Source: Caldisericaceae bacterium
GTDB lineage: Bacteria > Caldisericota > Caldisericia > Caldisericales > Caldisericaceae
Length of the DNA stretch: 37,103 nucleotides
Direction: 5' to 3'
NCBI GenBank assembly: GCA_027023025.1
Contig: JALVXB010000027.1
Location: 1 to 37,103, forward strand
Shown: positions 1 through 37,103 of the stretch, piece by piece
How positions within the stretch are numbered: position 1 is the stretch's first letter
How the letters are laid out: each line of letters starts with the position of its first letter
The notes under the pieces: generated by a model
The model's database searches: none
What the model saw: the letters and a program-made list of their open reading frames with translations, nothing else
What the model was told of the DNA's origin: nothing
Program-made: the position numbers and the translations under genes

Positions 1-74
1 AGAATAAATGCATACTTGCTGTGAAAAGCAGTGCCTAAAAGTAAACCAAAGCCAAGATGTGTAAATCCAACCAT
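1..74 (-). CDS. Possible N-terminus of a DUF457/YdjM-like membrane protein (partial)
   Basis: Reading the minus strand from an ATG at 74 gives an open frame that runs off the window edge. It encodes MVGFTHLGFGLLLGTAF followed by HSKYAFI. A short N-terminal THLxxG motif followed by a hydrophobic helix is typical of the YdjM/DUF457 membrane metal-dependent hydrolase family. Only 24 residues are visible and there is no clear Shine-Dalgarno sequence before the ATG, so the family call is a guess from the N-terminal pattern and even the reality of the gene is uncertain. It would be divergent from the SPW-repeat gene. Confidence 0.35.
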   Translation of the reverse strand, partial: MVGFTHLGFGLLLGTAFHSKYAFI

Positions 75-206
75 AGATAGATGATAACAAAATAAATAAA
101 GTTTACAAATGGATAAAAGTAATAGAATGTAAGCCTTATAATGCTTTGTTAAATCTTTTTATCAAAAAGGATTATATACTTTTTTGGTATTTTTTTATTT
201 TAGATA

Positions 207-234
207 TTGACACCAAAAAATAAAATACTATAAT
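207..234 (+). promoter_or_regulatory. Strong sigma70-type promoter of the SPW-repeat gene
   Basis: A perfect TTGACA (207-212) and a perfect TATAAT (229-234) are separated by 16 nt. Transcription would start near 241 and give a leader of about 43 nt that carries an AAAGGAGG ribosome binding site (268-275) ahead of the ATG at 284. Two consensus hexamers imply high basal expression. Confidence 0.85.
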
Positions 235-283
235 TAAGGTGTAATTAAAGTTAAAAGAAAGAATTTGAAAGGAGGCGATTAGT

Positions 284-601
284 ATGTGGCAAGGTTGGAC
301 AGTAGGTATTTTAGGACTTTGGGGTATTATTGCTCCATTCGTTATTAAAACAAAATCTGGCAACATGTGGAACGACATTATCATTGGTATTATCGTAGCA
401 GTGGTTGGCTTTATGATGATTAAGGATCATGCATGGCAGGGTTGGACTGCCGGTATCCTTGGAATCTGGTGGATTATTGCAGGATTCATTCCTTCCCTTA
501 CAACTGGTGCAGGTAACATGTGGAATGATATCATTGTAGGTATCATCGTAGCAATTGCAGGCTTCATGGCACTGGGTAAAGGGAGTTCAGCAACATCATA
601 A
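284..601 (+). CDS. SPW-repeat small membrane protein
   Basis: This 105-residue protein is an almost exact internal duplication. Each half has a WQGWTxGILGxW helix followed by an (A/S)GNMWNDIIxGIIVAxxGFM helix, giving about four membrane helices with short loops. Tryptophan-rich helix pairs of this kind are the hallmark of the SPW repeat family (Pfam PF03779), whose function is unknown; some members are fused to epimerases or occur alone. The start is well supported by AAAGGAGG at 268-275. The gene stands alone between its own promoter and a strong terminator, so it is probably an abundant monocistronic message. The DNA of the two halves is also repeated (about 363-416 and 516-568), which indicates a fairly recent duplication or strong constraint. 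No catalytic residues are apparent; a structural or membrane-stress role is only inference. Confidence 0.8.
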   Translation: MWQGWTVGILGLWGIIAPFVIKTKSGNMWNDIIIGIIVAVVGFMMIKDHAWQGWTAGILGIWWIIAGFIPSLTTGAGNMWNDIIVGIIVAIAGFMALGKGSSATS

Positions 602-624
602 GGAACTGCCACATTCTTCTTCTC

Positions 625-659
625 ATTACACCCTGCTCAAAAGGCAGGGTGTAATTTTT
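625..659 (+). terminator. Rho-independent terminator of the SPW-repeat gene
   Basis: A perfect 12-bp stem (ATTACACCCTGC 625-636 with its complement 644-655) and a 7-nt loop are followed by a short T run (655-659). It lies 24 nt after the stop codon of the SPW gene. Confidence 0.9.
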
Positions 660-990
660 ATATGGGTAGGAGCTTAGATGGAAGATATTTAAAAATGATC
701 TATCCTAATATTAAAGAATTCAGTCATATTCTTACTCTCAATCACTACAACAATCAAAGTCCATAAAATAATCTCTTTTCAACAGAAGGCGTATAAAGCC
801 TCTTAATTATTCACAAATACCTACAGAAAATGCTCTTAAGTTAATTTAGAATAGTAGTTCGTAGTAAATAAGATAAGCAAATAATACCAATCAAAAATAT
901 AATCAAAACAAAGCAATTTTAATTTACGAAACAATCTTATATAATTAAGCAAATCGTAATGATTAGGCGGAGGCAGATTATTGTATTAGC
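660..990. other. Gene-poor AT-rich stretch before the O-antigen-ligase-like gene
   Basis: No convincing gene is visible. An ATG at 662 opens a 33-codon frame ending in NHYNNQSP at 763, but it has no ribosome binding site and overlaps the terminator tail; it could be a decayed fragment. A TATAAT sits at 940-945 without a good -35 box (about TTTAAT at 918-923). GGCGGAGG at 966-973 is the only ribosome binding site candidate for the gene starting at 991. Nothing else could be recognised on either strand. Confidence 0.5.
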
Positions 991-2916
991 ATGAAGAAAG
1001 AAAAAGTTATCAAATATATAATATGGGTTTTAATATTTACTTTTCTATTTTATGCCGGAACGGTATCGAAATATAGCGAGATAATATTTATTACCCATTC
1101 TTATTTATTTGCATTTATAATATCGTTAATTTTCATCCTATTTCTCATTTATGCAATTATATTTAAGAAAAATATAAACAAAGAAACCTTAAATCCACTT
1201 ATTTATATAACTATCGGCACATTTATATTTCTTATATTTACTTCCATTGTAAAGTGTGATTCAATATTTGAAACATACAGGATAATTACTCCTATCGCTT
1301 TATTTCTTACATTAATAAATATAGTAGAAAATAAAAAAGAATGGAAAATAATGGTAAAATTATTTTTAGCCTTTGGTGTATATATAGGAATTCTAAACTA
1401 CACTTATTTTTACAAAGAAACAGGGTTTTATGGTAGCATATTAACATCTAATTGGGGATATCAAAATACATTCGCAGCATTTTTAGTGCTAATGAGTTTC
1501 TTAAGTTTTGGCATTTATCTTGATGAAAAAAATAAAAATAAAAAAATGCTACTCTCTATAATCCCAATATTTTTCAATTTTCTGCTTTTCCTTACCATTT
1601 CAAGGGGAGGATATATAGCATTCACAGTTGCAATAATCGTATTACTATTAAGTATAACAAAAGACAGAAAAACAGTTATAAAAGAATCTATACCTATTAT
1701 CATAGGCTCTATTATGCTTATTGCAGTAGGCGCTCCCAAAAGCATAATACTTAAAAACTTTGGTAAAGAAAAATTGTTGGTAGGATTTGTGGAAGGTAAC
1801 CAAAATTTTTCTCTTTGGTGCAGAGTCCATATGGCACATCTTGCAACAATCATATTTTCCAAAAGGCCTTTAACAGGATTTGGATTAGGGTCTTTCAGGT
1901 ACACATTTACTAGGTATGAGTGGGTAGCAGAACCTTTTAGGATTGACCCTCATTCATTGTTTTTTAAACTTCTTGCAGAAACAGGTATCCTTGGAACAGT
2001 TACATTCTTTACTTTCATATTTAATTACCTAATAAAAGGATTTTTCTCATCAAGAAAGAATAACGATTTAATTTATATCGGGTTATTGTCTGGTATAAGC
2101 GGAATGTTTTTCCATATGCTTATAGATGTGGATATATACCCTATAATGTTTGTGATATTATTTTTTGGTTTAGCACTACTCGTACCACAAAAATTTATTG
2201 GATATACAATAAAGCATAAGAAAACAACAATGTTCGTAATTCTAATATTAATAGTATTGGTAATATTCAATTTGTTGCCAAAAACAATCGCTTCTATCTA
2301 TGCAATACATGCTGATGAAAGGAGACTTTACAAAAATATTCATCAATCTGTTTACTTCGCCAAAGAAGCAACTAAATGGGATTCTCATTGCGCTCAGTTT
2401 GTAAATTTATTAGCAAAAAACATTACAAACGAAAACATTCAAGACAAAAATATTAACCTTTACTTTATAAAAAACTTATATTTAAAAGCACATAACCTAA
2501 ACAAATACGATAGTAGATATTTATTCAAATTAGGTTTAATAGAATTGCACAATAAAAACGACAAAGCCATACAGTACTTTAAAGAATCAAAAAATATTTA
2601 TCCAACAAACCCACATACATTATCATGGTTAGGAATTTCTTATATTTATTTAAATAACGACATTAAAAAAGGAATATACTATATAAATCAGGCAGAAAGA
2701 TACGACATACAGCATTCTTCAGATGTCACTTTTGCAAAGGGAGTTTTGTACCTTGCTCAAAATAACATCCCAAAAGCCTACCAATATTTCTCAAAGTTGA
2801 GTTTTTATAATATTCTTAAAAACATGACCACCAATAATAAAGATTATTACCTAAAGTACAAATATAATTTACAATTACAAATAATTAAGAATATAGAAGC
2901 AAAAATAAGGAGATAA
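991..2916 (+). CDS. O-antigen ligase/polymerase-like membrane protein with C-terminal TPR region
   Basis: This 641-residue protein has about 11-12 hydrophobic helices over residues 1-430, then a soluble tail. Around residues 290-340 it carries the Wzy_C/WaaL-type pattern, with PLTGFGLGSFRYTF followed by DPHSLFFKLLAETGILG; the H in the large periplasmic loop is typical of the family (PF04932). An RGGYIAF segment near residue 206 also fits. The tail (about 480-610) has TPR-like helices, including YFKESKNIYPTNPHTLSWLG. Family members polymerise or ligate lipid-linked glycans, and some (PilO/PglL type) glycosylate pilins. The gene is tail-to-tail with two pilin genes, so pilin O-glycosylation is a reasonable but unproven role. 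The ATG at 991 lies 17 nt beyond GGCGGAGG, an unusually long spacing; an ATT at 985 would be closer. Base composition is more AT-rich than the neighbours, which may reflect transfer or simply membrane codons. Confidence 0.75.
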   Translation: MKKEKVIKYIIWVLIFTFLFYAGTVSKYSEIIFITHSYLFAFIISLIFILFLIYAIIFKKNINKETLNPLIYITIGTFIFLIFTSIVKCDSIFETYRIITPIALFLTLINIVENKKEWKIMVKLFLAFGVYIGILNYTYFYKETGFYGSILTSNWGYQNTFAAFLVLMSFLSFGIYLDEKNKNKKMLLSIIPIFFNFLLFLTISRGGYIAFTVAIIVLLLSITKDRKTVIKESIPIIIGSIMLIAVGAPKSIILKNFGKEKLLVGFVEGNQNFSLWCRVHMAHLATIIFSKRPLTGFGLGSFRYTFTRYEWVAEPFRIDPHSLFFKLLAETGILGTVTFFTFIFNYLIKGFFSSRKNNDLIYIGLLSGISGMFFHMLIDVDIYPIMFVILFFGLALLVPQKFIGYTIKHKKTTMFVILILIVLVIFNLLPKTIASIYAIHADERRLYKNIHQSVYFAKEATKWDSHCAQFVNLLAKNITNENIQDKNINLYFIKNLYLKAHNLNKYDSRYLFKLGLIELHNKNDKAIQYFKESKNIYPTNPHTLSWLGISYIYLNNDIKKGIYYINQAERYDIQHSSDVTFAKGVLYLAQNNIPKAYQYFSKLSFYNILKNMTTNNKDYYLKYKYNLQLQIIKNIEAKIRR

Positions 2917-2948
2917 AAATTATTTTATTTCAGACAAAATTGTTTTAA

Positions 2949-2986
2949 ATACAATAACCCAGCACAAAAATGCTGGGTTATTGTAT
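2949..2986. terminator. Bidirectional terminator hairpin between convergent genes
   Basis: A perfect 16-bp stem (2949-2964 with 2971-2986, core AACCCAGCA) with loop CAAAAA lies between the plus-strand ligase-like gene (stop 2916) and the minus-strand pilin (stop 3009). Neither side has a long T tract, but the AT-rich stem base and placement fit a shared terminator. Confidence 0.8.
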
Positions 2987-3008
2987 AAATCAGATAAGTA
3001 AAGTAGCT

Positions 3009-3557
3009 TTACGGAACTGATGGCTCAGATGTTGAATCAGTAAGTTGCGTTGTACTATCAGTTCTCCAGAGATAGTGGTCTGTTCCGGCAGTCTTATAGT
3101 GACAGGAAAGGACCCATGCAGTGCCATCAGCAGAACCATACTTATAATCTTCAGTCGGAATGAATGGATCAACCATAGACTGAATGGTTTTTGCCTTTAT
3201 ATACTCAATTCCTCCAGTCTCTCCAGTTGCAGTAGTATTAGAACTTGTATTAGTTGTAGCATTTATGCCAGTAAGCTCTTTCGCTAATGTCGAGGTTATA
3301 GTTGTACCATCCGTATTCTTACCAAATGGTGACAAAGTCGTTTCTACAGGATATGTTCCCCAATCAGTTCTATACGCTTCGAGTGCTGTTGCTAATGTCT
3401 CAAAGTCAGATGCAACTCTCGATTTCTTTGCCCTTTCTGTCATTTTAAGGTAGTTCGGTATTGCAATTGCTGCCAAAATAATGATAATTGCAATTACTAT
3501 CATAAGTTCGATTAATGTAAAGCCTTTTCTGTTTCTTGCATTACTTATTGTCCACAT
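3009..3557 (-). CDS. Type IV pilin / GspG-like pseudopilin 1 (probable major pilin)
   Basis: The 182-residue precursor has a 12-residue leader ending in RNRKG, cleaved before FTLIELMIVIAIIIILAAIA. That is the classic class III prepilin signal with Phe+1 and Glu+5 of the mature protein. The N-terminal helix is followed by a GspG-like segment (ALEAYRTDWGTYPVE) and a variable C-terminal domain with DPFIPTEDYKYGSADGTAW. It is about 40% similar by eye to the next upstream pilin (3859-4398), sharing ELTG, TTATGE(T/S)GGI and YLxxxDS blocks, so the two are tandem paralogues. Unlike that gene it has a separate consensus promoter and a long leader, which suggests it is the abundant subunit. The start is fixed by GAAGGAGG at 3567-3574. 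The pilus or type II-like machinery encoded upstream would assemble it. Confidence 0.9.
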   Translation of the reverse strand: MWTISNARNRKGFTLIELMIVIAIIIILAAIAIPNYLKMTERAKKSRVASDFETLATALEAYRTDWGTYPVETTLSPFGKNTDGTTITSTLAKELTGINATTNTSSNTTATGETGGIEYIKAKTIQSMVDPFIPTEDYKYGSADGTAWVLSCHYKTAGTDHYLWRTDSTTQLTDSTSEPSVP

Positions 3558-3558
3558 A

Positions 3559-3641
3559 TTACATCGCCTCCTTCGTTAAATTTTTGTAGACTTTTGTTCT
3601 CATTAACATTTCACTTTTCGCAAATTTTTTACTCCAAGCAT
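3559..3641 (-). other. Chained mini-ORFs in the pilin-1 leader
   Basis: Upstream of pilin 1 on the minus strand, AAGGAGGTGAT (3650-3640), a full complement of the usual 16S anti-Shine-Dalgarno end, is followed by an ATG at 3641 that opens MLGVKNLRKVKC, with TAA at 3605-3603. That stop overlaps an ATG at 3603 as TAATG. The second frame (MRTKVYKNLTKEAM; also open from an ATG at 3609) ends with TAA at 3561-3559, one base before the pilin ATG. The second frame contains the pilin ribosome binding site. The spacing of the first Shine-Dalgarno to its ATG is only 2 nt, so translation of the first mini-ORF is doubtful. Confidence 0.35.
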
Positions 3642-3691
3642 CACCTCCTTAAAAATATATCAACCCGTATTTTACATTATATATAAAAATT

Positions 3692-3769
3692 GCAATGCCG
3701 GTTACGCCACTCGGCTCCATATATCCCCCTGGCGTCCATATTGAGGATATACTTCCTCGCCTTCATTGC
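3692..3769 (-). promoter_or_regulatory. Structured 5' leader element of pilin 1 (candidate riboswitch or attenuator)
   Basis: The transcript from the promoter at 3804-3831 has a leader of about 240 nt. Within it, GCAATG (3769-3764) pairs perfectly with CATTGC (3697-3692) to enclose 66 nt. Inside are GGCG (3761-3758) with CGCC (3734-3731), capped by GAGGA/TCCTC (3758-3754 with 3747-3743; shares base 3758), and GCCG (3715-3712) with CGGC (3700-3697; shares base 3697 with the outer stem). The outer stem is followed by AATTTTTATAT, which resembles a termination or pausing site. The block is much more GC-rich than its flanks. I could not match it to a known riboswitch; the hallmark GGGCAAA and GGACGCAAAG strings of c-di-GMP-I are not both present. 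Confidence 0.5.
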
Positions 3770-3803
3770 TATTCTATCAAAAGCCCCTCCTGCATTTTTG
3801 TTT

Positions 3804-3831
3804 ATTATATGACATTGTACAAATTTGTCAA
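3804..3831 (-). promoter_or_regulatory. Strong sigma70-type promoter of pilin 1
   Basis: On the minus strand a perfect TTGACA (3831-3826) and a perfect TATAAT (3809-3804) are 16 nt apart. They lie directly after the stop of pilin 2 (3859). The predicted start near 3797 gives pilin 1 its own long-leader transcript in addition to any read-through from the pil operon. Confidence 0.85.
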
Positions 3832-3858
3832 TATTTTTTTTAAAAATTATTTTAAAAA

Positions 3859-4398
3859 CTATTGATCCACATACCAGGAAGGCTTTGTATTAACATCTTT
3901 GTAGTTAAAACTATCGCTACCTAACAAATAAACCGTGTTACCACTTTTTTTGTATTCACAGGCCAATGTAAAAGAACTGCCATCGCTTGAAAAGTATTCG
4001 TAATCTTTATTGGGTTCAAATGGATCGTACATTTCTCTAATAATCCACTCGCGGGTAAAATAATCTATTCCTCCAGATTCCCCTGTAGCAGTAGTATGAG
4101 ATGGAGTATTAAGTATAGCTCCATCACCTGTAAGTTCTCTTGTTATAGTACTAGTTGGCGTATCGTAATCAGTATGCAAACCAAAAGTTTCTCCTTGTGA
4201 ACCAGTAACAGGATAGGTACCCCAATCTGTTTTATAAGCCTCTAAACTATCCCTAATAGTCCTAAAGTCACTAAATACTCTAGACCTCTTCGCTCTTTGT
4301 AAGAACTTTGCATACGATGGAATTGCAATAGATACAAGAATTATAATAATTGCTACCACAATCATTAATTCCATTAATGTAAAACCATTTCTTTTCAT
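3859..4398 (-). CDS. Type IV pilin / GspG-like pseudopilin 2
   Basis: This 179-residue precursor has a very short leader (MKRNG) cleaved before FTLMELMIVVAIIIILVSIA, with Glu+5 conserved. The remainder parallels pilin 1: a SLEAYKTDWGTYPV segment, RELTGDGAI, TTATGESGGIDYF, DPFEPNKDYEYFSSDGSS and a C-terminal YLLGSDS block. It is co-oriented with and 15 nt from pilC, with AAGGGG as ribosome binding site, so it is most likely expressed from the pil operon. It lacks a separate promoter and may be a minor pilin or an alternative major subunit. The DPFxPxxDYxY region resembles the calcium-site loop of GspG-type pseudopilins, though the ligands cannot be assigned from sequence alone. Confidence 0.9.
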   Translation of the reverse strand: MKRNGFTLMELMIVVAIIIILVSIAIPSYAKFLQRAKRSRVFSDFRTIRDSLEAYKTDWGTYPVTGSQGETFGLHTDYDTPTSTITRELTGDGAILNTPSHTTATGESGGIDYFTREWIIREMYDPFEPNKDYEYFSSDGSSFTLACEYKKSGNTVYLLGSDSFNYKDVNTKPSWYVDQ

Positions 4399-4413
4399 AA
4401 ATTATCTGCCCCT

Positions 4414-5652
4414 TTAGTGAACATAATTTCCCATCTGGAATATAGGAAGATATAAAGAAATTAAAACTCCACCAATTATTACACCAACAAACACCATCAT
4501 TATGGGATTTATTAACGCAGAAATATTATTAATCATATAATCGACTTCCTCATTGTAAAATTCTGCAACTTTTACAAGCATCGCATCCAGACTACCACTT
4601 TCTTCACCTATACCAGTCATTTCTACAACCATAGGGGTAAACATCCCACTTTTTTCAAGAGATGCAGCAAGTGACTCACCTCGCTTTATCCTATTAATTA
4701 TTCCCTCCACTGCCTCGGAAATTATTACATTATCTATAACACCTTTCACAGTTTCAAGCGCTTCTGTCAAGGGTATACCAGCACCAAAAAGAGTCGCAAG
4801 TGTATCACTAAAACGCGCCATTGCTGCTTTTACATTAAGTTCTCCAAAAACAGGCATTTTTAACTTCCAGGTATCCACGCGCTTCCTGCCAGAGGGAGTT
4901 TTTGCCCATTTTGTATACAAAATATATGCTATAATTATAAAAATTAAAAGAATCCAGCCGTATTTAACAAGAAAGTCAGCCATGGCAAATGTAAGTTTCG
5001 TAGGAGCAGGAAGAGGTGCTCCCAATTGGTTAAGAAAATCTTCAAATCTCGGTATAACAAATATGAACAAACCTATCACAATAAGAATAGAAAATACCAA
5101 AACAGCAATAGGATACATCATTGCTCCTTTTAATTTATGCTCAGTCTCGTAGTCTTTTTGCAAGAAGGACGCCATCTTAATCAAAGAATCCCCAAGATTA
5201 CCACTCGCTTCACCTGCTTTTACCATACTAATGTAAAGCGGAGAAAACACATTTGGATATTTTGATAAAGCACTGGAAAGAGAGTTTCCCTTTTTTACTT
5301 CCTCGGCTAAACTCAAAATTATTTTTGTAAGTTTTGGATTCGTGGTCTGCTTTGAAAGAACAGAAAGTGCACGCGATATAGACAGTCCAGCGTTCATCAT
5401 CGTGCCGAACTGGTCTGTAAATATTGAAAGGTCCCTTACAGAAATCTTAGAAAGTTTAGAAAGAAATCCTTCACTCTGGGATTGAACGCCTTTAGACGAG
5501 CCTCCACTAAATCCTCGAGTTTCTTTTATATAAACAATTCTATGACCTTTGCTCCTTAAAAAATCTGCAACTGCAGAAGAAGACTCCATATTAACCTTTC
5601 CAGTTTGTACCTTACCATCAGGTGTAATAACTTTATATACAAAAGTCGCCAT
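4414..5652 (-). CDS. pilC: Type IV pilus inner-membrane platform protein PilC/GspF
   Basis: The 412-residue protein has the two repeated T2SSF domains of PilC/GspF. Domain 1 (about 70-195) includes LSIFTDQFGTMMNAGLSISRAL and the KAGEASGNLGDSL motif. Domain 2 (about 275-400) includes RFSDTLATLFGAGIPLTEAL and GIGEESGSLDAML. Three membrane helices lie near 180-200, 230-250 and 385-405. The N-terminal 70 residues match the usual GspF N-domain (FVYKVITPDGKVQTGKV). The protein anchors the PilB and PilT motors and the growing pilus at the inner membrane. It starts 3 nt after the pilT stop, with a ribosome binding site (GGCGGTGAT) embedded in the pilT end. Length is normal for the family. Confidence 0.95.
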   Translation of the reverse strand: MATFVYKVITPDGKVQTGKVNMESSSAVADFLRSKGHRIVYIKETRGFSGGSSKGVQSQSEGFLSKLSKISVRDLSIFTDQFGTMMNAGLSISRALSVLSKQTTNPKLTKIILSLAEEVKKGNSLSSALSKYPNVFSPLYISMVKAGEASGNLGDSLIKMASFLQKDYETEHKLKGAMMYPIAVLVFSILIVIGLFIFVIPRFEDFLNQLGAPLPAPTKLTFAMADFLVKYGWILLIFIIIAYILYTKWAKTPSGRKRVDTWKLKMPVFGELNVKAAMARFSDTLATLFGAGIPLTEALETVKGVIDNVIISEAVEGIINRIKRGESLAASLEKSGMFTPMVVEMTGIGEESGSLDAMLVKVAEFYNEEVDYMINNISALINPIMMVFVGVIIGGVLISLYLPIFQMGNYVH

Positions 5653-5655
5653 AGA

Positions 5656-6714
5656 TCACCGCCCCATTAAGTGCATAAAACTGTCCTTATTAAATGCATA
5701 CTGAAGACCCTGCTCATAGGTAATCAAACCATTGTTTACTAAATTTTTTAAAGAGGCTTCCATTGTTTGCATCCCGAGATCCGCCCTCGTTTGTATAACA
5801 GATGGTATCTGGAAGCTTTTTCCTTCTCTTATAAGATTTCGAACTGCCGGGTTTGCAATTAGAACCTCGGTCGCCAGTACGAGTCCTCTATTATCTGCGC
5901 GCGGCAAAAGTTGCTGTGAAAAAATAGCAAGTAAGACAGAACTTAGTTGAGTTTTTACTTGTTCCTGCTGATGAGGAGGAAATACATCAACAATACGATC
6001 AATAGACTGAGCAGCAGAGTTTGTATGAAGAGTAGCAAATACAAGATGGCCTGTTTCAGCCGCAGTAAGTGCAGTCGCTATTGTTTCGTAGTCTCTCATT
6101 TCACCTACAAGGATAACATCAGGGTCTTCCCTTAGTGCAGAACGCAATGCATTCGGAAAAGAAAGCGTATCTCCACCTAATTCCCTTTGGGCAATTACAG
6201 AACGCTTATGACTAAATAAATATTCAATCGGATCTTCAATAGTGATAATATGAACAGATTTATTTGCATTAATTTCGTCAATCATTGAAGCAAGTGTAGT
6301 AGACTTTCCGTGCCCGGTAGGACCCGTAACGAGCACAAAACCTCTTTCTTCATTTATAATACGATGGGCAACTGCTGGTACTCCAAGTGAATCGAGAGCA
6401 GGTATATCAAACGGAATTCTTCTAAAAGCAGCAGCTATAGAGCCTCTCTGATAAAACGCATTCACACGAAAACGAGCAACACCAGGAAGCCCATAGGAGA
6501 AGTCATATTCGAGGTTTTTCTTAAAGATTTCTCTTTGCTTATCTGTCATTATAGAAAAAATCATTTCTGCCGTATCTTCAGGAGTTAAGTTTTCTTCTTC
6601 CAAAAAAACTAATTCTTTGTGAATCCTTAACACTGGGGGTAAACCCACTGTTAAGTGCACATCCGACGCACCTTGTTCTGTTGCAAACTTTAACAAGTCT
6701 TCCAATAAAATCAT
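5656..6714 (-). CDS. pilT: Type IV pilus retraction ATPase PilT
   Basis: The 352-residue hexameric secretion ATPase has Walker A GPTGHGKS (131-138), an Asp box around TIEDPIEY, Walker B ILVGEMRD (201-208), a His box (TGHLVFATLHTNSA) and the PilT-type motif AVRNLIREGK (290-299) needed for retraction. The N-terminus (LLKFATEQGASDVHLTVGLPP) is the usual PilT PAS-like start. It powers pilus disassembly for twitching and surface behaviour. The gene lies between pilB and pilC, 13 nt from pilB, with an AGGTGGTGA ribosome binding site. Its presence argues for true dynamic type IV pili rather than only a type II secretion pseudopilus. Confidence 0.95.
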   Translation of the reverse strand: MILLEDLLKFATEQGASDVHLTVGLPPVLRIHKELVFLEEENLTPEDTAEMIFSIMTDKQREIFKKNLEYDFSYGLPGVARFRVNAFYQRGSIAAAFRRIPFDIPALDSLGVPAVAHRIINEERGFVLVTGPTGHGKSTTLASMIDEINANKSVHIITIEDPIEYLFSHKRSVIAQRELGGDTLSFPNALRSALREDPDVILVGEMRDYETIATALTAAETGHLVFATLHTNSAAQSIDRIVDVFPPHQQEQVKTQLSSVLLAIFSQQLLPRADNRGLVLATEVLIANPAVRNLIREGKSFQIPSVIQTRADLGMQTMEASLKNLVNNGLITYEQGLQYAFNKDSFMHLMGR

Positions 6715-6727
6715 TTATTCACCACCT

Positions 6728-8434
6728 CTATTCTATCGTAGAAACAACCCTTAATACTTCTTCTATTGTCGTAATACCCTCTGCGGCCTTCGCTAAAGCA
6801 TCGTCAAGTAGAGTTTTCATGCCTTCTTTTTTGGCCTGTTCCGCAATTTCCCTTGAGCTTGCATTTTTCATAATGAGTCTCTGTATTGCCGGAGTAATCG
6901 GTAAAATCTCGTTAATTGCAACTCTTCCTTTGTACCCAGCATGGTTGCACTTATCACACCCCTCGCCTTTATAAAAGGTGATGTCATTCACATCAACAGA
7001 AACAGAAAAACCAAGATTCTCAAGTATATCTTTTGGTGGATTGTACTCCTTCTTGCAGTAAGGACAAATTTTCCGAATCAATCTTTGAGCAGTCGCACCT
7101 ATAAGCGAAGAAGCAACGAGGAATGGCTCAACACCCATATCTATAAGTCGCGTGGGAATAGATGCAGAATCGTTCGTGTGAATTGTAGAAAAAACCAAAT
7201 GCCCTGTAAGCGCTGCTTCTATTGCAATTTTTGCTGTTTCTGCATCGCGAATTTCTCCGATAAGAATAATGTCTGGGTCTTGCCTCAAAATAGACCTTAA
7301 AGCAGTACTAAACAAAAGGCCTGCTTTCTCATTAACCTGGACTTGATTTATGCCTTTCAGTTGGTATTCTACAGGATCTTCAACGGTAATAATATTTCTA
7401 CTCGGAGTATTTAATCTTTGTAGTGCAGAATAAAGAGTGGTAGTTTTACCAGAACCAGTGGGACCAGATATCAAAATCATACCGTAAGGCTGAGCAATAA
7501 TATCTTCAAACTTTTTTAAATTCTCTGCTGAGAAACCCAACTTTTCAAGTGGCATAAGCGCCTTTGTCTTATCAAGAATTCTCAAAACAACCTTCTCACC
7601 ATATACAGTAGGTAAAGAAGAAACCCTGAAGTCAATTTTACGACCCTCAAATTTTAGAGATATTCTTCCATCCTGAGGTATTCGTTTTTCTGCGATATCC
7701 ATGTTGGACATTATTTTTAATCTCGATATGATACCCGGTTGAATAGACTTTGGAAAACTCTGTTTTTCGTAAAGAATGCCGTCAATTCTATAACGGACGC
7801 GTAAGGACTTCTCTAAAGGTTCTACATGTATATCAGATGCACCTTCAATTATCGCCTGAGTAATTACATTATTTACGAGCCTAATTACAGGTGCTTCCTC
7901 TCCAAGTTGTTTTAATTTTGTAATGTCGAGTTCTTCTTGTTCTTTAACAACTTCTGGAACCTCACCCACTTCTTCTTCCGCTTGTTTTAATGCCGTTTCC
8001 ATTTCGTAATACTTTTCTATCGCCTGTTGGATTGAGGCACGCGTTGCAACATAGAACACGATGTTATTTGACAAGGTGAGCCTTAAGTAGTCCATTGCTT
8101 CTATGTTTGTAGGATCAGAGATCGCAACATGGTAAGTATTACCCTCTTTTTTTAGCAGAAAAATTCCATAATACCTAGCTCTTTCTGGATCTATGAGATG
8201 AAGTATCTCTTTATCAACAGGGTAGGTAAGCAAATTGACATACTGTAACCCCCATTGCTCAGCAAGAATTTGTGCAACCTGCTCATCATTTAAAACACCA
8301 ATATCTACAAATATTTTTAATAAAGGTTCCTTTGTAATTTTCTGAATACCCAGTGCTTTTTCAAGATCCTTTTCCGTAATAAATCCTTTTTTAAGCGCAA
8401 TCTTTCCCACGGTACCGCCTTTAATGTTGATCAT
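6728..8434 (-). CDS. pilB: Type IV pilus assembly ATPase PilB/GspE with MshEN-like N-domain
   Basis: The 568-residue assembly motor has an N-terminal MshEN/T2SSE_N-like region (about 8-145, with GKIALKKGFITEKDLEKAL). The GspE core carries Walker A GPTGSGKT (324-331), the Asp box VEDPVEY (351-357), Walker B IILIGEIRD (389-397), a His box (GHLVFSTIHTND), and a zinc site from C457, C460, C493 and C496. MshEN domains in some relatives bind c-di-GMP; whether this one does cannot be read from sequence. The start codon overlaps the TPR gene stop as ATGA, showing translational coupling. Together with PilT and PilC it forms the motor of the pilus. Confidence 0.95.
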   Translation of the reverse strand: MINIKGGTVGKIALKKGFITEKDLEKALGIQKITKEPLLKIFVDIGVLNDEQVAQILAEQWGLQYVNLLTYPVDKEILHLIDPERARYYGIFLLKKEGNTYHVAISDPTNIEAMDYLRLTLSNNIVFYVATRASIQQAIEKYYEMETALKQAEEEVGEVPEVVKEQEELDITKLKQLGEEAPVIRLVNNVITQAIIEGASDIHVEPLEKSLRVRYRIDGILYEKQSFPKSIQPGIISRLKIMSNMDIAEKRIPQDGRISLKFEGRKIDFRVSSLPTVYGEKVVLRILDKTKALMPLEKLGFSAENLKKFEDIIAQPYGMILISGPTGSGKTTTLYSALQRLNTPSRNIITVEDPVEYQLKGINQVQVNEKAGLLFSTALRSILRQDPDIILIGEIRDAETAKIAIEAALTGHLVFSTIHTNDSASIPTRLIDMGVEPFLVASSLIGATAQRLIRKICPYCKKEYNPPKDILENLGFSVSVDVNDITFYKGEGCDKCNHAGYKGRVAINEILPITPAIQRLIMKNASSREIAEQAKKEGMKTLLDDALAKAAEGITTIEEVLRVVSTIE

Positions 8435-11046
8435 TTATCGTTTTCCTCCATCTTCAGTATTTTATCCCCAGAGTCCTCAGGAATACTTTCAATAAACCTT
8501 TTTACATTTTCGTCTGGAAGCATCTCGTAAGAATGTTCTGCAAATTCTAATGCTTTTTTCATATCACCGTTCTTGTGTGCTATTATAGCCATTCTGTAAA
8601 GAGCAAACGCAGTTATATTGCTACTCACCGAGTTAGAATTAAAAATCATTTCGTACTGTTTGGTCGCAAACTCCGCGAGAGCAATTTTCTCAAAACTCAT
8701 ACCTAAGAATAGATGCATAAGAGGTTCAAATCTGTGGCTCCGAACGACAAACTGAAATGAAGCAATTGATTCTTCAAATCTTTCGACGAGATAATACAAA
8801 AATCCAAGGACGAAGTGGATGTGGTAGTCCAGCATTGACTTTAAACGCAATTGCTCGTATTCTGAAATCTTATTTGAAACAAAGTTCATATATTTATGAG
8901 AAGGATCATTTTTTCTGAAGAAGTACAAAATGTTATCTTCGTTTTCTATCTCCACGGAGACTATGAAGTGTTTTATCTTTACTTCCTCGTCAGAAGGCAT
9001 TTTTTGCAACATTATTTCGTATACACTCAGTACACCCAGTTTTAACTGAGCAAAGTCAAAGAACTTCTCAAATATCCTTAAATCGTCAATTCCCAGGTAT
9101 TGTGCAACTTCGTGAAGTTTATCATTAACAAATTCCGCAGAGTTTATATCCGATCTTTCAGCAAGGACTTTCAACATACCTGCTTCTTCCTTGAAACGTT
9201 TCTTTGCAGAAAGATACTCAGCGTAACGCTTCACATATAGAACATTATGTGGTTTTAAACTAAGTATTAACTTAAATAAGTAGTCCTTTCTGTCTTCGCT
9301 CACTACATCCACATAACCATTTAGGGCTTTAGCTACCACATCTTTTTCAGTATCTAACGGTAATTCTTTAATGTACTCCGCAATTTTAATGTAGTCATCC
9401 AGAGAAAGTTTATTTACTTCGTTTGCGCGCAGCAGCCACTTAAGGCCGTCAGGCTTATTTCCCGAATTAAAAAGGATATTTCCTAACGCATAAAAATACT
9501 TAAACGATGCACCCGTTTTTACATCTTTGCGGTACAAAACACGCGCAATAGCCTCTAAAGACTTTACATCATCCTTTATAGTAGGAAAAGTGATATCTGC
9601 AACTTCGTTTAAATCTTTGCTGCTTACTTTATCTTTTATCTCGTTAAAATACTTCAAAACTTCCTCTTTCTTTCCAAGTAAGGAAAGGTTTTTCAATATC
9701 TCAATTTTTACAGAAAGTTCGTCTGGTAATTCTTCTTCTATTTGTTTAAGAAACCCAAGTTTTTCAGTGCCACTGCTATTCTTGGCTGCAATAAGAGAAA
9801 TAAATAGTTTTTCTGCTTTAACTTCGTTAACATTATAAACAGATGTAATTTTGTCGTACAAAGAAAGAAGTTTATGCGCAACTTTACTATTCGTTGGCTC
9901 GAAAGCAAATAGTTTAAGATAAATGTATTCCGCATCTAACAAGTTTGTCGTTTCGTACTTTTCTGCAACAGAGATAAGTGCCTTGTATCCTTGCTTTTCA
10001 TCTTTTAAAAATGATTTAATAGCTTTTACATACAAAGGATCTTTTGAAATAGCAAGTAAGGGTTTATATTTATCCTTCTCTGTAGAGCTATCTATTCTTG
10101 ACTTCTCTTGACCTGCTAATAATTTATTCACATCTTTGCTCGCTTCGCTCTTAGAATGCGTGCCATTCGTCCTATTATCTGCTGTATTTACCCCATCAGG
10201 CGTAATTTGTTCGGCAAGATCTACTTTCTTATTTTCAGGATGCTGTTCATTTTTAAGCCCAGCAAGCACATTCTTATTGCTCATAGCTTTAGTATTAATT
10301 TGCTTCTCTTGGGAAGGTCTGCTTAAAGGTTCTGAAGAAGTACTTACGGTTGCTTTTTCCGCCTCCTCAGCAGATTTAGCACCAGTTTTCTCTTTTACTC
10401 CTATATTTTTAAGAGGTGGAGTTTTAGATAATGCAAATGCAGACTCTAACTCAGAAATACGCCGTTTTGCCAATTGGTTGTCTGGATCTACTGCAAGTAG
10501 TGCATTAAAGTAATCGTATGCATCCTCATACTTATGAATCTTAAGCAGTATCTCGCCAGCAAGTTCTATGAATTTGGGTTTAGGTCCAATTGAAGAGATT
10601 GCTTCGTCTAATTCTTTTAGCGCACTCTGAACATCACCCTTACTAAGATAAACTTCTACAGTTTTTAAAACAACTGCCTCGCTCTCAGGAAATTGTTCTT
10701 TCAATGCAGATAGAATATCCAACGCTTCGCTATCTTTACTTAATACGAGTTTTTCGTCAATTAAACTAAGAGAGTAATTAAGCGCTTTTTCTTCCTGATT
10801 ACTTTCAAAAAGCAGAGGTATAAGTTTTTCGTACAGTCTTTCGTAAAGAGAGTGTTCTACGATATTCTTACTCCTAAAAAGGTTTAACAGAAATAGATAA
10901 AGCCCTATAGCCTTATTTACATCACCATTGTCGTAGTATTTGTCTCCGTTTTTAATAGCAAACTTGAGAGCTTTTTTGTACTCTCCTTTATTCACATAAG
11001 TACTAAGTGTTTTTTTGTAATCAGGTTTTCCAAAGAGTGCGCTCAT
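8431..11046 (-). CDS. Large TPR-repeat protein of the pil operon
   Basis: This 871-residue protein has no signal peptide and no membrane helix, so it is probably cytoplasmic. TPR-like helix pairs cover about 10-205 (e.g. YEDAYDYFNALLAVDPDNQLAKRRI) and about 330-860 (e.g. ALYRMAIIAHKNGDMKKALEFAEHS). A polar, low-complexity linker rich in K, E, S and T occupies about 205-320. I do not recognise a named family. It sits between a small ORF and pilB, overlapping both by 4 nt (ATGA junctions), so it is tightly co-translated with the pilus motor. It may act as a scaffold or regulator of pilus assembly, but that is inferred from context only. The start is supported by GGGGATGAG upstream. Confidence 0.75.
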   Translation of the reverse strand: MSALFGKPDYKKTLSTYVNKGEYKKALKFAIKNGDKYYDNGDVNKAIGLYLFLLNLFRSKNIVEHSLYERLYEKLIPLLFESNQEEKALNYSLSLIDEKLVLSKDSEALDILSALKEQFPESEAVVLKTVEVYLSKGDVQSALKELDEAISSIGPKPKFIELAGEILLKIHKYEDAYDYFNALLAVDPDNQLAKRRISELESAFALSKTPPLKNIGVKEKTGAKSAEEAEKATVSTSSEPLSRPSQEKQINTKAMSNKNVLAGLKNEQHPENKKVDLAEQITPDGVNTADNRTNGTHSKSEASKDVNKLLAGQEKSRIDSSTEKDKYKPLLAISKDPLYVKAIKSFLKDEKQGYKALISVAEKYETTNLLDAEYIYLKLFAFEPTNSKVAHKLLSLYDKITSVYNVNEVKAEKLFISLIAAKNSSGTEKLGFLKQIEEELPDELSVKIEILKNLSLLGKKEEVLKYFNEIKDKVSSKDLNEVADITFPTIKDDVKSLEAIARVLYRKDVKTGASFKYFYALGNILFNSGNKPDGLKWLLRANEVNKLSLDDYIKIAEYIKELPLDTEKDVVAKALNGYVDVVSEDRKDYLFKLILSLKPHNVLYVKRYAEYLSAKKRFKEEAGMLKVLAERSDINSAEFVNDKLHEVAQYLGIDDLRIFEKFFDFAQLKLGVLSVYEIMLQKMPSDEEVKIKHFIVSVEIENEDNILYFFRKNDPSHKYMNFVSNKISEYEQLRLKSMLDYHIHFVLGFLYYLVERFEESIASFQFVVRSHRFEPLMHLFLGMSFEKIALAEFATKQYEMIFNSNSVSSNITAFALYRMAIIAHKNGDMKKALEFAEHSYEMLPDENVKRFIESIPEDSGDKILKMEENDK

Positions 11047-11303
11047 ATCTTCTCATCCCCTTTTTCGTTTATTATAGACTTTTTGTGTAAAAATGAAAGT
11101 CTACAAAAATTTTCTACTTCTGACAGAATGTTTTGAACAAAATCTTCTAATTTCTCATCGTAAAAAATCGTAAGATAATTCTTTCCGCCAAGAGACACAG
11201 CAATTAATCCAGTTTCTTCAAGGATAGCCTGAACAAACCAGGTGCATTCTTTGCTTATAAAGATTTTTCTTACAGTTTCTCTGCTTTTAATACTACGGTC
11301 CAT
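11043..11303 (-). CDS. Small conserved-looking protein (DUF4911-like)
   Basis: I place the start at the ATG at 11303 (MDRSIKSRETVRK...), preceded by AGGAAG at good spacing and overlapping the end of mltG by 11 nt. Longer upstream starts would lie deep inside mltG. The 86-residue product has one predicted alpha/beta region (RKIFISKECTWFVQAIL, then LIAVSLGGKNYLTIFYDEKLEDFVQNIL). That pattern, a beta strand, helix and a glycine turn, weakly resembles DUF4911 proteins. Function unknown. It is translationally coupled to the TPR gene (ATGA overlap at 11043-11046), so a link to that protein is possible. Confidence 0.6.
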   Translation of the reverse strand: MDRSIKSRETVRKIFISKECTWFVQAILEETGLIAVSLGGKNYLTIFYDEKLEDFVQNILSEVENFCRLSFLHKKSIINEKGDEKI

Positions 11304-12192
11304 AATACTTCCTGATGTCACGGTTGTGCTCTTCAAGTGTTTTCTCAAAAACTGCTTTACCGCTTCTGGTAGTAATGAAGTAATAATAATCAGTCCTGGG
11401 AGCATTCACTACTGCAAGCAGAGACTTCAAACCAGGATTACAAATAGGCGTTGGGGGAAGCCCCGTATGTGTATAAGTATTGTAAGGAGAGTTAATTTTT
11501 AAATCTTTATCCGTAAGCCATAACTTTTTATTTTTCAATACATAGTTAATGGTAGCGTCGGACTGGAGCGGCATCCCCACTTTCAACCTATTCAGAAACA
11601 CACTTGCAACGAGAGGCCTATCCTCGTCAAACTTGGCTTCTTTTTCCACGATAGAGGCGAGTATTACTGCTTGATAAAGCGTCAGACCCTTCTCTTTTGC
11701 TCTTTCTTCGTAATCTCTGGGCAAAACTTTGTAAAACTGATCTTTCATTTTTTTAATAATTGATTCTACACTTTCGCCTTTCAAAAAGAAGTATGTATCC
11801 GGAAACAAAAATCCTTCGTACTTTTGCGCTTTTGAAATAAAATCTCTACTACTTTTAATTACGCCTTTTTGATATAGAACCTTTGCAATATCTTCCACGG
11901 TAAAACCTTCTGGAATTGTTAATTTAATTTGTTTCGGAGCAACCCCTTTACTGAGTATGTCTAAAATTTGGAAAACAGAGTGTACATCTTTTACCGGATA
12001 TTCCCCGCTTTTTAAATCTTTGTCGTAATGCAACAATCTCGCAATAAAAGGAAAACTAAATCTATCAATTATCAAACGATGTTCTGCAAGAACTTCTCCA
12101 ATCTCTCTTACTGAACTCCCTCTGGGAACATTAAACGAAGCAGAAAAGTGTCCTGTAAGGCACATTGGGAAAAACTCAACAACTATAATCAC
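11293..12192 (-). CDS. mltG: Endolytic murein transglycosylase MltG (YceG-like)
   Basis: The protein has the YceG/MltG core: a LysM-like part (FNVPRGSSVREIGEVLAEHRLI), TIPEGFTVEDIA, FLFPDTYFF, and the catalytic segment ILASIVEKEAKF with the essential Glu at 183 in this numbering. SVFLNRLKVGMPLQSDATINY and SPYNTYTHTGLPPTPICNPG follow. It cleaves nascent peptidoglycan strands at the inner membrane. The coordinate given is the first standard start (GTG 12192), but it has no Shine-Dalgarno and would cut the N-terminal membrane helix. The frame stays open upstream with a hydrophobic helix (RIIKFFIAIFILLVII), and AAGGAG (12246-12241) lies 6 nt before an ACG at 12234, exactly where an ATG is expected. 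The true start is probably 12234, or ATA/ATT at 12228/12225, giving about 313 residues. It overlaps ruvX under that model. Confidence 0.9.
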   Translation of the reverse strand: MIIVVEFFPMCLTGHFSASFNVPRGSSVREIGEVLAEHRLIIDRFSFPFIARLLHYDKDLKSGEYPVKDVHSVFQILDILSKGVAPKQIKLTIPEGFTVEDIAKVLYQKGVIKSSRDFISKAQKYEGFLFPDTYFFLKGESVESIIKKMKDQFYKVLPRDYEERAKEKGLTLYQAVILASIVEKEAKFDEDRPLVASVFLNRLKVGMPLQSDATINYVLKNKKLWLTDKDLKINSPYNTYTHTGLPPTPICNPGLKSLLAVVNAPRTDYYYFITTRSGKAVFEKTLEEHNRDIRKYYGP

Positions 12193-12224
12193 AAGAAGTA
12201 TAAAAATAGCGATAAAAAACTTAA

Positions 12225-12656
12225 TTATTCTCGTTCTTTTCTCCTTATGTAATTTAAATAACTCTGAAGAATAAGTACAGCCTCAGCTGCATCTTTAATC
12301 TTCCGTTCCTTTCGGGAGCTTATCCCCGCCTTTTGGAACATTCTGTGAGCAATAACACTGGTAAAGCGTTCATCCCATAAAACAATATCTATACCACTAA
12401 GAAACCCTCTTAACTCGTTAACGAACTGAAGAACCTTCTCTGCCTGCATTCCAACCTCGCCTTTTAGTGTTTTCGGTAAACCTATAACGAGAGTCTTAGC
12501 GTCATATTGTTTAATAAACTTTTCTATTTTAGAGAATTCCGTTCCGTCACGATTCAAAACATCCACCGGATTTGCCGTAATCTTCAGTGGATCAGATGCT
12601 GCAACACCTATGTGTCCCGTACCCACATCAAGAGCAATAATTACCCCTTCTTCCAT
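12225..12656 (-). CDS. ruvX: Pre-16S rRNA nuclease / RuvX (YqgF) family
   Basis: The 143-residue protein has the RNase H-like YqgF fold: ALDVGTGHIGVAASDPL at the N-terminus with the first catalytic Asp, KTLVIGLPKTLKGEVG in the centre, and VLWDERFTSVIAHRMF followed by KIKDAAEAVLILQSYL with the C-terminal acidic residue. Family members are implicated in 16S rRNA 5' maturation and Holliday-junction resolution. I choose the ATG at 12656, because GAGG lies 7 nt upstream; a TTG directly before it (12659) is possible. The gene lies 10 nt after alaS, a common alaS-ruvX-mltG order in bacteria. Confidence 0.92.
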   Translation of the reverse strand: MEEGVIIALDVGTGHIGVAASDPLKITANPVDVLNRDGTEFSKIEKFIKQYDAKTLVIGLPKTLKGEVGMQAEKVLQFVNELRGFLSGIDIVLWDERFTSVIAHRMFQKAGISSRKERKIKDAAEAVLILQSYLNYIRRKERE

Positions 12657-12666
12657 CAATTAACCT

Positions 12667-15252
12667 CTACAAAGAAGATTTAAGTAAATCTTCAGTTATC
12701 TTCACATTACCGCTACCTCTCACTAATCGATCACTGCCACCGCCCTTTATTGGATACTTCGACGCAATTTTATTAAAGACTTCTTTTGCTGAAACACCTT
12801 CTCGTCCTGAAATAGAACCAACTAATATGTAAGACCTACCATTATCCTCTCCAGCTAAAATTGCAATACCGCTATTAAAGTATTTTTTCATAATATCAAA
12901 AGCACTCTTTAAGTCGTTCATTTTAGCATCTTTGAAAGTTTTCACATAATACTTTACACCATTACTATCCTGAGCTTCAATATTTTTTAATTCCAGCTCA
13001 AAAACTTTCTTCTTAAATAGCTCTGTTTCCTTTTTGTAAGCCTTATTTTCTGCAATAAGTTTATCCAGATGCTTTACCAATACATCCGTACTGCCACCTA
13101 ACTTGTTTTTTAAAGTGCTAATAACGAGGCGCTCTTTCATAACTTCATCATATGCCTTTTTACCTGTTATTCCTTCTATTCTTCTTATGCCTGAAGCAAC
13201 ACTCCTGAAAGAGCGTAAAAGAACCATTCCAATTTGAGAAGTATTAGAAACATGTGTGCCGCCGCAAAACTCCTTGCTTACCCCGGGAATCTCTACGATA
13301 CGCACGATGTCTCCATACTTCTCCTCAAAGAATGCAAGCGCACCACTCTTTTTAGCCTCCTCGATAGGCATTTCCTTTATTACGAGAGGAATGGAAGACA
13401 CAATAATGTCGTTCATCTTCCGCTCCAGTTCTATAAGTTTTTCGTCAGAAATTTTTTCGTTAAAGTTAAAGTCAAAGTGGAATTCGTCAGGATAGACTGC
13501 AGAACCCTGCTGCCCTAATTGTTCGCCAAATTCTTTCCTTAAAACAGATTGCAAAATATGCGTGGAAGTGTGGGCTCTCATAATTGCCTTTCTCCGCTCC
13601 ACATCTATTTTTAGGCGTACAGTATCTCCTACGGAAATGTGTCCTTTTTCAACCGTTCCAATGTGGACAATCAGTCCCTGAATAGGAGTTTGCGTATCAC
13701 TTACCTTAAACAAAAAGTCCTCTGATTCAATAATACCAGTATCCCCTATTTGGCCACCTTTTTCTGCATAAAATGGGGTCTCTTTTGTAATTATTGCAAC
13801 TAATTCACCTTCATTTGCAAATCTTTCTTCTTTTCCATTTTTTAAAATAGCCGTTACAATTGACGAAGTTTCAAATTTATCGTATCCGACAAACTTACTT
13901 TCTCCTATTTTTTCTTTTAACTTAACGAGAGAAACTCGTTCCGTAAAACTTTCTCCGCCTTTAAATGCTTTGCGAGCGCGTTCCCGCTGCTCTTCCAATA
14001 GTGCATCAAATTTCTTTTTATCAAACGAAAGCCCATAACTTCTTAAAATTGATTCAGTAAGTTCAAGTGGAAATCCTAGCGTATCGTAAAGATAAAATGC
14101 AGCTTCTGCAGGAAACTTCATAGTACCAGATTTTTTTACCTTTTTATAGACCTCGTCAAAGTAAGCAAACCCGTTGTTTAAAGTATTATTAAATCTTTCT
14201 TCTTCAGACTTCAGATTGTCGATAATTTTTTTCTTACTTTCAGAAAGTTCCGGATAAATATCGCCCATTAATTTCACCACAGTTGGGACGAGTTTAAACA
14301 AGAAAGGTTCCTTTAGACCAAGAGCCCTGCCAAACAACGCACTTCTCCTGATAAGCCGCCTCAGCACATATCCTCTCTTTTCATTACTTGGGACGAGTCC
14401 ATCAGCAATAAGGAAAGAAACAGCTCTTATGTGATCCGAAATTGCACGGAACGAGCGGTCTTTTATAGAATCGCTTCTATACTTTTCACCACTTAAGTGC
14501 TCTATCTCTGCTATTATTGGCATAAATAAATCTGTCTCAAAATCAGTTTCTACGCCTTCCAATATGCTCGTAATGCGCTCAAGCCCCATTCCTGTGTCTA
14601 TATTTTTTCTCGGAAGAGGTTTTAAAGAACCGTCTATCTGCCTGTCGTATTGGGTAAAAACGAGGTTCCAGAATTCAAGGAATCTTTCGCCCTCGTCACC
14701 CGGAAGTTGTTTTTCCTCTTCAGGCATCTTTGCACCACGGTCGTAGTAAATTTCTGAGCACGGGCCACACGGACCAACAGGTCCCATCGTCCAGAAATTA
14801 TCTTCTTCCCCGAGCGACACGATGCGCTCCTCCGGAATACCCACTTTTTTCCAGATTTCTCTTGCTTCGTCATCGCCTTTGTAAACCGTAACCCATAACT
14901 TCTCTTTTGGTAAACCAAGAACCTTTGTAACATATTCGTACGCCCAGGGAATTGCCTCTTCCTTGAAGTAGTCTCCTATAGAAAAATTGCCGAGCATCTC
15001 AAAAAATGTGTGATGCCGTGCCGTATATCCAACATTGTCAATATCATTTGTTCTCAAGCATTTTTGCACAGTGGTTAAGCGCCTGTTTGGTGGAATTTCC
15101 TCGCCAAGATAATACGCTTTCAAAGGCACCATACCTGCAGCCGTAAAAAGTAAGGTTGGATCATTCGGTATAAGTGAAGCACTCTTCAACCGTGTGTGCC
15201 CTTTATCTTCAAAAAACTTTAAAAAACTTTCTCTTATCTCTCTGCTATCCAT
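12667..15252 (-). CDS. alaS: Alanyl-tRNA synthetase
   Basis: The full-length class IIc synthetase (861 residues) charges tRNA-Ala. The catalytic domain begins with REIRESFLKFFEDKGHTR and includes LRTNDIDNVGYTARHHTFFEMLGNFS (a conserved block, about 67-91) and GPVGPCGPCSEIYYD. The editing domain carries the zinc/catalytic residues H561 and H565 (HTSTH) and C663/H667 (CGGTH). The C-terminal C-Ala domain is present with the GGGSD segment near the end. The start ATG follows GGAAGGTGA, 22 nt after the predicted transcription start. No T-box leader fits in the short upstream gap. It appears to be the first gene of a chain running into mltG and the pil genes. Confidence 0.97.
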   Translation of the reverse strand: MDSREIRESFLKFFEDKGHTRLKSASLIPNDPTLLFTAAGMVPLKAYYLGEEIPPNRRLTTVQKCLRTNDIDNVGYTARHHTFFEMLGNFSIGDYFKEEAIPWAYEYVTKVLGLPKEKLWVTVYKGDDEAREIWKKVGIPEERIVSLGEEDNFWTMGPVGPCGPCSEIYYDRGAKMPEEEKQLPGDEGERFLEFWNLVFTQYDRQIDGSLKPLPRKNIDTGMGLERITSILEGVETDFETDLFMPIIAEIEHLSGEKYRSDSIKDRSFRAISDHIRAVSFLIADGLVPSNEKRGYVLRRLIRRSALFGRALGLKEPFLFKLVPTVVKLMGDIYPELSESKKKIIDNLKSEEERFNNTLNNGFAYFDEVYKKVKKSGTMKFPAEAAFYLYDTLGFPLELTESILRSYGLSFDKKKFDALLEEQRERARKAFKGGESFTERVSLVKLKEKIGESKFVGYDKFETSSIVTAILKNGKEERFANEGELVAIITKETPFYAEKGGQIGDTGIIESEDFLFKVSDTQTPIQGLIVHIGTVEKGHISVGDTVRLKIDVERRKAIMRAHTSTHILQSVLRKEFGEQLGQQGSAVYPDEFHFDFNFNEKISDEKLIELERKMNDIIVSSIPLVIKEMPIEEAKKSGALAFFEEKYGDIVRIVEIPGVSKEFCGGTHVSNTSQIGMVLLRSFRSVASGIRRIEGITGKKAYDEVMKERLVISTLKNKLGGSTDVLVKHLDKLIAENKAYKKETELFKKKVFELELKNIEAQDSNGVKYYVKTFKDAKMNDLKSAFDIMKKYFNSGIAILAGEDNGRSYILVGSISGREGVSAKEVFNKIASKYPIKGGGSDRLVRGSGNVKITEDLLKSSL

Positions 15253-15280
15253 AAATCACCTTCCCGTTTTTGCTTTTAAT

Positions 15281-15307
15281 TTTATAGGTATAACTAATTT
15301 TTGTCAA
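15281..15307 (-). promoter_or_regulatory. Promoter of alaS
   Basis: On the minus strand TTGACA (15307-15302) and TATAAA (15286-15281) are separated by 15 nt, one less than the other promoters in the window. The start would be near 15274, giving a leader of about 22 nt with the GGAAGGTGA ribosome binding site. A second TTGACA lies further upstream at 15323-15318 without a matching -10 box. The rest of the gap up to 15448 contains no recognisable gene. Confidence 0.7.
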
Positions 15308-15448
15308 CAAGACGAATTTGTCAAATCAATGAATAAGAAGCAGGTATATTATTTTATACTTCACAAAAGAATTTAACGATAAATAGAAGAAATTCTTATA
15401 AACAAAAGGAGGACGCTTTCGTGCTTCCATGCATATATTGCAAAAGAT

Positions 15449-16672
15449 TTACTTTACTTCTTTAAGCGAAAAATTTATATCTTTTAACTTTTCTTTAAAA
15501 TTAGATAAGTCTTTTCTTGCTTTCACGAACTTCGTAAGAAGAATACTTTCTCCTTTCATACCAAGAGAAATACCACCCATAGCCTTACCGTCTTTTAACA
15601 CAATCTTCCTGTATTTTCCCTCAGCAGGCGCCTCTGCACGAATTTCTTCGTATTCCTCCTTATTTTCAGGATTAATTATCCCAACAGATGTAAGATTAAC
15701 TCCAGCAACTTTAAGCGTATTGGACATTACAGAGCCGTGATACTCTGCAGAGCCTTCTTTTACCACATTTTTTCCAGCAATGGTTGCTTGCTCTATTGCA
15801 GGAGGAATAATTCCGTAAACGCGGCCTTTGTACTCTGCAATGTCACCTGCAGCAAATATATCGTCGAAATCCTGCAGCTTCAAGCAGTCGTCAACAAGTG
15901 CACCTCTATTGAACGGTAAACCAGAGTTTTTCAAAAGTTCAACATTGGAACGCACGCCTGTGGAAAGCAAAACCATTTTTGCAGATAATTTCTCACCGCT
16001 ACCGAGCAATACCTTATCAACTGCGCTATCCCCTTCAAATGCTTCTGTCTTTGAATTAGTTTTGATCTGTATCCCAGCGTTTTCAAAAATTTTACGGAGA
16101 ATGTCTGCACCTTCTTCATCCAGTTGCCGCGGAAGAAGGTACGGTCCAAATTCTATAACAATAGGATTTAATTTGTTTAACTTGAAGGAATGCGCTGCTT
16201 CCAAACCAAGCACTCCACCGCCAACCACGGCAACAGGACTGCCGTTACCTATGTAAGCAGAATAGTCACTTATGTCAAAGGCATCCTTAAGCGTCCTTAA
16301 AGTGAAAACACCCTGCCTGTCAGCGCCTTTAATTGGAGGAACAAAAGCATGTGCGCCGTTAGCAATGAGTAATTTATCGTATTTTACAGCAATGCCATCG
16401 TCAAATGTGACAGAATGCGCTTTCGCATCAATTTTTACTGCCTTAACACCAAAGTAAAGCTTAAACCTATTCTTAATGTACCAATCCGGACCGTAAAAGT
16501 AGATTTCCCTTGAAGATAGCCTTTTGCGTATAACATCAAAAAGTTTAGGGCGCGGATAGTAGTAGACCATTTCTTCCGTAAAAAGATCTACTTCTGCGCC
16601 TTTATCCATTTGCCTTATCGTTTTTGCAGCCGTAACTCCTGCAACGCCAAGTCCTAAAATTACGCATTTCAT
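15449..16672 (-). CDS. NADH:rubredoxin oxidoreductase-like FAD/NAD(P) flavoprotein
   Basis: The 407-residue pyridine-nucleotide-disulfide oxidoreductase fold has an FAD dinucleotide motif GLGVAG (7-12), an NAD-binding motif GGGVLGLE (151-158) and the second FAD motif IFAAGDIAE (about 268). There is no CxxxxC redox disulfide, which separates it from thioredoxin or lipoamide reductases and fits the NROR/nitrite-reductase-large-subunit group. It should pass electrons from NADH to rubredoxin. Its start overlaps the rubrerythrin frame by 4 nt (ATGA), and rubredoxin lies just upstream, the classic anaerobic peroxide-reduction set. The C-terminal domain is the usual dimerisation part. No terminator is obvious downstream. 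Confidence 0.88.
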   Translation of the reverse strand: MKCVILGLGVAGVTAAKTIRQMDKGAEVDLFTEEMVYYYPRPKLFDVIRKRLSSREIYFYGPDWYIKNRFKLYFGVKAVKIDAKAHSVTFDDGIAVKYDKLLIANGAHAFVPPIKGADRQGVFTLRTLKDAFDISDYSAYIGNGSPVAVVGGGVLGLEAAHSFKLNKLNPIVIEFGPYLLPRQLDEEGADILRKIFENAGIQIKTNSKTEAFEGDSAVDKVLLGSGEKLSAKMVLLSTGVRSNVELLKNSGLPFNRGALVDDCLKLQDFDDIFAAGDIAEYKGRVYGIIPPAIEQATIAGKNVVKEGSAEYHGSVMSNTLKVAGVNLTSVGIINPENKEEYEEIRAEAPAEGKYRKIVLKDGKAMGGISLGMKGESILLTKFVKARKDLSNFKEKLKDINFSLKEVK

Positions 16673-17180
16673 AAAATCCCTCCCTTAAAATGGTTGAAAA
16701 TTATTGCCTTCCCAGAATTTAAATTCATATTGTTATATTCGTCAAGCAACATCTGATAGTGCTCAAATTCCCACTTCTCTAATTTTTCGAATAGTTTCTT
16801 TCCCTCTTCGTCTTCTGCAAGCTCTTTTGTTTTTATAAAATTCTGCGAGTTTTGTTCAAGTAGTAATACAGTAGTAAGCACAGAATACTCGTAATTTTGC
16901 ATTTCAGATTCTCCATAAACTTTTCAGAGAAAATTTTACCAAACTTCGGCTTTCCTTGTGAGGGAAGTTTAACTTCTGTTTTCTTACCGCTATTTACTTC
17001 GTCGTACATCTTTTTTGGCACTGCAAAGTGTTTTATCTCTTCCTCAGCGAGAAACTTAAACATTTCCCTTGCCTGATTATCTTCCGTTTTTTCAGCAGCT
17101 GTCCTATAAAGTTCAATTCCATTTAATTCTATCTCTATTGCACTCCTTAAAATTTCAAGCCTTTTTTCTTTATTTACTAA
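16669..17180 (-). pseudogene. Disrupted rubrerythrin / ferritin-like di-iron protein
   Basis: Two overlapping frames encode the two halves of a rubrerythrin-type four-helix protein. The first (from about 17180 to the frame break) reads LEILRSAIEIELNGIELYRT, then FKFLAEEEIKHFAV, carrying ExxH-type iron ligands. The second reads SVLTTVLLLEQNSQNF, then KWEFEHYQMLLDEYN, with the partner ligands. They join perfectly if one A is added to the run at 16921-16924 on the minus strand (GAAAAG to GAAAAAG), restoring SEKVYGESEMQNYEY. In addition, no ATG, GTG or TTG exists after the ribosome binding site GAGGTGAT (17190-17183): the frame begins TTA GTA AAT AAA. The gene is therefore either a recent pseudogene, affected by sequencing errors in A runs, or recoded by -1 slippage on AAG. 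It lies between rubredoxin and NROR. Confidence 0.8.
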
Positions 17181-17188
17181 TTATCACC

Positions 17189-17350
17189 TCAATCAATCGG
17201 TTCAAATTGATCTTTCGTTGCACCGCAAAGCGGGCAGGTCCAACCTTCTGGCAACTTTTCAAAAGGAGTTCCCTGTTTTACATTCTGGGTATCGTCACCA
17301 ACAGAGGGATCGTAAATGTAACCACAAATTATGCACCTGTATTTCTTCAT
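17189..17350 (-). CDS. Rubredoxin
   Basis: The 53-residue protein reads [19 protein letters not shown] at its start and ends [21 protein letters not shown]. The two CxxCG knuckles (C6/C9 and C39/C42) form the single-iron site, and Y11, Y13 and W37 are the typical core aromatics. It is a small cytoplasmic electron carrier, expected to receive electrons from the NROR-like flavoprotein and deliver them to rubrerythrin. The ATG at 17350 is preceded by AGAGGTG, and its promoter lies 33 nt upstream. Its stop overlaps the ribosome binding site of the rubrerythrin frame, so the three genes form an operon. Confidence 0.97.
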
Positions 17351-17382
17351 CTTACACCTCTCATATAAATTAATTTAATTTT

Positions 17383-17410
17383 ATTTTACTACAGATAAAA
17401 AAGATGTCAA
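17383..17410 (-). promoter_or_regulatory. Promoter of the rubredoxin operon
   Basis: On the minus strand TTGACA (17410-17405) and TAAAAT (17388-17383) are separated by 16 nt. Transcription would start about 7 nt downstream and give a leader of roughly 25 nt before the rubredoxin ATG. No clear PerR- or Fur-type palindrome was noticed. Confidence 0.7.
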
Positions 17411-17478
17411 ATAAAACTTTTAAAAATAAGGTTTTTTATAAATTAAAATGTAGTAAAATAATTTTCAAGGAGGTAGAC

Positions 17479-18339
17479 ATGATTGCAATTATAGTGCACG
17501 GCGGCGCAGGAAAAGCAAATTCAAAAGAAGAAATTCCCAGAAGAATTGAGACCTGTAAATACGCAGCAAAAACGGGGTTTAGTATCTTAAAAAGCAGCAG
17601 AAGTGCAATAGAAGCTGCAGTAGAAGCAGTAAAAATATTTGAGGACGATCCATTCTTTAATGCAGGCAGAGGTGCCTATCTCAATAAAAAAGGAGAAGTA
17701 GAACTTGATGCAGGCATAATGGACGGAGAGTCATTAAAAAGTGGTGCAGCAAGCGGCATAAAGCACATAAAAAATCCAATTCTCCTGGCAAAAATAATAA
17801 TGGAAAAGTCACCTCACAGGTTCTTTATCTCGGAAGGTGCAGAAGAATTTGCAATTGAAAACAATCTTGAAGTAGTACCTAATTCTTACTTCATCACAAA
17901 AGAAAAGCAAGAAATTTATCTTAAAAAACTAAACAAAATCCAGGAAAGCGACACTGTAGGAGCAGTTGCACTGGACGAAAAAGGGCGCATTGCATCGGCA
18001 GTTTCAACAGGTGGTACACCTTTCAAAGAAGAAGGAAGAGTAGGTGATTCCCCAATCATAGGTTCAGGATTTTTTGCAAACGATATTTACGGAGCAGTCG
18101 CAACTGGGATAGGGGAAGACATAATGAAAGCAGTCCTTTCGTTCAGGATAAACCTGTATATAGATAAGGGAATTGAATATGCAGTCCAGCAAACAATAAA
18201 TGACTTAACAAAACTAAATGGAAAGGCTGGCATCATTGCGCTGGATAAACAGGGCAACATCGCATACAGGTATAATACTGAGATGATGTTCTACGGATTT
18301 ATGAAAGAAGGAATGAAAGAGCCAGAAGGCGGAATTTGA
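17479..18339 (+). CDS. Isoaspartyl peptidase / plant-type L-asparaginase (Ntn hydrolase)
   Basis: From the ATG at 17479 (AAGGAGG at 17467-17473) the protein has 286 residues, the usual size of the family. It begins IAIIVHGGAGKAN, then has the FNAGRGAYLNKKGEVELDAG block, and the autocleavage site ESDTVGAVALDEKG, in which Thr159 becomes the N-terminal nucleophile of the beta subunit. STGGTPFKEEGRVGDSPIIGSG and GAVATGIGEDIMKAV follow, both substrate-pocket signatures. It hydrolyses isoaspartyl dipeptides from damaged proteins and/or asparagine. An upstream in-frame ATG at 17404 has no ribosome binding site and a non-conserved extension, so I rejected it. The gene is divergent from the rubredoxin operon. 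Confidence 0.92.
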   Translation: MIAIIVHGGAGKANSKEEIPRRIETCKYAAKTGFSILKSSRSAIEAAVEAVKIFEDDPFFNAGRGAYLNKKGEVELDAGIMDGESLKSGAASGIKHIKNPILLAKIIMEKSPHRFFISEGAEEFAIENNLEVVPNSYFITKEKQEIYLKKLNKIQESDTVGAVALDEKGRIASAVSTGGTPFKEEGRVGDSPIIGSGFFANDIYGAVATGIGEDIMKAVLSFRINLYIDKGIEYAVQQTINDLTKLNGKAGIIALDKQGNIAYRYNTEMMFYGFMKEGMKEPEGGI

Positions 18340-18347
18340 AAAAAGAC

Positions 18348-18375
18348 TTGACAATTAAACATATGTTCGTATAAT
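18348..18375 (+). promoter_or_regulatory. lexA promoter
   Basis: A perfect TTGACA (18348-18353) and a perfect TATAAT (18370-18375) are 16 nt apart. The expected start, about 7 nt after the -10 box, falls at the A of the lexA ATG (18382), so the message is probably leaderless. The promoter begins 8 nt after the asparaginase stop. Confidence 0.88.
18358..18369 (+). promoter_or_regulatory. LexA (SOS) operator in the lexA promoter
   Basis: AACATATGTT (18358-18367), a perfect palindrome followed by CG, lies between the -35 and -10 boxes. It matches one and most of the other half of the Gram-positive-type SOS box (CGAACnnnnGTTCG). Binding here would occlude RNA polymerase, giving autoregulation of lexA. 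Confidence 0.75.
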
Positions 18376-18381
18376 AAGTAT

Positions 18382-18975
18382 ATGAAAAAACTAACCAAAA
18401 AGCAAAAAGCTATTCTGGACTTTATTAAGGAACAGGAAGAATCCGGACACTTTCTCACCTACAGGGAAATAAAAGAACACTTTGGGTTCAGATCCGTCTC
18501 TACAGTATATCAGTATGTCGCAGCACTGGCACGCGCAGGTGCAGTGAAAAAAGAAGGTAAAGCGCGCTCTATACGCGTTGCAGGACACCTTTTAGTGGGG
18601 AACAAACTACCGCTCGTTGGAAGTGTGCATGCAGGCGCTCCCGCTCTTGCAGTCGAGGAGATAGAGGGCTATTTGCCTTTGCCAGTGGACACACGCGCGC
18701 ATCCACACGCATTTTTGTTGCGTGTAAAAGGAGACAGTATGATAAATGCACACATAGAAGACGGCGACCTCGTAGTGGTTGACCCTGATGCTCGTGTGGG
18801 ATTAAACGACATCTGCGTTGCACTGATAGAAGACGAAGCCACAGTTAAAAGACTCGTTCGAATGAAAGGCGGCCTGTATCTTAAACCAGAAAACCCAAAG
18901 TACGAACCAATTTACATTACGAAGAACATTAAGATCATCGGCAAAGTTATAGGACTCTGGAGAAGCAGTTTTTAA
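18382..18975 (+). CDS. lexA: LexA SOS repressor
   Basis: The 197-residue protein has an N-terminal winged helix (LTYREIKEHFGFRSVSTVYQ, 25-44) and a C-terminal S24 autoprotease. The cleavage bond is A84-G85 in SVHAGAPALA, the nucleophile is S119 in VKGDSMINAHIEDGD, and the general base is K156 in DEATVKRLVR. RecA-stimulated self-cleavage would derepress the SOS genes. No Shine-Dalgarno is present and the TATAAT ends 6 nt before the ATG, indicating leaderless translation. Its codons are visibly more GC-rich (GCGCGC runs) than those of adjacent genes. Its stop overlaps the stop of the convergent ispF by 4 nt, with no terminator in between. Confidence 0.96.
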   Translation: MKKLTKKQKAILDFIKEQEESGHFLTYREIKEHFGFRSVSTVYQYVAALARAGAVKKEGKARSIRVAGHLLVGNKLPLVGSVHAGAPALAVEEIEGYLPLPVDTRAHPHAFLLRVKGDSMINAHIEDGDLVVVDPDARVGLNDICVALIEDEATVKRLVRMKGGLYLKPENPKYEPIYITKNIKIIGKVIGLWRSSF

Positions 18976-19457
18976 AGAATTTTTTCCTCAAGCAAACAAA
19001 TTGCAATAGCTGCGACTCCTTCGTCGCGTCCGATAAAGCCCATATGTTCGTTCGTCTTTGGTTTTACAGAAATTCCTGTAAGTGGAATTTCCAGCACATT
19101 GGATAGTGATTTTTCCACTTTATCTATCCAGGGAGACATTTTTGGCTTTTCTAAAATTATCGTGCTGTCAACATTTACTATTCGAAAGTTATTTGCTTTT
19201 AGCAGTTCAACAACTTTTCTAAGAAGCTTTATACTATTTGCACTCTTAAAATTTTTGTTAGTGTCAGGAAATAACTTTCCTATGTTGCCAAGGTGAGATG
19301 CGCCGAGCAGAGCATCAATAATTGCATGGGTAAGGACATCTCCGTCAGAATGCCCTAAAAGCCCTTTCTCAAATGGAATCTTTATGCCGCCAATAACAAA
19401 ATCCCGTCCTTCCAAAAATCTGTGCGAGTCGTAACCTATTCCTATCCTAAATGCCAT
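18972..19457 (-). CDS. ispF: 2-C-methyl-D-erythritol 2,4-cyclodiphosphate synthase
   Basis: The 161-residue MEP-pathway enzyme has the metal ligands D10 and H12 in GIGYDSHRF and H36? in LLGHSDGD, followed by VLTHAIIDALLGA. NVDSTIILEKPKM and the C-terminal ISVKPKTNEHMGFIGRDEG are also conserved. It cyclises CDP-ME-2-phosphate to ME-cyclodiphosphate in isoprenoid precursor synthesis. The start overlaps ispD by 11 nt and uses GGGAG inside ispD, so the two consecutive pathway steps are coupled. It is the last gene of the eight-gene operon. Confidence 0.97.
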   Translation of the reverse strand: MAFRIGIGYDSHRFLEGRDFVIGGIKIPFEKGLLGHSDGDVLTHAIIDALLGASHLGNIGKLFPDTNKNFKSANSIKLLRKVVELLKANNFRIVNVDSTIILEKPKMSPWIDKVEKSLSNVLEIPLTGISVKPKTNEHMGFIGRDEGVAAIAICLLEEKIL

Positions 19458-20106
19458 TTTTAATTATCTCCCTTGCAACAATCAGATCAAGAGGCGTTGT
19501 AATTTTTAAATTTGTTTCTTCTCCTTCAACGACACGGACACGCTTTCCTAATTTTTCTATCAGCATTGACTCATCCGTTATGTCACTAAGATCTGTGAAC
19601 TTTTTATAAGCAGAAAGCAACTGTTCTTTCCTAAACAATTGCGGAGTCTGGACGACTGCAAGAGTATTTCTGTCCAGCGTTTTGGAAACAAAACTATTTT
19701 CGATAACCTTTATCGTAGGTTTTACTTTTACAGTAGGAATTACAGAATCTGCGCCTTTAAGTCCATTGATCACCCTATCGATAAGAGATACACTTAAGAA
19801 AGGGCGCGCTGCATCGTGGACCATTACGAAGCGTTCTTTTGCAGCCAATACGCCATTTTTCACACTTTCAGCGCGTATGTTGCCACCGAAAACAAACTTT
19901 ACATTTTTTCCGTGGAACACACTTTTTGCTTTATCGACATTTTTCTTATTAACAACGATAATTTTTTCTTTTATTTGCGGAACTTTTTCAAATGTTTCAA
20001 AAGAATACAGAATAATTTCCTTGCCTGCAACTTTCACAAACGCCTTGTCCACACCGCCAAGACGCCTGCCAAACCCTGCTGCAACAATAATTAAAGAAAT
20101 ATTCAT
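19447..20106 (-). CDS. ispD: 2-C-methyl-D-erythritol 4-phosphate cytidylyltransferase
   Basis: The 219-residue nucleotidyltransferase begins LIIVAAGFGRRLGGVDKAF, the CTP-binding signature with its GxGxR turn and Lys. The central VMVHDAARPF motif, the TVKVKPTIKVI segment and LDRNTLAVVQTPQLFRKE are typical of IspD. DITDESMLIEKLGKRVRVVEG near the C-terminus completes the family pattern. It makes CDP-ME in the MEP isoprenoid pathway. The gene lies 3 nt after radA and overlaps ispF. The intervening pathway gene ispE is not in the window. Confidence 0.95.
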   Translation of the reverse strand: MNISLIIVAAGFGRRLGGVDKAFVKVAGKEIILYSFETFEKVPQIKEKIIVVNKKNVDKAKSVFHGKNVKFVFGGNIRAESVKNGVLAAKERFVMVHDAARPFLSVSLIDRVINGLKGADSVIPTVKVKPTIKVIENSFVSKTLDRNTLAVVQTPQLFRKEQLLSAYKKFTDLSDITDESMLIEKLGKRVRVVEGEETNLKITTPLDLIVAREIIKNGI

Positions 20107-20109
20107 TTT

Positions 20110-21459
20110 TCAGAAAAGCACCTCTTTTGCCTGGACAAGATCAGAAACAAAGTAAAGGTTAACACCGTCTTCTTTAATTCTGCTTTTGAAAAACGCAGGC
20201 AGCACAAAGTTTTCAAAGCCAAGTCTTTTTCCCTGCTTTACTTTGCGTTCTGCACCTACGGTAGGACGCACCTCTCCACCAAGCCCTAATTCTCCAAATA
20301 TAACAGACTTAGGCAGGATTGGTTTTTCAAACACAGAGGACATAATAGCAGCTGCTATTCCCAGGTCCACTGATCTGCTCGTAAGTTTTATACCTCCAAC
20401 AGTATTTATGTAGAGGTCGTACCCGCCCATTTTGAAGTGCATATGCTTTTCAAGGATCGCAGAAATCAGCAGGACACGGTTATAATCAATTCCGTTTGCA
20501 ACACGGCGCGGTATGGGGAAATAGGTAGGCGTTGCAAGTGCCTGTACTTCCACAAAAAGCGGGAGAGTGCCTTCCAAAACCGACGAAATTGCAGAACCCA
20601 CAGGCAAATTACCCCTATCCGAGATGAATATAAGTGAAGGATCCTCCACCTGGACGAGGCCTTTTTCCTGCATCTCGAAGATACCCGCTTCGTTTGTCGT
20701 CCCAAAACGGTTCTTCACGCTTCTGAAAAGACGCATTACATCCATTCGCTCGCCCTCAATGTAAAAAACACCGTCAACCATGTGTTCGATTGTTTTCGGC
20801 CCGGCGATACCACCTTTTTTCGTCACATGTCCCACGAGGATTACGGATATGCCATTAGACTTTGCAATTTCAGTTGCAATTCTCGTGCACTCCCTTACCT
20901 GCGTAATGGAGCCCTGTGTCCCGCTTGCCTCAGCAGTTTGCATTGTTTGCACAGAATCAATAATTACGAGAATAGGTTTTTCCTTTAAAACAACTTCCCT
21001 GATCTTATCCATATTCTGCTCGATAAGTACACGCAAATCTGGAGAACTAACGCCAAGGCGGTTCGCACGCATACGAATCTGAAGATAAGACTCCTCACCA
21101 GACACATAAAGCACTTTGCCGCGTTTTGCCAGAATTCCTGCTATTTGAAGAAGCAGCGTAGACTTGCCTATGCCGGGTTCTCCGCCTATTAAAATGATAG
21201 AGCCCTTGACTATGCCGCCGCCAAGGACTCTATCAAATTCTTCGATTCCGGTTTTTATTCGCTCTTCAGAGAATTTTATGCTTTTAGAATCAATCGAAAC
21301 AGGTTCAGGTAGCTCTGTAATTCTTGTTTCCCTACTGCCTCCCACTTCAACTTCGACAAATGAACTCCAGCTTCCGCACTCAGGACACTTACCTAATTTT
21401 ATAGGAGAGCGGTATCCGCAAACTGTACAAACATACTCTTTACTTTTCTTTTTCCCCAT
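20110..21459 (-). CDS. radA: DNA repair protein RadA/Sms
   Basis: The 449-residue protein has an N-terminal C4 zinc finger (C11, C14, C25, C28), a RecA-like ATPase with Walker A GEPGIGKST (93-101), the RadA-specific KNRFG motif (249-253), and a C-terminal Lon-protease-like domain (about 290-449) lacking catalysis. It acts as a branch-migration helicase in recombinational repair and in natural transformation in some bacteria. The start at 21459 overlaps lysS by 20 nt and has only a poor Shine-Dalgarno; MGKKKSKEYVC is the usual N-terminus, so I keep it. Confidence 0.97.
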   Translation of the reverse strand: MGKKKSKEYVCTVCGYRSPIKLGKCPECGSWSSFVEVEVGGSRETRITELPEPVSIDSKSIKFSEERIKTGIEEFDRVLGGGIVKGSIILIGGEPGIGKSTLLLQIAGILAKRGKVLYVSGEESYLQIRMRANRLGVSSPDLRVLIEQNMDKIREVVLKEKPILVIIDSVQTMQTAEASGTQGSITQVRECTRIATEIAKSNGISVILVGHVTKKGGIAGPKTIEHMVDGVFYIEGERMDVMRLFRSVKNRFGTTNEAGIFEMQEKGLVQVEDPSLIFISDRGNLPVGSAISSVLEGTLPLFVEVQALATPTYFPIPRRVANGIDYNRVLLISAILEKHMHFKMGGYDLYINTVGGIKLTSRSVDLGIAAAIMSSVFEKPILPKSVIFGELGLGGEVRPTVGAERKVKQGKRLGFENFVLPAFFKSRIKEDGVNLYFVSDLVQAKEVLF

Positions 21460-22927
21460 CAGTTTTCTTTTTAAGTTGAGGGAACAAAATCACTTCTCTT
21501 ATAGAATCTTTTCCTGTAAGGAGCATAACGAGCCTGTCTATGCCGATGCCAAGACCTCCAGTCGGAGGTAGTCCGTATTCCATTGCCTCTACATAATCAA
21601 TATCCATTACATGTGTTTCTTCTTCGCCTTTGCTCTTTGCCTTTGCCTGCTCTTCAAACCTTTCAAGCTGGTCTATAGGGTCGTTGAGTTCGGAAAATGC
21701 ATTGGCAAGTTCCATACCGCCTATAAATAGTTCAAAACGCTCCACTATGCTCGGATCGCTATCGCTTCTGCGTGCAAGAGGTGAAATCTCTATTGGATAA
21801 TCATAAACAAAAGTTGGCTGGATAAAGTGCACTTCCACCTTTTTATCGAAAATCTCGTTTACTACATTTCCAAATGTGAGCGGTTTGTTCATCTTTATCT
21901 GAAGATCGGAAAGAACTGCCTTTGCACGCTCTGTGTCTCTCAACTCTTCAAGAGTAATACCTGCATACTTTTCAAATGCATCTTCAAATCGTATCCTCTC
22001 AAACGGCGGCTTTAGAGATATCTCGTTTCCTTTGAACTGGATCGTATCAGTCCCGTTTGCTGCAATAGCAACTGAGTATATTAATTCCTCAGTAAGTTTC
22101 ATCATATCTCGATAATCCGCATACGCCCAGTACACTTCCATCATGGTAAATTCGGGATTGTGTTTAACCGAAATTCCTTCGTTTCTGAAGTTTCTGTTGA
22201 GCTCGAAGATCTTCTCAAAACCACCTATTATAAGGCGCTTTAGATAAAGCTCTGGAGCAATCCTCAAATACATATCCTGGTCCAGCGCATTGTAGTGCGT
22301 AACAAATGGGCGTGCAGTAGCACCACCAGGAACCGGCTGGAGCATCGGAGTTTCCACTTCAAAAAATCCTCTATCTTTCAGGAATTTGCGGATCTGGTCA
22401 ATTGCAATACTCCTCTTAATAAAGATCTGCATCGTCTCCTCGTTTGATATGAGGTCAAGGTATCTTTTTCTGTACCTCAGTTCCGGGTCTTTTAGTCCGT
22501 GCCACTTCTCTGGCAATACTCTAATTGCTTTTGAAAGAAGTTCAAAGTCTTTTACTTCTACCGTAATCTCCCCGGTATGCGTTTTAAAAAGCGGACCCTT
22601 CACCCCGATAATGTCGCCCACATCAATAACTTTTTTAAAAAACTTATACTTTTCTTCTCCAAGATTATCGTATCGAAAATAGAGCTGAATAGGGCCACTG
22701 AAGTCCTTTATAACGACAAAAGCTGCCTTTCCGTGACCGCGGATTGCCATTACTCTACCCCGCGCAGTAACTTCCTTTCCCTCAAGCACCTCAAACTGTT
22801 CTTTTAATTCCTTATTTGAATGCTCTGCAACAAACTTATGGCCAAACGGATTAACGCCACTTGCTTTGAGAGTTAATACTAATTCTTTTCGTTTCTTTTC
22901 GACATCGTTTAAACTATACTTTTCCAT
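21440..22927 (-). CDS. lysS: Lysyl-tRNA synthetase, class II
   Basis: The 495-residue enzyme has an N-terminal OB-fold anticodon-binding domain (VTARGRVMAIRGHGKAAFV) and a class IIb catalytic core. Motif 2 is FRNEGISVKHNPEFTMMEVY, and motif 3 is GLGIGIDRLVMLL near the C-terminus. LNDPIDQLERFEEQAK is a LysRS family block. It charges tRNA-Lys. The ATG lies 1 nt after the greA stop and uses a ribosome binding site within greA. The greA-lysS neighbourhood is common in bacteria. Confidence 0.97.
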   Translation of the reverse strand: MEKYSLNDVEKKRKELVLTLKASGVNPFGHKFVAEHSNKELKEQFEVLEGKEVTARGRVMAIRGHGKAAFVVIKDFSGPIQLYFRYDNLGEEKYKFFKKVIDVGDIIGVKGPLFKTHTGEITVEVKDFELLSKAIRVLPEKWHGLKDPELRYRKRYLDLISNEETMQIFIKRSIAIDQIRKFLKDRGFFEVETPMLQPVPGGATARPFVTHYNALDQDMYLRIAPELYLKRLIIGGFEKIFELNRNFRNEGISVKHNPEFTMMEVYWAYADYRDMMKLTEELIYSVAIAANGTDTIQFKGNEISLKPPFERIRFEDAFEKYAGITLEELRDTERAKAVLSDLQIKMNKPLTFGNVVNEIFDKKVEVHFIQPTFVYDYPIEISPLARRSDSDPSIVERFELFIGGMELANAFSELNDPIDQLERFEEQAKAKSKGEEETHVMDIDYVEAMEYGLPPTGGLGIGIDRLVMLLTGKDSIREVILFPQLKKKTDGEKEK

Positions 22928-22928
22928 T

Positions 22929-23429
22929 TTACCCTTTCCGAATTTTTAGAATTTTATACTTTATAATACCACGCGGTGCTTTTATTTCAACTACATCGCC
23001 TACTTTGTGGTTCAGCAAAGCACTGCCAACAGGCGACTTCCACGAAATTTTCCCGTGGATTGCGTCTGATTCAAGCACACCCGTAATGCTAAATACAAGT
23101 TTCTTTTTCGTATCAACATTTTGCACAGTTACTTTACTGCCTACAGAAACTTTGTCGTTGGTAAGTTCGTTGTCGTCGATAATCTGCACATGTTTTAGTT
23201 GCGACTCAAGGCGCGCTATTTCGCTTTCCAAAAACGCCTGTTCATTCTTTGCTTCGTCGTACTCTGCATTTTCAGAAAGGTCGCCAAATGCAATCGCCTC
23301 TTTTATTTTTTCCGAAATTTCTTTTCTCTTTACCGTCTTCAAGTACTCAAGTTTCTTTTTCGCTTCCTCAAAGCCCTTCTGAGACATAACAAATGTTTCT
23401 TTGTTTACATCTGTTACTTCTTCCTTCAT
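22929..23429 (-). CDS. greA: Transcription elongation factor GreA
   Basis: The 166-residue protein has an N-terminal coiled coil with the catalytic tip GDLSENAEYDEAKNEQ (49-64), whose D50 and E53 coordinate magnesium in the RNA polymerase secondary channel. The C-terminal domain with HGKISWKSPVGSALLNHKVGD is the usual FKBP-like part. It rescues backtracked polymerase by stimulating transcript cleavage. The N-terminus is about 9 residues longer than in E. coli, but the ATG is preceded by GGGAGGG. It is 3 nt downstream of dus. Confidence 0.97.
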   Translation of the reverse strand: MKEEVTDVNKETFVMSQKGFEEAKKKLEYLKTVKRKEISEKIKEAIAFGDLSENAEYDEAKNEQAFLESEIARLESQLKHVQIIDDNELTNDKVSVGSKVTVQNVDTKKKLVFSITGVLESDAIHGKISWKSPVGSALLNHKVGDVVEIKAPRGIIKYKILKIRKG

Positions 23430-23432
23430 AAT

Positions 23433-24404
23433 TTACCCTCCCTGTGCAGAAAAAATTTCTTCAACAAGGCGAATCATTTCTTTTTCCGTCGCTACGCCGT
23501 TCAACCGTTCCCTGAAACGCGCAGCATTTTTCATCCCTTTTACATAGTGAGAAATTATCTTTCGCATCTCTCTAATACCTCTTTCTTCGCCTTTATCCTG
23601 CACTTCGTATTTTATATGTCTCACTATTATATATAATTTTTCTTTTAAACCAAGAGTATACTTTTCGCCAGTCGTAATGTAGAGAAATGCTGACTTTATA
23701 AAATACGGCACACCCATAGTCGCCCGGCCTACCATCACATAATCCACACCAGTTTCTTTAAACATTCTTAAGACATCTTCTTCGGTCTTTATTCCACCAT
23801 TTCCAATTACTGGAATTTTTACAGTTTTTTTTAGTGTTTTTATGCTGCTCCAATCCTCCGCATCACTTTTAAAAAATTCCTCTGCGGTTATTCCGTGCAA
23901 AGCAATTGCATTCGCGCCTTCCCCTTCAGCAATTTTACCCACTTCCTTTACGACATTATCTTTTTTTGCAAAACCTTTCCGTATTTTTATCGTAAGAGGA
24001 ACTTTTATCGCTTTACGCACGGCTTTAATTATATCTTTTACGAGAGATAAATCTTTTAGGAGTGCAGCACCTGCACCGCTCTTTACGATTTTAGGTGTAG
24101 GACATCCCATATTAATGTCGACGAGGTCGAAACCCGCATCTTCCATAACAGAAGCAGCATAGGCAAGTTTATCAGGTATACTTCCGAAAATCTGAGCCGC
24201 TATGGGCCGCTCTTCTTCGTAAAAGCGCATAAGTTCAAGAGTTTTTTTATCTTTGTAAAATACCCCCATGCTGCTGATCATTTCTGTGTAAACAATTCCT
24301 GCACTAAATTCTTTTACTATGCGCCTGTAAGCAGAATCCGTAAAACCAGCAAGTGGTGCAAGCAGAATATTGGGTAATACTTCTATGCTACCAATTTTTT
24401 GCAT
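23433..24404 (-). CDS. dus: tRNA-dihydrouridine synthase (DusB-like)
   Basis: The 323-residue flavoenzyme has a TIM barrel beginning with ILLAPLAGFTDSAYRRI. The active site DINMGCPTPKIVKSGAGAALL contains the catalytic Cys101. VPVIGNGGI and VDYVMVGRATMG are the FMN-phosphate-binding strands. A C-terminal helical tRNA-binding domain follows (about 245-323). It reduces uridine in tRNA D-loops. The start overlaps coaX by 17 nt. The closest subgroup by motif is DusB/YhdG; assignment to an exact paralogue is not certain. Confidence 0.93.
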   Translation of the reverse strand: MQKIGSIEVLPNILLAPLAGFTDSAYRRIVKEFSAGIVYTEMISSMGVFYKDKKTLELMRFYEEERPIAAQIFGSIPDKLAYAASVMEDAGFDLVDINMGCPTPKIVKSGAGAALLKDLSLVKDIIKAVRKAIKVPLTIKIRKGFAKKDNVVKEVGKIAEGEGANAIALHGITAEEFFKSDAEDWSSIKTLKKTVKIPVIGNGGIKTEEDVLRMFKETGVDYVMVGRATMGVPYFIKSAFLYITTGEKYTLGLKEKLYIIVRHIKYEVQDKGEERGIREMRKIISHYVKGMKNAARFRERLNGVATEKEMIRLVEEIFSAQGG

Positions 24405-25161
24405 GTTTGTAAATTGCGTAAATGCCTTTTAGAGTGAGCGCCTTATCAAAAACTTCTATGCGTTTGCTTACTCCCTGCATTACATGGGAGATGCCGCCTG
24501 TTGCGATTACACGAAGGGGTTCACCAAGTTCAGATTGTACTTCGTCAATAAGTCTATCCACCAGCCCTCCCATACCAAGCACTATCCCGGATTGCATTTC
24601 ACTTACCGTATCCCTGCCTATAGCACTTTTCGGCTTTTCCAATACTATGCGGGGGAGCTTTGCTGTTTTCACGAACAGTGCATTGGATGCGGCAATAATT
24701 CCCACACTGATTGGACCTCCTACAAAGCAGCCATCCTTTGTTAAAATGTTAAAAGCAGTAGCCGTGCCAAAGTCCACAACGCACACATTTTCGTTTGGGA
24801 ACATTTCTCTTGCTGCAGCAACATCGCAAAGTCTATCAGCACCTACACCTCCTGGCTCGTCCACGCAGAACCTTATGCCAAAATCTGTGTGAGAAGTAAC
24901 GATTAATGCAGGCTTGCCCAGAAGTTTTTTGGAAACACTTTCAAAAATGGGGATAAGCGGGGGAACTACTGAAGATATAACAAAATCCTGCACTTTTTCG
25001 GGCAATATACCTTCCTCTTTCATAAAAATACTTATAAGAAGTTTATATTCGTCAGATGTCCTTCCTCTGTCAGTTGCAATTCGAAATACCTTAATCACTC
25101 TTCCTTCTTCTAAGAAGCCCACTACGATATTCGTATTACCAATGTCAATTGCGATAATCAT
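24388..25161 (-). CDS. coaX: Type III pantothenate kinase
   Basis: The 257-residue ASKHA-fold kinase begins IIAIDIGNTNIVVGF (phosphate 1 motif). It has GVGADRLCDVAAA, VVDFGTATAFNIL (phosphate 2, catalytic Asp) and GGPISVGI in the expected order. It phosphorylates pantothenate as the first step of coenzyme A synthesis and needs a monovalent cation. The ATG lies 1 nt after the patatin-gene stop. Length is typical. Confidence 0.95.
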   Translation of the reverse strand: MIIAIDIGNTNIVVGFLEEGRVIKVFRIATDRGRTSDEYKLLISIFMKEEGILPEKVQDFVISSVVPPLIPIFESVSKKLLGKPALIVTSHTDFGIRFCVDEPGGVGADRLCDVAAAREMFPNENVCVVDFGTATAFNILTKDGCFVGGPISVGIIAASNALFVKTAKLPRIVLEKPKSAIGRDTVSEMQSGIVLGMGGLVDRLIDEVQSELGEPLRVIATGGISHVMQGVSKRIEVFDKALTLKGIYAIYKHAKNW

Positions 25162-25162
25162 T

Positions 25163-26023
25163 TTATTCCTCCAGAAGTTCTTTTATGTGCTTAATGTTTG
25201 AGCGCATCGCTTCTTCTCCTATTTTTACTGCTTCCACATTACGAGAGAAGTCCAGAGTATCAAGATGGACATGCGCAGGAACGACATAGTCCGCTTCTTT
25301 TAGTTCTCTTCTATAAATCCCGTCGAGCGTTATTTCTGATATTCTCCACATCATGTGGAACGCTCCTTTTAATTCATCTTCGTTCTTCTGTTTCACAGGT
25401 GGGTTTACATCAACTGCGACGACTACTTCTGCACCCATCTTCCTTGCGACACAGACAGGTGCATTGCTCAAAACACCTCCATCAACGAGAAGCATATTAT
25501 CGTAATGGACAGGTTCAAACACGAGCGGAATTGACATTGACGCACGCATAGCAAGATAAAGTTTCCCTTTGTCAAGCACTGCAACTCTGCCAGTCAATAT
25601 ATCCACTGCCGTGCAGGCAAAAGGAATTTTTGTTTCTTCAAAAGTTTTATCACTCGTAAGCTGCTTGAACAAATATTGAATCTTTCTACCTGGATCTAGG
25701 AAGCTCTTTTTCACGAGAGAATTAAGCGAAACCCCTATACTTATGTACTTCATAAAGGAAGTTTTCGACTTTCCTTCAAGAAGATTCAGTTTGTAAAGAG
25801 GATACTTCTTGTCAAGGACATCACCAAATACGAAATTTTTAATAAAATCTTCCATTTCACTGACAGTTCGGCCACTTACATAGATTGCGCCTATAATTGC
25901 TCCCATTGAGGCACCAGTTATAAAGTCAGGATAAAGTCCGTTTTCTTCCAAAACTTTAAGAATGCCTATGTGCGCAAGACCTCTTGCGCCGCCACCAGAT
26001 AATACCAGACCAAATTTTTTCAT
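25163..26023 (-). CDS. Patatin-like phospholipase (RssA/YchK type)
   Basis: The 286-residue protein (start ATG 26023, with AAAGGTGAT upstream; a GTG at 26032 is less well placed) begins FGLVLSGGGARGLAHIGILK, the oxyanion-hole motif. The nucleophile S39 is in GASMG and the catalytic Asp in LLVDGGVLSNAPV, the Ser-Asp dyad of patatins. There is no signal peptide or N-terminal membrane helix. Members are lipid acyl hydrolases, and bacterial RssA-type proteins remain poorly defined. It is the first gene of the eight-gene operon running to ispF. Confidence 0.92.
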   Translation of the reverse strand: MKKFGLVLSGGGARGLAHIGILKVLEENGLYPDFITGASMGAIIGAIYVSGRTVSEMEDFIKNFVFGDVLDKKYPLYKLNLLEGKSKTSFMKYISIGVSLNSLVKKSFLDPGRKIQYLFKQLTSDKTFEETKIPFACTAVDILTGRVAVLDKGKLYLAMRASMSIPLVFEPVHYDNMLLVDGGVLSNAPVCVARKMGAEVVVAVDVNPPVKQKNEDELKGAFHMMWRISEITLDGIYRRELKEADYVVPAHVHLDTLDFSRNVEAVKIGEEAMRSNIKHIKELLEE

Positions 26024-26039
26024 GTCTATCACCTTTCAT

Positions 26040-26067
26040 TTGTATTTTTTTAAATTAAATATACAAT
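26040..26067 (+). promoter_or_regulatory. Candidate promoter of the alpha/beta hydrolase gene
   Basis: TTGTAT (26040-26045) and TACAAT (26062-26067) are 16 nt apart. The predicted start near 26074 leaves only about 5 nt before the ATG at 26079, so the message would be almost leaderless. It overlaps the opposing patatin promoter. Confidence 0.5.
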
Positions 26068-26085
26068 TATTAAGGGAGATGTCAA
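26058..26085 (-). promoter_or_regulatory. Promoter of the patatin - ispF operon
   Basis: On the minus strand TTGACA (26085-26080) and TATATT (26063-26058) are 16 nt apart. The start would be near 26051, leaving about 28 nt of leader with an AAAGGTGAT ribosome binding site. The -35 box covers the start codon of the divergent hydrolase gene. Confidence 0.78.
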
Positions 26086-26990
26086 ATATAATTTACTTAA
26101 ACGATCCAAGAGAGGTATATAGATACAAAAAAGTGGAAGAGTTTCCTGCGATCCGTTTTCTTGGAGATAAAAGAGGAATCTCCGAATTTGAAATCGAGTT
26201 TAATAGCGCAGTAAAACTTCCAATAGTAAAAGAGGTAAACAGGGTTTACGCATACTACTTCAAACCTAACGAACCGTCAGATTCTCTCTGTATTGTTTTG
26301 CACGGACACGGCTCGAGGGGTTTTTCTTCCACTTTTTACTTTGCACGAAAACTTGCCCTAAACGGAATAAAGTCAGTTTTACTCACTCTGCCATTCCACG
26401 GAAAACGAAAACCAGAAAGTGTGACTGATGGTACAGGCTTCTTTGTACTGGATTCAATAGGAATGCTAAATAGGTTTAGACAATCTGTAATAGATGTCCG
26501 CACCTTGATAGACTTTGCAGAAACAGGTATATTTGAAAGTGTAAATAATACTTTTATATTAGGAGTAAGTCTTGGTGGAATGATTTCATCGATAGCAATG
26601 GGCGTTGATGAGCGAATACAAAAAGGAGTGCTCCTGCTTGCAGGTGGAGACATTGAAGGGATGTTCTGGAAAAGTATTGCAATGCTTCCGTTAAGAAAGT
26701 ATGTATATAAGGTTGCAAGTGGTGAAGAAATAAAAGAAGCCGAAAAAGAATATGAACGAATTGACAAACTATACGATCCACTTACATTTGGCAGATTTAT
26801 TCGCCCAAGAAAAGTATTAATGTTTAACGGAACATTCGACTATGTGATACCACGCTTTGCTTCAGAAAAGTTAAAAGAGGCAATTGGAACTGCAAAAATT
26901 ACTTATCTACCAGCAGGACACGGCTCTATGCTTTTATATAGGACACTTATAGCAAGAAAAGCAATAATTTTTTTTAGAGAGGAGGTATAA
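26079..26990 (+). CDS. Alpha/beta hydrolase (dienelactone-hydrolase-like esterase)
   Basis: The 303-residue protein has LCIVLHGHGSRGFSS (oxyanion region), the nucleophile elbow GVSLGG with S164, an Asp in FNGTFDYVIP (D254) and a His in LPAGHGSM (H281), a complete catalytic triad. No signal peptide is visible. Substrate unknown. The ATG at 26079 directly follows GGGAG (no spacer), too close for normal Shine-Dalgarno use, which fits near-leaderless translation; the frame is open upstream without a better start. The following small membrane-protein gene begins 2 nt after its stop. Confidence 0.85.
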   Translation: MSNIIYLNDPREVYRYKKVEEFPAIRFLGDKRGISEFEIEFNSAVKLPIVKEVNRVYAYYFKPNEPSDSLCIVLHGHGSRGFSSTFYFARKLALNGIKSVLLTLPFHGKRKPESVTDGTGFFVLDSIGMLNRFRQSVIDVRTLIDFAETGIFESVNNTFILGVSLGGMISSIAMGVDERIQKGVLLLAGGDIEGMFWKSIAMLPLRKYVYKVASGEEIKEAEKEYERIDKLYDPLTFGRFIRPRKVLMFNGTFDYVIPRFASEKLKEAIGTAKITYLPAGHGSMLLYRTLIARKAIIFFREEV

Positions 26991-26992
26991 AT

Positions 26993-27289
26993 ATGAAAAA
27001 TGTAAATGTATTTATATTTAATACGCTTATACTTACTTTAATCGGGGTCGTTATTATTTTTAGTTCGTACAAAAGATTCAAGGCAGGAAAAATAAAGAAG
27101 AAAAGTTTTAAAATTCAAGCAATTGAAACCCTTATACTAATAGTTGCTATGGTCACCGTTGACCTCGCTTCTTTTAAAATACCTATCCTTCGAAGCGACC
27201 TGAACTTAACAATTGCTGAACTGGTAGTAATTATTGCATACTTATTTATCGACCAGCGAATTACAAAAAGAGATTCTTTACTCGGTTAG
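26993..27289 (+). CDS. Small membrane protein of unknown function
   Basis: This 98-residue protein has three predicted membrane helices (about 6-24, 43-62 and 70-87) and a basic loop KRFKAGKIKKKSFK, which by the positive-inside rule should be cytoplasmic. I do not recognise a family. The start has a good GAGAGGAGG ribosome binding site that overlaps the end of the hydrolase gene, so the two are co-expressed. Its 3' end overlaps the convergent wtpC by 12 nt, with no terminator visible. Confidence 0.75.
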   Translation: MKNVNVFIFNTLILTLIGVVIIFSSYKRFKAGKIKKKSFKIQAIETLILIVAMVTVDLASFKIPILRSDLNLTIAELVVIIAYLFIDQRITKRDSLLG

Positions 27290-28342
27290 CTTCACAGCAT
27301 GTACTGCGGTAAGTTTAAAGCTAAGAAATACGGGTTTACGCTTTTTTATTGCAAGTTCCTCAAAAGATTGCTTTGAGATTAAAACGATAAATGTTTGCCC
27401 GCTTTCTACCACAACGCGCACGAGAGGTCCTGCAAACGAAATATCTTTGACAATACCTGAAAAATTATTCCTTGCACTCGTTTTAGTAGAAACAGTTTTT
27501 AGCAAAATGTCCTCAGGGCGTATAAAAAGCAGGATTTTTTCGCAAACTTTAAAATCACCCAGAAAGAATACCATGCCGTTACCCAATTCCGCAGAACACA
27601 TCCCAGAATTGCAGCTTTCGACTCTTACTTTGAATTTGTTCACTTCACCAAAAATTGATGCAACACTGTGAGATACGGGATGATAAACAATCTCATCAGA
27701 GTTTCCTATTTGCAAGATCCTTCCGTTTTCCATCACGCCAATCCTGCCACCTATCCGATAGGCTTCAGAAACATTATGTGTAACGAAAACAACAGTTTGA
27801 GAAAGACGCTTAAATACTGTTTTTAATTCATCTATTATCCGCGACTTTTCGCGTGGCGACAGCGCAGCAGTAGGTTCGTCCATAAGTAACACTTCTGGCT
27901 GTAAAATTAATGTCCTTGCAAGTGCTACTTTTTGTTTTTCTCCTCCAGAAAGTGTATTTATATACCTATCCATAATGTGGCTTATTCTCAATAAACTTGA
28001 TATTTTTCCTAACCTATCTTTCACATTCGAAATTTTGTGAAAGCGCGTACCGTAAAGTATGTTCGCAGCCACATTCATGTGAGGAAACAGCGCAAGTGTC
28101 TGAAAGACATATCCTACACCTCTTTCCGAAGGAGGAAGGTGTACAATATCCCTTCCATTAATTAAAATACTGCCGCTATCTGGTTTTATAAATCCTGCAA
28201 TTGTATTGAGAAGAGTCGTTTTCCCACTGCCATTCTCTCCAAGTACAGTGAGTATTTCTCCTTTATTTACGAAAAAGTTTATCTCCTTTAGAGAAAAACT
28301 ACCTCTTGTTACACTTACACTCTGAAGCTCAAGGACGCGCAT
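27278..28342 (-). CDS. wtpC: Tungstate/molybdate ABC transporter ATP-binding protein
   Basis: The 354-residue ABC ATPase has Walker A GENGSGKT (35-42), a Q-loop FQTLALFPHMN, signature LSGGEKQ (131-137), Walker B LLMDEP (152-157) and a switch His in FVTHNVSEAY. A C-terminal regulatory domain of the TOBE/MOP type (about 230-354) includes FIRPEDILL and VFLSFKLTAVHAV. It energises uptake through the WtpB permease. The start overlaps wtpB by 14 nt. ModC and WtpC are hard to separate; the WtpA-type binding protein next door decides the name. Confidence 0.9.
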   Translation of the reverse strand: MRVLELQSVSVTRGSFSLKEINFFVNKGEILTVLGENGSGKTTLLNTIAGFIKPDSGSILINGRDIVHLPPSERGVGYVFQTLALFPHMNVAANILYGTRFHKISNVKDRLGKISSLLRISHIMDRYINTLSGGEKQKVALARTLILQPEVLLMDEPTAALSPREKSRIIDELKTVFKRLSQTVVFVTHNVSEAYRIGGRIGVMENGRILQIGNSDEIVYHPVSHSVASIFGEVNKFKVRVESCNSGMCSAELGNGMVFFLGDFKVCEKILLFIRPEDILLKTVSTKTSARNNFSGIVKDISFAGPLVRVVVESGQTFIVLISKQSFEELAIKKRKPVFLSFKLTAVHAVKLTE

Positions 28343-29126
28343 CTCTATTTATCACCATCCTGAGTAGTAAGAATATCGTTAAGCAAATTAAAAGAAGCAC
28401 TGCAGCAACGGAAATTGACACAGAGAGATTGTATTGAGTAAACGCATCGTATATTTCAACCGGTGCAGTTATCGGGTAATACGCAAGAATCACCACTGCT
28501 CCAAACTCGGAGATTGCACGCGCCCATGTAAGTAAGAATCCTGACTCGATGTGCTTTTTCGACAATGGAATAAAAATATTCCAGAAGGTAGCAAACTCAG
28601 AAGCACCCAATATAAAAGAGGCTTTTTCAAACTCAGCACTCACATCTTTAAACCCATCGCGTGCAGAATCGACCAGATACGGCATAGATACAAACAGCAT
28701 TGCTGTGATAATTGCAGCCCCTGTTCCGGTAAATTTTATCCCAAAATGGTTATAAAAAAATGCACCGATTACCCCACGCCTACCAATAACAAAAAGTAGC
28801 GCAATACCTGCAACCGTATGTGGAACTGCAAGAGGCAGGTCAATTACAGTTTCAATGAGTTTTTCGAACCGCCCAAACAGCCCCTTAGCCATAAGAAATG
28901 CCAATGGCACGCCCAGAAATAAGGCAATAATTGCAGTAAGGAAAGAGTAAATAAGACTGTTTGCTATTGAAACAATAGTATTTTTATCGGATAAGGCTTT
29001 CAGCAAGAGAGCCCAGGATGGCAATGTAATTAAACGAAGCAAGGGTAAAAGGATAAATAGAACCACTAAAGCAGCGGCCGTAAAAAGTGCTGTATAAAAA
29101 GTAAATTTACTTGTTTTGAAGTGCAT
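28329..29126 (-). CDS. wtpB: Tungstate/molybdate ABC transporter permease
   Basis: The 265-residue permease has about six membrane helices and the BPD_transp_1 EAA loop (FEKASFILGASEFATFWNIF). AVPHTVAGIALLFVIG and TWARAISEFGAVVILAYYP are typical of the ModB/WtpB group. It forms the oxyanion channel in the inner membrane and pairs with the ATPase through the EAA loop. It overlaps wtpA by 20 nt and wtpC by 14 nt, so all three are co-translated. Confidence 0.92.
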   Translation of the reverse strand: MHFKTSKFTFYTALFTAAALVVLFILLPLLRLITLPSWALLLKALSDKNTIVSIANSLIYSFLTAIIALFLGVPLAFLMAKGLFGRFEKLIETVIDLPLAVPHTVAGIALLFVIGRRGVIGAFFYNHFGIKFTGTGAAIITAMLFVSMPYLVDSARDGFKDVSAEFEKASFILGASEFATFWNIFIPLSKKHIESGFLLTWARAISEFGAVVILAYYPITAPVEIYDAFTQYNLSVSISVAAVLLLICLTIFLLLRMVINRDARP

Positions 29127-30069
29127 CTCTCACAGGTTCGGGAAGTTCGTCCATAGGAACATTTGAAACAAACTTTATAAACGGCTGCCCATTTTCCTCA
29201 AATATCTTTCTACCTCTATCGCTCAGCAAAAATCCAACGAATTTTTCTGCAACTTCTTTATTGGGTGCATTTTCAGGCACTGTGATTCCGTATATTATCG
29301 GCGCACCAGTAACAATTTTCCCATTTTTAAGTTCTAATTTTGCCTGACCATAAAACGACTTAAGCGCGGGGTTTGAAAAGTTAAGCTCGTCTGGTAAATT
29401 TATATACTTTAAGTGATTCTGCTTTGCAACGGATAAATATTCAAATGCGTAGTCTAATTCTCCAGATTCAAGACCTGCTATTAGTTGAACGGATTTTGGC
29501 TTAATGTTGTTCGGTGAAACAGAATGCACGAGTTTCCGGTACAAACCAGGCTTTTTGTAATATATCTCTGCAAGTTTAAACATAAGGAGTGTCCTATACC
29601 CACACGGATCAGAATTAGGATCTGAATACGCAAATTCAACCCCTTTCCTCTGCAAAATATCATACCAATTATTACTGTTAATCTCGTTTGCAAATTTGCT
29701 CTTATCTGTATACACAATGACTAATTTGTTTGTTGCAAACTGAATTACCCACTTCGCGTATTGAGGAATAAGAAACTGTGGAATAAGCCTATAATCTGCA
29801 ACACCTATCACATCAACACTTTTGTGCAACTCACTTACACTTTTAACGACTTCAACACTACCCGCCGACTGGTCGAGAAAGTGAATATTATTCCCATACA
29901 TATTGGTAAATTCGCTCTCACATTGTCTTATGGGGATTGTTAAGCTTCCAGCGTGAAAAACCGTAACATAAACGGATTTCTGTGGCTTAATGTTGCTTCG
30001 CCCACATCCAGAAAGAGATATCGCTAAAATAACAGCAATAAACAGATAAATTATTTTTTTCATATCCAT
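29107..30069 (-). CDS. wtpA: Tungstate/molybdate-binding lipoprotein (WtpA type)
   Basis: The 320-residue protein has a lipoprotein signal peptide with lipobox LSGC (Cys22). Its mature part follows the WtpA pattern: VFHAGSLTIPI, FLDQSAGSVEVV, DVIGVADYRLIPQ, YAKWVIQFATNKLVIVYTDKS, NWYDILQRKGVEFAYSDPNSDPCGYRT and AFEYLSVAKQ. WtpA binds tungstate or molybdate with high affinity outside the membrane. Tungstate use is common in thermophilic anaerobes. The start (ATG 30069, or ATG 30063) lacks a Shine-Dalgarno. The 73-nt gap upstream carries a small hairpin (TGGCA 30116-30112 with TGCCA 30099-30095), of unknown role. Confidence 0.92.
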   Translation of the reverse strand: MDMKKIIYLFIAVILAISLSGCGRSNIKPQKSVYVTVFHAGSLTIPIRQCESEFTNMYGNNIHFLDQSAGSVEVVKSVSELHKSVDVIGVADYRLIPQFLIPQYAKWVIQFATNKLVIVYTDKSKFANEINSNNWYDILQRKGVEFAYSDPNSDPCGYRTLLMFKLAEIYYKKPGLYRKLVHSVSPNNIKPKSVQLIAGLESGELDYAFEYLSVAKQNHLKYINLPDELNFSNPALKSFYGQAKLELKNGKIVTGAPIIYGITVPENAPNKEVAEKFVGFLLSDRGRKIFEENGQPFIKFVSNVPMDELPEPVRDALQNK

Positions 30070-30142
30070 TTTACACGAAACAAACTTCTACCGTTGGCAT
30101 AGGACTTAACTTGCCAGAGTAAAAAGGTGATTTTGCAATGTG

Positions 30143-30589
30143 CTATTTATCGTCAGGTTTTTCATCCCATAGCACACTAATTACCTCAAGGCAATTTAAA
30201 TCGCCAGTAACTTTATCTTCACTATTTACCACGGGAAGTTCCTGAAATCCTTCTTCTACCATTGCCTCAAGTACATCAAGCACATCGTCGTCTTCGTGAA
30301 CATAAACAGGCTTATGCATCAGGTCGCGAGCAATGCGCGCAGTGGATATCGTAATACCCTCAAAGGTATCTTCGTCCTTCAGAGTTCCCTTTCCTTTCAA
30401 TAAGTGCGTAGCCTTCAAAATAACATCCGTAGGAATTATTCCCCTCAAAACGCCATCATTATCCACCACATACACGCTTCTCGAACGCGGATCCTCGAGT
30501 AACTTTTTAATCACATCTTTTATAGAATCATCTTCCTTTACAATTGCTGGATTAGTAGTAATTCTGTTTTTTATTTCCTTTACTTTCAC
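30143..30589 (-). CDS. CBS-domain pair protein
   Basis: The 148-residue protein is a Bateman module of two CBS domains (about 8-65 and 85-145). Each has the expected pattern, e.g. VVDNDGVLRGIIPTDVIL and ARDLMHKPVYVHEDDDVLDVLEAM. These modules bind adenine nucleotides and act as energy or ionic-strength sensors. It has no fused effector domain, so its partner is unknown. The start overlaps the carboxylesterase gene by 4 nt (ATGA-type), and it precedes wtpA by 73 nt, so it belongs to the same transcript. Confidence 0.85.
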   Translation of the reverse strand: MKVKEIKNRITTNPAIVKEDDSIKDVIKKLLEDPRSRSVYVVDNDGVLRGIIPTDVILKATHLLKGKGTLKDEDTFEGITISTARIARDLMHKPVYVHEDDDVLDVLEAMVEEGFQELPVVNSEDKVTGDLNCLEVISVLWDEKPDDK

Positions 30590-31329
30590 TTAGCACCTCC
30601 TATAAACTCTGCCGTTTTATCACAAATCAGGTTTTTGTCAAAATCCATCGTCGCAACATGGTAAGAATTTTCCAGCCATATAAGTTTCTTCCTCTTCGAA
30701 GAAATTCTATCAAGCGTATACTCCGCATTATCAATCGGAACGACATGGTCCTCCCTAGACTTAAATATCAGTGTAGGTGCAGTTACTTTTGAGAGGTCTT
30801 TCCTGACGATAGAAAGCAGTTTCACCATTTCGTGCGCACCAGATGTAGGCGTACGATCGTATGCAATCTCTTTTTGCGTGGAATCTTTAATGTCAGAACC
30901 TATCGCAGGTGTAGACTTAATAAAATACTTCAAGATTCCAAGTAAAGGCAGTCTCGGGTCGTGCAATAATATTGCATGGTTTATTAAAACTATACCTTTT
31001 ATTTCTGGATGATGCTCTGCAAGATACAGAGCCAGCGTTCCACCCATTGAGAGTCCTGCAACATACACACTTCTAGAACGCTTTTTAAGTCTTTCCAGAG
31101 CATTTTCTACATCACGAATCCAATCCGTATACTTTACTTTGTTTAAATCCTGCCACTTCGTCCCATGCCCGGACAAACGAGGCCCTTCCACATTGTATCC
31201 TTTTTCTGCAAGGCACTTTCCAAGATAGTACACACTACTCGTCGTTCCAGTAAACCCCTGTATAACGAGTACGCCTACAGGAGAGTTGCTCGTAAAAGAA
31301 AATGGTTCTGCACCTCTCATTAACTTCAT
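30586..31329 (-). CDS. Carboxylesterase / monoacylglycerol lipase (Est30-like)
   Basis: The 247-residue cytoplasmic alpha/beta hydrolase has VLVIQGFTGTTSSV (oxyanion loop), GPRLSGHGT, the nucleophile S94 in GLSMGG, D194 in KSREDHVVP and H224 in NSYHVATMD. The triad spacing is nearly identical to that of the Bacillus/Geobacillus Est30 family, which hydrolyses short to medium esters and monoacylglycerols. The ribosome binding site GGGAGG lies in the end of glpK. Adjacency to glycerol kinase fits a route from glycerol esters to glycerol-3-phosphate; this link is inference. Confidence 0.88.
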   Translation of the reverse strand: MKLMRGAEPFSFTSNSPVGVLVIQGFTGTTSSVYYLGKCLAEKGYNVEGPRLSGHGTKWQDLNKVKYTDWIRDVENALERLKKRSRSVYVAGLSMGGTLALYLAEHHPEIKGIVLINHAILLHDPRLPLLGILKYFIKSTPAIGSDIKDSTQKEIAYDRTPTSGAHEMVKLLSIVRKDLSKVTAPTLIFKSREDHVVPIDNAEYTLDRISSKRKKLIWLENSYHVATMDFDKNLICDKTAEFIGGAK

Positions 31330-31333
31330 CTCT

Positions 31334-32797
31334 CTATGCCTCCCTGCTTTTGACCTTATCTACAAAGTTAGAGTAACTTCTATAAAGTCGTTCTCTTTCG
31401 TCACCTTTCATACGAGGGATAAATTCTTTCTCAAAAGATATAAACTTACCAATGCCTGACAAACTCATTTTCCCCGTTCCCAGAGCAGAGATAAAAGCAG
31501 CCCCTTTTGCAGTAACTTCTTTAAAAGGCTGGCGCAAAACTTTCAAATTTGAAATGTCTGCCTGTAACTGCATAATGTAATCGTTGTTGGATACACCACC
31601 ATCGACACGCATTTCAGAAATACTTATACCACTATTTTTAATTACACGCAAAAGCTCTTCAGTCTGCAGAGGTATGGATAGCACTGCTGCTCGTACTATA
31701 TCTTCACGCGTAGTGCCTCTCGTCAAGTTAAATATTGCGCCCCGTGCATCAGGATCCCAGTGAGGCGCCCCAAGCCCCACAAATGCTGGCACAAAAGTAA
31801 CATCAGTAAAAACACTCTTCTTTAAAATTGTATTCAACTCTTCCACGCTGTTCAGTAAGCCCACCTGAATAAGCCAGTCAATCAACGCTCCCACGATAAA
31901 CACGCTTCCCTCAACTGCGTAATAAACAGAATTATCAATCTGGAATGCAACGGTCGTAAGAATGCCCTTTTTAAAGAATTCTGTTTTTTCCCCTGTGTTT
32001 ATAAGCAAAAAACTTCCAGTCCCGTAAGTATTTTTTGCAATTCCAGAAGCAATGCCTCCCTGTCCAAGTAATGCAGCCTGCTGGTCACCTAAAATACCAG
32101 TGATTGGTATGCCGTCAGGTAAACACTTTACTCCTTTTGTTCTTCCAAAAGTAGAACTACTTGGAGCAACTTCTGGAAGTTCTTTTTTCTTAACCTTAAA
32201 AATATTCATCAAGTACGGATCGTAGCGCATCGTATTTATATTAAAAAGAAGTGTTCTCGACGCATTGCTCGGATCCGTTTTAAAACTTCTGCCGCCCGTC
32301 AATTTGTAGACGAGGAACGCATCTATCGTGCCAAAATAGGTATTACTCTTTGTTTGAGGAATATTTTCCTTTAGATAGCGAATTTTGGAGCCAGAGAAGT
32401 ACGGATCTAAAAATAGGCCCGTGCGTTTGTGAATTTCCTCTTCTATTCCCTCTCTTTTTAATGCTTCGATCATACTGGCCGTTCTTCTGCACTGCCACAC
32501 GATAGCCCTGTGCTTTGGCAAGCCGGTTTTTCTATCAAAAGGCACCACGGTTTCTCTCTGGTTTGTGATTCCAATAGAATCAATCTCTTCAGACTTAATT
32601 CCTGCTATCTGTATTGCCTTACAAATTGTTTCCAGCACTTTTTCGTAAATTTCGTCTGCATCGTGCTCCACCCATCCAGGTTTCGGAAAGTACTGCTTAA
32701 ATCTCGTCTGGGAAACAGAAACAGCCTGCATTTTTTCGTTAAAAATCATCGCGCGAGTGCTCGTCGTGCCTTCGTCAATTACTAGAGTGTATCCCAC
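31334..32797 (-). CDS. glpK: Glycerol kinase
   Basis: The 487-residue FGGY-family kinase begins LVIDEGTTSTRAMIF (phosphate 1 motif, with E in place of the more usual Q). It has IGITNQRETVVPFDRKTG, IVWQCRRTA, PYFSGSKIRYL, GDQQAALLGQ, FVPAFVGLGAPHWDPDARG and the C-terminal DGGVSNNDYIMQLQADI, in family order. It phosphorylates glycerol at the sn-3 position. It lies 4 nt after the secreted NHL gene. No glycerol facilitator or GlpD is in the window. Confidence 0.96.
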   Translation of the reverse strand: MGYTLVIDEGTTSTRAMIFNEKMQAVSVSQTRFKQYFPKPGWVEHDADEIYEKVLETICKAIQIAGIKSEEIDSIGITNQRETVVPFDRKTGLPKHRAIVWQCRRTASMIEALKREGIEEEIHKRTGLFLDPYFSGSKIRYLKENIPQTKSNTYFGTIDAFLVYKLTGGRSFKTDPSNASRTLLFNINTMRYDPYLMNIFKVKKKELPEVAPSSSTFGRTKGVKCLPDGIPITGILGDQQAALLGQGGIASGIAKNTYGTGSFLLINTGEKTEFFKKGILTTVAFQIDNSVYYAVEGSVFIVGALIDWLIQVGLLNSVEELNTILKKSVFTDVTFVPAFVGLGAPHWDPDARGAIFNLTRGTTREDIVRAAVLSIPLQTEELLRVIKNSGISISEMRVDGGVSNNDYIMQLQADISNLKVLRQPFKEVTAKGAAFISALGTGKMSLSGIGKFISFEKEFIPRMKGDERERLYRSYSNFVDKVKSREA

Positions 32798-32801
32798 TTG
32801 G

Positions 32802-35800
32802 CTACTCCTCGTAAATAATTGTTACAGTCTTAGTTGCCTCATCCCACAGTACAGTGCACCCAAGATTTTCCGCAACGAAACGAATCGGCACAAATGTCCT
32901 GTCGTTTTTTATAATAGGAGAGACATTATGATTAGAAGGGTCAATCCACACGAGAATGTTATTCACCTTAGCCTGAGGCTTGCCTATCCACATATTAATT
33001 TCCGTAGAATTAAATACGATCCACACCATCCGTGTTTTCGGTTCCCAACCTACTGTACCTCCAAGAGATTCCACAATAGCACGAATTGGCACAAGTGTTC
33101 TATTCCAACCTTCTTTTATAAACGGTTTCGTTCCTCTACCCGGATCAATTTCCATTTTCACGCCGTTCACCGTCATTATAGGATTACCGATTTGCAACTT
33201 AATCACTATTATCTTTTTCCCTTTGTAGTAAACAGTACGGGTTATTGTGGTGCTTACTCCACTTTTTGACTTTGCAACGATCGTAATAGTATTTTTGTAC
33301 GAAGTGAGTACGACAGTTGCAGTAAATGTACCGTCACTGCTTAGCTTCGCAGGCTGACCATTTACATACACAGCATAGGCGCCAGATACCCTGCCAGTAA
33401 ATGAAAAGTTCTGCGAAGAAGAAGTAATTCCGTCGTTAAAGTTTACTACAAGCAAAGGACTTACTACGACTGGATTACTCACGACTTCAAAAGTTTCTTT
33501 ACCACCCACTATATTTACGCAGTATGCATCGTTAAACTCTATCGTCCCTTTACCTACCCGCACGCTACCCACCTCAAGGCGAACAACCAGGCCACTTCCA
33601 CTTACGACCTCTTTGTCCAGAGACGAAACGGCCATAATAATTTTGTCACCTATGATCCTCTTTACGAGTACAGGCTCCTTAAACAAACTGCCTACTTCGA
33701 TAGAGCGAATGTAGATGTTGTCTGGAATGTGCATTACAAACGATACTCCACTCGCATTTTTAAGCCCCTCCACATAAACATCCACTACACCACTCTGACT
33801 AAGCATAATGTCGTCGGACTTTACTACGAGTTTTGGTGGCAATTTTGTGGATACAATCACAACCACAGTAAAGTTCATAGTCTTTCTGGGAGAAGAAACG
33901 ACGATACTGAGTTTAACGGAATCTCCGTCTTTTGCAGATACAGGAGGAATGACTTTTAAACCTACTTCAGCCACTTCGCCACCAGAAAGAGACACGCTAC
34001 TTTTTTGCAACGAAACATGCCAATTTGGAGGAAAATCCTTTTTCACAAAAATTTGATATGTATCCCTTCGAGCTCCCGCATTGGAAATGTTTATCACAAA
34101 ATTTGCTTCTTCGCCTGGGCGCACGATCTGCTTGGTAGGATAAACAGATGCAAAAAACGCGTGCGTTTCTACTTTCACTTCCTCACTGAGAATTCTTACT
34201 ACATTGTGAAAACAATCAGTTGCAATTAGCATCCCGTCTTCTATTTCAATACTGCTTACTTCGTAAAAGTTGCGCGGTGATTGATAAATGAGGTTTCCTC
34301 CTCGATCAAACACGGTAAGTCTTCCGTTTTCCGTGTCAGCAACGATAATGTTGCCAAACTTATCGATACCTACATCGTCTGGGACATAAAAGTTCATTTT
34401 TCCTCTGCCACCACCCGCGCCAATCGTTCCTATTTCTTTAAAATCTGCATCGTAAATGTGTACTTTATTGTCGTCCACTGATGTGACATAGAAGTTTCCG
34501 TCTGGCGCCTGTGCAATACCAGAAGGATAACTGCACACAGAAAATACACTTTTAACCTTTATCATATTGGACGAATCTGGAAAAAAAGAAAATTCAACTA
34601 CTTTGGAATCGTCCATAGAGGTTGCGTAAAAGTTACCATTTTTACCTCTTATAATTTCTCTCACCTCTGAAAATGCAGGATCTTTAGACTGATACAAAAA
34701 AGTACCTGACTCACCAAACACAAGTATAGACTTTTCCGCACCTACAAATATGTGTCCCTTTTTGTCAGAATAAATAGAATAAATAGCAGGAAGTTCACTG
34801 CCGTTAACCTCTGTAATTCTCTTTGCAAACTCCCCTGACGATGAAAATTCTACGAGTTCGCCACCTTCCATACCACCATAGTCCGCAACCCACAAATTTC
34901 CTTTGCCGTCAAGCGTTGCATCAAGTGGGTTGACGAGCGTTCCGTCCTTTTTCTTAAAGTCTTTTTTTGCAACAAACACACCAGTATCGGTCATTTCCGT
35001 AAGGCGTGAGCCAATGGAAGAACCAAATGGTGCCTCACTGTTAGAATCCCAATAATAATAGCCCGCATCCATAACAAAAACATTGTTACCTAAAACGGCC
35101 ACCCCACAAGGAGTCAGAAATTCTCCGTTTTTTTGTCCGGGATAAGAAGTCGCCGGTGTTCCAATTGCATATAGATACTTGTAAGAAGCAGAAAATTTTA
35201 ACACTCGCCCTTTTGAATCCTGTCCTTGAGAAAGCCCCCTGTCTACAATGTATATGTTTCCACTTTTGTCTACTGAGACATCAGACGGAAAAATCACTTC
35301 AGGGCTTCCGAAAGAAGTTATTTGCTTTAAGTTTGCGTCAAATACATACACCTTGCGTTGAGACATACTTACGGCATAGAGTCTGTCATTTTTTACTGTA
35401 AGTCCTCCAGGATACGGTATAGATACGCTTTGTTTTACACGGTAATCAAATCCAAGTAGATAAATTTTATTCTTGAAGTAATCCGAAATGTATATTCCAT
35501 TCTTGCTTACTGCAACACCTATAGGTGAAGTAAAAGTATTCTTGCCGAACGACACAATGTAGGTTCCGCTTTTTCCGTAAACTATCACTTCGTCTTTAAG
35601 CGGATCTGCAATGTAAAACTTACCGTTGTAAAACGCAATGTCAGTAGGATAGGAAAATCTATTAAAGTTTCCAAATGTAAGTTCATTTTCTAAAACACCG
35701 TTCAATATGTGAATTCTTCCGTAAGAATTGTCTATTACCGCGATGTGTCCATCGTCAACAGAACAAATGCCCTGCATTGGAAACATGTACTTTGAGTTAA

Positions 35801-35975
35801 AGTCTTTTTCGTAGAGGTTTGCTTCCGACAGCGAAATGCTCCCAATAAAGTCGCTGCCAGGTATTCCAACGATCTGAACCGTTGAGAAACCAGTAATTAC
35901 CTGTGCATGAGAATAAGAAAACGGTAGAACTATAAAGACTATAATAAAAACAAGAAATAACGCAACTTTTCTCAC
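32802..35975 (-). CDS. Secreted NHL-propeller protein with cohesin-like and copper-amine-oxidase-N-like domains
   Basis: I place the start at the GTG at 35975 (AAGGAGG at 35987-35981, 5-nt spacing), which begins a signal peptide (MRKVALFLVFIIVF, cleavage after SHA at 24); an ATG at 36005 would add a polar extension and lacks support. The 1057-residue protein has: repeated NHL/beta-propeller blades (about 40-600, e.g. FSYPTDIAFYNGKFYIADPL, DKFGNIIVADTENGRLTVFD); an Ig-like NEW3-type domain (about 605-705); a cohesin-like beta domain (about 710-840); another Ig-like domain (about 845-925); and a C-terminal pair of Cu_amine_oxidN1-like repeats, VPIRAIVESLGGTVGW and VPIRFVAENLGCTVLW. It is extracellular or surface bound; no enzymatic residues were recognised. 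The 3' end lies 4 nt from glpK and the 5' end 10 nt after the dockerin gene. Confidence 0.82.
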   Translation of the reverse strand: MRKVALFLVFIIVFIVLPFSYSHAQVITGFSTVQIVGIPGSDFIGSISLSEANLYEKDFNSKYMFPMQGICSVDDGHIAVIDNSYGRIHILNGVLENELTFGNFNRFSYPTDIAFYNGKFYIADPLKDEVIVYGKSGTYIVSFGKNTFTSPIGVAVSKNGIYISDYFKNKIYLLGFDYRVKQSVSIPYPGGLTVKNDRLYAVSMSQRKVYVFDANLKQITSFGSPEVIFPSDVSVDKSGNIYIVDRGLSQGQDSKGRVLKFSASYKYLYAIGTPATSYPGQKNGEFLTPCGVAVLGNNVFVMDAGYYYWDSNSEAPFGSSIGSRLTEMTDTGVFVAKKDFKKKDGTLVNPLDATLDGKGNLWVADYGGMEGGELVEFSSSGEFAKRITEVNGSELPAIYSIYSDKKGHIFVGAEKSILVFGESGTFLYQSKDPAFSEVREIIRGKNGNFYATSMDDSKVVEFSFFPDSSNMIKVKSVFSVCSYPSGIAQAPDGNFYVTSVDDNKVHIYDADFKEIGTIGAGGGRGKMNFYVPDDVGIDKFGNIIVADTENGRLTVFDRGGNLIYQSPRNFYEVSSIEIEDGMLIATDCFHNVVRILSEEVKVETHAFFASVYPTKQIVRPGEEANFVINISNAGARRDTYQIFVKKDFPPNWHVSLQKSSVSLSGGEVAEVGLKVIPPVSAKDGDSVKLSIVVSSPRKTMNFTVVVIVSTKLPPKLVVKSDDIMLSQSGVVDVYVEGLKNASGVSFVMHIPDNIYIRSIEVGSLFKEPVLVKRIIGDKIIMAVSSLDKEVVSGSGLVVRLEVGSVRVGKGTIEFNDAYCVNIVGGKETFEVVSNPVVVSPLLVVNFNDGITSSSQNFSFTGRVSGAYAVYVNGQPAKLSSDGTFTATVVLTSYKNTITIVAKSKSGVSTTITRTVYYKGKKIIVIKLQIGNPIMTVNGVKMEIDPGRGTKPFIKEGWNRTLVPIRAIVESLGGTVGWEPKTRMVWIVFNSTEINMWIGKPQAKVNNILVWIDPSNHNVSPIIKNDRTFVPIRFVAENLGCTVLWDEATKTVTIIYEE

Positions 35976-35985
35976 TTTACCCTCC

Positions 35986-37103
35986 TTACGGGTACCTTTC
36001 CCCAAAGTGCCGCATCAGTATAAAGAAGTCTGTGCTATCTACCTTCTTATCCCCGTTAAAATCACACTTCGCATTAAAATCTTTGTCATACTCGTTCAAG
36101 CCAAAACTCTTCTCAAATATAGAAAGGTCAGTATTATTTACGACCTTATCGTCATTTATGTCGTAAGGATGGGGATTTTTACTAACTTTAAAATATTTAC
36201 CAGAAACTAAAACTTTTTGTTCTGCAGGATAATAAGAAACAGACGGCAAATCCAGAATGTCACTTCCCTCGCCAATGGACTTAAATGTAAATTCCACCAG
36301 GTTCCCACTTTTTCCAAGGTCTCCAGATAAAGTTCCGTAAATCTTTCCACCTGAAACTGAATAATTAAACTTAACATCGCTTATAAGTACCCTTGAGTGA
36401 GTAAGCGAAAGAAAGTATGGGTTAAAACTCACAGTGAAGTTTAAATTCATTATAGGTTTATTAAGGGAAATTGAAAGATATACATTGAACGAAGTATCTT
36501 TTTTCATAAGAAGTGTTTCACCGTTTTCGGAAGAGATAAAGATTTTATTTTCCGGGGCGTCTTTTACCGTAAAACTGCCGCTTCTCTGCGCCTTTACGAC
36601 ATACGGAGAACCGCTACTATCCTGATTCGTTTCAATGTAAGAAACCTTATAGAAGTAAACGCCGTTTGCAAGAAGGTAAGCACCGTCCCTGCTTACGGTC
36701 TCTATTGGTACACTATACTCCCCTATGTAAACAGGAGACCTATCAAATAGTATTTTTACCAATTGCCCGCTGCTATCAAATAATTCCGCTTTCACCTCGT
36801 CTGCAACATTTTCCGTAAATACCGTATCCCCCTCTTTATCCTCCGTACCCACATTTACGGAAAAATTTAAATGAGTGCTGGAACCAGCAGCCACAGAATC
36901 TTTTGTGAGATAAACTCCACTCAGCGGTTTAGGTACATCAAACTTCGGTATGTATATAAAAGGTATGTGAAGGTCGCTTCCTCCACCAGAGAAGAAAACT
37001 GCACCGTATACATCAGACGGAGTTTCCGAAGGAGCAGAAAACTTAATAGAAAATGTATAACTTCCGTGCGGAGGGACTACCACATTTTTAGGAAAATCAA
37101 CAC
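35986..37103 (-). CDS. Secreted protein with FlgD-Ig-like, cohesin-like and dockerin modules (partial, 5' end beyond window)
   Basis: The frame is open to the window edge (residues VDFPKNVVVPPHGSYTF are readable before the first GTG at 37083), so the N-terminus is missing. The visible 371 residues contain an Ig/Fn3-like strand set, a FlgD-like domain (KAELFDSSGQLVKIL, GVYFYKVSY), a cohesin-like domain (about 175-300, NLNFTVSFNPYFLSLTHSRV) and a C-terminal dockerin. The dockerin has two calcium loops, DINDDKVVNNTD and DFNGDKKVDSTD, each followed by a helix (LSIFEKSFG; FFILMRHFG). Dockerins bind cohesins to build extracellular complexes such as cellulosomes, but also occur in non-cellulolytic bacteria. 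It lies 10 nt upstream of the NHL gene's start. Confidence 0.8.
   Translation of the reverse strand, partial: VDFPKNVVVPPHGSYTFSIKFSAPSETPSDVYGAVFFSGGGSDLHIPFIYIPKFDVPKPLSGVYLTKDSVAAGSSTHLNFSVNVGTEDKEGDTVFTENVADEVKAELFDSSGQLVKILFDRSPVYIGEYSVPIETVSRDGAYLLANGVYFYKVSYIETNQDSSGSPYVVKAQRSGSFTVKDAPENKIFISSENGETLLMKKDTSFNVYLSISLNKPIMNLNFTVSFNPYFLSLTHSRVLISDVKFNYSVSGGKIYGTLSGDLGKSGNLVEFTFKSIGEGSDILDLPSVSYYPAEQKVLVSGKYFKVSKNPHPYDINDDKVVNNTDLSIFEKSFGLNEYDKDFNAKCDFNGDKKVDSTDFFILMRHFGERYP

Follow-up and report, generated by a model that had tools for sequence, protein, structure and literature searches.

Genomic context of the pilin leader

The window, i.e. the whole 37,103-nt stretch of DNA analyzed from a Caldisericaceae bacterium, carries on its reverse strand a pil gene group and two type IV pilin genes whose products are 55% identical (Table 1). 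The upstream pilin gene is the last of the group; the second, putatively regulated pilin gene follows behind a leader of about 240 nt that ends at the ATG at 3557 (-) and is served by a promoter of its own. In the sister species G001 (same genus) both promoter hexamers and their 16-nt spacing are kept and the spacer sequence is changed. A first-pass annotation had proposed a consensus promoter at 3831-3804, a 240-nt leader and, directly behind a perfect 6-bp stem, an AU-rich sequence; we found each of these as described, the last being AATTTTTATATATA at 3691-3678 and the stem corresponding to P1 of the aptamer characterized below. On the other side of the putatively regulated pilin gene, between it and the convergent O-antigen-ligase-like gene (991-2916), lies an inverted repeat, AATAACCCAGCA...TGCTGGGTTATT, at 2982-2953. 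It is probably a shared terminator, and the terminator scan made no call there.

Table 1. Features of the pilin leader and its surroundings (window coordinates unless a genome and contig are named)
Feature	Position	Strand	Basis or remark
c-di-GMP-II riboswitch aptamer	3688..3773	(-)	RF01786 full length; covariation in relatives
P1, 5' strand GCAATG	3764..3769	(-)	pairs with 3692-3697; covaries in relatives
P1, 3' strand CATTGC	3692..3697	(-)	pairs with 3764-3769
P2, 5' strand GGC	3759..3761	(-)	pairs with GCC 3713-3715
P2, 3' strand GCC	3713..3715	(-)	pairs with GGC 3759-3761
P3, 5' strand GTATATCC	3745..3752	(-)	pairs with 3719-3726; double changes at 8/8 pairs
P3, 3' strand GGATATAT	3719..3726	(-)	pairs with 3745-3752
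Pseudoknot, 5' strand ACGCC	3731..3735	(-)	pairs with GGCGT 3704-3708
Pseudoknot, 3' strand GGCGT	3704..3708	(-)	pairs with ACGCC 3731-3735
AACCGG ligand-contact segment	3698..3703	(-)	near-invariant among 30 relatives
Sigma-70-type promoter TTGACA-16-TATAAT	3804..3831	(-)	12/12 consensus match
AU-rich tract AATTTTTATATATA directly after P1	3678..3691	(-)	seen in sequence
Second, upstream Shine-Dalgarno-like block GGAGGTGA	3641..3648	(-)	shared by f1- and f2-family pilin leaders; no conserved start codon
CGAAAAG motif	3614..3620	(-)	forms shared leader module with GGAGGTGA
Pilin's own Shine-Dalgarno AAGGAGG	3567..3573	(-)	about 0.8 unpaired in both modelled states
Type IV pilin (putatively regulated gene)	3009..3557	(-)	PF07963 N_methyl, 36.3 bits
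Second type IV pilin, upstream, last of pil gene group	3859..4398	(-)	PF07963, 27 bits
pilC-, pilT-, pilB-like genes	4414..8434	(-)	PF00482, PF00437 twice, PF05157 61.9 bits
PilB-like ATPase with MshEN domain	6728-8434	(-)	PF05157, 61.9 bits
Leader module loci	window 3648-3614; G007:C1:1133643-1133703; G007:C1:1403631; G007:C1:1472722; G015:C39; G017:C7; G011:C62	(-) for window	
Further module loci	G003:C61; G005:C84; G001:C2; G001:C3; G001:C40; G000:C21; G004:C2; G006:C5		

The leader carries a class II c-di-GMP aptamer

Comparison of the window with Rfam matched the block at 3688-3773 (-) to the c-di-GMP-II family (RF01786) with 55.3 bits, which exceeds the gathering score of 53.5 by 1.8 bits (E = 9.8e-10 for the whole window). 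The alignment runs over model positions 1-84 of 84, and canonical c-di-GMP-II scores best among the models of its clan for this block. The block can be assigned with near certainty to the class II cyclic-di-GMP riboswitch aptamers. Within this known family it is an ordinary member, and the source genome contains no second copy. Class I (c-di-GMP-I, GEMM-I) had zero matches above gathering score in the window, and a class I identity was therefore rejected.

All helices of the family are present. The element shares with RF01786 P1, P2 with a kink-turn-like GA/GA, P3, the AACCGG segment and a pseudoknot that joins the loop of P3 to the strand preceding AACCGG; it differs in that its host belongs to the phylum Caldisericota and in that its pseudoknot pairs are compensatorily changed (ACGCC/GGCGU). 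Mapped through the Rfam alignment, AACCGG covers contacts A69, A70, C71, C72 and G73 of structure 3Q3Z. The numbering of 3Q3Z follows what we take to be the C. acetobutylicum sequence, which agrees with 13/13 listed residues. From the published list of ligand contacts (PMC7288161), A13, U37, G39, A61, A69, A70, C71, C72 and G73 are all kept, and A14, U60, C68 and A74 differ in the window at positions that are variable in the family consensus. GAGGA / GGA after P2 resembles the kink turn reported in the c-di-GMP riboswitch 3Q3Z (PMC4316175). The folding energy of the 243-nt leader (z = -0.99) is uninformative on structure, one reason being that the pseudoknot lies outside the folding model.

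Covariation was analyzed in a MAFFT alignment of 30 Caldisericia aptamers. Over P2, P3 and the pseudoknot, 95.6% of the cells were paired vs 71.1% in shuffles, double-changed cells numbered 132 vs 37.5 in shuffles, and the covariation score was 0.747 vs 0.247; double changes occurred at 13/15 pairs, and sliding the partners lowered pairing to 32-46%. The pseudoknot on its own reached 99.3% paired cells with double changes at 4/5 pairs. P1 likewise covaries after hand correction of a one-base register shift, and the true pairs, P1 included, fill the top seven ranks among 3346 column pairs; given that the register was shifted by rule, the P1 counts are biased towards structure.

These results bear on what the first-pass annotation had made of the block. 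It had described GC-rich nested stems at 3769-3692, closed by the 6-bp stem, as the architecture of a riboswitch or attenuator upstream of a pilin; the stems coincide with the Rfam match at 3773-3688, which exceeds the gathering score, and the closing stem is 3769-3764 with 3697-3692. Its guess at a relation to c-di-GMP control of pilin genes was borne out by the class II assignment, and it had correctly noted that class I hallmarks are absent, overlooking class II. It had also called for a check of covariation across homologous leaders and of the block's presence upstream of the same pilin in relatives: both were found, and the idea stands. What did not hold was its suggestion that the block may be a divergent member or a new element, as the match lies above the curated cut-off. 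A new riboswitch or attenuator class was rejected on the same ground and, with all helices and the pseudoknot included in the match, is extremely improbable.

Occurrence among Caldisericia

The closest named relatives are Caldisericales and Caldisericaceae metagenome-assembled genomes. Matches to c-di-GMP-II were found in 18/41 genomes in one search and in 19/49 genomes of the class in another. The aptamer lies upstream of pilin homologues in G001, in three genomes of the same family (G005, G004 and G012) and in two of family f3 (G019 and G023); pilins of family f2 are preceded by weaker matches, mostly of about 24-32 bits. Other Caldisericia aptamers precede an HD-GYP-type gene, large repeat-type surface proteins and metalloprotease-like genes, and often two aptamers stand in tandem. 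In the open literature we found no paper pairing Caldisericum with a riboswitch.

Several observations were made at these other loci. Tandem c-di-GMP-II aptamers precede metalloprotease-like exported proteins at G004:C8:68031-68231, G006:C65, G010:C53, G012:C119, G023:C4 and G035:C238, where TTTTTT or a similar T-rich run often follows P1 directly on its 3' side and a linker is able to pair with the P1 3' strand. AACCGG is altered at G004:C8:71829, G026:C42:21103 and G023:C1:26997 (GACCGG in two, ACCCGG in one), and the ligand specificity of these aptamers has possibly changed. In genus g6 a c-di-GMP-II aptamer has behind it very small, almost identical genes for MKWGKLVAFVLSISVLLITLSARFRWH, repeated in tandem with a 128-bp period (L025 1501-1975; L037, reverse strand, 860-1200; L039; L040). 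In G012 this array is in turn followed by a further aptamer and an HD-GYP-like gene. Stretches of N fall within the small-gene array and a large repeat protein (G006:C62 around 1-1050, and G023:C1).

Ligand and its supply

We infer that the ligand is c-di-GMP. The source genome encodes three GGDEF domains, and in each of them the GGDEF or GGEEF motif is intact. MshEN domains of other PilB-type ATPases bind c-di-GMP, and as the PilB-like ATPase of the window carries such a domain, c-di-GMP may control these pili at two levels, the ATPase possibly being the second control point. That a genuine aptamer here responds to another ligand, e.g. a related cyclic dinucleotide, is very improbable: specificity can shift, as shown by the c-di-GMP-II variants named in Rfam (PMC12452182), but at this locus the canonical model outscores the rest of the clan, the AACCGG contact segment is canonical and the GGDEF motifs of the genome are intact.

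Proposed mode of control

We read the locus as a type IV pilin gene that has its own promoter and, in its leader, a c-di-GMP-II aptamer probably acting as an ON switch, and assign this explanation as a whole a probability of about 0.85. The GGDEF enzymes of the cell would make c-di-GMP, which would bind the pseudoknotted aptamer and stabilise P1. In the ligand-free state the 3' strand of P1 and the pseudoknot would pair downstream with the Shine-Dalgarno-like block at 3648-3641; in the bound state this strand would be held in P1, the leader would be open and pilin would be made.

As for the direction of the switch, it is likely that pilin is made when c-di-GMP is high. The analogues are C. difficile pilA1 and three loci in Caldisericia whose P1 3' strand is itself complementary to the Shine-Dalgarno (G012:C119c, p = 0.005; G010:C73, p = 0.005; G004:C8c, p = 0.025). 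At these three loci the distance from the aptamer to the start codon is 16-21 nt, and fixing of P1 by a ligand would make the ribosome site accessible. At four similar loci the P1 strands are rich in pyrimidines and do no better than shuffles, and at G023:C1 the strand does not pair. Cdi2_4 of Clostridioides difficile, like the element described here, is a class II aptamer upstream of a type IV pilin gene (pilA1), and it is an ON switch (PMC6366702, PMC3649979). It terminates transcription without ligand, whereas the window leader has no detected terminator and contains an extra Shine-Dalgarno-like block.

In the window leader 130 nt separate the aptamer from the start codon, and the P1/pseudoknot 3' strand finds its best partner in the upstream block GGAGGTGA (3648-3641). 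This pairing had p = 0.10 in the window, which is not significant for the window alone, p = 0.07 in G001 and p = 0.01 in G004. In two-state folding the modelled unpaired fraction of the block rose from 0.42 to 0.49 with the aptamer fold, with hardly any change at 60 C. The pilin's own Shine-Dalgarno was ~0.8 unpaired with and without the aptamer fold, and a model in which this site is sequestered directly was rejected on that ground. Given the slight modelled opening of the block and the open Shine-Dalgarno in both states, an expression platform in which the 3' strand switches between P1 and the upstream block is put forward only tentatively. A downstream anti-pseudoknot strand is absent from the window leader and present in f3 and at the tandem loci.

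Alternatively, the aptamer could determine whether transcription pauses or terminates at the AU-rich tract 3691-3678, where either formation of P1 (OFF) or an alternative fold (ON) would stop it. A U-run directly 3' of P1 in the window, TTTTTT after P1 in many relatives (G004, G006, G010, G012, G035) and termination of ligand-free pilA1 in C. difficile (PMC6366702) would fit such a transcriptional switch. However, of the six pairs of P1 two are G-C, with one more G-C pair at its end, and unlike a terminator hairpin it encloses the whole aptamer. In addition, the terminator scan found no intrinsic terminator on the leader strand, and no antiterminator was found, so that the termination or pause site placed at AATTTTTATAT by the first-pass annotation is unsupported. 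We consider transcriptional control unlikely.

A second leader module shared beyond the riboswitch

The upstream block at 3648-3641, which is an extended match to the 16S anti-SD, forms together with the CGAAAAG motif the arrangement GGAGGTGA-N20-CGAAAAG in the window. A search of 54 genomes of the phylum with the pattern GGAGGYGA-N14..24-CGAAAAG-N18..48-AAGGAGG returned 15 matches (Table 1), and three controls, namely the reversed pattern and two patterns with rearranged CGAAAAG letters, returned 0. In all 15 cases the gene that follows appears to encode an exported or membrane protein. These proteins include pilins, a lipoprotein, S-layer-like proteins (in four g7 genomes), transport proteins (CstA-like, NCS2-like and a PTS-type permease) and others with signal peptides, as named by reading the sequences, with a family search behind the window pilin only. 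Leaders of f2 pilins likewise carry GGAGGYGA...CGCGAAAAG. None of the 13 module loci searched had an Rfam match, and most module loci are without a riboswitch, indicating a module in its own right rather than just an expression platform of the aptamer.

A leader peptide at 3648-3600 was rejected: its frame is open in single species, and a frame indel between the sister species G000 and G001 together with in-frame stops in f2 leaves coding unsupported, no reading frame being conserved. We suggest, at somewhat less than even odds, that Caldisericaceae mRNAs for exported and membrane proteins, whether or not they have a riboswitch, share a second, uncatalogued regulatory module that may serve as a ribosome-loading or mRNA-stabilising site and has come under control of the aptamer in the pilin leader. 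STAB-SD of Bacillus cry genes is an extended Shine-Dalgarno-like leader sequence that stabilises the mRNA and is not used as a start site. The window block is likewise an extended Shine-Dalgarno-like leader sequence with no conserved start codon, and differs in having CGAAAAG 14-24 nt downstream; a STAB-SD-like role of GGAGGTGA is a guess. At four loci (L086, L096, L091 and L097) a further repeated leader motif, roughly GGAGGTGATGGTTGTGCAAGAGNGAATAGTTCCTCAAGGTTGAGATA, lies about 60 nt upstream of the module and has no Rfam match.

Significance

The element family is already known; new here are the lineage, the recurring association with pilins within it and, in the leader, the uncatalogued second block. 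Control of type IV pili by c-di-GMP-II, known from C. difficile, is thereby extended to a deep-branching, mostly uncultured phylum. How common the aptamer is in Caldisericota and which genes it accompanies suggest RNA-based c-di-GMP control of the cell surface, and the shared leader module offers a starting point for studying translation or mRNA stability in this group.
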